From Glaciozyma antarctica PI12 (Eukaryota > Basidiomycota > Microbotryomycetes > Kriegeriales > Camptobasidiaceae), in NCBI GenBank assembly GCA_002917775.1, contig KZ627147.1, positions 484,843 to 548,842 of the forward strand: DNA of 64,000 nucleotides, read 5' to 3'. Both the position numbers and the translations under genes were made by a program. Positions 1 to 64,000 of this stretch are shown here, piece by piece. The notes beneath the pieces were generated by a model, which was given only the letters and a program-made list of their open reading frames with translations, made no database searches and had not been told where the DNA came from. Position 1 is the stretch's first letter. Each line of letters starts with the position of its first letter.

Positions 1-355
1 AACGCTGGAGACACGACGCCTTTAGCTTTGAAACCCATTAAGAGGGCAGGAACTCACTCTCGTCCGCCCTGACGACGTGGAAGTAGGTCAAGATGTTGAG
101 GGGAGCAGCCCTCTTCTCGAGACCGAGCTTCCGACTCTGCTGGATCCTCCCAACGCTGTTGGCGCTATAATCCGATGTCAGCGTTCCAAATACGAGCGAA
201 ATGATGTTGCGGACTCACATGAGCGCTTCGACGTCAATGTCAACGACGTTGCTCGTTCCGCAAGTCCGTGGGTTGGGAACCGCTGCCTGCGGAGCAGGAG
301 CAGCTGAGATGAGGGTCGCGAGGAGCAAGCTGATCGTCGAGATGCGAAAAAGCAT
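1..355 (-). CDS. Secreted M43-type zinc metalloprotease, N-terminal part (cut by window edge)
   Basis: The minus-strand ATG at 355 opens a signal peptide (MLFRISTISLLLATLISAA) followed by a Pro/Ala stretch and the motif NPRTCG, which also opens the prodomain of the other proteases in this window. An intron with a GTGAGT donor follows the codons VEALM. The next exon reads [16 protein letters not shown], equivalent to the start of the catalytic region in the paralog at 1278-2751. The zinc motif and C-terminus lie outside the window. By homology to the neighbouring copies this would be a pappalysin-like (M43B) endopeptidase secreted through the ER. It is nearly identical in layout to its neighbour, so the two are probably a recent tandem pair. 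The family assignment rests on the paralog, because no catalytic residue is visible here. Confidence 0.75.
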
Positions 356-1277
356 GTCGGTGAATAGGATAAGTCAAGAGAAGAGAGCAGAGAAGAGGGA
401 GGTGCTCGAGCAAAGCCTTCGCAAGGTGCGAGGGAGCTAGTGTCGCCGTGGCGGCTCTCTCGGCCACCAGAAGCTGAACCCGTGCCCACCGCAGGATTAG
501 TGAGCGTAGATAGCAACGCTCAAACTCTACACGAGAGCTGCCAAGGCGGCTGGCGTCCGCGCGGTGGGAAGATTGCGAAGCCTTGGCTGGTACCGGAGAG
601 CGGGGAAGCAACATTGCGAGTGATAGAGAAAAGCTCAGGGTCGCAGGTCGAAACGCCTCGGCAGCTCTGTTATCAACCAGCACGTCAGGGAGAACAGCAA
701 CTGGCTGGCGGGGCAAGATCTCCCAGCCGACCGAGCCAGCCTGGGGCGAAGCGCTCCCGGCCTCCGCCATCGCCACCGCCACTCCACACGGGGTGTCCAC
801 CAACCGACCCGCGATGCTCAATTCTCGTAAAACGTGATTTCGACTGCGAGCGAGCGAGGTGACGAGCAATCTCGAGAAATGTAAAAAGTGTCTCCGAGAA
901 AGGCCGGTGGGGCCAGCGCATCAGCGTCGCCGGCGGGTTGGTTGGCGCCAGCAAGCACGAAATGCTCGCAGGCGTAAAGGTGAGAGTGGCCTAGACGCAG
1001 TCGTGTAGAAGCATGAGTCAAGGAACTTGAAGCTCCTGGGAGTCTTTTCTCGATTCTAGTCCAGCCCGAGTACTTCTCCTTTCGAGAGCATCATGCATGG
1101 TGATTCCTACTTCATTCATTTCATACCGCGAGTCTTCGTTATCCTTTCTCCCCGTTAAATAACCTCGACAACAACAATCCCGTCTCGCTCCTCCGAGTCT
1201 TCGCACGCACTCAACCTGCTCCAACATCCCTCGCCCTAATCCATTCCCTCCCTCTTTTACCGTGACGCAGCTTCCGT
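356..1277. other. Intergenic, 5' of the first protease and 3' of the second
   Basis: No coding region with family similarity or a convincing spliced frame is visible. It should contain the promoter of the edge protease and the 3' UTR of the next one. Confidence 0.5.
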
Positions 1278-2751
1278 TCAAAGGCCACGGTACTGGCGAA
1301 CCTGAGCAAGCATACGATCGGCTTGACCTGCGCGTCAAAGAAGGCGTCAGCGGCGTCCAAAGCAATCCATTCCGGCAGCGAGAGGACTCACCGAGACTGA
1401 AGCGGTCCATGCAAGAGTCGTAAGAGTAGTCCATGTAGTTCGTAACGGGATCTAGTCCAGCGGAACGAGGGCAGGTGTCCCTCTGATTGACGAATGGGTC
1501 AGCGAAGGAGCTGAGGAAGGGAGGGGGAGAGAGAGCTCACGTTGACGGGGCATCCGGAGGCGGGGCTGAGAAGAGCTGGTTAGCATCGAGAGCGAGGATG
1601 GAAATTGAGGGAGAAAGCGTACGAGGCTTCAGCCTGAGATCAGCGAAGAGAAAGTCAGTTCATGATCGGCGCAGAGCTCGGTAGCGAGAAACTTACAGGA
1701 GTGTCGGAAACGTAGTCACCGCTTCCGTTGCATCCTCCTACAAACGAGATCAGTAGGTGTACGTTCGAAAAAAGAGGAATGCGAAGCTCACCCTGGAAAG
1801 TGTGGTAGAGACCGAGCCAGTGACCAGCCTCGTGAGTCACCGTCTTGCCCTGGTTGTAGTTGGCCGTGGTCCCTCCAGGGAGCGATGAGAACAGGTTGAC
1901 GATACCGTCGTCCTTGGGCCTGCTCGCGTAGCTCGAAGGAAACGTCGCGTAACCGAGGAGTCCTGCTCCTGAGCCAGCTTTGAAGCCGACGGTGTAGAGG
2001 TTAAGAGCTCCCGCACCTCCCTGGCGCAGGGCAGCCTTCATCGCGGTTTGCTGCGTGCTGGAGGATGGACGTCAGCCAGGGGATTTTGTGAGTGTACGAG
2101 GGGATTGAGACGCACTTGCCAGGACCAGCGTTGGCGAACCAGTCGGCGTTCGTGGTACGCGTGAGGTTGGCGAGGCTGAAGGAAGAAGACGTGAGTTGCG
2201 AGATTTCGAGATTCCACCGAGGACGACGTACCTGAACGTGAAGCCGTAACCCGCATCTGCGAGCAGGAAAGAAGCGTTAGTTGAGCTCGACTCAAGCACC
2301 AGGAACCTGCGACGCACAGTTGCTGTTGAGCGTCGCCATCTGCGCGTCGACCTGGGTCTGAGGAACGTTTCCTCCAGCGACGGCTAAATCACGCAAATCT
2401 CGTCAGTTAGCGAGCTCTAAAACAACGAACGGTACTCACTGGTATCCGCCCTGACGACGTGGAAGTAAGTGACGATGTTCAGGGCAGCGGCCCTCTTCTC
2501 GAGACCCAGCTTCCGTCCTCGCTGAATCTTTCCAACACCGTTGGCACTACAAGTAGGAGGTCAGCATGCTTCACGAGGTGGGAAAACAAAGGGATCGTAA
2601 ACGTTTAAACGCACATGAGGGCCTCGACGTCCGGATCGACCGCATTGCTCGATCCACAAGTACGAGGGTTTCCCACTGCTGCCTGAGGAGGAGGAGCAGC
2701 GGAGACGACGGAAGCGAGGAGGAGCGTGATAGCAGGGATAGAAAAGAGCAT
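1278..2751 (-). CDS. Secreted M43-type (pappalysin-like) zinc metalloprotease
   Basis: ATG at 2751 gives a signal peptide ([19 protein letters not shown]), then NPRTCG, then a catalytic domain built from many short exons. The metzincin zinc site [13 protein letters not shown] (HExxHxxGxxH) lies near 1800-1850. Downstream come the Cys-containing [13 protein letters not shown] segment, the DTCP motif and [13 protein letters not shown], which supplies the family Met-turn. The last exon ends in QYRGL and stops at 1278-1280. The protein should be a secreted Zn endopeptidase of MEROPS M43B, the family of Coccidioides MEP1, active outside the cell. All catalytic residues are present and each intron has GT-AG ends where I checked. 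It is adjacent to another copy at the left edge and similar to the array at 19-27 kb. Its substrate cannot be read from the sequence. Confidence 0.88.
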
Positions 2752-3562
2752 GTCGAACGAGGCGTAAGGTAAGGAGAAGAGAGCAGCGGGAGACGAGGTC
2801 CTCTACTCCTCGAGCGATGCCTGTGCGAAAGGCGCTAGTGTTCTACACGGCCGAGACTCGCAGGCACTCCCGTACTCTCTCAACGGTCGAGTACAGATAG
2901 CGAGGCGGGAAGTGGCCAAGGCTCCACCGCGCTGCCTGGACAGCTGGAGCCAGCCGAAAGCGGGAAGAGCGAATCTCCAGATCGCGATAACCCAATAGAA
3001 CGGGGCGCCGCAAAATGGTAAATGTAAGCAATGTGAGATCGGCTGAGGTGCACGTCGACGCACATCGCTCGAGGGGTCAGCACTGGAAGCGAGGCACGAG
3101 CTGATTCGGGCGGGCGGACGGGCTGAGCTCCAGGTCCCCGCCCTCAAGGAACCGTCGACGTGTCGTCCCGCCATCACCCCGGTGTGCGTGCCGCTCTGTC
3201 CGCGCGCTCGAGATGTTTTGTGCGCGCGCAAGAGTCGTGAGCAGGTGGCGCTGGGAGATGCAAGTTGGAGAGGGCGACGTGGCGCATTCGAGGAGCAGCT
3301 GAGGGCGGGGGTCGAAGACGCAGGCACGCCGACCGTGTCGTGCTGAGAGGTATTTTGCAAGGCAAAGAACCACTCGTGCTGTTGACCAGGAGGAGTGGGA
3401 GGAGACAGTCGGAAGAGACGGCGCCGCAAGTTCAACTCTGCGTCTTTCGTGCCTTCGCGCCTGCTCCTCCCCCTCTCGCACACAGAAACCGCTCTTCGTC
3501 ACTTCTCCCTTGCTCTCCACTCTCACGCACACCAGCCCACTCCTCTCCCAAAAACATAGTGT
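2752..3562. other. Intergenic, GC-rich
   Basis: This spacer lies between the start of the M43 gene (minus) and the 3' end of the aspartic protease (minus). It probably holds the M43 promoter. No gene or repeat is supported here. Confidence 0.5.
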
Positions 3563-5511
3563 CTATATCACTCCTACGCCCACAGCACGCCCCACCCCCA
3601 CACCCAGCAACGCCACCCACCCTCCCACCACTCTCACCGCCCCCGAGACGTCCGTCCTACTAACCGTCTGCCCCGCCTCGATCGCCGTCGTAACCGTATT
3701 CGCCGGAACCTGCGTCTCGAACACTCCCTCGGGCCCAAAGATGCCCCCAGGGAGTCCAGTGAGGTTCCCGTACCCTCGCGTGGTGTTGTGCGAGGAGGTG
3801 CCGTTGGAGAGGAGGGCGAAACCAACGGAGGGTGGGGAGGCGCGGTAGACTGAGTAGACGTTTTTGAGGAATGCGGCGCCGATCTGGGGAGGGCGTTAGC
3901 GGGGTAGGGAGAGGGAGCGAGCGACGTACGACCCAGGAGATGCGAGAGGTTGAGGAGAGGGAGAGGTCGAAGAAGGCGCCTAGGCAGGTGGAGACGTTGT
4001 TGGTGCTTCCGAAAGCGCCGAGGTTGAAGTCGTCCGAGGTCATGTTGTAAAACTGCGTTCGAGAGATCAGCGCCTGCTTTCAAGCGAAGCGAGAAACGTA
4101 CGACTCCACCATACGCCATGCTGATATTAACTTTCGACTCGCAAGGATACGAGTAGTAACCTGCCGGCGCGCATCAGCTCCCTCCCTCCTCACGACCGAA
4201 GCAGGACTCACCAACATAATCCCCCGTCGCCGGCGCCGCCCCCGGAATCATCGCATACAAACTCCTAATCACCGCCGCCGGTCCCCCAATCAACGTCGTC
4301 CCCGTGTCAATCGCCACATTCCCTCTCCCCTCAGTCACATTCGTCCCATTCACCCTCACCCCTTCCAGCGGAATGAGCCAATAGCTCTCCTGCCTCTCCG
4401 GTATCGGAACGTAGTTGATTTCGCCCTCGTACAGGCTTTCGTTGAGGTACCCGAGCGTGAGAGATCCGCCGGGTTCGACGGAGGCGGCGGTGGAGATGTT
4501 GGAGAAGCGGGTGAGGTAGAAGGCGAAACCGGGGAAGGGGAGGACGCCGGCTTGAAAAAGGTTCTGCCAGAAGGGTGTCACGCCGGACGCAGCGAGGGTT
4601 TGGAATCCGAGACCTGCGAGAATGGGAGTCAGGAGTGCTCAGAGAGGAGGAGGAGGGACGAACCCAGGAGTCCTGAGATGTTCCCGCTTAGAAGACCAGT
4701 CGAGACGGTGTCGACGAGCGCGTAGCCTTGAGAGCTAACGTTGTACCCGCCGAGGCTGACGAAATCCTGCCAGACGTCGCCGCTCGCAGAACCGCTGCCG
4801 TACCGAACGCTGAATGCGCTCTCCGTGTCAAAGGCGCTAGTTGAGGCTGAGACGTTCAGGGTGGGAATGTCGGTGCAGCCGGTCAGGTCTGTGCAGGCTG
4901 ATGAGGCGATCCAGAGATCGGCGGAACTGCGACGCGAGGCTGTCAGCGAGGTCGAGCGCAGGGATGTAGCGGTGGAAACGAACCCGGTATCGAGGATGAC
5001 GTTCATATACTGTGGAGGAACTCCCACGCCTACTTGCGCAAAGTACTCACTGCGAGCGAGGTCGCCCGATCAGCACCGACCCTCGGAGTCTCCGCCAACG
5101 AAACGACACTCACAGATCCGCCTCAAAATTCGACACCTGCACTAGCCCCACCATGTTCCCCGGCAGCGTCGTATTCGCACTGCTCGCCGCCGCTGCCGTC
5201 GCCGTTCCCGTCGCCGTCGCCGTCGCCGCTCCCACTCCCGCCGTACTGAGCGCCGTCTCCGCCCTCCTCTCTCTCCGCACCTCTCCCTCCGGCCCATATT
5301 TCCCCTGCATCCTCCCCTTCTCCCTTAATGCCCAGGACCTCACGCCTTCGGGATCTGCGCGCCGGTTGTGGTGATGGAGGGGGAGGTGGAAGCCGCCGTG
5401 AGGTGGGGCTGCTGAAAGGGTTTCGGCGGGGGCGGGGGTGCAGAAGGCGGTGGAGGTGAGGAGGGAGAGGAGGAAGAGGAGGGGGAGGGGTGGGCGTGAG
5501 GAGGATCGCAT
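3563..5511 (-). CDS. Pepsin-type aspartic protease (A1), probably GPI-anchored
   Basis: ATG at 5511 begins a signal peptide (MRSSSRPPLPLLFLLSLLT) and a propeptide carrying an Ala/Thr dipeptide run at about 5190-5230. The first catalytic motif, DTGSADLW, is created by splicing across an intron around 4930-4990. The second, IDTGTTLIGGPA, lies near 4290. The flap region SVRYGSGSASGDVWQD is present. The C-terminus, after GQTVSRTDVSGA, is a hydrophobic Val/Gly-rich tail ending at the stop at 3563-3565, as expected for GPI attachment. It should act like yapsins or other cell-surface fungal aspartyl proteases, processing secreted or wall proteins. Both catalytic Asp residues are present and the frame is intact through about six exons. 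The GPI anchor is inferred from tail hydrophobicity only. Confidence 0.88.
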
Positions 5512-6555
5512 GGGAGGAAAGGGGAGGTGGTCGAGAGGGCTCCTGTGGACTGCGCGCACGCGGAGAGGTCGGCGCTCCCGAGGAGGTTGTAAAAGGGATG
5601 GGGTGAGGTGCGCTAGAGGGGGTAAAGGGAGAAAGAAGGTCAGCGCCGTCGTCGATGGAAGCTTGAGAAGCTGAACTGTCAAGACGCAACAGCACCTCCC
5701 TCGCGCCAGCAAAGACTCCACGTCTGAGACGGCTACCGCACCGCTCTTCCCCAGCTGCCTGTACCGTCCCTCCCTCTGCCATTTCTTTCCACCATTCCCC
5801 GGAACCAGGGCTAGCCTGCAGAAGTGGCACTCACGCGAAAGAAGATGAAGAGTTGGCGGCGATTCCTTCAGTCGGGGTCCTTCGAAAAGAGTGTGCCGAG
5901 GCGGGAGAAGAGCTGTGGACCTGCGTAGACGAGATTAGCTTCTCCTCGAGGTCTCGAGAAGCCACCGTGTTGCAGCGCAGTCTAGCAGCAGCACCTCCTT
6001 CGGGTCAACGGCTTCAAAGGCAGGCCCCCGCTTCTCTGCCCCACGCCACCCTCTCCCAATTCTCACTCCCGTCTTGCCTTGAGCCAACGCCACTCACCTC
6101 TGAACCAACCCGCGATGATCTCTTTCCAAGACGGCCTGGCGCGCAAACGAGGACGCTGTGAGCTTTGACGAGGGCGACGGCGGGAGGAGCGTGAGCAAGC
6201 TGGGTGTGAGGACGGGCTGACGAGGCGGAGGAGTGAGTTCAGCCCTGGGTAGGAAGGAGAGAAGGAGGCAGGAGACGAGCCAAGGCCAAGAGACTCGAAC
6301 AGAATGCGCAGTTCCTCGTTCCCCGCTCAGCCTGGGGGGCTCGTATTTACTGCAGCGAACACTTCCCGTGTTTACTACAGTGTAGCATATCACGTACGCT
6401 GTAGAGAAGGGTCCACTTGAGACCACCGAAAGCGCACATTCCGAGCGAACCTGGCTCGCAACCTGGAACGCCGAACAAGACGGCCCACCAGATGCTGCCT
6501 CATATCATAAGAAGGGTATGCGAAATGCAAACAGAATGGTATCTAAACAACGTCC
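5512..6555. other. Intergenic region of about 1 kb
   Basis: It lies upstream of the aspartic protease and downstream of dynactin (both minus). An AT-richer stretch near 6345-6400 contains two TTTACTRCAG copies. Nothing else is supported. Confidence 0.45.
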
Positions 6556-9500
6556 TTAAACCCCCACCAACGCCACCGGTCTCATCGCCCAAAGCTTGTC
6601 GACCCTCCTCCCCAAACTCCTCACCCTCTCCTTCTCCGCCCACCACTGATTCTCCGGCCTCCTCGCACTCGGCCCCCACTTGCCTCCCGTTCGAACGAGG
6701 GAGAGGTCCACGACTCTCGGCGTCGCAGAGAGCACTCGAGCTTCCCTGAGAAGGAGTTTCGACTCGGCAGCGAACGCCCGACGAACGATGTCGGGGTCTG
6801 AAGAGGGGGGCGTGGGGAGGGAGGGAAGGCCGGTGGGTTCGGGTAGAGGGAGAGGGAGGGAGTAGGTGGGTAGAGCGTCGAGGGTTGCGAGGAGGTCTTG
6901 AGATTTGAGGTACGAGTTCTCGGAGCGAAGGAAACGAACGGCACCGCGTAGGGCGTCGATCTGCTCGATGAGTCGAGAGGTCTCCATGTTGCCTTCGTAG
7001 CTGACGATTTCGCCTTCTCCTGGCGCAGGCGTCGTCCCTAGTCGCAAAGTCAGCGACGGCGCGCGAGGTGAAGAAGGAGGGACGCACCTTGCTTATCGGC
7101 GACAGAAGCGCTCTGCTTGAGCTTATTGTTCTCCTGCTCCATCGTATCGAGATCCCCCTGAAGCGTCTCAATCGCTTCCTCGTACGCCCGTTCCTGCTTC
7201 TTGGACTTGACGAGCTCGCCCTCGAGTTCCGTAATCGCTTCCGCCTGCTTCTTGACCGACTCCATCCGCTTCTCCATCAACTCGATCTTGACCGCGCTCT
7301 CCTGGTACGATTGATCCTATCGCACGAAAGTGAGTCAGCGGAGTTCGAATAACCGCACGAGAGGAACGAACCTTGGTTCGCATCTCGCGCACGAGGTCCC
7401 GCATCTCCTCGTTAAGCTTGACGACCTTTCGTTCCGCATCTCCATTGATCGCCGCATTCGACTGCAACTCCTTGACCCTCTCAATCCACGGCGGCGCATA
7501 TGCCACTGCTCTCGCATCAGCCATGCTCTCTCAACGAGCCGAAACGACAACTCACACTTGAGCACATGCTCCGGATCGATAGCCGCCGCCAACGTCGTTC
7601 CGATATCCTGCGAAAGCTGGCCCAGTAACGCGCTGATCTCGTCCAGTGGTCGCGGCGTCTGCTTTCCTAGCTCGGTCGCAGCTACTTCTTGAGCGATAGC
7701 GAGGATAGTGGTGACCTGGAAGGGCCGCTTCGAGGTACGGACTTCGGAGCAGTAGTGCGCGATGTCGGATGCGAGCTGCGACGGTGTCAGCAGGGATGGG
7801 TGGGGAGAACGGAGAACGGACCTTGGCGGCGGCGGTGGCGATTGCAGAACTGTTGTAGGCAAGGGTCTCGAAGCCTTGAGCGTGCTCGGCGCTGAGAGCC
7901 GAGGAGTTGGCGACGAGGTCGTCCAGTCTTCGAAGGAGTTTCCTGCAAATCGGGTGTGAGTAGTGGTTCGCGCGAGGAGGGATGGAGGGCGTACTTGGTG
8001 ATGACTTTTGAGTTGCGAGCCTGGTTGACGAGGTGCTGAAGAGGCTTGAACAGCAAGTCGTCGAGGTTGGCATCTCCGATCTCTATGAGGACATCTGCGA
8101 GCGAAAGTCAGCGCTGTACGGCTGTACGAAGGTCGAGAGAGCGAGGAGGCGTACCGGGATCCTTGCTGATCATCGCTAGGGCCTGCTTCGTGAATCCCGC
8201 CGCAGCTGCGATCGTATCAAAGTCGAGATCGAGAGCGGAGATGTACGAGTGCTCTCGCTCAGCGAGGTCGAGCAGAGATTCCTGCAGATGCATCTCCGCC
8301 AGGTGCTCGGCCTGAGCGATGAACCTGCGACAGCCATTAGCAATGCGACATGAAAGAAGAGGAGCACGACGTACCCATCGACCTCGCGACCGCACTCGAC
8401 CTCGCGCAGCTCCTCCTTGCGCAGCGACTCGACGAACGAGTCGATACGCTTCTCCGTCCCCGAGACCTCGTGGTAGATCCTGCCCATCTTGAGGAACAGC
8501 TCCGGGCTGCACCGCTTGAGCTGAGCGGCGAAACGCTTGTTGAGAGCGGAGAGCCGGGCGAGTTTCGCCCGAGTCTGGCGCGTTGAAGATCAGCCTCTGC
8601 ATCAAGAGCTGGAGGCGAACAACTCACCTCGCAGATGCCAACGAGGTTCTCAGGAACGGTAGTGTTGAGGCTCTCGGCGACGTTGTGCTTCTGCTCGATG
8701 ACCATGCTGACGAGATCGGCCTTGTACGCCAGTCGCTCGAAGAAGAGGAGCGACTCGACGGCGTCGCTGTCGTCCTCGAAGAAAGCCGGCAGGAGGTACG
8801 GCTGTGAAGCCACTATCAGCTTCTACCTATACGAAGGGGCAGACGACGAACCTTCATGATGGCCAGGTGCTCGACCGCCTGCATCGCATCGAGCTTGCGC
8901 AGCTCGAGGTCAATCGTCTTGACTTGGCCCTTGAGGACCGACGACTGGAGCTTGAGGTTAAGGTTGAGCATCGCTTGAGATTGGGACGTGAGGGACTGTG
9001 ATTCCGTCTGCTGGCTCGCTTGATGATAGCGGAGTTGCTCGAGGTCACTGCGAAGAAGGATTAGCGACCGCGACTTGGGAGTGGACAAGCACAACGCACC
9101 CTTGAAGGCTGAGGACGAGCTCGCGGAACTGGCCGATGGTAGCCTCGTAGTCGGCGAGACTTTCTTCGAGCGATTCGCCGCGGCGAGTTTGGTCGCGTAG
9201 TTGTAGATCCTTGAGGTCTATAGAGAAGGAGGCGTGAGTAGAAAGCACGACTAGCAGGACCGAGAAAGCTCACCGATCTCCTCCTGCATCTGTCGCTCCG
9301 TCTCAATGTGGTTCTCCTCCAACTCGTCGTTGAGCTCCTTGAGCGCCTCGAGGTCCTCGATGATGCCGTGCATCTCTTCGATTTTCTGCACGAGCAAATC
9401 AGTTGGCGAATTCGAGAAGCTGAGAGCAAGCGCCTACCTCGCTCAGGGTCAGGTTGCGCTCGGTGAGCTGCTCGAGCATGTCCTCGGCTCCCATAGCGTC

Positions 9501-11505
9501 GTCGAGCTGAGCCTTGAGATCCTCGACTTGCTCTTCTGCGCGCTCAAGCTCGACAGCGTTGTTGTCGAACATGGCTGTGCAAGGAATATGAGCTAAAACT
9601 GAGCTGGGAGGGGGAGAAGACGCACATTGGAGATCCGAGGTGAGGTCAAGCTCCTTCTCCAGGTCGGAGATCCTGCGTCGCTGTTCGGCATCGGTCTCGG
9701 AAGTCAAGTCGCGTAGCCTAGTGGGAACGCAGTCAGCGGAAGTTCAACAGATCGTGGCGGCGAACGTACCTAACGAGAGCGTCCTTGAGTCGGTCGTTCT
9801 GCTTCTCGAGTTGTACGAAAGCCAAAGAAGAGCGCGGCTCGTCTCCGCCGTGCGCCAGCTCGTGTTCCCCAGCACCCTCCATGCGAGCTAGCGATACACC
9901 AGTCAGCTCTCGTCTCGCACAGAAAAGGCATCCCAGCTCACCATTCTCGTCTCTCAGCACTGTGACCTCGACCTCAAGCTCCGCGACGCGTTCCTTGACC
10001 GTCTCCAGCGCACTCTCCGCCGCCTCGAATCGCTCTTCCGCGATGTCACTTATCGATGAGACTGATCTCGACTTGGTCCGTGAGGTCTTCGAACTTGGTC
10101 TCGAATGTGTCGCGCTCGGCGGAGAGATCCTTGTTCTGCGCGCAAGGGATCAGCTTCTCCTCGAAATGCCCTGGATTGAACGCGCGCACCTGCTTGCGAA
10201 GGTCCTTGAGCTCCGTCGACATCTCGATGATTTTGGCTGCAGGATCCAGCACGTTAGGTCTCACGGCGTCTGGCGCCAGCAGCAGGGACGCACCTTTGCT
10301 CTTCTCCCGGACCTTGAGCCACTCCTCGGCCTCCTCCTTCAGTCGATCGACCTCCCTCAACCGCTCCCGATCGTCCGCTCTCCGCGCTTCGAGAATCCTG
10401 AGCTTGGCCTGCAGTTCCTCATGCTCCCTCTTCGGTACCGTCTGCGTCCAAGAATCAGCTCCTCCTCGATCCTCTCCGCATGCCACTCACCGCCTCCGCC
10501 AACTTCCTACTCTCAACCGCCTTGAGCGAGAACGGGTCCTCTTTCTCCTCCACTCCCTCCTCCCACATCCCCTCCTCTTCCTCCAGCGGCTCCTCGCTCA
10601 TCAAACTACCCGCAGCACTTAATACCGACCCGCTCGACATCGTCCTCCTCATCCCCGACGCCACAAGCGGTGGAGAGACTACTGCGCTTCTCGCTCTTGG
10701 CGTCGCTACATCCCCTATCGGACGAGCGATACTTGGACCCGCACGAGGAGTCCCTCCGGCCGGAGGAGCGAAGTTGTTAGTCGAAGTCGAGGTAGGGAGC
10801 TTTCGAGGGGAGGAAGGGCGGGGTAGAGCGCGTGGCATAGGTGGAGCGAGTGTTTGGGCGATGGAGAGGCGGGAAAGAGGGCGGGTGGAAGAGGTGGACG
10901 GGGCGGATGGGATGCGAGGGGTCGAGGAGGTGCTGGAGCTGCTGGAGGTAGAGACGGTTCGGGAGGCGAGACGGGGGGCGATGACGGTACTTCTTGTAGG
11001 AGGTTTGGGAGGGGAGGTACTACGCGTGCCGGTGACGGAGGACGGGCGAGAGAGGGTGCTGGTGGGGGGGTCGGACGAGGCGCGTGGAGGTGGTATTGGG
11101 GCGGGAGACGGCGCTGGTGGGGCGGGAGTTGCTGGCGACTAGGGTGCGAGAGGGTGCTCTAGAAGGCGGCTTGGAGGGCGTAGGGGACTGCAAGCGACGG
11201 GGTCAGCTCCACACGACAACAAACAGCAGCAGACGCACCTCATCGCGTATCTCGTCCTCGTCGTTCAGAAGACGGATCTGTACAGGCTTGACAAACATTC
11301 CTCGTCCCTCTGAGCACGTAAAGTACCGCTTCCCGCCTACGCTCCCATCGTTCTTCCCGTTCGCCGCGTCGAGCTCGACGCCGACCCATTTGCCCGCCGC
11401 GAACGAGGTCTGCCCGACGAAGCGGATGATCCCAGGGCCTGCTGCTACTGTTACGCGCGTGTTGAGTTTGAGTACTGCTGGTGGTGTCGAGGTGTTGGCC
11501 GCCAT
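6556..11505 (-). CDS. DCTN1: Dynactin large subunit p150-Glued
   Basis: ATG at 11505 opens a CAP-Gly domain in the first 75 or so residues. It has the conserved hydrophobic core KWVGVELDAANGKNDGS and RYFTCSEGRGMFV; the GKNDG motif binds EB1 or tubulin C-termini. A Ser/Pro/Thr-rich basic linker follows (about 10450-11190), then long coiled coils. Past the middle is the dynactin domain that contacts the Arp1 filament, recognisable near 8640-8810 (YLLPAFFEDDSDAVESLLFF). More coiled coil leads to the C-terminus and the TAA at 6556-6558. The protein tethers dynein to cargo and microtubules. The gene has many short introns, and all segments I followed join in frame. It is the Rhodotorula-type equivalent of Neurospora ro-3 and yeast NIP100. 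Exon borders in the coiled coil were not all verified. Confidence 0.93.
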
Positions 11506-12507
11506 GGTCGGTTGGGAGAGGCGGTGAGGAGGGGTCGTGCGCCTGAAGGAGGAGGGCGTCCTGCAGCCTCAAGACGCGCCGCACGCTTGGTCTGGCAGCG
11601 TTAAGTGGAGAGTTGAGTGAGAAGGACAGGTGAACGTGTTTGTGGGAGGAGATAAAGACGCGAACGGAGCCCGACACTGTTGAGCTGTTCTGGCGGGGAT
11701 CCTGATCGTCCTTGTACCGTCACCTCGTCCTTTGACACGGCTTTCCCGACTCTCTTTAGACGTACAATAAGCTGAAAGGCAGACTGGTAGCCCTGCTGTG
11801 CCCGGCGTGCTTATCCACGGCGCTCCTGCCAGCTCCTGGATCCTCGCACACCTCTTTCTCCGAGAGCGAGGAACAGCAAACCTCTTCTTCGCCTCTGCTC
11901 TGCTCTGCTCTACTCGCACTGCTCCCCGCCTGGTTTTGCTTGCGTCCGTGTTGCAACCTGTGCATCAATTCGCATCTTCCTGCTCTTCGCAACTCTCGCG
12001 TCTCTTAACTCAGCGGCTATCGCAGGAGGTTATAGCGAATTGAATGATACAGGAGCAGCGGGTTGTTCAGAGCAGTTGGAAGCGAGTCTTAGAGTGCTGG
12101 AGGGAGGTTGAGATGCCAGAGCGAAAGCGGAGTGGAAGGAAGGGATTGAGCGCGTCGTCGCTAGCAGGAAAGACGCAGAGAAGAGTCCGCGTGCCTGCAA
12201 GGAACGATAGTACAGCCTCAGGGGTACGAGAGCCGAGGTCAGAGGTGTGGGCTCGAGCGATAGGAGAGCGAGGGGGACGAAGCAGATGATGGCGAGACGG
12301 TCGTCGATTGCTGCTCGTTCTGCGTGTCCACTTCTCCACAACGTGTGTCTCCCGTCTCGTACGTGCGTGTGCGCTCTGGCAGCTCCGTCTTTGGCCTAAC
12401 GCGTCCTGTGGAGCGAGGGTCAGCTTAGCCTCAACACGATCAGTGCCAGCGTACCTCGCACTCCATGGCTCCCCATGCTCATCCAGCACGGTTTCTCTTG
12501 AGATTCC
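11506..12507. other. Intergenic with a minus-strand spliced segment
   Basis: This is the promoter side of dynactin. A textbook minus-strand intron sits at 12406-12454 (GTACGC donor, CTGACC branch, CCACAG acceptor). It is either an intron in the 3' UTR of the CENP-W-like gene or part of a small spliced ORF (ATG 12482, stop 12239-12241, 64 residues). I do not recognise that product. No other gene is supported. Confidence 0.4.
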
Positions 12508-13017
12508 CTACGCTTTGAGCCCTCTCATCACATCCTGCAACCCACTCATCAGCTCCCTCGCTCTCAAAACAACAACGCTATCTCACCCTCTTCGCCCTCC
12601 TAACCTCCTTCCTTCCCAGCACCAGTCGTCCCTTCTTCACCTTCCCAGTCTTCCCCTTCACCTGGTCTCGACTAGCGGCTTTGGAAGCGGAGGCAAGGCG
12701 TTGGAGGAAAGCGAGGTAGGAGAGGTAGGCGAGGGCGTCAAAGTCTTTGGAGAGGGTTGAGGAGGGGGACCAGGTGCGGAGGATGGAGCGGAGAGTGGAG
12801 CGGGGGTAGGAAGGCGCCAGTTTGAGAGGAGTTCGTTGGGGGCGAGTGGGAGGAGGGAGAGGCCAACTCGCCAGCGAGCGCTTCCTTCTTGTCCTCCCCC
12901 ACCTCACTCGACTCGACTACTCTGAACCAAGCTCCTTCTAGCACCCGCCAGCCAATACTCCGCAGCAACCCGACTCGCCGAACCTCCCACCGCCACCTCT
13001 TGGATTCCCCACCTCAT
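12508..13017 (-). CDS. CENP-W-like histone-fold protein (inner kinetochore), 5' end uncertain
   Basis: The conserved C-terminal part reads SYLAFLQRLASASKAASRDQ, then VLGRKEVRRAKR, then after a 52-base intron (12535-12586; GTGAGA donor, GCTGATG branch, TTGCAG acceptor) DVMRGLKA and TAG at 12508-12510. Order and spacing match CENP-W (S. pombe Wip1): a long hydrophobic alpha-2 helix, a basic loop, then a helix with the pattern R-V-I/L-x-K-x-H/E-V-x-x-A-K. An upstream helix (STLRSILRTW) would be alpha-1. With CENP-T it would bind DNA in the constitutive centromere network. ATG at 13017 is the nearest upstream start. Joining it in frame needs an intron roughly at 12872-12912 with a weak acceptor, so the N-terminus is tentative. 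The short, basic family was recognised by pattern only. Confidence 0.5.
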
Positions 13018-13484
13018 TCCTTAGCGAACGGTGACGACCCCGTCCAGCTTCCCAGCTCGTAGGACGTTCGGAAGCAAAGGTGAGCACAATCAGAGGTGCG
13101 ATTGGAGCGTTCTTCGGCTAGGCGGCGGTGGGGATGTCGCGGGGAGTTGCTGTGGAGTCGCTGGGTGCTCTCTGGTGGGGCTCGGGACAGCTGACACCTT
13201 CCGATCCTCTCGCTGCGGTGGAGAGCTGGGATAGCCTGGTGATTGTCTGTACGCGGGAGGTCGAGGTGGAGAGCACTGGGCGCGCGGACAAGGTCACTGG
13301 GAAGGGCCAATCGGCGTTCCCTTGTTGACGAGGACGCACACGTTGACCTACTCCCCCCTGCTCTTTACTCTCAGCGCGTCCTTCTGAACCAAATCAGAGC
13401 ACCGCAAGACCTCCCGCTGACCAGCACCTCCCCTCCCAGGAACCACCAACTCACCCCGGCCGTGCAACACCTATCCCCGCTCTC
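13018..13484. other. Divergent intergenic region
   Basis: It separates the CENP-W-like gene (minus) from the F-box gene (plus) and should hold both promoters. No clear element was identified. Confidence 0.4.
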
Positions 13485-15006
13485 ATGGCTCCAACCACCC
13501 GCCGTTCCGCCGCCGCCTCCCTCCCCTCCGCCCTCGTCACTCCCCCTCCCCTCCCCAAGCGTTCCAAAAAAGCCATCGTCGTCCCCTCCCCCTCCCCGGC
13601 CCCCTCAGTTCCCGTCGACCGCCTCTCCCCTCTCTCCGCCGAACTCCTCTCCCTCATCCTCTCCCACCTTTCATCACCTGCTGCGTCGGAATTGGGGAGT
13701 TTGTTTCGGTGCGCGTTGGTGTGCAAGAGCTTGTTGCCGCATGTGCGATTGCACATGTATCGCGAGTTGAGGATTGATACGAGGACGAATGCGCATGCTA
13801 TGCATAGGACTTTGCACGGGAATGAGCTGTATAGGAGCGTAAAGAGTATCACGGCGGACGTAGGGACTATGGCCAAGACGAGTTCACAATGGCTCGGTAC
13901 GTCTTTCCTTCCCACTTCGCACGCAAGCTGACCCCTTCGCAGGATGGTTCCTATTCCACTCGATGCACTCCCTCTGCGGCATCATAGGCTCCTGCCGAAC
14001 CCTCCTCACTCTCACCCTCTACCTCCCCTCCGACGCCTCAGCCTGGACCCAATCCCTCTGCTCCTCCCTCGTGGACCTCAAGCTCCTTCACACGCTCACG
14101 AAGGATATGGAGCAAAGTCGGGATCGCGCGAGTGGGGCGGGAAGGAGGGAGGGGATGGACGTAGGGTGGCGACCGAGAAGGAGTGTGGCGATGTGGAGCG
14201 TTAGTCAGGTGAGTGCCGCGGAGGGGAGGGGAGGAGGGAGCTGATGAGGGACGCAGTTCTTGAAACCGCTGGCAACGCTGAGGAGCTTGCATACGCTGAG
14301 ATTGTGTGGGATTTCGTCGGATTCTTCGACTACTCCCCCGGCGGGACAGCATACGTGTCGCCTTACCGAGGTCGTCCTCATCGAAGTCAAGTGGGTCGTT
14401 CTCCTCACCTCGCTCGAGTCGTAGCTGACCCAGGCGAACAGTATCACCAATACCGACCTTCTTCACCTCCTCGGCTCTGCTCAATCGCTCAAAAAACTCA
14501 CCCTTTGGAGATCGTCCCTCCTTTCGAAACGAGGTCTCACGCACGTCCTCAAGCGCTGCCCTAACCTCGTCGAACTCCGCATCGGCGGTTCCTGGTTCGG
14601 TGCCAAAGATGAGGGTGCGAGATTCTCCTTCCCATTCCTTGCACCGCACTGAACGCGCGCATACACAGACGACACCAACTTCCCCATCGACTCCTCCATC
14701 TCCTACCTCCCCCACCTCCGACTCATCCACGTCTCAGGCGCCCTAATCTCCCCCTCCATCCTCCTTCACCCCAGCACCAACCTCACTCACCTCCTAGTCA
14801 CCTCCTGCCCCTCTTTCACTCCTCAAGCGATCCACAATGCTCTCGCCAAGATGCGCAGCGACCCTGCGCCCGTGAGGAAATTGACGTTGCCGGAGATGGG
14901 GTGGAGAGGTGGGGGCGCGGAGTGGACGGAGAAATGGAGGTTTGCGGTGGGGGCGATTGCGGAGAGTAAGGGGGTTGTGTTGGAGGATGGGAAGAAGGAG
15001 GTTTAG
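13485..15006 (+). CDS. F-box/leucine-rich-repeat protein
   Basis: Five exons join cleanly: 13485-13896, 13943-14208, 14257-14390, 14442-14614 and 14669-15006, giving 440 residues. After a basic Pro/Ser-rich N-terminus the F-box runs through DRLSPLSAELLSLILSHL and CALVCKSLLPHVR. The rest carries leucine-rich segments such as LKKLTLWRSSLLSKRGLTHV and CPNLVELRIGG, the usual substrate-recognition arrangement. It would join Skp1 and cullin-1 in an SCF ubiquitin ligase; the target is unknown. All four introns are 46-54 bases with GT-AG ends, and the branch sequences (CTGAC, CTGATG, CTGACC, ACTGAAC) are typical. It is unrelated in detail to the Cys-motif F-box family at 27, 47, 54 and 56 kb. Confidence 0.85.
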
Positions 15007-15362
15007 GAAGAAAGTGATAGTGGGAGTGATTGAGCGCGTTTTGGGGAGGGATTTACTCTTGGTGTACGCTGCTGTAGTGCAGGCTTTCTTGGATTATCGT
15101 CGTCGCCGTCGCAAGGAGGGCAAAAAGTCAATCGAGTTTCGCCCTTGAGCCCAGATCAGCCCGGGACGAAACTGGTGCAAAACTGAGAGGGACTTCGCGA
15201 GAGAGACGGCACCCCTTCCTCTTGCTGCAGCGCTCCTCACCCCGGAAACAGCTCAACAAGACCACGCCATCGCAAGCACCAGCACCAGTCACCGCCCTAC
15301 TCCCACTCCGCCAGCCAGCTCAGCTCCAAACTCGTTCCCTCATCGTCATCCTCCCTCGAAAC
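15007..15362. other. Intergenic, promoter of the GMPPA gene
   Basis: This short spacer follows the F-box/LRR stop. I see no coding sequence in it. Confidence 0.45.
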
Positions 15363-17254
15363 ATGCCAGCCATGTCCACGACCTTCAAAGCCACTTCCAA
15401 GGCTGTAATTCTCATGTTCGTACCGCCGTACCATTCCTTTGAACCTGGCTGACCTCCTCGCACAGCGGTGGCCCTTCCAAGGGCGAGCTTCCCTGTTCCC
15501 GTGCGTTCGACGTCGAGCTAACCTTCTCCGACCTCTAGGCACCCGTATGCGCCCTCTCTCCCTCGATATCCCCAAGCCTCTTTTCCCTATCGCCGGTGCG
15601 CTTGCTCTTCCTCCTCCGCACGAGCTCGGCTGATTGGGGGAACAGGTCGAGCCATTATCTGGCACGGGATCCAGGCGCTCTCCAAGGTCGTAGGCCTGCA
15701 CGAGGTGCTCCTCATCGGCTTCTGTTCGTCCCTCCCTTCCCCAGTCGCGCAAGGCTGACCGGCCACGAGCAGACGACGACGCCGTCTTCGCCCCGTTCGT
15801 CAAGGAGGCTCTGCATGACTTCCCCAACCTCTCTATCCGGTACATGCGCGAGTACCAGTCCCTCGGTACGGCGGGAGGGTTGTACCACTTTAGGGATACG
15901 ATCCTCAAGGGGAACCCGGATCAGATCTTTGTCCTTCATGCTGATATCGCGTGCTCTTTCGTGAGTCGTTTTGAGAGGGGAGAGAGGACAGAGCTGATGA
16001 GGTTGTGCTGCAGCCATTGGAGGAGCTCAAGGCGTTCCATGATAAGCACCGTGGGGTTGGGACGGTGATGGGTGTCAAGGTGCGTTTCTCAGGGCTCAGG
16101 AGAGGGGGGGCAGGGAGCTGACGCGACACGCCAGGTGCCTGCTGAGACGGCCAACAAGTTCGGATGCATCGTCATCGACCCCGTCACGTTCCAGGTGAGC
16201 TTCTTCCTCTGTTCTGGAGAGAGGACGGAGCTGATGTTGGACGACAGGCGAGGCACTACGTCGAGAAGCCCGAGTCGTTCATCTCCGAGACGATTAACGG
16301 CGGTATCTACCTCTTTGACAAATCCATCTTCGACGAGATCCGTTCCGCCATGGACACCAAGATCGCCAAGAACGCGTGCGTCCGCTCCACCTGTCCTTCT
16401 ACCTCTCACTAACTTTCGGCACAGCGACGACCCGACCCTGTCGACGGACGACGACCAGCTCCGCCTCGAACAAGACGTTATCGCTCCTCTCGCTGCGACC
16501 AAGAAGCTCTACGTCTACCAAACCACCTCTCCCTGGGTCCAAATCAAGTCGGCCGCGTACGTCCTCTCCCTCCTCCTCCCTCCTTCCCTCATCCCCTCCT
16601 CCCCTCCTCCCCCGCTAACACACAACACAGCTCCGCCCTCCCCGCCAACGCCCTCATCCCTCTCCCACCCTACAAAACTACAAAACCACCAACCCCTCCG
16701 CCGTCGTTCCCCCACCATCCGCGCCGAATCCCGTTCCGCCGCCGCTCTCGCCGCCGCCGCAAAGCGTAAGGGCCCCGAGATCGTCGAGCCGTGCTTCATC
16801 GATGAGACGGCTGAGGTGGATCCTACGGCCAAGATTGGCCCGAACGTTAGTATTGGAGCGGGGGTCAAGGTTGGGTACGGGGTGAGGGTGAAGGATGCTA
16901 TTGTCCTCGATGGGACGGTGCTCGAGGTACGCCGTTTCTTCTTCTGCTGGCGGGGGAGAATGCTGATGCGCGCGCGCACAGAAAAACTCGACTGTGCTCT
17001 TTGCGATCATCTCGGAGGAATGCAAGTTGGGCCCCTGGGCGCGCGTCGAAGGCGCACCCATCGCTGTGGCTGGGGAATCCCAGTCCATCGCTATCCTCGG
17101 TACGTCCTTCCCTTCCTCACTGTGGAGCTGAGCTAACGGTGATGGACGAGTAGCGAAGGATGTGACGGTGCTCCGTGAGGTGCATGTTAGGAGCTGTATC
17201 GTCTTGCCGCATAAGACGTTGAGCAAGAGCAGCAAGAATGAGGTCTTGCTCTAG
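15363..17254 (+). CDS. GMPPA: Mannose-1-phosphate guanylyltransferase, GMPPA type (with an apparent frame break)
   Basis: The start MPAMSTTFKATSKAVILIGG leads into the nucleotidyltransferase signature GGPSKGTRMRPLS and then KPLFPIAG. The chain continues with GTAGGLYHFRD, VEKPESFISETINGGIYLF and LEQDVIAPLA. The C-terminal half has left-handed beta-helix hexapeptides (PTAKIGPNVSIGAGVKVGYG) and ends in VLPHKTLSKS. This is the order of GMPPA, the regulatory partner of the enzyme making GDP-mannose. About ten small exons are used. One intron (15483-15538) has a GC donor (GCGAGC), a known minor class. At 16670-16713 the frame of the N-terminal half does not connect to that of the beta-helix. An 8-base tandem duplication and a C run lie there, and no AG exists nearby to make an intron. 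This is either a real lesion or a sequence error. Confidence 0.88.
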
Positions 17255-17560
17255 GCGGTAGAGGGGCGTGCAATACAGCTATGGACTTTGATCTCTCTGC
17301 GAGGGTGGATCGGGAGTGAGAGGGGTTCGGTGAACGGGATTTCGTTGAGATGGCGGTGCTGGAGCCCGTCCGGCCGCTCGCAGCAACCAAGGTAGCAGGA
17401 GCGTCTGCATGCGACGCGTACATCGCTTGGAAAGAGCGGGAGCCCTTGGAGGGCGGAGAAGGACCTGTTCGCGCGGAGGGGAGCAGTGGGTCAGCGGGGG
17501 AGAGAAAGCTCACCTGTGCCAGGTTTCGGAGTGAGGAGCGTTCCTGCTGGCGCTGTGCAT
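17251..17560 (-). CDS. Possible small spliced gene of unknown function, overlapping the GMPPA stop
   Basis: A minus-strand intron with every local hallmark lies at 17465-17513 (GTGAGC donor, CGCTGACCC branch, GAACAG acceptor). Splicing it joins an ATG at 17560 to an open frame that ends with TAG at 17251-17253, four bases inside the opposing GMPPA gene. The product is 86 residues, rich in Cys, Arg and Pro, with no recognised domain and no signal peptide. The intron could equally belong to an antisense non-coding transcript. Support is the intron signals plus the open frame; no homology is seen. Confidence 0.25.
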
Positions 17561-17869
17561 GTTCAGGCTTGCAAGAGAGCGCTGAAGGGAGAGCGAAACG
17601 AAGAACAGGCAGCGAACTGGAATGGGAGCAATCTATTGGTCGAATTGCAATCAACCGCGAGCCGTTGAGTCCTGTTGTCCTTCAACCACCGCCCGCCGAC
17701 TCCGCCAGGCAGACAGAGCCTAGTGGATGCCACCTTAAAATCGCAAGGAGCCGACCAGCAGCCCGCCAGCGCCAGCCTCCCCCACAAGGCCCGGTTCAAC
17801 ACTCCTCCGCCCCTCTCCCTCCCCGCTCCAACAACTCCCACCGGGCCCTCTCGAGCAGGCACCCACTTT
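17255..17869. other. Spacer between GMPPA and the broken F-box gene
   Basis: It contains the minus-strand spliced segment described at 17251-17560. No other element is seen. Confidence 0.4.
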
Positions 17870-18795
17870 ATGCGAGTCTCCAGCTTTTCTCCAGTCTCTC
17901 CGACCCCGGCGCGACCTTTGAAGCGTGCGCGCGCGGGCCATTCCGACGTTGGGATGAGCGCTCAGCACAGGGCGCGCAAGGCGAGCGGAGCCCTTCTCTC
18001 CCTCCCAGCGGAATTATGAGTGCCCTACTGAGTAGCTATTCTCCTTCTTCCGCTGACGGCTCGGTTCCGCAGTCTCGATAGCGTCCTCGGCTCTCCCATT
18101 CTCTGTCTCCGGGACCACCTCGCCCTCGCCGCAACCTGTCGTTCCCTCCGCCAAGTCTACTACACAGAACAGCGTCGTTCCCCTCTCTGGGCCGCACTCA
18201 TCAAGCTGAGGCCACTCTCGTCCAAGGGTGAGTGGACGCGGGATAGGGGTACGCCGGCGCAGGAGAGGCTGTTGAGCGGGATGTGGACGTGGCGGCCGAG
18301 GGGAGAGATGAACGTAACGAAAGAGGGAACGGTTAGGACGGAGTGGGGGAAGGAGTGGAATGCCGTTAGAAGCTAGGAGTGGGAGAACGCTATTGACGAG
18401 GTTAACGTCAAGAGCGTAGGTTCCCTTCGCGCTCAGTTGAAGGAGCTGAGGAAGCTAACGTCTCGAGTGCACAGGAAATCGCCAGGACCTACGCTAAGCA
18501 GCTCGTCCACCCCGGCAGTCCCGAGGAGTTCTCCGACCTCCGCATCACCGACGCGCAGTGCGTTCTCTCTCCCTCCTCCTCGCTCCCAAACTCACGCCCT
18601 CTCACCAGCCTCGCTCGTCTCCGCACCCGTTCCAAGCCAAACCCGCACAATCGCTCCAGCACGGTGCCCCTCTACAACCGCGCCGCCGTCGAAGTCCTCG
18701 CTTGGCGGATTCAGCAGGGCGAGGAGATCAAGACGACGTGGCACTCGGTCAAGCCGTCTCAACGATGGAGCAATCGGGATACTTTTGAGGATTGA
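17870..18795 (+). pseudogene. F-box protein gene, broken
   Basis: ATG at 17870 leads to a Ser/Pro-rich N-terminus and an F-box that begins LLSLPAEF. It continues after an intron as LDSVLGSPILCLRDHLALAA. That intron (18016-18072) has a normal branch and acceptor but starts with ATGAGT instead of GTGAGT. The next exon stays open for about 100 codons, then meets TAG at 18374-18376 inside otherwise well-formed coding sequence (VRS, stop, EWENAIDEVNVKS). The reading continues across two normal introns to a TGA at 18793-18795. With a damaged donor and a mid-gene stop, I read this as a decaying host F-box gene. An alternative is strain polymorphism or sequence error at two sites. Confidence 0.6.
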
Positions 18796-19180
18796 GGGGA
18801 AGAACGATTTTGGACGGAGGTGACTGGGGTAAAAAGTTGGAGCTCGGAGGGCGAGGATGTGGAGTAGCGCGGTGGCGAGTGCTTGTACTGAGTAAGGAGT
18901 GGAGGCAGCTTGGATAGGGATTTTTTAGCAGGTGCTTTGTTGCAAATCAGTCGTTCGCAGTCGTTGAAGCTCGCTGAGGTGTCTCTGAGGAAAATCCTTG
19001 CGACACGATCTTCGCTCGCAAAACAACTTCGATAACAACATCCGCCCGCTCCACATGCCTCTTCTCCTTCTCTCCACCTTGCTTCTAAATAAAAATTGGA
19101 TCCTGGGTGAGAGTGGGCGTCAGCGTCCTTCGTATCGCACAGAGCGAGCGGCTCACCTCGCTCGTTCGGAAAGGAATGGC
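18796..19180. other. Convergent intergenic region
   Basis: It lies between the F-box pseudogene (plus) and the M43 gene (minus). No feature is supported. Confidence 0.4.
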
Positions 19181-21066
19181 TCAGAGGCCGCGGTAGGTTT
19201 GGACCTGTAGAGTTAGAGCGAGTAAGCTCCCTGCGTCCGGAACGGAGCGACAAGATTCACCTGAGCGAGCATGCGAGTCGCTTGACCTAGTCATTGTGAG
19301 GAGGTGATCAGCGCAGGCCGAGGTGGAAGGGGGCAGAGACTCGCCAGCAGTGAAACCAGTCTTGCAGGGGTCGTACGTGTAGTCCTTTTTCGTCGCACGA
19401 GAGTGAGCAGAAAAATGCAGCTCGAAGAGCAGAAGGACTGACCATGTAGTTGTTGATGGGGTCGAGGCCGGCGAGAGAGGGGCAGGTGTCCCTCTGAGAA
19501 GTGGCACGGCGGATTAGTGAGTGACAAACGGATTGAAGAAGAAGAGCTCACGCCGGTGGGGCAGCCGGAAGCGTTCCTGGAGTCAACGTCAGTTCGAGCT
19601 CGCTACCGAGGACGGAAAAAAGAAACGCACGAAGCCTCGGCCTAGAAAGCGAGGTGTCAGTCGCTGTTCCTTATAAATAGAAAGAGCAAAGCTGCAAAGC
19701 TTACAGGAGTATCCCTAAGGTACAACTGCGTGAGCGACGCTGAGAGCTGGCAAACACACGAAACACTCACGAAACAAAGTCGCCAGATCCAGCGCATCCG
19801 CCTTGGAAGGTGTGGTAGAGACCTGGGTGTGGGTACTTGGCAAAGATTGTACATAGCCAAGGGAAGGCTCTTACCGAGCCAGTGGCCTATACCGAGAGAC
19901 ACCGTCAGCTCACGCAAAGAGAACGGGGAGAGAAGGTTGAACTCACCAACTTCGTGCGTGCCGATCTTGCCCTGGCTGTAGTTGGGGAGGGTTCCTCCAG
20001 GGAAAGTCCTTCATAAATCTGCAGTCAGCTCTGCTTACTTTTCTCGAGATTTCAGAACTTGCGAGTAGAGGATCACGATGCCTGAGAGACCAGTTTAGCG
20101 GCGTCGCAGCTCGGTTTCAGAAACAGAAACATACCATCGTCCTGGGGGTTACCGGCGTAGCTGGAAGGGAAGGTCGCATAGCCTCCGAGACCTACTCCAG
20201 AGCCAGAAACGAAACCGACGGAGTAAACTGGGAAGGACACGTCAACGTCGGAGGGAAGGAATGTGCGAAGAGGAACGAACCGTTTAGAGTCGAAGCTCCT
20301 CCAGTGCGAAGGGCTGCAAGAAAGATAAGCAATAGTTTTGCAATAATGCTGAGGAGCAGCTCACAATTCTTCATGGCGTTCTGGTAAGAGCTGTACGGGA
20401 AGCGATCAGCAAGGAATGCAAATTGATGAAGCCAGAAATGTGCGCACTTGCCGGGGCCAACGCCATTAAACCAGGTGGAGGAAGTTGTGTACGTGGTAGA
20501 GGCAAGACTATAGAACAAATTGACGAGGAGAAGGTCAGCGAGCGCGAAGCGATTCGGCAAAAATGCGCACGAGAACGTGAAGCCGAAGCCGGCGTCTGTG
20601 CGAGCAGTTGATTAGCTTCTGCAGGTCGGCAGTTGTAGTTTACTCGCAGTGACTGTTGAAGGCTGAGATCTGGGAAGCAATCTGGGCGGCGGAAAGAGAC
20701 CCGCCGGCGTAGGCTTTGAGAAGTTGCGAAGGTCAGCTCGCCGCTTCCCTCGCTACCGATAGAGCTCACTCGTGTCCTTTCGAATGACATGCCAGGCGAC
20801 GGGAATGTTGATGTTGGCCCTCTTTAGGAGTGCTCCCCGAGAAAGCTCGATCTCCTGAACGCGAGCAGCGCTGAGCGAAAAAAGGGAGAATGGATTAGTG
20901 CTGCTCGGCAAGCTTGACGAGCAAGAAAGCCAACGTACATCTTGGACTCGACTCTGAGGTCAACAACAGGTTCGCCGCCGCAAGTTAGGACTGTCCTGTC
21001 GGCGGGAGCAGCACTGACGCTCGTGGCCACGAAGAGGAAGATAGCGCTGAGGAGTCCGAAACGCAT
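19181..21066 (-). CDS. Secreted M43-type zinc metalloprotease, many-intron copy
   Basis: ATG at 21066 opens a signal peptide (MRFGLLSAIFLFVATSVSAA) and a Cys-containing prodomain. The catalytic site reads [12 protein letters not shown] after splicing. The zinc motif is assembled from three exons, the middle one (19875-19886) only 12 bases long and encoding the H-W-L core. The C-terminal part has the DTCPSLAGLDPINNYM segment around 19450-19500, and the last exon ends VQTYRGL with the stop at 19181-19183. It should be a secreted Zn endopeptidase like its neighbours. It has visibly more and smaller exons than the copies at 21.9 and 25.6 kb, so intron number differs between close paralogs. All zinc ligands are present. 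Several exon borders were inferred from splice signals alone. Confidence 0.82.
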
Positions 21067-21891
21067 CGCTGGATGCCTGGGTTGGAGATAGGATAGATAG
21101 AAGAGAGGTACGAGCGACGGATGCTTCAGGAATTGTCTGCTGAGCACGCTGTACTGCGAGCTAGTGGCGACCGATCCCCACAAGCTCTCGACCCTCCGCA
21201 CGAACGGGGAGAAGCAATCGCATGTAAATCGTTGTTACAAATAATCGCCAAGGCTTCTGCGTGTGGGAGGTACGCGTGCGTGAGCAGGTGATAGGAAGCT
21301 TGCGCAATCGTTTAGCAGAGAGCTTCGTGCGAAGAGGGACGCCGGGGTTGGCGCGTTTCGGACTGAGGGAGACGCGCGGTCGCGGTCCTCAATGGCAGTC
21401 AGGAGGAGACGGCACGCCTTCAGACAACGTGGCGGATGATAGCGGAAGAGAGGCGAGGAAGGAGACGAAGCGCTCTAGGAGAGCCGAACCGTTTGCGCTC
21501 GCTCAGGGTGAGGTCGAGAGGGCAGGGTTCAGCGTTAAGCCGGAGAAAGAAGCGGGCTAATCGGCTGTAACCTCTCCGCAAAGTACGCCGCTTCCGAATC
21601 GGGAGAGACGAGCCAAAGAGCGAGCGAGAAGGCTGCACCGTGCGTCAGTCCTCCGTTTCCAATACTTTGCAATGCTCTTCGGCCTCGCTTGTTTTTCAGC
21701 AGTGATGATATGAGTCAGTACGAGCGGAGCAAACGTCAAGCTGGTTGTACGAAGTTGTATTCGCCACCAATCACAGAGAAACAGAATCCCTTTGCTCCTC
21801 CCAGCACCAAATGCCGACAACACCCTCGCTTCCTCCACCTCATACTCGTGCGACCGACTTTCGTTTTGTATATACAGCGATAATAAACGCG
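21067..21891. other. Intergenic, promoter side of the M43 copy at 19.2-21.1 kb
   Basis: About 0.8 kb between tandem minus-strand proteases. No coding sequence or clear repeat was found. Confidence 0.45.
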
Positions 21892-23289
21892 TTTAGAGAC
21901 CACGGTAAGTCTGGACCTGCGGGCAGAAAGAACAGCGTCAGAGCCCGATTTCCGAACGCGCGAAGCGAAAGAAGGACGTACCTGGGCAAGCATGCGAGTA
22001 GCCTGGCCGGAGGAGAAGGTGTTCATGCAGCTGTCGTACGTGTAGTCCTACGCGTAGCGAGTCAGCAGCTGAACACAGCTGAAGACAGGAAGGGCCGAAC
22101 GCACCATGTAGTTGGTGATGGGGTCGAGACCGGGAGCGGAGCAAGTGTCTCGACCAGTTGGGCATCCGTTGGCAGGGCTGAGGGTATGAGGTCAGCTAAT
22201 TCGACGACGAGACCACACAAAGACAACGCACGAAGCCTCAGGAGGGGTGTCGCTGCGAGAGGGAGTTAGCGCGGGGAACGGAGCTCTCTGGAAAAGCGAA
22301 GAGACGTACGAGACAAAGTCGCCACCAGTGCATCCTCCCTGGAAAGTGTGGTAGAGACCTAAAGAGAGATATCGTCAGGAGCGAGATCGAGGAAATTTGC
22401 AAGAGTAGACGCACCGAACCAGTGACCAGCCTCGTGGGTGAGGGTCTTGCCCTGGTTGTAGTTGGAGGTCGATCCGCCGGGGAGAGAGGAGTAGAGAACG
22501 ACGACACCTGCGAAAGAACGAGGTTAGGACAGGAAGCGAGCGAAAACCCTTGCGACAACGCACCATCATCCTGGGGGTTTCCAGAGTAGCTCGAAGGGAA
22601 GGTGGCGTATCCGAGCAGGCCCTGGCCTGATCCGCTCTGGAAGCCGACAGTGTAGATATTGAGAGCCGAAGCGCCTCCGCGGCGGAGAGATTGCTTCATG
22701 GCGGTCTGGGCGGCGCTGTGGGTGGAAAGAACCAGCAGTCAGCGAACGGATTGAGGAGAAGCAACGGCGAATGCGTACTTTCCGGGGCCAGCACCCTGGA
22801 ACCAAGCAGCGTTGGTGGTGTAATCGGTGGCAGCGAGACTGCAAAACGGGGTGTAAGCGAGTGGCAGCGAGGAATGAAGGTCTGCACGCACGTGAAGCTG
22901 AATCCGTAAGCAGCGTCTGCGAGGATTCAAAGCGTCAGCTAGTTGCGTAGTTGTGGACAGGAGAAGGACGTACAGTTGTTGTTGAGCACCGAAATCTGCG
23001 ACGAAATCTGCGCCGCAGAGATGGAGCCGCCGGAAAGCGCAGTGCTCGACCTAATAACGTGCATGTAGACGGGGATCGCAATGTTGGCACGCTTCTCGAC
23101 CTTGCCCAGTTTGCGAGCGATCTCGATGTCCTTGATCTTCTTGCCGATGACGGCCTCAACGCCCTCGAAGACGGTGGTGTCGGCTCCACACTTGCGAGGA
23201 TCCGAAACGTCTGCCTTCGCGTTGGAAGGAGCAGCCGAGACGACCGACACGAGGAGAAGAGAGAGGAGGCTGACGGCGGAGAATCGCAT
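21892..23289 (-). CDS. Secreted M43-type zinc metalloprotease
   Basis: ATG at 23289 gives the signal peptide [20 protein letters not shown] and then the family motif DPRKCG. The prodomain helix [19 protein letters not shown] precedes [12 protein letters not shown], the start of the catalytic domain. The zinc site reads HEAGHWFG plus LYHTFQGG across an intron near 22400. The Met-turn region contains the Cys-rich DYTYDSCM motif near 22030, and the last exon ends VQTYRGL with TAA at 21892-21894. A dibasic KR before the catalytic domain suggests Kex2-type processing. This is the cleanest copy in the array, with intact frame and ligands. Function as in the family: extracellular Zn endopeptidase of M43B. 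Confidence 0.88.
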
Positions 23290-24526
23290 GGCTGAGGATG
23301 CGTGCGAGGAGTGGTGACGAGAAGAGCAAGAGGGGAGAGCTGCGATGGCTTTTCAGGGAGCGGTTCGGGCGAGCCGGTGGATGCGCAGACAGAGCTAGTG
23401 TCCTGTACACGAGCTTCCCGTAGGAGACCGCACGACGTTTGAGTTTCCCCTGGCAGCGAGGGGGTAGGGCCAAGGCGTTGTGCGTCGCGGACGACGACGG
23501 CACCGCGCGCTCGGCCCCCGCATGGTGCCCTCCTGATAAGCAAAGATCATGGGGGTTGCCTGATTTCGATAGTCGGAGGCGACGGGTGATCTAAGTTGCA
23601 TTACCGGGGAGATTGGTCGATTGAGAGCCTTCAGCCTTCGTTAGGCTCGCTGACTGAGCGATGAATCCGAGGGAGCAGGTGCAGGTGTGGAGGATCGGCC
23701 TGGCGTACTGGAGAATGGTTCGAGGTGTGTTGAGCTCTGCTGAGCGAGCAGAAGAGGGAGGAGCGAGCAGGAGCGAGGCGAAGCCCTCGCGTCGAGCAGA
23801 GGAAGAAATTCCGACGGCGTCTTGCTCTGGACGGTGCGCTGTCGGTCAGCAGAAGCTGAGACCGTGTAGTTGTAGGGATAAGCTGGCTTGCACACAGCTG
23901 CTTTAGTGGCGTAGGACCAGCCTCAGGCGCCAGCGAAGCAAACGACTGGAACCGCCGGGGTTGTTGTTCCTGAATGGGGTCCGTGCACTCCGTGCACTCC
24001 AGCGGCGTCCAGCGCCTACCCTCCCTGCTTACAAGCGTTGCGCGTGTCGTCTGGATCCCATGAGGCCTCGCGCTCAGCTTCGAGAGAGGCCCATGCTTGC
24101 TCCCGCTGGGAAAGCCCAACCTGTGCGAGCTGGGACAGATCGAGCTGGGCTGGGGTTGGCGGACACGACCCCTGATGATGAGACATAGCTGCCCAGGTCG
24201 CGGTAAGGAGGACAGGTCGCTGGTGGGGTGGACGGTGCTGGTCGGAGGGAAGGGGAGGACGCGAGGGAGGGACGAGGCGAGGGGCGGCGGCTGTCGGAGA
24301 GAGCAGACTCGACCGCCTGCCTGCGGGGGTGCTGGCAGGAGTCAAACGTGAAGCGTACTAAAGCGGGGAGAGCGGGGAGGGAGGTGGAGGAGGCAGAGCA
24401 GCGTCGCGGAGAGGTCCCTCGTCTCGTCAGCTTGCCAGCTCCCTTCCCACTCAATCCATGCACAAGAAGCCCTTCCATTGCGTACAAGTCAGATCATACA
24501 AAGCGCACCTCCTACTCCCACACTCC
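23290..24526. other. Intergenic, possible relic sequence
   Basis: It holds the promoter side of the protease at 21.9-23.3 kb. If the truncated copy at 24.5 kb was once full length, its lost catalytic part would have been here. I could not recognise a zinc motif, a Met-turn motif or other family exons in it. Confidence 0.4.
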
Positions 24527-24811
24527 TCACGCCTGCGCGGCGTCTGCGGCGTGCGCGAACACCCTCTCCCTCTCCCTCTCCGCCTCAATCTTCTGGATCT
24601 GTAACGCGCTGCTCGACAGTATCAGCTCCTCCCTATCCCCACTCTACGGAGCTGCTCACATCTTGGCCTCAGACTCGAGGTCCACGACGTCGTTCGGCGT
24701 GCCGCATTCGCGGGGGTCGGGAACAGTGGCTTCGACGTTGGTGTTGGGGCGGTCTGCGGACGCCATGAGGGCAAGGGCGGCGAGGATAATGGCGGCGAGG
24801 GCGTATCTCAT
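24527..24811 (-). pseudogene. Truncated M43 protease paralog (prodomain only)
   Basis: ATG at 24811 opens a signal peptide (MRYALAAIILAALALMASA), then DPRECGTPNDVVDLESEA. This matches the DPRKCG-type prodomain of the neighbours in position and sequence. The first intron is at the same place as in the paralogs (GTGAGC donor, GAGCTGATAC branch, GAGCAG acceptor). The next exon gives ALQIQKIEAERERERVF, equivalent to the charged prodomain helix, and ends in TGA at 24527-24529 before any catalytic sequence. About 77 residues remain. It may be a dead remnant, or it may make a small secreted peptide equal to the protease propeptide. No zinc ligand is present. Confidence 0.6.
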
Positions 24812-25593
24812 AGGTGGAGGTGCTTGAGCTTGTGGGGAGCGCTGGCGGATGGGTGGACGGAGGGAGGAGGCGAGACTGCGCTAGCGGTGAGAGGGTTCCG
24901 ACGGCGCTTGTACGCAAGTGACTTGCGGTGACAGCTGATTAGACGTCGGCGTGGTCGTACGCGTGGTGCGGTGATATGGAGAAAGGAGAGCGCATGGTGG
25001 CAGTCCCGGGCTGACCAAGTCGAAGTCGCCCTGAGTAGGCCTAGGTAGGCCTTGAGTAGGCATGAGTACGGCAACGCGACGAGGAGAAGGGGAGGGCACC
25101 TTCCCCTGCAAAGGATCGGGATCACGACTCCTTGAGCCTTGAACAAACCCATTGCTGGAGCTGGGAGCGGTGTGCAAGTAAGAAGAGGTCCGCGGAGCCC
25201 AAGACTCCTTCGAGGACTCCTTCTTTCTGTTCTTCGAGATTCGCCGACTCTGTTGCAGCTCAGCGCAGACGAATTTTCGAGCGCCACGCCAGTGTGTGCG
25301 ACTGAGCGAGGTCCAGTCCTCAACAGCTCTCCCAAGCTCGCCAAACCGGAGTCCGATCTCGCTTCAGCAAGTTTCCTCCGCAAGTTTCCAGAGAATGCAC
25401 AGCGTCCATCCCGCGAAAAATTACTCCTTAGAAAATACACGCCGTGTCCCAGACCGAAAGCTCGATCCCGCCAACAACCCTTGCTCCTTCCAATAATGCC
25501 TCGCGCTCGCCAGCTTGCCCGTCCTGCTCCCTTCGCAAGATCAGCGTGCGCTAGACTACAACGAAAAGAAGAATCTCACCATCCGAATTCCCG
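24812..25593. other. Intergenic between array members
   Basis: An inverted repeat AGGCCTA-GG-TAGGCCT lies at 25037-25052 among short GAGTAGGC repeats. The remainder shows no supported gene. Confidence 0.4.
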
Positions 25594-27285
25594 TCATTGA
25601 AGCCCTCGGTACCGCTGCGCCTGGGCTATCATCCTCACCGCCTGCCCGACTGAGAAGGAGGTCATGCAGCTGTCGTACGTGTAGTCCTGCGCGCGACGAC
25701 TGAGCCCTCGAAATGCTGCTGCGAAAAAAGGAGATGCTCACCATGTAGTTTGTGATAGGCTCCAGACCTGCGAGTGTGCTGCAGGAATCGCGGCCTGTAG
25801 GACATCCTTCTGCGGCTCTGCGACGGACGTCAGTCGGTGATTGTGAGCGAGAGCGGGCAAAGAACGCACGAAGCTTCGGCCTGAAGGAGCAGGGGAAGCG
25901 ATGTTAGTAGCCTGTTGTGCAAGATCCGATGAAAAAGGCGCACGGGGGTATCGCTGTGAGCAGGAACGTTAGATTCCTCTGAACGACTTAAAGGAGAGGA
26001 GCTCACGTCGCCAGATCCTCTACATCCTCCTTGAAAGGTGTGGTAGAGGCCTGTGAAGGATCACGTCAGAAAGCGAAGCCTCCTCAAAGCCGAGAGAGGA
26101 ACGCACCCAGCCAATGTCCCACCTCGTGCGTCGCCGTCTTGCCCTAGAGAAAACGAGCCTCGTCAGCGATCTGATCAATCAAAAGCAAGATCGAGAACTC
26201 ATACCTGATTGTAATTCCTCGTCGCTCCACCAGGCAGAGAGCTAAAGCGCACAACGACACCTACGAAAGGGGATCAGCGCTGCGAATGCCAACCTGGATT
26301 CGTGCGCACCATCTTCGAGAGGGCTCGAAGCGTAGCTTATAGGGTACGTCGAGTAGCCGAGGTAACCTACCGCAGCACCGCTCTGGAACCCAACCGAATA
26401 GACTGAGAGAAGAGGTCAGCATGCCGTGCGGCCTGAGGAATGCTGGTACGCGCTGTTTAGTGCCGTGGCGTTCCCTTTGCGAATAGCTGCGTTTGGATGC
26501 GAGTTAGCCGGAGCGAAAGCTCCAGGGGCTTGCACGCACCTTTCTTCATCGCCGTTTGCGCAGAACTGCGATGTGTGGGAAAGGTTCAGCGAGGAGATGC
26601 GGGAGTGAATGCGGGGTTCGTACTTTCCAGGAGCTACGATCGTGCACCAGTTCTTGTTGAAGGTTGAGTCCGTCGATACGAGGCTGCGTTGGGCGTGGGC
26701 GTGGATTAATGCGGGACAAGAGTTGTGAAGAGAAGCAAACACACGTGAAGTTGAATCCTGTTGAAGCGTCTGAGCAGTACGAGGTCAGCTGGCTCGAGAC
26801 CTCGCTCAGGTAGAAGCTTACAATTCTGATTGAGAACAGCGATTTGAGCAGCGATAGCCGAAGCAGGAAGAGCCCCGGTAGCCAGCGCTGATCAGACCCC
26901 CTCATCAGCGGCAACCTCAGCAGCGCAAGGTGGGGAGAACTGACTAGATTCACCGCGAATGGTGTGCCAGTAGACCGGCACGTTGATGGGGGCCGTCCTC
27001 AGCGGCACACGACGCGCTCCATCCCCGCTGTTGGCCGCCTTGATCGCTTTGACCCGTTTCGCACTGTAAAAGCTCGTTGATCAGCTGAGCCTCCGGTGCA
27101 CAGTTTGGAAGGACGTACACTCGCTCCTCGACCTCTGGATAGACCTCCTGGCTTGAGCCGCACTTCCGTGGGTCAGCTACCTGAGCCGCCGCCTTCGCGG
27201 CTTTTGTCGTCGAGGGAGGAGCAGTAGCGGCGGTGGCGAGCGACGCAGACAAGAGGAGCAGGGTGGCGGCGCAGAACCGCCTCGT
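25594..27285 (-). CDS. Secreted M43-type zinc metalloprotease lacking an obvious ATG
   Basis: The hydrophobic signal sequence RRFCAATLLLLSASLATAA, the prodomain motif DPRKCGSS and the zinc site HEVGHWLG plus LYHTFQGG (near 26030-26130) are all present. So is [15 protein letters not shown] near 25660, and the last exon ends AQRYRGLQ with the stop at 25594-25596. Where the sister gene starts with ATG CGA TTC, this copy has ACG AGG CGG TTC (27277-27285). No in-frame ATG lies upstream before a stop in the same exon. Translation may start at the near-cognate ACG, at an upstream exon I cannot identify, or not at all. Everything else looks functional, so the coding status depends on this start. I place the 5' border at the ACG. 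Confidence 0.7.
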
Positions 27286-27573
27286 GCAGGAGAGCAGGAG
27301 AGCAGCGGGAGAAGAGAGCTCGCCCGAAGAGGAACTTGGGTCGATCGTCGTTTCAAGATTCCTCGGCAAGGGAGTGCGCAGAGTGCGCTGCGAAGCTTCT
27401 CGCTGCGTCCTTTGCCTCGTACGGAATATAGGAGAGCTGGGAGAAGGGGAATGGGGAGAGGGGAGCGCCGAACCGTCAAATCGGGGCTCTGCACCAAGAG
27501 GTGAGCGCCGGATCCGAACGGAACTTTGAGCTTCGAGGGAGCTTGTCCATCCCCGCTCTCCTCAAGCAAGCTC

Positions 27574-28559
27574 ATGAAGACTGAGGAAGTACACGCTGTC
27601 AACGAAGGGCTCGGTGGAGTAGCTAGGAGCCGGAACGAAGCCCCAGACGCGCACGGCAAGGACTCGGAGTCCAAGGTGGCGGCCCAGTCGCGTCGAAGGG
27701 AGGAGGAGGACACGGACTACCAGGAAGGTGAGAGTCGCGGCTACAGAAAGGAGGAGGGGAGGAGAAGCAGGAGCTGACCTGGCCCTGCTGCCAGCACCGG
27801 GGGAGTTGCCTCCACCACCGAAGAAGAAGGCGCGCGGACCTGCTGGCAAGAAGGGAAAGGGACGCGTCAGCATGCTCGAACACTTCAAGAATATGCCTCT
27901 AGACATCCTGAACGAGGTGCGTTTGACTCCAGGGATGCGACGGAGGAGGTGGAGCTGACGACGCCGACGCCACCAGATCTGCTCCCACCTCGACCCTATC
28001 ACGCTCCTCTACCTCTCTCGCACGACCAAGAGCTTTCGGACGACTCTCATGTCTTCTTCCGCCAAGTCGATGTGGATCCATGCACGCAGAAACGTCTATC
28101 TCCCAGATCTCGAGTCGGACGCGAGCGAACCGGCTCGGGCGAGCTTGATCTTCGAGAGGAACTGTATGGTGCGTCATCCTCGCTATGCGTTTGGCAGGGA
28201 TGGGTGCTGATCTTCTGCACATTTTTCAGGTATGCGGGAGGAGTCGAGCTGTCACCGTGGACTATTGCGTGAGAGCTCGGAAAAGGAGGCTTTTCGCACA
28301 AGGATGGGAGCCTCACTAGTACGCTCATCATCCCGCCCGCCCGCTTCCTCCATGCTCACGCCGTTGTTCACAGCTTTTCGTACTACTGGCACCTTACGGA
28401 GGCCGTGTGCCAACCGAAAGACCTCACCGAGAGGAGTGAGTGCGTTTCTCTCGCTCTCTGGTACTCCCTGATTCGTCTCCAGGCTGGCCCAAGATCTCGC
28501 CTGCGATCATCGCCAGCCTTCAGCGCAACAGGGCCTTTCGCCTCGCGGGCCATCGTTGA
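27574..28559 (+). CDS. Short Cys-motif F-box protein
   Basis: Six exons join in frame: 27574-27727, 27795-27916, 27977-28168, 28230-28318, 28374-28435 and 28483-28559, giving 231 residues. A charged N-terminus with PPPPKKKARGPAGKKGKG precedes the F-box MPLDILNEICSHLDPITLLY. The exon border right after the E of LNE is shared with the F-box genes at 47, 54 and 56 kb. Then comes CMVCGRSRAVTV, the first half of a CxxC pair like that in the larger paralogs. The protein ends soon after (AFRLAGHR) and lacks their long C-terminal region, so this is a short family member. It probably works in an SCF ligase; the target is unknown. All introns are GT-AG. Confidence 0.8.
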
Positions 28560-29632
28560 GACCCCATGGCGCTCGGTCGACTAGGTGCGTGTACTCCCAC
28601 TGGTATCTCACTCTCTCGCGAGAAGGTGTTCGGAGCTGACCTCTCTCTGCCAGCAGGTGGTCTTTTTTGCGTCTTTTTTGCGTCTGAAACGAGAGTTGCT
28701 TTGCTTTGCGAAGTCTGGGGCCATTCATATCAGAGCTTGGCGAGTGGTTGAGATTCTTTTATGGTAGCGAGGCAAAGAGGAAGGCAGCGTGGGGTGGGGG
28801 ATTGCGCGAGTGGCGATGGTGAAGGAAGGGAAGGTGCGAGCAGTTGGGGAGGGCTTTTATTAAGCTGCGGGAGGGCGTGCTGGCGGATGCGGAGGCAGGT
28901 GGAGAGGGAACTGGGAAGTGGAAGCGAGGAACTGTGTGGTCGCGACGAGCTTAAGGAGGTGAACAGGAGAGGGAAGACGAGCGAGCGAGCCATCTGCGCA
29001 TCGCGAAAGGAACAACATCGGCTTCAGTGCACCCGCAACGATCGTCTCCTCTTCCTTCCTTAGCCACAGCAAGAACACCGTCCGTCGTCGTCGAATCGAA
29101 GCCTGCGCGGGTCGGACAGGACCTAGCCTCGCTAATCCCTGTCGCAGCAGCAAGATCAGCCTAGTACTCAGTTTGTCACCTCACCGCTTCGATCGCTTCG
29201 ATCGGCTGTCCGCTGGCTTGAATCTAGAGTGCGCGTGCGGAGGACGCGCAGAAACGGGAGAAGCGCGAGCAGATCCTGCCGTCCCAAGGCCTCGACAACT
29301 GATCCAGTTCTCAGTACGAGGTTGCGATACTGATCTAACAAGTAGAGGAGCAGCGGAGGGAGGACAAGCAGCCGAGAGCGAGAGTGTTGGTAGCCACAGC
29401 TGGCTCGAAGCCGCTGCTATAGGCTGGAGAAGATCAGCTCACCTCGTCCCTCCTCCTGCCGTTCAAGCCTTTCAGCTGAGATTAACACACTCCTCCTAGC
29501 ACCTGCAACGCGTTCGAAGTTGTGATTATCGTCGAAGACAAAACGCAACACAGCCGCCGTCTCCTTTCTTCCTCCTCCCCTCCTACACCCCCACCGGTGT
29601 CCCCCCTCCCCCCACAGCCTCACCAGCCGGCC
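28560..29632. other. Intergenic, about 1.1 kb
   Basis: It carries one copy (minus strand, about 28967-29030) of a roughly 60-base segment also found at 36387-36450. No coding sequence is supported. Confidence 0.4.
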
Positions 29633-30468
29633 ATGCTCCCCCTCCTCCTCCTCCTCCTCCTCCACCCTCTCCTAACCGCCGCCCAACTCCCTCTCCTCGC
29701 CTACTCGCACCCGCACTCCTTCCCCGGCCTCTCCTCAGGCTTCTCCGTACCCTCCGGCACTATCGCCTTCCTCCCTGGATTCCACCCCTGCGGCACTCTA
29801 CTCCTCCTCTCCGCCCCTGGTCTCTCTTACGATGATTTCGACCGGATGGGGAGGGGGGAGGGGAGCGTGAGAGGAGGGTATGAGGGGGGAGAGGGGGTGA
29901 TGGAGAGGGAGGCGCTGGAGAGTGAGGTCGTTGCGTGGGCTAGGGGATGGAGAAGGAGCTGTGGGAGGGGAGAGGGGATGAGGGAGGTGCGGGTCGCGAA
30001 GGTCGTTGCGGATCTCAAGGGGGAGGGGGAGGGACGGCAAGCTGGTGTGGATCGACTGGGTGCGTTCGTCTGGCGTTCTCGAGGAGGTGGAGCTGATGGG
30101 ACGCAGACCGACTGGTGGAGACTCATCTAGCTGCACTACCAGCGCAGCCGCACCCACACCTCGTTATCCTCACCACCCTCTCTCCCACGGCTTTGACGAC
30201 CCTCTTCGACATCGTCTCCTCGCAGCCCAAACCCAACGAAGGCACCGGCAACGGCGTCCACTGGCGCGTCGAAACTGGGGAGCGACGGCACCGGTGGAAG
30301 GTCGTTCACTTCTTCTGGACGACGTTCAAGATGGTCTTCTGGCTCGGCATGCTTGGGGGAATGATTTGGGTCGCGGGGGTTTGGGCGCGCAGGAGGTGGG
30401 GAGCGAAGGAGAGGGGGGTGATGTTGTCGTTGACGGGGGATGAGGAGCTGGATTTGGAGGCGGAGTAG
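29633..30468 (+). CDS. BIG1-like ER type I membrane protein
   Basis: Two exons (29633-30059 and 30107-30468; GT-AG intron with a GCTGATG branch) give 262 residues. ATG is followed by a poly-Leu signal sequence (MLPLLLLLLLHPLLTAAQ) encoded by a CTC repeat. The lumenal part has SHPHSFPGL and CGTLLLLSAPGLSYDDF, the pattern of fungal BIG1 (an ER protein needed for cell wall beta-1,6-glucan, related to the V-ATPase factor Voa1/Ac45). A single membrane segment near the C-terminus (VFWLGMLGGMIWVAGVWA) leaves a short acidic cytosolic tail. The membrane topology is visible; the BIG1 assignment rests on weak local similarity, and another single-pass ER protein is possible. Confidence 0.6.
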
Positions 30469-30829
30469 GGAGGGGTGTGCTCATGGACATTTGAAGGTGT
30501 TGCAAAGGTATTCTCTCGTAGATTTATTGCGAGCTGCCAGAGTGGAGAACAGATGCGAGAGCTGGCGAAGACGACGACAGCGAGGCCGAGTCTCGAGAAA
30601 TTTGAGCAAGTCGAGACGTGAGGGAGGCGCAAGCAGCGACACGAGCAGTTTCGAAGTCGGGAACACGAAGCAGCTTGGCGAGTAGCGCGAGGAGAGCTTC
30701 AACCGAACGCGGCAGCACCAATCGACCATCACTCGACGCACTCAACCGAAGCAGTCGACCGAAGCAGATCCTCTCCCCTCTCCCGCAATCTCGCATACCA
30801 ACCACAATGCATAGCAAAGAACGAACCGC
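30469..30829. other. Convergent intergenic region
   Basis: 3' flanks of the BIG1-like gene (plus) and RPL5 (minus). Nothing else was identified. Confidence 0.4.
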
Positions 30830-32027
30830 CTACTCGTCGGCGTTCGCCTTGGCCGCGATCCAGGCCGCCTTCTTCTCGGCGACGCGCTCGCGGCGCTGGG
30901 CGAGGGAAAGCTTCTTGGGGTGAGTAAGCTTGGACGCCTTCTTCCACTCCTCGAGGTCGGCCTTGTCGGTGATGACGGCGCTGGGGTCCTCGCGGATCTT
31001 GGCGTGCGCCTCCTTGTACATGTCCTCGAGATCCTCGGATCCGATGTCGTCGGCAAGGTACTGGGGAGGGCGTTAGTGCGTGCGGTGGGGAGGGAGGGGG
31101 AGGGAACGTACAGAAGAGAAGTGCTTCTTGAATCGCTCGTCATCGCTCGTCATCTCAAGAGACTCCATGAACTCGGCAACGTGTCCTGCAAGGCGAACGC
31201 ATCAGCTCCCATTCCTCCACCACCACGACGAGCAAAACGAACGCACCTCCGTAGATGTAGTTCTGGAGGGTCTCAGCATCAAGCTCCTTCGCCTCGGGGT
31301 CGTATCCGGGGAATCGGTTCTCGGAATGAGGAATGAAAATTCCTCCATCCGAAGCACCCTTCATCGCTCCGAAAACGCGGGCACCGGTAGAGGTGCGCTT
31401 GAGTCCGACATCGAGGAAGCACTTGAACGGCCGGGGGCCATCCTCGATAGCCTCGGTGAGCTGGAGAGTTCCGTCGGGCTCGGCCTGTCCCTCGTACTTG
31501 TCGGCTAGTCCGAGCTTGGTGAGAGCGCGGCGGGCGACGAGAAGTCCGGTGGCGTAGGCTGGAGAGTGGTTGTGGGTTAGCGGGAAGTCCTCGCAGGTCA
31601 AGGGAGGGACGCACCAGCAGCCCAGTTGGTGAGACCGTGCTCAACTCCGTAGCGGGGGAGCTCGTGGGAGTAGGCGGCGGTGAGGACAAAGTCGCCTTGA
31701 AGCTTGGCGTGAACAATCTGTGCGCGCAACCCTCATCAGCTCCCCGTCCCCCTCGCAGGGCACACCGCGAAAACCCACCTGGCAGATGATGTCCTTGTTG
31801 GTGAAGCGGACGACGAGCCTGTACTTGGGCGCGTTGTACTTGTTCTTCGCCTGGGACACGAGCCTCTTGCGCGCGTAGTAGTCGGTCTTACCCTCTGTGA
31901 ACGCGAGTTGGGATCAGCTGGGGTTCCTTGTGGGCGCAACGGGTGAGGACGTACCACGACGACGGCGGTACTTCACCTGGTATCGGCTGAAGTATGCGTC
32001 GTTCTTGACGACCTTAACGAAAGGCAT
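30830..32027 (-). CDS. RPL5: 60S ribosomal protein L5 (uL18)
   Basis: The start [20 protein letters not shown], followed by [16 protein letters not shown], is diagnostic for eukaryotic uL18, the 5S rRNA-binding protein of the 60S subunit. The chain continues with [33 protein letters not shown] and [12 protein letters not shown]. It ends with a basic C-terminus ([19 protein letters not shown]) and stop at 30830-30832. Several introns split the frame and all join cleanly. A further intron of 311 bases lies in the 5' UTR (32032-32342; GTAAGT donor, CCCACAG acceptor), its acceptor four bases before the ATG. Strong, growth-regulated expression is expected from the protein class. No C/D-box snoRNA motif is visible in the long intron. 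Confidence 0.95.
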
Positions 32028-32604
32028 TTTGCTGTGGGAGGAGGGAAGAGAGAGAGTTAGCGCCTGGTTCCGTAGCTCCAGCACGACTTGTCCCTCCTCC
32101 TTGAGCAGTCGTCCCTCCTCCTCGCCGACGTCCACCAATCCGGCAGCACTCCCCCCTCATAGCACTCTCCATATCCCTGCCCTCCTTCCCCCTGCTCCCC
32201 TCTGCAAATTCCCTCCAACTCTTGCCTCGAACGAATTTGACCACCTCGTTTCCTGGAGAGCCGGGTGTCGTGGATTGGATGGGACGAGTCGGGCGGGAGA
32301 GCAGAGTAGAGTCGTGGTTGACACGGCAGCTGTTCAACTTACGGAAGGGGTTGGTGAGTTGGGAGAGAAGCACGGGGGAAGAAGAGGAGTCGACCAAGTC
32401 CTCAAGTTCTGAGGCCGCACATTTATTCCGATTAAATTTGGGCTCAAGGCTAGGCCCCCCTTAAAGAATAAAATATGGATTAAGCTCGGGCCAGCTCTGG
32501 GGTTCGTCGTCGTTCGCCGTTCTCGCCGTTCTCTCCTTCTCGTTCTGAGCCAACTTGAACGTCGACGAACACGTTCAAGAGTCGTCGACGACGACGCAGT
32601 AAGG
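32028..32604. promoter_or_regulatory. Divergent promoter of RPL5 and the OCRL-like gene, with the RPL5 5' UTR intron
   Basis: The minus strand carries the RPL5 leader intron at 32032-32342. Beyond it, 32400-32490 is unusually AT-rich for this window (TTTATTCCGATTAAATTT and AATAAAATATGG) and is a candidate core promoter. Confidence 0.45.
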
Positions 32605-35600
32605 ATGGCCTCAGAGCTCGCAGTCTAGTACGGCCAGTCCCTCCCCGCCGTGCGCGCGAGTACTCACGCCGACCTCCCCCACAGCTCAGCAGTTCAGAAG
32701 ATCCTCCATCACTGAGAGACGATCAAGTTTGCAGCAGAGGTGCTCGAAGCTCCTTCTCACGAGGCAGGAGAGCCACCAGCGACGTTGAGAGAGCGGGCGG
32801 CGGCGAGGAGGTACCTGGCAGTCATCTCGAACGTTGGGAGCGGTACGGAGGAAGCTGCGTGCGTGGACTTGCTGGGGCGAAGGAAGGAAGCTAATGAGCT
32901 TGGCACAGACTCCTCGTCTTCCGTAGACCGACGTCGCCTCTCATCACGGCCACCATTCCCATCTACTCCACCTTCCAGCTCTCCATCTCCCAGACCCCCT
33001 CACCCACCTCTCGCACTCGTACGCCTTCTCCAATCAGACTATCCCTCTCTCTAACGACCTCGCAGGATTCCTCGTCACCTTCGGCGCTCCCACCTCCTCG
33101 CGCTTCTCCGTCCTCGCCGAGGACATCAACTCTCTCGCCGACCTGATCGGCGAAGTCAAACGGCTGCAGGAGATTGCGCGCAAGGGAGACTGGAAGGAGG
33201 GTGGAACGACGCATGAGTGGGTCGGGGCTTATGCGGTTCATGATGGGACGCTGGATAGGCAGACGATGGCGAGGTTCGACAACATCTCCTCGGCGTACTC
33301 TATGCGAATCTCTTCGCCCCTGGGTACGTCCCACCTTCTCCCTCCGTTCGTCTGTAACTAATTTAGCTCGCAGCACTCCGCACCGGCCTCTCCTCGATAG
33401 ACTGGGCTTCAACTTCGGACGACCCCTTACTCTCCCCCTCCGCATCCGCCGCCGCAGCAGCAGAAGCCGAACGAGGTCGCTGGATCGTCGCGCAGATTGA
33501 AGCGAGGGAAGAAGAGTTTACAAAGGTGGAGGAGGTCAAGATCTGGTGCGGAACGTTCAATGTGAATGATAAGCTGCCAGTTCCTTTTCTGGAGGATTGG
33601 GTGGCGGGGAGCGAAGGGGCGGAGCTGCTCGTGTTTGGGTGCGTCTTTTCCTCTCTCTGGGGTGCAGCTGCTGATTTGTCGCACCAGGTTCCAGGAATTC
33701 GACCTCTCGACCGAAGCGATGTTGCGATATTCCCCTCTGCGCGAGGACCTATGGCGCGAAGCCATCGAGGCATCCCTCGGCCCCCGCGCAGCTCTTTACG
33801 AAAAGGTCCGTCTCCCTCTCTCCCCCTCTCCCTCGCTGACGCCGACCCCCGCAGCTCCATTCCCGGCAACTCGTCGGCGCTCTCATCATTATCTACGGTC
33901 CTCAAATCCAGCGCACACCACATGTAACTCAGTCTCCACCAACTCAGTCGCCACCGGCATCCTAGGACTCATGGCCAACAAAGGCGCCACCTCCATCCGT
34001 CTCCGATCCGTCCCCGGTCCCCCCTCTCAGCCAGCTACTCATGCGCGCACAGGTACAAGGATTCATACATCACTTTCGTTAATTCACACCTTGCGGCTTT
34101 CACCCAGATGACGGAGAAGAGGAATCAGGAGACGAGAGATATCGGGCGGGCGATGGCGTTCCCGATCGAAGAGACGGGGAGGGATCCTTGGACGCCGAAT
34201 TTGAGGCCGGAGGTCGAGAGGGTTGAAGGGTGTTTGGGGATGTTTGATTCGCAGTGAGTCCGTTCGTTTAAGGAGCAGGAGGGAGCTGATGAGCGTAGTC
34301 ATTTGATCTGGATTGGGGATTTGAATGTGCGTTCCTTTCTTTTCAGAATGAGGGTGGGAGCTGATGGGTTTAAAACGAAGTATCGGATCGACTTGCCGCG
34401 CTCTGATGTCCTTCGAATGGTCGAGAGTCAGCAGTACGAGATGCTCCTCCGTTTCGACCAGGTACGCTCTCCTCCCTCCCTCCCTCGCAGCGACTGACTC
34501 TCGCACGTAGCTCAAGATTCAGAAACTGCACGGACTCGCCTGGTCCGATTTCGAAGAAGGACTTATCACTTTTCCGCCTTCGTACAAATACGACATCGGT
34601 ACACAGGTGTACGATACGAGGTACGTCCCTCTCCGCTCGTCGAGGAAGCAGCTGATGAAAAGCGCAGTGAGAAGCAGCGAACGCCTTCGTGGACGGATCG
34701 GATCCTGTGGCTCTCGGTGCACGAGGGGACGACAAAGGCGTTGAGCTACGCGAGTCATCCCGAGATATCGCTGTCGGATCATAAGCCTGTTTCGGCGATG
34801 CTCAGTGTTCAGGTGCGCCATCGTTCCGAGGCGGGAAAGCGGGGCGCTGATGGTGGTGCAGGTGCATACGATCGTCGCGGAGAAGAGGCTCAAGGTTCAG
34901 CAGGAGGTTATGGCGGAGCGTGCGTTGCGGTTCTCGCTGGAAGCTACTCGTACTGATGAACGAGCGCAGTCGATCAGTACGACAACGACTCGCTGCCGGA
35001 CGTCAAGATCCTCCCTGGGCCGGCGGTACAGTTCGACGACCCTATCGAGTACCTCCAGCCTCAGACGAAACAGATCGAGGTCCACAACATCGGCTCCGTA
35101 CGTCCTCCCTCTCTCCCTCCCTCTCCCACTCACACCACGCACGCAGGTCATCGCCCAATGGGCCTTCGTCCTCAAACCCGGCACGACGACCCTCTGCGAA
35201 CCCTGGCTCCACGTCTCCCCGACTTCAGGCCTCATCCTCCCCGGCGAAAAATCCCTCGTCAACCTCACCATCAATATCGACAACCGCACCGCCCCTCTGC
35301 TCAATGTCTCCTCGGACCCTCCTTCAGACCTCCTCGTTTTGTCGATAGAGAAGAAGGACCTCTTCCTTTCTGTCGCTGCGCGGGAGTATAGGCCGACGTG
35401 CTTTGGGAACGAGCTGGAGAGGTTGATCAAGCTGGGGAAACCGATTAGGAGCGCGAGTGGGGAGGAGAGGGAGGGGATCGCGAAGGCGGAGAGGGAGGGA
35501 GGGGAGAAGGGGAGTGTACCGAGGGAGGTGTGGAGGATGCTCGACTTTTTGGCGGAGTATGGACTCGAGTTTGAGGATGTGTTTCTCGTGCCGGGGGAGC

Positions 35601-36376
35601 AGGGGCTCGTTCGCTTGATCAGGGAGTGCCTCGATACTGTACGTCGCACGGTTCGACTCAAGGAGGAATACTGATTCGATTTCGCAGGGCGATTCGTTCC
35701 CGCTCGACAAGCTCTTCCCACCTCTTCCATCAACCAAACCCCTCCCTCCACCACCAACAGAGCGCGCACGCCGCGATTCCGACATTGGCGAAACTCCTCT
35801 CTCCCCACCTCCACTCCCTCGCGTTCGACCTATCACCTCCCCCCGACTACACACGACGGACGATGAGGACGCGGGACCGATTATCGGGATCCACTCGATG
35901 GCAGACTGCCTTATCCGCTTCCTTGATTCGCTCGCCGAGCCAGTCATCACGTTCCAGGCGTACCCGCGAGCTCTGAAGGCGGAGAAACGGGCGGACGCGT
36001 ATAGGGTTATCGAGAGCTTACCAGCCGTCGTGCGTTCCATGTTTTTCGTCGCTGGAGGATGCTGACGATTGGGACAGAACGCCAATACGCTGCTGTACCT
36101 CATCGCCTTTCTGCGCGTCCTCGTTGCGCGTACTTTGGATATGGAAGAGCGAGCAGCGAGGATTGATCGGCTTGGTGAGTGGCTTGTTGCGGAAGTCGGG
36201 AGCGCGGCTGATATGTCGTTGCGGTAGCTGTCGTCTTTTCGACGGTGCTGATGCGGCCAGATCCTGCTGCGACGCCGGATGGGGTTGCGCCGGCTTCGAT
36301 ACCGCGGAGAAGGAAGGCTTTCGTGCTGTGGCTTATGGAGAGCGAGGAGAAGGCTGTTGTGGGGGCAGGGAAGTAG
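32605..36376 (+). CDS. OCRL: OCRL/INPP5B-type inositol polyphosphate 5-phosphatase, with lesions
   Basis: After an N-terminal region the catalytic domain starts WCGTFNVNDKLP. It holds both 5-phosphatase signatures, WIGDLNYRIDLP and TPSWTDRILW, plus NSHLAAF and SDHKPV. An ASH domain follows (QWAFVLKPGTTTLCEPW), then a RhoGAP-like domain (LSIEKK to the end) with the stop at 36374-36376. OCRL proteins hydrolyse PI(4,5)P2 at endosomes and Golgi. Three defects stand out. An in-frame TGA at 32713-32715 follows KILHH. A one-base frame change lies near 33925-33932, between YGPQIQRT and STNSVATG. One intron (34006-34052) starts AT instead of GT. All exons after 34053 are intact. This is either a gene in early decay or affected by sequence errors. 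The first exon (ATG 32605, intron 32629-32684) is my best model. Confidence 0.82.
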
Positions 36377-36923
36377 ATTCGTAAAGCTGAGGTCGATGTT
36401 GTGTTTTTCGAGCTTCGCAGATGGCTCGCTCGCTCGACTCTCTCCTCTCCAGCGCCGCTTCCGTAATGTCGTCGACGTGATCCACCCTATTCAGTACATT
36501 CCAACCAAACGCATCTTGATTCCCCTCAACGCCTGGTGCTGTGCGGAGCAGAAGAAGACCTCCTGACACTTTGAGCAGTGCTTCGGACACACGGCGCATT
36601 CTTGGGCAGTGCGAGAGGGCATGGTTGGTAGAGAAGAGAGCGAGAGACGAGTTCTCCGGGGGCGAAGGACTGCGTGTCGTGGGCCTCCGCGTGGTCCGGC
36701 ATTCCTTCGATCTCACTCGACGCCGTTCCTCGTTTAATCGTCAGCAGTGGAGAGCAGATACTAAGACTCGTTACCGACGAGAAGCAGGTGATCGACTCAG
36801 ATAAACACAAAAGCAAGCCCTGCGAATTCATCTACGTGCAATTCTCTCCTCCTTTCAACGTCCATCGATACCACCCTAGAACGTAGGGATGCTGCGGTAC
36901 TCATCAGCTTCTTCCCACCCGCC

Positions 36924-36961
<38 letters not shown>

Positions 36962-36964
36962 TCA
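36377..36964. other. Convergent intergenic region
   Basis: It holds the second copy of the roughly 60-base segment (36387-36450) shared with 28967-29030, and a GA microsatellite. No gene is supported. Confidence 0.4.
36929..36958. repeat. GA dinucleotide microsatellite
   Basis: About fifteen GA units in a row, immediately 3' of the VMA6 stop. Confidence 0.95.
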
Positions 36965-38296
36965 CTAATCATTAATCCGATCCTTCGCATTCTGCGCAAT
37001 ACACTCTGCGATCCACGTCAAGCTCCTAATCTCCTGCTCCTTCAACTTGAAGAAGCTATAAAACACTCCCAGCTGAAACTGCTGCAAGAACGCCAGCTTG
37101 TTCAACGCCACCTCGTGCGCAAAGAACGCGTCCTCCAACCCCCCCGCTCCTTCCTCCCCACTCTCCAAGAACCCATGGTACTCCACCACCCCCTCTAACA
37201 CGCCCTTGATCTGATCCAGATCGTCCGCGCGAGCGAGGGCCATAGTGCCGGAGGGGTGGAGGCGGCCGAAAGAGGGGAAGAGGCGCGCGCGAGCGTCTTT
37301 GGAGAGGGGTGTGCCGAAGGAGTTTAGAGTGATGTTGAGGGAACGTCGGTCGGCTTCAAAGGAGAGGAGGGGGGACATGATGTCGGAGGTGGGGGAGCCG
37401 AGGGAGAGGACAAAGGAGTGGAAGTCTTCGAGGTAGGCTTTGTAGAGCTGTGGGGTGGGAGGGGTGAGCTTGAGTGTGGGGGAATGATGAGACGGAGAGG
37501 ACGTACGGTGTTGCGGATGATCTCAATGTTGAGCTCGTCGAGGTCTTGAGCAGAGACGCAGTCGCGGAAGTAGGGGGCTGGGGTGGGAGGAAGCGGAGGT
37601 TAGCTCGAGTGGTTCGAGGCAGCTTCAGGCGTGCATGGCGGAGTCAGGAGAGCTAACGCACCAAGGGGAGTCTCAACCAGCACAGTCGTGTACAGCTCCT
37701 CGACGTTGGTCGCCACGCACAGCGTCGCCATCGTCTCGAACTTGCCGAGCGGGTGACACCGTTCGAGAAGGTCGTGTGTATCACGCTCGTGGAGCGTTCC
37801 CGTGATGAGGAGGACGACCTGCGCTTGTGGGATCAGCATCGTTCCCGGCGGGAGGAGAGGGGTTGAGGCGCACGTTGTCAATCATGTAGGCGTACCTGCG
37901 GCCTCCTCGTTAGCTAGCATCGCAGGGTCGCGGTATAAAGGCACGCACGTCATGTAGTCGAGGAACTTGGTGAGGGGCTGCACCGAGTTGGAGCGGATGT
38001 AGTTGAACTCGTCAACGAGCTTCTGCGTCGCCTTCTCCGCGATTGTGCTCGTCGAGATCGGAGGAGTTTCGTTGGCCAAGAAGTTACCATAGTCGGTCGC
38101 GGAGAGCTGCATGCGGAAGTCTGTTCGAGTGGTCATGAGCTGGGAGAAGCGTGGATGGATAGGAGTAGAGCTCACCGTCCAGAGTCTCGCACTGGGTGAG
38201 GTTCGAGTATTGCGCCTGGGTGAGGAGGCCTGCTTTGAAGCCTCGTACGATCCCTTCCAAGTATCCGCCTGTGCTGTTGAAGAAGAGAGCCTCCAT
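36965..38296 (-). CDS. VMA6: V-type proton ATPase subunit d
   Basis: The start [20 protein letters not shown], followed by [15 protein letters not shown], is characteristic of subunit d. Conserved segments follow through LATDYGNFL-like sequence, [46 protein letters not shown] and [16 protein letters not shown]-like sequence. The C-terminus is [20 protein letters not shown], with TAG at 36965-36967. Subunit d couples the V1 central stalk to the proteolipid ring of Vo on vacuole and endosome membranes. Six or so short introns split the gene, and all are GT-AG with CTGA or CTAAC branches where examined. The full family length is present and no oddity is seen. Confidence 0.95.
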
Positions 38297-38823
38297 CGCT
38301 GACGTTGGTCGAGGGGGAGGAGGGGGGAGGCCGGTGCTGCTGAGGACAACGGAGCTGGCTGGTTCGAGGGCGGTGGCTGGTGTCGGCTACGTGGCGTAGT
38401 GGTAAGGCGGCGGGGAGCTCAGCTGTTCGGGTGCAGGAGGACAAGCTCCCTCTCCTCCAAGCTCCTCAGGGCGATAGAGCTAGGGGGTGCGAAAGTAGTA
38501 GCTGCTACCAACTCAGCAGCGAGCTTCGCAGCGAGGGTTGGCTCCTCTCCCTCGGGCCTGACACCTCCTTCAGATTGTTCAGCTTCGTATTCAGGCGCAA
38601 CAGGTGTCGCTAGGAAAGTCTGGCGTCCGCGACATCGTCGAGGCAAGCCTGACGACGACGAGCGAGGGTCTCTCGCCTGGCACTCGCCTTCACCGAGCCG
38701 AGGACAGACATCCCTTCATGCGCTGTCTTCCCAGCTGTAGCTTTACAGCTGAGAGCCAGATTACAGGAAGAACGAGCAGAAAGAGGCAGAAGCCGCACCC
38801 CCGCACTCTCCAACCAAACCGAA
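38297..38823. other. Intergenic between VMA6 and VPS11
   Basis: VMA6 promoter and VPS11 3' flank. A tRNA-like A box near 38391 was considered and rejected. No other element is seen. Confidence 0.45.
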
Positions 38824-41800
38824 TTACGCTCCCTCCTCTCCTACAAACTCCATCACGCCCTTCCCAAACGCCCCCGCAATCGTGATGAACCCCTCCTCGC
38901 TCTCCTCCACCTCTGCCGCAAACAAGTCGTGCCGGCTCGCAAACTGCTCGTTGTTCTTGCGAATCTCGCGAACGACGCCGTGCGTACGCGCGCAATTCGG
39001 GCACTGCGCTTCGTTCTCCGCGAGACACCTGTCGAGGGCGTGAGTGGTGCGCAGGGAAGAGAGGGGAGGACGAACCGCTGGTGGTAGGAATGCCGACACA
39101 TGAAGTGCACGCTGGGGAGGTCGAGCTGGCCTCCGCATGCCGAGCAGCGAGTGACTTGGAAGACGCGGGGTACGTTCGGGTCTGCGAGCTCGAGGATCTC
39201 CTTCTGTTTCTTGTCCGATTCGGCACGGTACGACTTGAGGAGGCCTTGGTCCTGCTCACCAGCGTTAGTCGAGCCAAACGAAAACGGAGAGGACGTACCG
39301 AATCAATCTCAGCCTTCTCAGCCGTCAACTGCCGCTTGAGATACTCGCGCACCAGGCCGATGCTCGCCGTCCCATTCGTGCTGAGAATCTGCACCACCGC
39401 AATCGGCGGCATGATTCTCTCCCGCTCAATCTCCTCGAGAATCTCCGCAATATCGACCTGATGCCTCGACAGCAGCTCCTCGCTCGTCGTAAGGTACCGC
39501 AGCACCAATCGATAGAGGTACGGCCTCGCTCCTCCATACCTCTTGAGCGCCTCGATAACCTTTGTCGAGTCCTTCGCCGTCTCAGACGAAGCGTCGATCC
39601 AGTACCGCACGATATCGTCATACATCCCCAGCTGCTCATACAGCAGCACGAAGCCCGCCTCGAAGCCCGCCGTCGTGCAGACGAGCAAAGCCTGCGTCTC
39701 ATCGTACGGAATCCGGTCGCGCGAGCAAAGGAGGTTGAGCGCTTTGGACTGTAGCGTCACCTGCTCGTGCGTCGCTGATGAGTCGGTGGACCAGTGAGAG
39801 AGGTACAGCTCGAGAAGAGCGTTCCAGATCGCTTGCTCTTCTCGCGTGTCCGCGTCGTCCAGCTCTGGCGCTCGGAGGGGCTGGGGATCCGCGAGTGGGG
39901 CGTTGGTCTCCATCGTCGAGACGGCTTCAAGCGTCTTGCTGTATCGCCGTGCCGCGACCGTCTCGAGGAAGGTGATGAAGTCGTGTGGGTTGTCGACGTA
40001 GTGTGCGAAGAATTGGCGAGGGGAGGGGAGGTCCTCGGCAGTCGTCGATGGAGGGAGGGATTCGGGGACTTGGTAGGAGGAGTAGATGCCAGATTTGCGG
40101 TTCGACGCGGGAGAGTCGGACGAGGCGCCGGCGCGGAGGTTGGCGACGGCTGAGCGAGGGATGGGAGGAGTGGCTTCGGTCGCCGGTGTCGTCGATTCGG
40201 ATGGGGCGGTCGAGGGAGGTCCGCCGGTCGAGGGAATGGCGTAGGCGAGATAGGACATGTATCCCTTGTCCTTCTCGTTCGTCGATCCCTTCTTGCCGTT
40301 CTCCACCAGCTTCTCCTCCTCGATCCGCTCAAGCGTCCCACAGCAGAGGTCGATCAAGAGCTTCGTCGTCTCCTTCGGCTCTGCAGCGAGGAGCGTCTTC
40401 CCGTACCGCAGAAGGTTGTCCTCCGCGACGCGCACGCCCAGCGTGCGGAGGTAGCTCAGCGAATCGACGACGTCCCCGACGTCCTCGATTTGGATGCGAA
40501 GGTACTCCTGATGCTCACCGTACCGCTTCGCGAGCCAAACTGCGTGGTCGAAATACCCCGCTTGACGGCAGACGCGGATGGCGGTCTCGAGGTCGAAAGG
40601 AGGTTCGTCGGCGGCTGGAGCGGCGGTGCCAGGTGGGAGTAGCTTGTTGGTCGCGGGGAGAGGATTAGGATTGAACGAAGTATGAGAGTTAGGCGTCGTC
40701 TGCGAGTTTGGTGTAGCAGTTGAGGAGGAGAGTGGTGTGGTCGGAGTTGGCGAGGCCTCGGGCGTGAAGCTCTTGAAGGTAGAAGGTTGAGGTGAGAGAG
40801 ACGTTGGGCGTCGAGGAACTGCGAGGCGTCTGTGAGCGCACTGGATCGCAGCGAGCAAGATCTACGTACCTTGCGGATAACGTAGCTGGCCTGGACGGTC
40901 CCGACGGTCCTGAGGTAGCAGCCCATCGCACCCTCGTAGTCTCCCTTCCCGTAGAGGTGGTCTCCGTATCTACAGTCCTCGATCAGCGCCGTTCACGACT
41001 GTGCATCCTGACTGACTCACCTTCGATAGATCTCGGCGATCTCGGACGGCGGAAGGTTTCTCGACTGCGCCAGACTGACCGCGAGCGTGTAGAGGTTCCT
41101 CGAGAAGAGCGTCGACAGTGAGCTCGCCAGCGGTTGCTCCGACAGTCTCCACAGCTGCTCCTCGTCAGCTTCCTCCTCGTCACGCAGCAAAGCAAAACGT
41201 AGCGTACCTTGCCTCCCTCACTCAACACCCAAACGCTTCCCCACGCCTCCCACACCTCTCTCACGCCCTCCTCGAACGTCCCCGAATGGGCGACGAACTT
41301 GTTTTCGAGGTCAAAGATGGTCACTTTCGCAACGTCCGAGCCTGGAGCTCCGGAAGACGTGCTGGGTAGGTTGCGTGCGTAGTTTCGGATCGTCGCTGAG
41401 GTCGAGGAGGCGCTCGCGAGGAGAGGAGGGGAGACGATGGCGATGTAGGTCGAACGACCGGTCGAGGAAGAGGGTGAGGAGATGGCGGAGGAGAGGGCCT
41501 TGATGCTCGATTTGGGACCTGCCGAACCCTTAGCGGAGGCAGGAGTACGAAGCGGGAAAACTCACCTTCATAAGCGTAGCAGCCCTCGCGACCTTCGCCG
41601 CCATAGACGTAAACTGCCTCGTCCCTCGCCACCACCATTCTCGCTCCATCCTTCGTCTCAACCATCGCGCTGCACCCGACTCCAGCTCCAAGATCATCAA
41701 TCACCGTCGCCACCGCTCCCTTTGCCCCGGAAAGCGGGTACGCAAGGACATGCGACGTCGTAAGAATGAACAGCGTCTCGCTCGGTTTCCGCCCCTTCGT

Positions 41801-42575
41801 CTCGCGAAATCCTAGCCCCGTCACCGGATCCTTCCCCTCGTGCAGCACTCTCAGCTTCCCCAAGCCCTGGACCGGCCCGTTCGCAGGGACGGCGCTCTCG
41901 AGAAGCTGATCAAGATGCCGAAATGCGACAACGGTCCCGTCTGCGAGGCCCATGACGATGTGGGAGAGGGAAGGAGATAGGGCGAAGGCGGAGATGGGGT
42001 GAGGACGCGTGAGTTGGATTCGGGATTCGCGTAGGAGGGTTGGCGGCGTCGAGGAGGGTCGAGTTGGGGTGCGGCCGAGGTCCCAGATTCGGAGGATGGG
42101 GTAGGGCGAAGAGGGATCCTCCTGTATTGAAGATGTTAGCTTAGCTCCCCAGAAAGCTGAGAGGGAACGCACTCCAAGCGTGAGCACAACACCGGTCCAC
42201 TTGCCCTCCGCAATGACAATGTGCGTACAGCGTCCATCCGTCCCTCCTGATGCTGAGCTCCCATACGCCTGCCAATTCCTCAGAACATCATAATCGGCGC
42301 TGAGAACGCTGATCCCTCCATCGAGGTCGGCAAGAAGGACAAGGTCGGTCGAGGGGGAGCTGGCGAGGGTCGAGATGAGGGGAGGTTGTCGCAGGATCTC
42401 AGGCGCGCCTGAGGCGGAAGAGTGGTGGTCCTTGACGGGGACTTGGGAGAAGAACTGGAACTGCCGCCACTGTGAACGGAGCTGCATCAGCGGAGCTCAG
42501 GACGACGCAAGTGGGGGGACCTACGGCTGGAGCGGCGAGAGCAGCGGCTGGAGGTGAAGCACGAGGGGTGACCAT
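38824..42575 (-). CDS. VPS11: VPS11 (HOPS/CORVET subunit, RING-H2 ligase homolog)
   Basis: ATG at 42575 starts a short Ala/Pro leader. An intron (GTAGGT donor, GCTGATG branch, TTCACAG acceptor) joins it to WRQFQFFSQVPVKD, the classic VPS11 opening. An ATG at 42487 lies inside that intron and was not chosen. A beta-propeller (LLADLDGGISVL onward) is followed by the clathrin-repeat solenoid (CRQAGYFDHAVWLAKRYGEH). The C-terminal RING-H2 finger reads CSACGGQLDLPSVHFMCRHS and QCPNC. It ends with an acidic tail and TAA at 38824-38826. VPS11 scaffolds the HOPS and CORVET tethers for endosome-vacuole fusion. Internal Ser/Thr/Pro-rich inserts are longer than in yeast. Zinc ligands and frame are intact. 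Confidence 0.95.
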
Positions 42576-43029
42576 GGCTAAGGATAGGGTATCGAGTGGT
42601 AATCCGGCGTGCAAGTCCTGAGCCTGCGGGGAGAGAGAGGAGGGCTGTGGTGAGCTGCTGACGACGAGCTGGGGTGGGTTGGCCGTGGCTCCCTGCCTCC
42701 TTAGTCTTAGCTACACCCGCGCTGGTGGCTCTGAGCCTTGCCCACGAGCATCCAGCTGACTCTCCAAGCCAGCGGCGCCGCCTGCACCTCCTCTCTCACC
42801 CCGCGAACCCGCCGCAGCTGCTCACCTCCTGCCCTCACGTCGCGTCCTCTATCTCTCGTTCACTGGCGTCCTTCTGGTGATGCTACGACGTTACGACTGG
42901 CTGTTGGGTATCGGGAAGGCGTGCTGAAGGTGGAATCGCGTAGCTCGGAGGAGGGAGAGCGCCTTGCGTGCGTTTGTCCTTGAGCAGGTTGTCCTCCTGC
43001 CACGACGCTGCTGGTTCAGACTGCTCGTT
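42576..43029. promoter_or_regulatory. Divergent promoter region of VPS11 and the EXPERA gene
   Basis: The only non-coding space between two head-to-head genes. No specific binding site was recognised. Confidence 0.4.
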
Positions 43030-44038
43030 ATGGATTCTCCAGACTCGTTATTCACGCTCACAAGCCTCTACTCGTTCCTTTTCGTCCTGGCTCTCCTCCT
43101 GGTCTCTCTCCGCCTCTCCTCCCACTTCCTCCCGAACGCTCCATGCTCGAGGCACCTCCTCTTCACCTGGCTCTCCTTTGACGCCCTAATCCACTTGTGC
43201 GTTCCTTTCCTTCTCTCTGCCTCTGCTGATCCGAAGCCCAACAGCACCTTCGAAGGCTCCTTCCTCGCCCTCTCCCTCCCCGTCTCGACGCGCTCCGTCA
43301 ACGCCTCGAGCGGCGTCTTCGCTGAGCTCTGGAAGGAGTATGCGAGGGCGGATAGCCGTTGGGGCGTTTCGGACCCGACGGTGGTGAGCCTCGAGCTGCT
43401 CACCGTGCTCGGCGCGGGTCCGCTGTGTTGTTATTGCGCGTGGATGCTCGTCAAGAGGGATAGAGCGGTGCATTGCTGGTTGTGAGTCGTTCGCTGCGAG
43501 GTCTGGAATCTAGCTGACTGTGGCCTAGGGTCGTCTTGGCGTGCGTGCTTGACTGAGGCGGATTGGAGACTTGCTGATGAGCCTCTCGCAGGACCGCCGA
43601 GATTTACGGTGGCTGGATGACCGTACGTCCTCTCGTCTTCTCCTCTCCCGCCTTCAATACTGATCTCGTGCGCTGCAGTTCGCACCAGGTCCGAGTCTCT
43701 CCACCGCTCCTCCTCACTTCCTCGCTGACCTTCGCAACTCCCAGAATGGATCACTGGCTCTCCCTCCCTCAACACCAGCAATGCGCTCCACCTCTGGGTG
43801 TACCTCTTTTTTATGAACATGATGTGCGCCTCTCTCCTCCTCTCATTCCGTTTTCGCCCCCTCCCCTCCTCTCCCGCGCGCATCCTCCCCCGACGCGAGC
43901 CCACGAAACGAGCTGATTCAACGCAGATGGGTCGTCATTCCCCTCGCCATTATGTGGAATTCGTATGGACACATCTCGCGGGCTTTGAGGGATCCGAGGG
44001 CGTATGCGGACGAGGTTGCGAGGCTGAAGAATGCGTAG
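43030..44038 (+). CDS. EXPERA-domain (emopamil-binding family) membrane protein
   Basis: Six exons join in frame for 231 residues: 43030-43481, 43529-43540 (12 bases), 43592-43622, 43679-43688 (10 bases), 43745-43823 and 43927-44038. Several membrane helices (SLYSFLFVLALLLVSLRL, LGAGPLCCYCAWMLV, AIYGGWMTF-like) surround conserved polar positions of the family: LFTWLSFDALIHL, ELWKEYARADSRWG, a Glu-Ile-Tyr-Gly-Gly-Trp motif, and a C-terminal WNSYGHISRAL. EBP proteins are sterol delta8-delta7 isomerases; related EXPERA proteins include TM6SF2 and sigma-2 receptor. Fungal ergosterol synthesis normally uses the unrelated ERG2, so the exact role is open. Two tiny exons make automatic prediction difficult. 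Confidence 0.8.
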
Positions 44039-44472
44039 TCAGCGAGGCGTGCGCGAAATTGAGCTCGCTGTGCGGCAGCTTTGTGGGATCGAAAGTAGCT
44101 TCGAAGCTTTGTGTAACCTGCAAGAGAGCCAGCTTTGGAGGGCTCAGGCTACGAGGGACTTGCGAGGGACCGAAGTTCCGAAGTTCCGTCCCGTGCGCTG
44201 TCTGGCGGATGCCGCATTGATGGTGGAGTCTTTAGCGCGATGGTACCGCCTGAGCTGACTTGGTGTTCAAAGTGAAAGGAACGACGGGCTGCTCCTCCAC
44301 TCTGGAGCTTCGGGCTTCGAGCTTCGCTACCTTCGTTCCCGACTTTGACCTCACTCAACCTTCACGCCAGAACAGGCTTCTCGGAGCGAACATACTGCAC
44401 CAGCTCCCCACGCAGCACTAAACAGACGCTGCGTATTACATTCAAGCCAAAGTCACCTCGCTCCCTCAAACC
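44039..44472. other. Convergent intergenic region
   Basis: 3' flanks of the EXPERA gene (plus) and the F-box::SPT16 chimera (minus). No feature is supported. Confidence 0.4.
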
Positions 44473-45756
44473 CTATCGCTTCCTCCGCTTCACCGCTCCT
44501 CCCTTCTTCTTCTTGCTCATCTCCTTCCAGTCCTCCAAATCGCTGTCGTCAATAGTAAAGAAGATTTCGTTACAGGCGGCGGAGCGTCTTTCCTCGTCCT
44601 GCGCATGGAAGGCGCCAGCGAAGCGAGCGAGCGAGTTAGAACTGAACGCACCTCATCCTTCTCGGCGAGGAAGCTCCAGCCACCCTCCTTGAAGAACTCG
44701 TACGGGTCTTCGTTAACGGTCTTGAGAATCGCCGACCAGGTGAGGTTGACGGGTCCCTCGGTGTAGCGGATGTCGACCGAGCTGCGCAAAAAGGCGTCAG
44801 CGACGAGAGCTTCGCAGGAAGCGAAAGAACGCACTCTAGCCACTCCTTGACGTTGTCGAGCTGCCCCGACGGGATCGTGTTGATGTGGATCGGCGTGCGC
44901 GTAAAGTCCTGGAAGACGAAGACCATGTCAAAGCTCGTGAGGCCGTGCTGAACGCGCTCGAGATGGGCGACCTCGATCTCGTTGAGAGTGAAGACGAGGA
45001 AGGGCGGTTCGGTGAGGAAGACGAGGGTGTCGGTGGTGGGCTGGAGGAGGACGTTGGAGCGGAAGGGGACACCGAGGAAGCCGAGCTTGCGGGAGGGGAT
45101 GTCGACCTCGACGCGTTCATCAGACTGCGCGAAGAGTAAGTCAGCACGTCATTCGCTGATTCGAGAAGGAGGAGACGAGGACGCACAGCCTCGGAAACCT
45201 TGTCGGCGAACGCCTCAAAGCACTGGTTCAAGTGACGCTTCCGCTGCCGTTCAAGCTTTGACCTAGCTTCGCCCGGCTGGTTCTGGATCGCTGCGTTACT
45301 GTTCTTGTTCGTTGGCTTTTTCGAAAGCTTCCTGTAGAACTGGATGTCCTCGACCTTGGTCGTTCCGACGAGGATGGGATGTTCGAGGTGAAGATGGAGG
45401 ATGACGACGCGCTCCTTGTCGCAAGGCTGGAAGAGCAGATGCTTGACGTTGCTGAAGAGGATGTCTGGCGAGTGTCGAGGTCAGTAGCGAACGTTGAAGT
45501 GGAGCTGAGCGAGTGTACCGATCTTCTGGTCCGACTTGACCGACGGCTGATAGCGAATGCCGTTCGAGTGGATCTCGACGTTGCCAGACTGATTCTTTCC
45601 GTCGACGGATGGTCGAGCATGAACGGTGAAGAGCTTGACTGGTTCCTGTCCTGCTCAATTCATCGCAAAATTAGCGAACTCGCCCGCGACTCGAAAAGCG
45701 AACGCCACCCACCCATGAGCTCGACGAGCCTGTCCTGCTCGACGACGTCGGGCTTC
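44473..45756 (-). repeat. Inverted duplicate of the SPT16 3' part
   Basis: This block matches SPT16 at about 52424-53540 in protein sequence and intron positions but on the opposite strand, about 7 kb away. Divergence is moderate: conservative replacements throughout, with the linker after the middle-domain entry rewritten. The copy is therefore not recent. The last exon no longer resembles the parental acidic tail. Confidence 0.85.
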
Positions 45757-47146
45757 ATCGTCCTCGCCGCACTCCTCAAAACGTCGTCCATCTTCTGCTC
45801 CAACTCGGCGCGAATGTCGGGGAGCGCGGTGGTCCAGGCGGCTTGGTCGCAGACGGCGTCTTCGAGTTCCCAGAACGGCTTGACAGTCTCGAGATGGACG
45901 AGGAACATGAGGGCCGATGGAACATAGCTCCAGACGAATTTCGAGCGCTTGAGGATCTTGCGAAGCTCGCTGGTGAGGTGCTGGTCGTGGATGAAGAGGC
46001 CACAGTCGTTCTTGCGCTCCTCGCGAGCGATTGCGAGCTCCTGCTCACGGCGAGACTTGCGATACTCCTCGATAGAAGCGGGGAAGGAGCTGAGCCCAAC
46101 CTGCAGGCGAGAGACGACCGTCAGGAACTTGCGATCTGGCAGAGAGCGAAGAGCAACACGCACTTCCGTCCGTGATGGCTTCGGGTTTGGTGACGAGAGG
46201 AGACTTCGCCCATACGTCGTCGAAGCTGCGAGAAGGAAGTGTAATCAGCGAACGCACACCTGCACAACAGCGGCGTGAGCTAACTCCGAGTGAGGCCAGC
46301 CAGCTTCGAGAAGTCGACGCTCGATCCTGCGCGTGCGAAGGTCAGTGGCGCTCTCGGTTTCGGCAAGTGACAAACGTACTCGTCCTTCCTCGTCGCACGA
46401 ATCCCGTCCTTGCACATCTTCTCCTGAGACTTCTGATCCTCGAACCAGCGACGAAGAGCTTCGGTATCCTGCGCGCGCGAGCGATGAGCTAACGAGCAAC
46501 TGCGAGCGGAGAAGGACGCACCTGATCGTACTTGCGCAGGTAGGCTTTCCTTTCGTCCATGTACGCCATCGGCTCCGTCTTGCACGTCTGCGAAAGAAAC
46601 CGCACCAGAGCCTGGCAGCTGCGTCCATAAATGAACGAAGCGTACTCCATCTCGCTCATGTTCCCAGCCACCAAATCAGGCAGTCCAACCATCCTCCTCG
46701 CCGCGATCCAGAGACGATCAGCAGACGGATCTGTGAGGAGGTCTTTGAGGCCTGTCGAGGAGAGGGCGAGGGCGTGGCTGAGCAGGTCGCTAGATCCGAG
46801 GTGCGAGTAGGTCTGCGAGAGTCATCAGCTCCGCAACCGAGAACACAGGACGTTGCACACCTCATAAATGATCTCGACTGGCATTGTCGTGAACCGAGAG
46901 AGGGCGCCCTGCTTCCCCTTGACGCGCGAGAGAGGGTTGTTCGTCCTCGCCTTCTTCTTCGTAGGTTCCTCTGAGATACAAGGAGATAGAATGAGCGTCG
47001 CACCGACTGCGTTAAGTCGAAAGCCGCACCTGCACCATCCTTCGCTTGACGACTGCCACGGAGTCCATTCGGGGAGCGCCGCTGCTCGCGTTGTGCGCTG
47101 CGCTGGAGGAGTTGGCGGTGGAAGGAGACTTGCTGGGTGGAGCCAT
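44473..47146 (-). CDS. Chimeric gene: Cys-motif F-box protein fused to the C-terminal third of Spt16
   Basis: ATG at 47146 ([20 protein letters not shown]) leads to [18 protein letters not shown] and the F-box MPVEIIYE. The family regions [39 protein letters not shown] and [20 protein letters not shown] follow. At about 45750 the sequence switches to Spt16: [29 protein letters not shown], the Rtt106-like middle domain ([20 protein letters not shown]) and [16 protein letters not shown]. It stops at 44473-44475 with a short basic tail instead of the Spt16 acidic tail. Introns in the Spt16 part match the parent. The CxxC segment of its F-box relatives is missing; GRSCQ joins directly to the TCKTEP region. 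Near 46055-46065 the frame is shifted by a four-base length difference from the paralogs, so a single product is not assured. Confidence 0.8.
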
Positions 47147-47788
47147 TCCTGTGGACGGCGTGCTGACCTGGCCGAAGAGAAAGAGTCGAAGGGCTCGGAC
47201 CTCGGCCAGTGGCTCGCGGGCGGCGGAGCTTCGCACCGCGTCTCTCGCAAGCGGTGTGAGAAAAAGCACCAGCTTTGCTGGAAGAGAAGCACCTTGCACA
47301 GACTATCTGCCTCAGTTCCTTATGCTTAGCGAGCTTCCCTCAGTATTCTCCCATCTCCAGATCTCGCTCCCAGCCCCTCCTCGACTGCAAGCCATGCAAG
47401 CCCGCCACCTCGGTAGAGGGAGGAGGTGAGCATGGCCAGCAGGGTACATTGAGAGGGGGAGAGGGAGCGCAGAAAAGCGAGAGGGCGTGAGATGGTGGGG
47501 AACGCTGCGAAGCGAGAGGGCGTGCGTCGGTTTCGCGCAGTCGTCGGCGGGTGGGTCCCATGCTGCTCTCGTGCCTGTCCGTCTCCCTCCAACTTCCTCC
47601 CCGGGCTCCCGCATAACACTCACTCCAGCAGTCCCAGCACGTTCCCCTCCCCCGCCCCCGAGCGAGCAGCAAGCAGAGCACAACCACGCAGCCCATCCCA
47701 CGCAGCCCATCCCGAGCGAGCAGCATCCCAAACAGAGCCACTCCAGCGCAGCTCCGAATCCAGTACAACACGATTCTATCCCTGCACT
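47147..47788. other. Intergenic, promoter of the chimera
   Basis: Contains a short tandem repeat of CCCANCCCA-type units near 47690-47725. No gene is supported. Confidence 0.4.
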
Positions 47789-48418
47789 CTACTCCCTCAA
47801 CTCCCAACCTGCACCCACATCAGCTCCTCCCCCACCCCAACGCGAAAGGGCAGACTCACTAACTCCACACCCACACCCTCCCTTATCACTCGCATGAGGG
47901 TTCCCCTTGATCCTAAAGCTGGACCCAATAAGTTCCGTCGCATAATCGATCGTCGAACCCGATATCAATCCGAGCGATGAGTGGTCGATGAGCAATCGGG
48001 CGGTGGAAGCGGGGGGTAGGAACAAGCTGCGCCTTCGTCAGCTCAGGAACCACGGAGCGGGGGAGGGGGCGTACTAGTCATCTTCCTCGCGCTGAGCGGT
48101 CACTTCCATCTTGTATTGATACCCGTGACATCCCCCGCTCTCGACGCTGACTCGTAGGGAGAGATCGGGGTTAGAAGCCTGTGCCTGCGCTCTGGCTATT
48201 TGCTGCGTGGGGGCGTTAGCAGTGGCAGGAGGGAAGGGGAAAGGGCGTACGGCGATGGCTGAGTCGGTGAGGTCGATCGTGGCGTCTCCTTCGAGGGGTT
48301 CGTCTGGGGTGAGAGTGGGGGGTTCGGCGTGGATGATGAGGGAGCGGGTCGACGTGAAGGGGAGGCGGGTGAGGGGTCGGGAGAGGAGGCGTGCTCGTGT
48401 CAGCAGTTGGAACGACAT
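47789..48418 (-). CDS. ISA2: Mitochondrial iron-sulfur assembly protein ISA2 (HesB/IscA family)
   Basis: ATG at 48418 starts an Arg/Ser-rich mitochondrial presequence (MSFQLLTRARLLSRPLTRLP). The A-type carrier domain contains the three conserved cysteines: SGGCHGYQYKM, and GGCGCGVSWEL at the C-terminus. Between them lie LIDHSSLGLISGSTIDYATE and SSFRIKGNPHA. Four exons are used. The final intron splits VS and WELRE, which end at 47789-47791. ISA2 works with ISA1 and IBA57 to build mitochondrial [4Fe-4S] clusters for aconitase and radical-SAM enzymes. It is head-to-head with SPT16. All key cysteines are present. Confidence 0.93.
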
Positions 48419-48926
48419 CGTCTCTTGAGGGAGGAGCGAGAGAGGAAGAGGAAGAGGAAGGGCCGAGCAACCAGTCGGCTCAGCGCTAAGTTAATTCGAG
48501 ACTACATATTTACTTACTCGAATTGGGCTTATTACAAACTTTGAAGTAGTAAATTTGAGGGCTTGGGACGCGACTTCCTCTCGATTCGACTCCGCCCGCC
48601 ACTCTCTCCCGCGAGACCAGTCAATCTCAGGAACAAAGAGTGAGTCACTCTCCCTTCCCCCCGACCCCCAGGCGCGCAACGAGACACCCCAGCCGACCTC
48701 GCGAGGGGAGGCCAGCGCGAGGTGACGACCGCGCTAGCATCACCCTACGCCTCTCTCTGGCCAGCGCCGACCTCGCCCAGAGTAGCGGGTGGGTGTTGGC
48801 GCACGGCTGGCCCGCGCCGACTGAGCGCACGAGGTCTCCAGCCTGCTCGCCCCCCGAAGGACTCCCATCGCGTCGTTCTGTCGAACCACGCTGACTCCCT
48901 CCCTCCTCCCTCCACAGCTTGGCAGG
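48419..48926. promoter_or_regulatory. Divergent promoter region of ISA2 and SPT16
   Basis: An AT-rich block at 48490-48560 stands out from the GC-rich surroundings and is a candidate core promoter. The SPT16 leader sequence occupies the right part. Confidence 0.4.
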
Positions 48927-51900
48927 AGTACGTCCTTCTCTCCCTGCTCAGCGCGACTGAACACGCCAACTGACTCCCCTTCGCGCGCAGTGTCTGACGT
49001 CTCCATCTCCTCCCCGACGTTCCATCGACGCGCGTCTCACCTCTTCGACCTCTGGGCCGTACGTCCCCCCGCTCCCTCCCCCGCGCGCCCGAGCTCACCC
49101 CTCCTCCCTACCGCGAACAGAAGAACGAGGAAGACTCGACGCCCTTACCCACCCTCTCTCACCTCCTCATCGTCGCCGGGAACTCGGACGAAGAGAACCC
49201 CTACCGCAAAGGTAGTGCCGTCCAGGTACATCGTCTCCCCTACGAGGTAATGCGTGAGCTAATGGGGAGAGCAGACCTACCTCCTCGGCTACGAGTTCCC
49301 CAGCACTCTCACTCTCATGTCCCCCCGGAAGATCACTTTCGTCGTCTCAGCTACAAAGGGTACGTCCACCATCCTCCCGCGAAGGATGTAGCTGATCTGT
49401 GTATGCAGCAAAGTTACTTCAACCGCTGTTGACGGCTCCCGAGGGGGCGGAGGGGGTCGATGTCGTGCTGCTGGTTAGGAGCAAGGATGAGGAGCATAAC
49501 AAGGGGTTGTTCAAGACGGTTTTGGAGGGGATTGGGAGTGGGGTGAGTGAGGCCCTGGTTGCTGGGTGCGCGTTGTGGGATGGTGAGGAGCTGATGGCGG
49601 AGGTGGGAGGGTCTTGTCGAGGACGATGAGCTGGGCGCCTCTACTGAAGAGGCGCACTGCCGTCGTTGCCCTTCGTTGAAGTTCTCTCATCGTTGCTTCG
49701 AGGGTTCAGGCCTGCATACCGGAGGGAGGAATACAGGAGTGTAGCAGCGCGAGGGGATGGCGATTTCGTGCGCTCTCACGCGAGTAGGAACGCACGACGC
49801 TATGGTCTCGCAATCGCACGCTGCCCCGCTCCCAGACATACTCGCGTCGCTGGATTCGGCTGGCGAGAGAGCAGGCGACACGGGACTTACAGCGGTGCGA
49901 GGGTCTTCGCGATGGCGAAGACCCGCCTCGCGGTAAAGTTTGTGACGTTGTCTGCTCCCATGCGCTCTGCGAAGAGTCGGAAGCCGGCACAGCTCCAGGA
50001 CACGGTGGGTGTGAGATCCTCACGCTTTTTGTGATGAACTCAAGCCTCCTGTAGTCTTGGTTCAGGCGTGGCTTCCTCTGCGATGCCAGGCGCGAGGTTA
50101 GCAGCGAAAGGGAGAGACGGAGCGGGCATCGAGCTGGCACATCGGCGGGTGGACGTTCTGGCGTCGCTGGACCGGCTCCCTGCCGTGTAGTGGTTCTGAG
50201 ATGGCCCGTTCCGTTTTGCTGTCGAGGGGAACGTTTGCTGTGGCGCAGCGCGAGCTGGACGCACCCTCTTTGGTGGCTGGAACTGCTTCGTCTGGAAGCG
50301 GTACGGTTACCTAACCAGGGTGCGATCTTGAGCGCGTTGAGCTGGCGCGATGCTGAGGAAGATGCGCTGGGGAAGGGAGGGACCTCCCCCTCGGCTTCGC
50401 CCTCGACACCTGCTCGAGCGATACCCGAGCTCGCCACTTGAACGCCAACATACTGACTAACTTGAATATGCAGACGATGATTGGTACGCTTCCCAAGGAC
50501 AAGATGGTCGGCAAGTTCGTGCAAGAGTGGACCGCCGCCGTCGCTTCCTCCGACATCGACATCAAGGAAGTCGACGCCGCACCGGGCGTCTCCGCTCTCC
50601 TCGCCGTCAAAGACGAGGACGAGATCGTGCGTCCCTCTCCTCGCTCTCTGCATCGCGTACTCACTTCCTCTCGCAGCGCAACGAGATGCACGCTTCCAAG
50701 ATGACGAACCAGCTTATGAGCCACTTTAGCGATGTCATGTCAGGCGATATCGATTCGGGCAAGAAGGTTACGCATGAGCAGCTCGGGGAACAGATCGAGG
50801 CGAAGCTTGAGGATTCAAAGTTCTGGCGCAAGCTCGAGCTCGGAGATGGGGTGCGTTCCTTTCTCCCTCCTCGTGGCGAACTGGAACTGATGCGCAGCGG
50901 TAGTTCGAGACGGGGTTCGGTGATTGGTGCTACAGTCCTATCATCCAGTCGGGAGGGAATTACGACCTCAAGTCGTCGGCGCAGACGGACGACCAGCGTC
51001 TCAAAGCCGGCGTGATCCTCTGCTCGCTTGGGATTCGCTACAAGTCGTACTGCAGTAACGTCGGTCGTACCTTCCTCATCGATCCCGACGCGGTACGTTC
51101 CTTCTCGTGATGCGGTACGGTGCGATGAAGGCTGATGGTGTTCCCGAGCGCAGAGTCAGGAGAAGAACTACCTCTACCTCGTCGATTTGCAGCAGTACGC
51201 ACTTAGCGAGTTGAGGGAGGGCGCGATTGCCAGGGACGTCTACAACAAGGTCGTCGAGAAGATCCAGAGCGAGCGAGAGGACTTGACGCCTTACTTCACC
51301 AAGACCGTCGGTTTCGGCGTGCGTTCCTTTCGTTCGTTCGTGAGCTTTCGCTGACGGTGGCGAGGGTAGATGGGCCTTGAGTTCCGCGATGCGGCTTACA
51401 CGCTTGGGCCCAAGTGCACGAGGACGATCAAGAGCAACATGATCTTCAGCGTCACGCTCGGGTTCAACAACATCCCTGACCTCAAGACGGGCGCTACGTG
51501 CGTTCTTCTCTCCCAGCGGTGTTTTCGTGGACTGACGCATCGTTTTCGTGCAGGTACGCCCTCTCGCTTATCGACACCGTCAAGGTCGGCAAGAACGGCT
51601 CGTCGGTTCTTTCGGAGGGAATGAAGGCCAAGGACGAGGTCATGTTTTACATGGAGGTTTGTCGGGCTTCCTCCCTCTCGAGAACGTCGCTAACGAGCCG
51701 CTCAGGAGGAGGAGAAGAAGCCGAGCAAGTCCGCTCGCTCCAAGGACACCAAATCCCCTCGCAAAGCCGCCCCCACAACAGTCGTCAAGTCCAAGCTCCG
51801 TGGCGAAGGTCGCGAGGTCGATAGCGAGGCTGCGAACCGCCGGAAGCAGCATCAGAAGGACTTGGCGATGAGGAGGCAGGAGGAGGGATTGGCGAGGTAT

Positions 51901-53877
51901 TCTGAGGATGGAGGAGCGGGGAAGGGCGCGAGGGAGAAGCAGTGGAGGAGGTTTGAGGCGTATGCGAGGGAGAGTCAGATGCCCGAGACGGTCGCTTCGC
52001 AGAAGGTGAGTTCTTTCGTGCACGGTTTCGAGGAGGGAGCTGATGAGGGCGTAGATTGTCGTTGATAACCGACGAGGAGCGATCATCCTTCCTATCAATG
52101 GATTCGCGGTCCCGTTCCATATCAACACGCTCAAGAGCGCCGTCAAGCAGGAGGAGGGCGACTTTACCGTTCTGCGACTCATGTTCACGACGCCTGGAGC
52201 GATCACGGGCAAGAAGGAGGACACGGCACGTCCTCGCCTTTCAATCTGTTCGACCTAAGCTCACTCGTCAACGTCGCGCAGCCGTTCGAGGATTCCAACG
52301 CTACTTTCATTCGCGGCATCACCTACCGCAGTACCGACTCGTTCCGGTTCGCCGAGATTCACAAGGAGATTACCGACTTGAAGAAGGCGGCGACGAAGAA
52401 GGAGAACGAGAAGAAGGAGATGGCCGACGTCGTCGAGCAGGACAGGCTTGTCGAGCTCAAGGGTGCGTTGACATCACTTTTTCAGCGAGGTGTGACTGTG
52501 CTGACGCGCGAGCAGGCAAGCGACCCGTCAAGCTTACCGACGTGCAAGTTCGACCGTCTTTCGACGGAAAGAAGCAGTCGGGCGACGTCGAGATTCACTC
52601 GAACGGTATTCGCTACCAGTCGTCGATGAAGTCGGACCAGAAGATCGGTGCGTCGCTCGCTCAGCTCCATTTCGACGCTCGTTACTGACTTTAACGCTCC
52701 CCAGACATCCTTTTCAGCAACATGAAGCATCTGCTCTTCCAGCCTTGCGACCAGGAGCTCATCGTCGTCCTCCACATCCACCTCAAGAACCCGATCCTGA
52801 TCGGCAAGAAGAAGGCCAAGGATATCCAGTTCTACCGCGAGGCGTCGGACGCGTCGTTCGACGAGACTGGCAACAAGAAGCGGAGAAAGAACTACCAGGA
52901 CGAGGACGAGCTGCAGTCGGAGCAGGAGGAGCGGAAACGTCGGATGGACCTCAACAAGTACTTCAAGGCGTTTGCTGACAAGATTGCCGAGGCTGTGCGT
53001 TCTTGTCTATGGTTTTCGATGCGGCGAACGACGTACTGACTCGCTCTTCGCGCAGTCTGATGGACGTATCGAGGTCGACATCCCCTTCCGCGAGCTCGGC
53101 TTCCTCGGTGTCCCCTTCCGCTCCAACGTCCTCCTCCAGCCCACCACCGACACCCTCGTCTTCCTCACCGAACCGCCCTTCCTCGTCCTCACTCTCAACG
53201 AGATCGAGGTCGCCCACCTCGAACGCGTTCAGTACGGCCTCAAGAACTTCGATATGGTCTTCGTCTTCCAGGACTTTACGCGCACGCCGATTCACATCAA
53301 CACGATCCCGTCGGGGCAGCTCGACAACGTCAAGGAGTGGCTAGAGTGCGTTCTTTCGCTTCCTGCGAAGCTCTCGTCGCTGACGCCTTTTCTCGCAGCT
53401 CGGTCGATATCCCCTACACCGAGGGACCCGTCAACCTCAACTGGTCGGCGATTCTCAAGACTGTCAACGACGACCCGTATGAGTTCTTCAAGGAGGGTGG
53501 TTGGGGCTTCCTCGCCGAGAAGGACGAGGTGCGTTCTTTTCGCTTTCGTCGCTCGCTCGCTTTGCTGACGCTTTTCTCGCGCGCAGGACGAGGGAGGATC
53601 TTCCGACGGCTCGAGCGAAGGCAGCGAGTTCGCCGCTTCCTCCGATGGCGCCGCATCGTCCGACGACTCTGGCTCCGACTTTGACGACGACGCATCTGGG
53701 GACAGCGGGTCCGAAGCGAGTGGCGGAGCGTCTGGCGAATCGTCGGGAGATGATTGGGACGAGGCGGAGGCCAAGATTATTAGGCGGGAGAAGGGTGGAG
53801 GAGGAGGAGAGTCGGATTCGGATGGGGGGAAGAAGAAGAAGAAGGGAGGAGCGGCGGTCAAGCAGAAGAAGAGATAG
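48927..53877 (+). CDS. SPT16: FACT complex large subunit Spt16
   Basis: The start codon is split: A at 48927, an intron 48928-48990 (GTACGT donor, CTGACT branch, GCGCAG acceptor), then TG TCT GAC, giving [20 protein letters not shown]. The N-terminal aminopeptidase-like lobe ([47 protein letters not shown]) precedes the dimerisation and middle domains ([40 protein letters not shown]). The protein ends in a Ser/Asp/Glu acidic tail and a Lys-rich end, with TAG at 53875-53877. FACT handles H2A-H2B during transcription and replication. About fifteen introns are short, except one of 931 bases (49543-50473). Exon 5 ends GIGSG and exon 6 begins TMIGTLPKD, in frame. Confidence 0.95.
49543..50473 (+). 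other. Oversized SPT16 intron with hairpins
   Basis: It spans 931 bases, against about 50-65 for the others. It has a GTGAGT donor and a CTGACTAAC branch just before ATGCAG. It contains two perfect hairpins: an 8-base stem at 49635-49655 and a 10-base stem with a 4-base loop at 49901-49924. The octamer GACGATGA occurs at 49622-49629 and again at the 3' splice site (50473-50480). No gene within it was recognised. Confidence 0.7.
52424..53877 (+). repeat. Parental SPT16 block of the inverted duplication
   Basis: The similarity to the chimera begins at the codons for [11 protein letters not shown] and continues exon by exon to the KDE codons near 53530. The acidic-tail exon beyond is not conserved in the copy. 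Confidence 0.85.
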
Positions 53878-54295
53878 GTGCTTGGGGGGTTTGAATCGAA
53901 TGCATGTTTCTGTTTTCGAGGTGTCGAGCTACTGCTGTGAACGCCTTTGCACATTTACGCTTCGCTCTCGCGAACGAGAGGAGAGTTGAGGAGTTGAGGA
54001 AGCAGCTTCGGTGAAGCCGGCGCAACAGGGCTAGGTCCCGCCCCTCCTCCCGTTCCCTCCGACCATCACGTCGTCCGCAGCAAGCGCCCAGCTAGTCCCC
54101 GAGTGGTTCCGCCCACCGAATCTCAGTACACCACCAGCCCCAACTCCCCCAGCGCAGCGCCCTCGCGAGCAACTTCGAGAGCGCAGGTCCCTCGTCGAAC
54201 TCGGTGGCGGGAGACGCGGCGAACGTCGGCCCAGGTGCATCGGTCTTTCTCTACACTGTGAGGAGAGCTAATTACGCTTCTTCCTGGCCCGCCAG

Positions 54296-56296
54296 GAAAG
54301 CTCGAAGAGACGAAGACGAAGACGACGTACCCAGTCGCGCCGCACCGGGGAGAGGAAAGGGCGTCTCCCCTTCTTCGATTCGATGCCTCTCGACATCCTC
54401 GCAGAGATGTGTAGTGCAGGTGTTACTGCAGATGGGATTGCTGACTTGACGACAGATTTGCTTGAATCTCGATCCTGGCGACCTTCTCAACCTCACTCTC
54501 TCGTCGAAGCCCTTTCGCGCCTTCCTCGCAGCTCCGTCGTCTTTACGCCTCTGGATTACTCTGAGGAGGCGAGTGGGACTTCCTGATTTGATGACGAGGA
54601 ACGTGAGCGAGCTGCAGTACGCCAAGTTCGCTTTCGGGAGGAGCTGTCAGGTTCGTTCTGCAGAAGCTGGAGGGGAGGAATGCTCGCTGATGCAGACCGG
54701 CAGAACTGCGGCAAGACGAGGGCTAAGAAGGTCAAGGCGAACATCTACCTTCGTACGAGACTTTGCGGTCAGTGCTCGGCATCTCAGTGAGTCGACTTGC
54801 CTTCATCGCTCCAAATCCTGTGCTGGCAGCTAACGACTCAAGCGCAGCATCGCCGGAGGACGAGGTGGACACAGTCCTTTGCCCTCGAATCTCCATCCCA
54901 TGACTCGTCTGACGCTTCCCAGGGACGTCAACCCAAATCGTGAGTCGGCCTTGCGACGCGTCTGGCGCAGATGCTGATTCCTCCTCATTCCCAGTCGCAA
55001 ATCGTGAGACTTATTCCTAATACACTTCGCCAGACGCTCAACCACGTTTTGCGCTCTCGCAGTCTACTACCTCAAACTCGTCGAGTCCCGAAACCGCGCT
55101 CTTTGGCGTCGCTTTCCTCAGGTCATGACCAATGCCGACATCCGCCGCGACAGTGATTTTGGATGTGGATTATATCGAACGTGCCAGACGGAGCGAATGG
55201 CCTATATCGAGAAAGCTCAAACCTACCTGCGCAGGAACGACCAGGTGCGTCTTCCTCTCTTCTTTTTCGTTCAGGCTTTAGGAGCTCAGCGTCACGCGCA
55301 GGATTCTCAAACTCTTGCTCGCTGGTTTGAGCAACAGAGAGAGAAGTTGGAGCAGAGGAAAGATGAGATTCGTGGGACGAGGAGGGCCGAGTGAGTCCAT
55401 TTCGTCTGTTGGCGAGGAGGACGCTGACCTTCGCACGCGCAGGATAGAACGTCGACTTTTGGCAGCTGGTTGGCATGGGTTCGAGTGAGTTGATCGCGTG
55501 TCGTACTTACACTTGAATGCTGAATTGGGTGTCGTCAGCTTCGACTCCGCGTGGGCGACGACTCGTTTCGTCACCGAAGCCTTAGTGATTACGCCGCGAA
55601 GTGCGTCTTCCCCATCCGTCCATCGAACGCAGCTTTCTGATTCCCTCTCTTTGCTTGCAGTCTGGAAGAAGCTCCTCCCTCGGATCGAGGGATACCTCAA
55701 CTCGCGCCGCGCAGAACGCCTCGCAGCCGACCGCAAGCGCCTCGCAGCTGAACGCGAGCACTGCCAGGGACACCTCCAGTCCGTCATATCGCCACGTCTC
55801 GACGCGCTTCGCAAGGCTTTACGGGGCTCGGTACCTCGCATCATCGCACCACCTCTCGCTTTTTTCTGGGAGCCGGATGACGCCGTCTTCGACGAGACGG
55901 CTTGGAACAACGCGCTCCTCGTCATCCTCAACGAGATGCTGCAACTGCACCGCTTCGACGGTATGGGCGTCAGCAGCGTGCATGGTGCGTGGTTCTTCGG
56001 TCGCCCAGCGAGATCAGGGACTGACGTCGCCCTCCTAGATTGCGCATTTCAAGTGGAGGCATCTCAAGCATCTTGACGCGGAGACGTGGAGTCTTTCGGC
56101 CACGGCTTTCTCGCTGCAGATGTCGGAGGATGGAGCGACATCGTCGGAGGGTGGAACAACGTCGGGGGCCGATGGAGCGACGTCGGAGGAGGATGGAGGG
56201 ACGACGGAGGAAGAAGATGCTTTGGAGGAGGGAGATACGTCGGAAGAAGGAGCGAGGAGAGGCTCGGAGGGCGAGGGGAGCTACGCTTTGGAGTAG
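54296..56296 (+). CDS. Cys-motif F-box protein A (5' end unresolved)
   Basis: The F-box MPLDILAEICLNLDPGDLL is followed by LPDLMTRNVSELQYAKFAFG and the zinc-type pair CQNCGK and LCGQCS. HPMTRLTLPRDVN and FPQVMTNADIRRD come next, with TCQTERMAYIEKAQTYLR, RRLLAAGWHGFDFD, IEGYLNSRRAERLAADRKRL and WEPDDAVFDETAWNNAL. It ends in a new acidic Ser/Thr/Glu tail and stops at 56294-56296. A 9-base exon (54995-55003) is shared with paralog B. No family-type ATG is visible upstream; the first ATG is the F-box Met at 54383. The intron after LAE (54407-54455) starts AT rather than GT. The rest splices normally. It is probably an SCF substrate receptor if expressed. Confidence 0.65.
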
Positions 56297-56404
56297 GGAA
56301 GGCGCTGGTGGAGCTTTGTACGAGAGTTTGTTTTTTTGCAGTACTGCAGCTCGATTGTTTCTGCTTTCAAGATACTGGAGCTGCTGCTGTGGTCTTCTTC
56401 TCAG

Positions 56405-58788
56405 CGAGGGGAGAGAAAGCCAACCAGTACTGCACCGCCCGCCGGCGCAGCGCACGCCGCGAGCAACGACAGCGCAGGTCTCTCGACGGACTTGGCGGCG
56501 GGAGCTCAGGTGGACGACGGCTTAGGTACGCGACTGGCGGCACTATGAGGGAGAGGCAGGTACGCTTACACGTCTCACGGGTGCCTCAGAGAAGCCCGCG
56601 AAGAAGAAGACGAGGACGAACAACCCGCTCTCACGCGTCAAGGGCAGGAGGGGAGGTCTCTCCCACTTCAACTCGATGCCGCTCGACATCCTCTCCGAGG
56701 TGCGTGGTCCCTGTGCTAGGGGAGGAAGGCAGCTGACTTGTTGCGCAGATCTGCTCCCACCTCGATCCTGGCGACCTCCTCAACCTCACCCTCTCGTCGA
56801 AGCTCTTCCGCGCCTTCCTCACAGCTCCTTCTGGTGCTCCACTTTGGACTGCGGCCAAGAGGAGGGTTGGACTTCCAGATCTGCGAGTTGGGAACGTGAG
56901 CGAGATCAGTATGCGAGTTTCACCTACGGTAGGAGTTGCCAGGTGCGAGCGTCAAGTTGTTGAGGGCGGGGAAAGGGGTTAGAGCTAACGCAGGCTCTCA
57001 GATCTGCGGGAAGAAGAACGTTCGGAAGCCGAACCTGTCCCTCTGTACCAGGCTGTGCCCTCAGTGCTCGGAGACCTAGTGAGTGAATCGAGCCCCTCGT
57101 TCGCCAGCATCGCACGGCGCAGCTTACCCTTTACCTTCTAGCATCGTCAAAGTTTCCCGCGGTCCATGGCCTGCGAACCTTCACCCAATGGCTCGAATGG
57201 TGGTTCCTAGGCATGCAGCCACTATAGGTGAGTCGGCGTTGTAATCCTCCGCCTGAACGAGGCGCTGACTCTCCTTCGCGACCAGTCGAAGATGGTACGC
57301 TTTTGATGCGTCTCAGCCGAATGATGAACTCACAACCTCACTTTTGCAGTCGCGTATTTCAATAGCCTTGAGACGCAAAGTCGCCTCCTTTGGCGCCGCT
57401 TCCCGCAGGTCAAGAGCTTCGAAGACGTTACTACCGGATCTTATCCCACGAAGGGAGTGTACCTGACGTGCAAGACGGAAAAGACGGCGTATCTGGACGA
57501 TGCGAAGAGCTATCTGTTCAACCACCACGAGGTACGTCTTCTTCAAGCGTTTTCGCGCCGAGGACTCATCACTCGCGTCCAGGATTCTCAAGCTCTTCAA
57601 TCCTGGTTCGAGGAAGAGAAGCGGATGAAGCAGTTGAGCAAGCACGAGATTCGCGCGACGAGGAAAGCCGAGTTAGCTCATCTTCTCTGTTGATGTCGAG
57701 GGAGACGCTGACCTTGGCAAGCACAGGATGGAACGTCGACTTCTCGAAGCTGGCTGGCTTGAGTCCGAGTGCGTCAACCAGCTTTCCGGACACGCACTTG
57801 ATCGCTGAATCGAGTGTCTTCCTTGCGCAGCTTCGACGATGCGTGGGCGACGTCTTCGCTCGCTACCGAAGCGAAAACGATTACGGCTCGAAGTGCGTCT
57901 TCCGATTCTCGATTCATCAACCGTCCACGGCGTTCTAACACTCTTTCTTCGCCTCTAGTCTGGACGAACCTCTGATCTCGCCTCGCGGAATATCTCAACT
58001 GCCGTCGCGCCGAACGCCTTGCAGCCGAAGTCGAACGCCGCAAGGGCCAGCGTCAAGCCGTCGTCCAGCCGCTTCTCAACGAGGTTCGCACGGCCTTAAG
58101 CAAGTCGGAATCCCCCGTCAAGTCGCCGCCCTACGGCGTTCTCTTTTACCTTGATGCCGTCAAGCCTTTTTGGGAACCGGAGGACGCCATTTTCGACCAA
58201 ACGACTTGGGAGGCCTCGCTCCCGACTCTCTTCGCCGAGGTCGCTGCCTTCGAAACCAGAGTCAAGCTCGACCTCTTCACCGCTCTCATCGACGCTCGCA
58301 CCCAAGCTTTCATCAAGGTCCCACAGCTCGCCCTCAACCCCGTTCTCAGACCATCCTCCCCTCCCACTCCCGGCGAAATCGACGCCTTCCTCGCCACGCC
58401 CACTTCGCTCGTACAATGCGCGAGGTGCCGCCGAATCGGAAGCTGTCTCGAAATCGTCGAGAACGTCACGTCGTTTTGCTTTGCCCGCAGTGCAGATCGG
58501 CGGCGGATCACGAAGGGCGAGGTGTGCGAGTCAAGGCCGGACTGGGCGAAGGTCGGGCGCGAGATCGCGGTCAAGTCGAACCACCTCGTCGCTGCTGAGC
58601 TTCTCTGGGCCGCCATCCTCGAAGCCGATCCTCCGAAGATTCCCTCCAAGATCATGGCGATTGGGCAACACTTTATCTGCGGTTGCTCGAAGGAGGTTTA
58701 TCGGTCGGCGAAGAGCATGGCGCGGGGTCTTTTGGTTCGCGCACGCGAGGTTTTGGCTAACGCGCGTTTTGCGGGTCGAGCACTTTGA
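56405..58788 (+). pseudogene. Cys-motif F-box protein B, full-length architecture with an internal stop
   Basis: KPA then [15 protein letters not shown] leads to the F-box MPLDILSEICSHLDPGDLLN. Next come ICGKKN with LCPQCSETY, HPMARMVVPRH, the 9-base exon 57286-57294, FPQVKSFEDV, TCKTEKTAYLDDAKSYL and [17 protein letters not shown]. The long C-terminal region includes FWEPEDAIFDQTTWEASLPT, CARCRRIGSCLE and GQHFICGCSKEVYRSAK, and ends GRAL at 58786-58788. This is the only copy that keeps the full C-terminal half with its extra Cys motifs. However, TGA at 57973-57975 interrupts IWTNL-SRLAEYLN, where paralog A reads IWKKLLPRIEGYLN. I also found no ATG before the F-box exon. It may be a recent pseudogene; two separate products are possible but less likely. 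Confidence 0.6.
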
Positions 58789-59177
58789 GAAGAAGCACCT
58801 TCAAGGCGAAGAAGATGGGCTGAACGTTCCGATTGTCACGGTCGACCTCAGGGAAAGCGAGGAGTCGGCGCCCTGTCGGAGATGCAACGCTAGCGAGGGG
58901 AGTCTGACCTGCGGCTTCAAGTGAAAATTGGGGTTTGTCCGCTTGACGCTTTCATATCCCGTATGGGAGCAGGGAGAGTTGGTATACATTACTGGGAGTG
59001 GTCTTTTAAGAGGAAGAACCTACTCGGTGAGCGAGCTGGCCTCGAAAGTTTCACGATCTGAATCCATCTTGACTCTTTCACCCGCCTGGCTCAGCGCGAG
59101 AGAGGCGTGGAGGAGAGCACCCCGCGAACTGTCTCTGCTACACACGCGGACAGCCACTCTCGAGTGGCTCAAGCAGA
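58789..59177. other. Intergenic, promoter of SAC3
   Basis: TATACATTAC near 58983 is a weak TATA-like candidate. No gene is supported. Confidence 0.4.
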
Positions 59178-62100
59178 ATGTCGTCCAACGGCGCCACCGG
59201 ACACTCCTCAGTCACATCAGGTCCCTGGCGCGGAGCATCAAGGGGAACCGCCGCACCTTCAACATCGCTTCGGATGGCCTCAGCGCTGGGAGGGGAACGG
59301 GGACGAGGAAGAGGGAGAGGAGGGCGTGGAGGAAGTGCCAGAGGGGGGGCGGGAGCCGCGGGGAAGGCGAGGAGCTCCAACTTGAGCTGGAGAGCTGCAC
59401 CCGCTGAGGAGGAGGTGGCCTACGACGGGGACGACGGGAGCGAGCTCGAGGAGCCAGAGTCGGCGTTTACTGCCTTTGGAGGAGACCCCAGTGCGTTTGG
59501 GACGCCGACGTTTGCTGGAGGAGGGACGTTCCAGCTCACCGCGCCGCCCACCTTCAACACGGCACCTCCCCCGCCTTCGAACCAGATCTCCACGCTTGAA
59601 GTGCTCGGCGAGGATTCAGAGTCGAGGAAGAAGCGGTTCGAGAGTACGCTGGCGAACAACCGGTTTATGGAGGTGAGCTGGCGCGTGGAGGAGCGGGGGA
59701 GGAGGAGAGCTGATGGGTTCGTTGTTTGTAGCTCAAGCCTTTGCGGGAAGCTCAGCGCGCGTCGGACATCAAGCGAGGCCTTATTCCCGATCCCCTCAAG
59801 CCGATGCGACTGGACGAGGCGACCAACTTCCTTGGAACGTGCGAGGACATGTGTCCCGAGTTTGAGCGCGAGGAGCGCGAGTACCAGAAGGCTGTGGACT
59901 TGCTCGAGCGCGTGCGTGGTATCTATCCAATGGATTTGGAAGGCTAGCTCATCTAGTGTACTCGCAGTACCCCGGAACGAACCGTATCGACCCCTCTCGC
60001 GCCGTCAAGGCATTCCATCGCCCCGCAGCCGGCAACGACCAACCCCTCCCCTCCGACGTCCGCCCTCCTCACATTCTCAAAGCGACCCTCGACTACCTAT
60101 TCCACACCCTCCTCCCCACTCAACCTCTCCACCTTACCCACCCCTTCTTGCGCGACCGGACTCGCGCCGTTCGCCAGGACTTTACGATGCAGAACGAGCG
60201 CGGCGCGGTCGTCATCGAGTGCAACGAGCGGATAGCCCGGTATCATATCCTTGCTCTCGGGACGCTGCGCGAGCAAAGCGGGTTCAGCGAGAGTCAGGAG
60301 CTCGAGCAACTTCGCAAAGGTGCGTTCTCCCTCTCGTCGTCCTTCACACACTTATGCCAAAATTCGCAGTCCTGAAATCTCTCAACGAATTCTACGACGA
60401 CGCACGCACTTCCTGGCCGCCTCTGCCAATCCCCAACGAACCCGAATTCCGCGCCTACAACATCCTCACCCACCTCCGCGACCCCGACATCATCTGGTCC
60501 ACCGAACTCCTCCCCCGCGACGTCTTCGACTCCCCCCTCCTCCAAACCGCCCTTTCCCTCCACTCGCTCGCCCAGCGCTCCAACATCTCTCGCGGAGAAC
60601 GCGCGAGCCCGAACGCCTTCTCGAGGTTCTTCAAACTCATCGCTAGGCCCGAGGTGCCGTACTTGTTTGGATGTATCCTCTCGACCCACTTTGCGGAGAT
60701 TAGGAAGAACGCGCTAGAGACGATGAGGGGAGCTTATATCGCTCAGCATGCGTTATTCCCGGCGAGGACGCTGGCAAAAGTCCTGGGGTGCGATGGCGAG
60801 GACGAGGTGGCGGAGATTTGTACGAGTATGGGGCTGGAGGTGAGAGAGGAGAAAGGGCGGACGGTGGTCGAGTTGCACAAGGCTGCGGCGATGAAGAGTG
60901 CGTTGCGTTTCTCTGGGCGGTGAGGAGGGAGCTGATGGTTCGTCGCAGATGGGACGATCGTGCCGAGGGTCTCGCAGAGGCTTGTTGAAGGCAAGCGGGG
61001 ACGAACGACGTATCAGGAGGTTATCGATGGCGCAGGATACGTCTCGCAAGCCGTCGCCTCGATCCCTTCTACGCCCTCTATCGCCTCCTCGCCGCATGCT
61101 CGTCGAACCTCTGCCCCAGTCGCATCTCAATCAGCGCCGTGGCAGGCCGTCTACCCTCCCCCAGTCCAGCCGACTCAATCATCTCCACCCATCCCTTTCG
61201 GACTCGGCTTCCCCTCCCTCTCAGGCGCAGCAACCTCCTACTTTCCCTCCGCCTCCCCTTGCGCACCCACCACCGCATCACCCTTCGTCCCCACCGCCTC
61301 ATTACCTTTCGCTCCCCCTCCACTCCTCGCTCCAAAACCCCTACGCCCCTTCGCCATCGCGACCACTCCCATCGCCACTCCCGTCCCCACTCCCCCTCCA
61401 CCAGCTCTCAACCCCGCTGCCCCCGCCTGGACGCCCTCCTCCCCCATTCCTCCTCCCACTATCATCTCCCAGCCCTCCGTCGCCCCCACCAAACCCGCAC
61501 CACCACCCCTCATCCTCCCCTCCCCCTCTCGCAAAGTCTCCCTCCCTCTCCCCTCCCCCTCCCCTCCCCCGTCCCTCGCACCTCACCTCGATAAACTCAC
61601 TGCCGAACTACTGGACGCCGTTCTGGAAGCCTTCCTCACCACCCCGACTCTCCGCGCCGCCGAAGCCGCTCTCGAATCCTACTGGCTCGAATGTCGGATG
61701 ACGCGCGCAGAGAATGTTCGTGTGCTGGTGAGGGGGTTGACGGAGGAGGTGCTAAGGGAGTTTGTGAGGCTGGCATTGGCGGAGGTGGGGTGGGGGGAGA
61801 GGGAGAGGGGGAAGTGGTGGAGGGCTTGGAAGGGGAGGACGGAGAGGAGTATTGAGGAGGGGGAGAGGAGGGCCGAGGAGAGGAAGGTGTGGGAGGGGGT
61901 GGTGGGGGAGATTGGGGTGGGGAGGGTGGAGGAGGAGTTGGATATGGAGGGGCTGAGTATTGGGAGGGAGGAGGGAGGAGAGAGGGAGGATCAGGAGATG
62001 GCGCTGAGGGTGGAGAAGGTGTGTTCCTTTTTGAGAGTGAGGGTTGTCGGAGCTGACGGAGGGGCAGGCTCGTGTCGCTCGAGATCGACTCTGGGAACCC

Positions 62101-63717
62101 GGGACTTTCCTCGATATCATCGGCGCGCACGTTGATGGCGCTTTCGGACGACAACCTGCTGGACCTCGAAGAGCGTGGAGCATGCTGCTGTCGACGAAGG
62201 ATGGAACGCCGTTTGCGTCGTGGTTGGCGTGCAAGTTTGGGTTGGAGGATGGGAGGGTCGAGTTTGATACGCCGTTTGCGGACGTCGAGGTTGCTGTCAT
62301 TGAGAATGCGGTGGGCGAGGTTTGTTTGAATCGGAGGGTCGAAGAAGGTAGAGCTGATGCTATTCGCAGGTCGCTGAAAGGACGGGGATGCTCGTTTTCG
62401 ATTGCACGGCGAGTGGCGCTGAGGCGTCGAGTCCTGCGTACGTTGTTCTTTCTCCATCGCCGTATGCATTACTAACGCCGCGTTTGCAGATTCTGGACCT
62501 CAGCGCGACAACGATTGCGGTCTCTCGTCGACGAGATCCAGAGTCAATCGATCTACTCGCTCTGCCATCCTCTGCCATCCTCTGCCCCGACCATCCTCTG
62601 TCGGCTTCTGCGATCGCATCTCTTTCATTAAAGGTACGTTTCGCCTCCCTGTTGCTGCGCAAGACGCTAACTCGGTTGGCCAGGTCACCAACGAGCTCAG
62701 GCTTCCCGACCTCCCCGACCTCCACGCTTCCTCCGTCCTCGTCGTCGACCTTGTCGAGGCTGAGGCTCAGCTCGACGCGCAAGCCGAAAGCCTGCTCTCG
62801 TCGATTGTGATGCGCCCAGAACGAGCGATGCGGTCGCTTGAGGGTACGTCTCTGCGTTGAGCCTTGGTCGTACGCCGCTGAGGACGAGCGCAGGTTTTGT
62901 TGAGCCCTTGCTTCGGCCCTGGAGGGTGGCGTTGCAGTCAGCACTTATGTTGGCGTCGCGAGGCTCGACCAGTGAGTCGTCGCTCAGTCGCACCTTTGAC
63001 TGGCAGCTGATTCATCCCCGACCAGTCTCTCCCTCCCTGGTGCTCGGCATTTTCATCGAAGGGCTCAACAGCATCGTTCGAGAAGCGCAGCAGTGCGTTG
63101 TACCTCCGCAAGCCCTGCCGTTGCTCCCTCCTATCTCTCCGAACGGGTTAGTTCTTCTGCACGCTCGCCACGGTTCAGCTCTGATGTGCGTACAGTTCGC
63201 TATCGTCAAGCATTGCATCGTACATCTCCCTCCCTCTCTTCGCCGCCTCCTCCCACTTCCCCCTCGTATCGACTGCGCTCGCTGAGCGACCAGCTCCACA
63301 GCATCGTACGTTGCCCGTCTTCCGCACTCGAGCCCTACTAACCAGATCGCTCGCGCAGTGACGCTCGCACGCCTCCTCCTCGACCACCTCGCCGACTTCA
63401 TCCTCTCCACTCTCAGCCCTCTCCGCACCCGCCAAGAATCCTTCGACACACGACTCATCCCCGCTCTCGCACGCATCGAGGCGGAGCTTGAGGACGCCGA
63501 GCGGAAAGCGGTCGTGCGGGAGCGCAAGGGGAAGCGGAAAGCGAGCGAGGGAGGAGCCGAGATGAGGTGCGTCGACGGAACGTTTGGCGATGAGAATCGG
63601 GCTGATTGGGTTGGTAGTGCGGGGAAGAAGGTGTGTGAGGAGGAGGTGGGGAGGAAGAGGGGAGTGGGCGCTCTTGATTTATTGATAAGGGACGCCAAGG
63701 CGTTGCTGGAACGATAA
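59178..63717 (+). CDS. SAC3: SAC3/GANP-family mRNA export factor (TREX-2 scaffold)
   Basis: ATG at 59178 opens a Gly/Arg-rich N-terminus (RGRGRGGRGGSARGG) and an FG-poor linker. The SAC3/GANP signature GTCEDMCPEFEREEREYQ starts the helical domain, followed by AVKAFHRPAAG, LRDRTRAVRQDF, ARYHILALGTL and YLFGCILSTHFAEIRKNAL. A winged-helix end (PRVSQRLVEGKRGRTTYQEV) comes next. A long Pro/Ser-rich stretch (61100-61570) leads to a charged helical region, which in the family holds the Sus1/Cdc31-binding part. The C-terminus ends KALLER with TAA at 63715-63717. Sac3 anchors TREX-2 at nuclear pores for mRNA export. About a dozen GT-AG introns; the intron near 59915-59970 uses its second AG. Boundaries after 62.4 kb are less certain. 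Confidence 0.92.
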
Positions 63718-64000
63718 TATTGTTGATGCGAGAAGGGAAGTGGTTCGGCAAGCCAGGCGAACTGCCTGCGCTTTCTAGGGCCTCTCGCGCCCACTTCTCT
63801 GCTTTCGATATCGGCAGCTTTATCGTATCGCCTTCGTGACAATGCGAAGGCGTCCAATGGGCAGGAGGAAGTAGGTTGCGAAGGACACAGATGGGCGAGG
63901 AGCCCGCCACACTGGCTCTTGAGGTGCCTTTCAGTTGTGCTTGCGATGCGTAACTCTCCCAGCGGCTCTTACAAGATGCCTGAAGCGGAGTCAAGCAAAA

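Follow-up and report, generated by a model that had tools for sequence, protein, structure and literature searches.

The window analysed here is a stretch of 64,000 nt (C2:484843–548842; positions given without a contig name are counted within it), and the genome searched comprises 20 Mb in 18 contigs. On the minus strand, exons of an F-box family (ca 46884–45810) are joined to a partial copy of the SPT16 end in inverted orientation, and the complete parent SPT16 lies on the plus strand at ca 48927–53877. Two F-box-family paralogs follow on the plus strand, called p55 (54384–56297, recognised by family alignment and Pfam) and p57 (56677–58719), the spans of both being approximate. A third paralog, p65, lies just outside the window at C2:549–551 kb, and the three were aligned with the chimera. 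Between the chimera and SPT16, at 47800–48420 on the minus strand, there is a small gene that we take to resemble an IscA-type mitochondrial iron-sulphur assembly protein. The original prediction had described an F-box-family/Spt16 fusion on the minus strand that switches at about 45750, with the whole parent gene some 2 kb away on the opposite strand. Both statements hold: the fusion is real, with clear Spt16 similarity from 45749, and the parent is complete.

The parent SPT16 has 1029 codons and 18 introns, 17 of 49–63 nt and one of 931 nt, and five Spt16 Pfam domains are found in its product. The long intron (49543–50473) falls in the N-terminal lobe. An inserted repeat was considered as its origin and rejected, since a DNA search of the genome with the intron matches only itself. 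The start codon is apparently split by an intron (A / TG, 48927–48992), and the intron 52226–52281 is of the GC-AG type. In a protein search with parent Spt16, which scored only the 8000 candidates sharing most words, the best match among the 120 listed of 1614 is Leucosporidium creatinivorum (80%), followed by Phenoliferia (79%), while the named Rhodotorula proteins among the same 120 reach 72–75%. None of the 120 comes close to 100%, which means that they do not include the host's own Spt16. The original prediction implied a Rhodotorula host; by this one marker the host would instead stand nearer to Leucosporidium than to Rhodotorula, as a relative of these Microbotryomycetes.

In the chimera, the switch from F-box family to Spt16 takes place inside a single exon (45713–46100) and in frame. 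This fusion exon starts with a family C-terminal piece (IEEY...) and runs into a clearly Spt16-like stretch at 45749, here called the DVVEQ start. A weaker match extends back to ca 45809: for 45809–45749 against Spt16, the protein shuffle gives p = 0.02 and the DNA score was reached by none of 1000 shuffles, whereas the same test against paralog p57 gives 0.38 (protein) and 0.05 (DNA). The Spt16 similarity thus probably starts at ca 45809. The inverted arms shared by chimera and parent are 60–529 nt long and 80–93% identical, far beyond chance. When the genome is searched at the DNA level with the fused stretch, two places match, the chimera and the parent. The parent's M domain, used as a protein query, has eight exon matches, all at one or the other; neither search reveals a third Spt16 place. 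These results support a genuine fusion, in frame at its origin, in which an F-box-family gene acquired the chromatin-binding middle domain of Spt16 from the adjacent parent. The fusion boundary is structurally sensible.

The copied portion comprises the tandem-PH middle (M) domain and the basic last residues. Downstream of the fusion exon, five Spt16-derived exons (44473–45650) encode the rest of PH_SPT16, the Rttp106-like domain, a shortened acidic tail and the basic end. All five Spt16-derived introns have the positions seen in the parent, and the frame stays open as far as the stop at 44473, with no earlier stop over about 290 codons. Pfam scores PH_SPT16 at 126.7 bits (cut-off 23) and the Rttp106-like domain at 83.4 bits (cut-off 25.5) in the chimera; by the same method the N-lobe, M24-like and SPT16 dimerisation domains are absent from it, and all three are present in the parent. 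The acidic tail has been reduced from 98 residues (26 D/E) to 43 (12 D/E), and the basic end is kept.

We compared the Spt16 half with 31 fungal Spt16 proteins, which we chose ourselves from the best 120 matches listed, and called a position nearly invariant when it is conserved in at least 30 of the 31. The chimera has changed 27 of 152 such positions, none of which is changed in the parent. The distribution is uneven, with 14 of 20 changed in the loop between the PH domains, 10 of 58 before the conversion tract described below when the loop is left aside, and 3 of 74 in the two tract exons. The original prediction had stated that the Spt16 part retained its frame, its introns and its conserved residues; the first two are confirmed and the third is not. 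The loop (45220–45330) is far more diverged than its flanks, apparently also at silent sites, and it looks as if it had been replaced or repeatedly cut rather than point-mutated. As for histone binding, the yeast spt16-m mutant (K692R693 to AA) has defects in H3/H4 binding according to PMC10681723. Yeast K692/R693 are the KR of PDTKRVP, and the residues aligned with them are KK in the parent and KN in the chimera. By this alignment, one basic residue of the pair linked to H3/H4 binding is left in the chimera.

The closest paralog of the F-box half is p65. Compared with p55, p57 and p65, the N-terminal two thirds of the chimera have kept the family's intron positions and frames, lesions aside, and Spt16 takes the place of the C-terminal end that the paralogs have. 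The family exon 1 (47030–47146, minus strand) starts with MAPP... and is followed by the F-box-like exons 46884–46861 and 46812–46522, in which the frame opens with MPVEIIYE, and by further family exons at 46164–46468. The exon upstream of the fusion exon still reads family-like over a stretch of 20 residues. The Cys-rich exons of p55 and p57 (CGKT...CGQC, CGKK...CPQC) are deleted, and alignment with these paralogs places the scar at 46611–46588; the Cys motif named in the original prediction is gone from the chimera. The chimera also carries two extra residues within its F-box. In a 618-aa model of the chimera, in which the splicing is shifted (see below), Pfam recognises no F-box at E values up to 1, and in the isolated segment none at E values up to 10, a setting at which the filters drop most very weak matches. 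For comparison, p57 (31.6 bits) and p55 (26.5 bits) are above the cut-off of 20.5. Another family member, at 28 kb, scores 18.1 bits and falls short of it, which means that a weak F-box is not peculiar to the chimera. On contig C2 the family resembles a birth-and-death cluster, and further matches occur on C4, C5, C8 and C16. Two of its members carry lesions of their own, namely a 1-nt frameshift near 56907 and an in-frame TGA in p57 (56737–58719), and a 2-nt loss and a TGA in p65 (C2:549043–551000, L026).

The original prediction assumed an intact frame from the F-box into Spt16. This frame is broken by four extra nucleotides, TTCT, at 46077–46074, which shift the fusion exon out of frame with the F-box exons. 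The beginning of the C-terminal exon was compared at twelve other family places, p55, p57 and p65 included. All 11 informative paralogs read one frame through the insertion point and match from residue 1 or 2 (p57 with its TGA there); at the twelfth place (L043) the match sets in later and is uninformative at this point. Among the family places compared, the insert is found in the chimera only. With the start at 46884 and the splice sites of the family, translation stops at 46047, before the junction; only shifted splicing, such as 46257–46204, would bring F-box and Spt16 parts into one frame. A second lesion lies in exon 1, where the alignment with p65, part of whose output is missing in its middle, has a 6-nt gap and a frame-breaking 1-nt gap. 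The start proposed originally, ATG 47146, is with the family donor out of frame with the F-box exons and runs to a stop in exon 3, whereas the corresponding family ATG in p65 is in frame. Looser splicing offers 181 paths from ATG 47146, the best of which has a weakest site of 3.7.

Some of the splice sites have deteriorated as well. On a score matrix built from 17 parent donors, which themselves score 6.2–11.8, four of the chimera's ten donors under family splicing fall below every parent donor (GTTAGC −0.8, GTACAC 1.3, GTGTGC 3.3 and GTGGGT 5.3). GTTAGC is the present form of the family donor at 46284, and GTACAC belongs to the second Spt16-derived intron, the acceptor of which scores −1.6. 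It should be pointed out that these scores do not discriminate sharply, as low values (4.7 and 1.1) are also obtained for the fourth intron of p55. In a chimeric pseudogene one looks for frame lesions and for splice decay relative to the paralogs, and both are present here.

The divergence between chimera and parent is far from uniform. Over the 529 nt of 44639–45167 the two are 93% identical, exons and introns alike, compared to 80–82% in the other SPT16-matching arms longer than 60 nt. Intron differences amount to 12 of 109 positions inside this tract and 39 of 125 on its 5' side (Fisher p = 2e-4), with 9 of 40 on the 3' side, and the silent divergence is 0.13 in the tract versus 0.46–0.60 elsewhere. 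This pattern makes gene conversion from the parent the probable origin of the tract. In our reading, the distal exons look conserved partly because they have been recopied from the parent.

The original prediction also took the preservation of the Spt16 part as a sign of selection over some time and proposed a dN/dS check of the exons derived from it. The pairwise values between chimera and parent are 0.36 for the older part without the loop, 0.46 with it, and 0.28 for the converted part. The parent itself is strongly conserved, and a neutral copy is therefore expected near 0.5, close to these values, so we dropped pairwise dN/dS as a test of constraint. A sign of constraint does appear when the changes are polarised with four near relatives and compared with a neutral simulation (400 runs). 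Of the 45 differences outside the loop, 40 belong to the chimera branch and 2 to that of the parent, and 3 are undecided. Those on the chimera branch fall at nearly invariant sites in 13 of 40 cases (32.5%), against 50% under neutrality (95% range 40–60%; binomial p = 0.019). If half of the silent divergence is assumed to belong to the chimera branch, the simulation expects 66 changes (54–79) where 40 are seen. When the branch is disregarded, differences fall on 13 of the 132 nearly invariant positions and on 32 of the 127 others (p = 0.0016), and residues absent from all 31 relatives occur at 10 of 132 and 23 of 127, respectively (p = 0.015). In the neutral simulation, the chance of meeting no stop is 0.039–0.060 in the older part (0.13 if a divergence of 0.15 is assumed) and 0.53 in the converted tract. 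The PH1 exon has three length changes, of 3, 3 and 6 nt; in the tail exon, rewriting has gone too far for such changes to be counted. Taken together, these figures suggest that the Spt16 half has a coding past under relaxed constraint, from which a working gene today does not follow. Of the original claim, some constraint thus stands, and the good preservation is in part that of the probable conversion tract.

On this basis we consider it probable that the locus is a once in-frame chimera, formerly coding, which is now a decaying gene rather than a working new protein. A local inverted partial duplication of SPT16 would have landed inside a member of the clustered F-box family, replacing the C-terminal end of that gene and joining it in frame within one exon. 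Owing to this in-frame join, the ancestral gene could encode an F-box-family N-terminus, the tandem-PH M domain and the basic tail. The chimera was then probably translated and partly constrained for a time, and the divergence suggests that its distal part was later overwritten by conversion from the parent. Damage would have followed in the form of the two frame lesions and the loss of a splice donor, the Cys-rich region, the recognisable F-box and one basic residue. At present most likely no full chimeric protein is made; a transcript with the family sites and the start at 46884 would be read as far as the stop at 46047, giving a truncated piece of an F-box-family protein. The position of the chimera in an F-box cluster where p57 and p65 are also lesioned counts for decay. 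However, the open Spt16 half, the 3/3/6-nt changes, the avoidance of conserved sites and the family-like upstream exon would fit a gene that is coding still or was until lately.

A living young gene was accordingly considered, and we hold it to be a rather doubtful reading. In it, shifted splicing or an internal start would give a FACT-free tandem-PH module, with or without a degenerate F-box-family N-terminus. This module would bind histones or partners of Spt16 in competition with FACT, and conversion would keep it usable. The version with shifted splicing, which we judge unlikely, has donor 46257 and acceptor 46204 compensate the 4-nt insert, to yield a 618-aa protein, made of a degenerate F-box-family N-terminus and the Spt16 M domain, that would bind histones outside FACT and act as competitor or decoy. 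A frame of 618 codons is indeed open from 46884 to 44473 when the introns 46521–46469, 46379–46327 and 46163–46101 are also removed; the ten introns of this model (48–63 nt) are near the parent's 17 of 49–63 nt, donor 46257 scores 9.3, and the Spt16 half is open, with changes biased against conserved sites. However, acceptor 46204 is weak (3.0) and lies behind the stronger family acceptor 46226 (8.6), the shifted exon swaps the family-like FDDVWAK...KPEAITDG for another frame, and the start must move to 46884 or rely on weak sites. Moreover, at loose thresholds there are 790 in-frame splice combinations from 46468. The 618-aa path is only the second of these by weakest site, the best one (3.9) needing a 2-nt exon, and the existence of an open path therefore proves little. 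The histone-binding pair is also damaged (KN). The version with an internal start, which seems to us quite improbable, gives a free-standing M-domain protein of 383 or 333 aa from an ATG, for instance that at 45908 or 45758. Between 46100 and 44473 the downstream frame is open and contains in-frame ATGs, and both frame lesions are confined to the F-box half, but the product would depend on the weak donor GTACAC and acceptor (−1.6) of the second Spt16-derived intron, and retention of this intron would meet a stop in PH1.

Errors in the assembly could in principle have produced the frame lesions in an intact fused gene, since 1 and 4 nt are sizes that some long-read assemblies produce. This is very unlikely, as the 4-nt insert lies outside any homopolymer, the parent SPT16 a few kb off assembles without a lesion over 1029 codons, and the decayed donors and the lost Cys region and F-box are more than single-base errors. 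We have also rejected the idea that the assembly falsely joined two places: between copy and parent there is a difference of 7% in the tract and of ca 18–20% in the other arms longer than 60 nt, and the locus is inside a 710-kb contig, with no third Spt16 place found. The proposal with which the investigation started was an SCF adaptor carrying a histone-binding module; such a protein would ubiquitinate chromatin proteins. The gene does belong to an F-box family, but Pfam detects no F-box in the chimera and the frame between F-box and Spt16 is broken under family splicing, with the stop at 46047, so that we find this function scarcely credible.

Searches for the same fusion elsewhere gave the following. 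The 447-aa piece 3' of the 4-nt insert has 572 protein matches. None of the best 120 covers more than 81% of the query, and these 120 contain Spt16-type Pfam domains (one also PF00628) and in no case an F-box. With the F-box-family part of the 618-aa model, none of 2285 candidates, restricted to 0.55–1.75 times 618 aa, matches at E ≤ 0.001. A literature search for an Spt16/F-box fusion, chimeric gene or pseudogene returned no paper that is on such a fusion by its title or the opening of its abstract.

The preferred reading, a decaying chimera, makes the locus a natural example of a histone-chaperone domain that was cut at a structural boundary and joined in frame to an unrelated neighbour gene. 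It would also illustrate how a copy in decay may come to appear conserved through conversion from a conserved parent. If expressed, the chimera would provide a free Spt16 M domain outside FACT.

Chimeric pseudogenes that arise by local segmental duplication consist of a partial copy joined to another gene, and show frame lesions, splice decay and conversion from the parent. The chimera likewise is a partial copy joined to another gene, with lesions, splice decay and probable parental conversion, but its junction is in frame and the copied half is still open. Compared with whole Spt16, the FACT subunit, it is without the N-lobe, M24-like and dimerisation domains. The closest structural reference is Spt16M (PDB 4kho, 4kha and 4ioy), from which the chimera differs in its rewritten inter-PH loop, in the asparagine at the position equivalent to R693 and in its shortened acidic tail. 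Like Spt16M, it has both PH-like Pfam domains above cut-off, and the first residue of the 4kho and 4kha chains is within six residues of its DVVEQ start.
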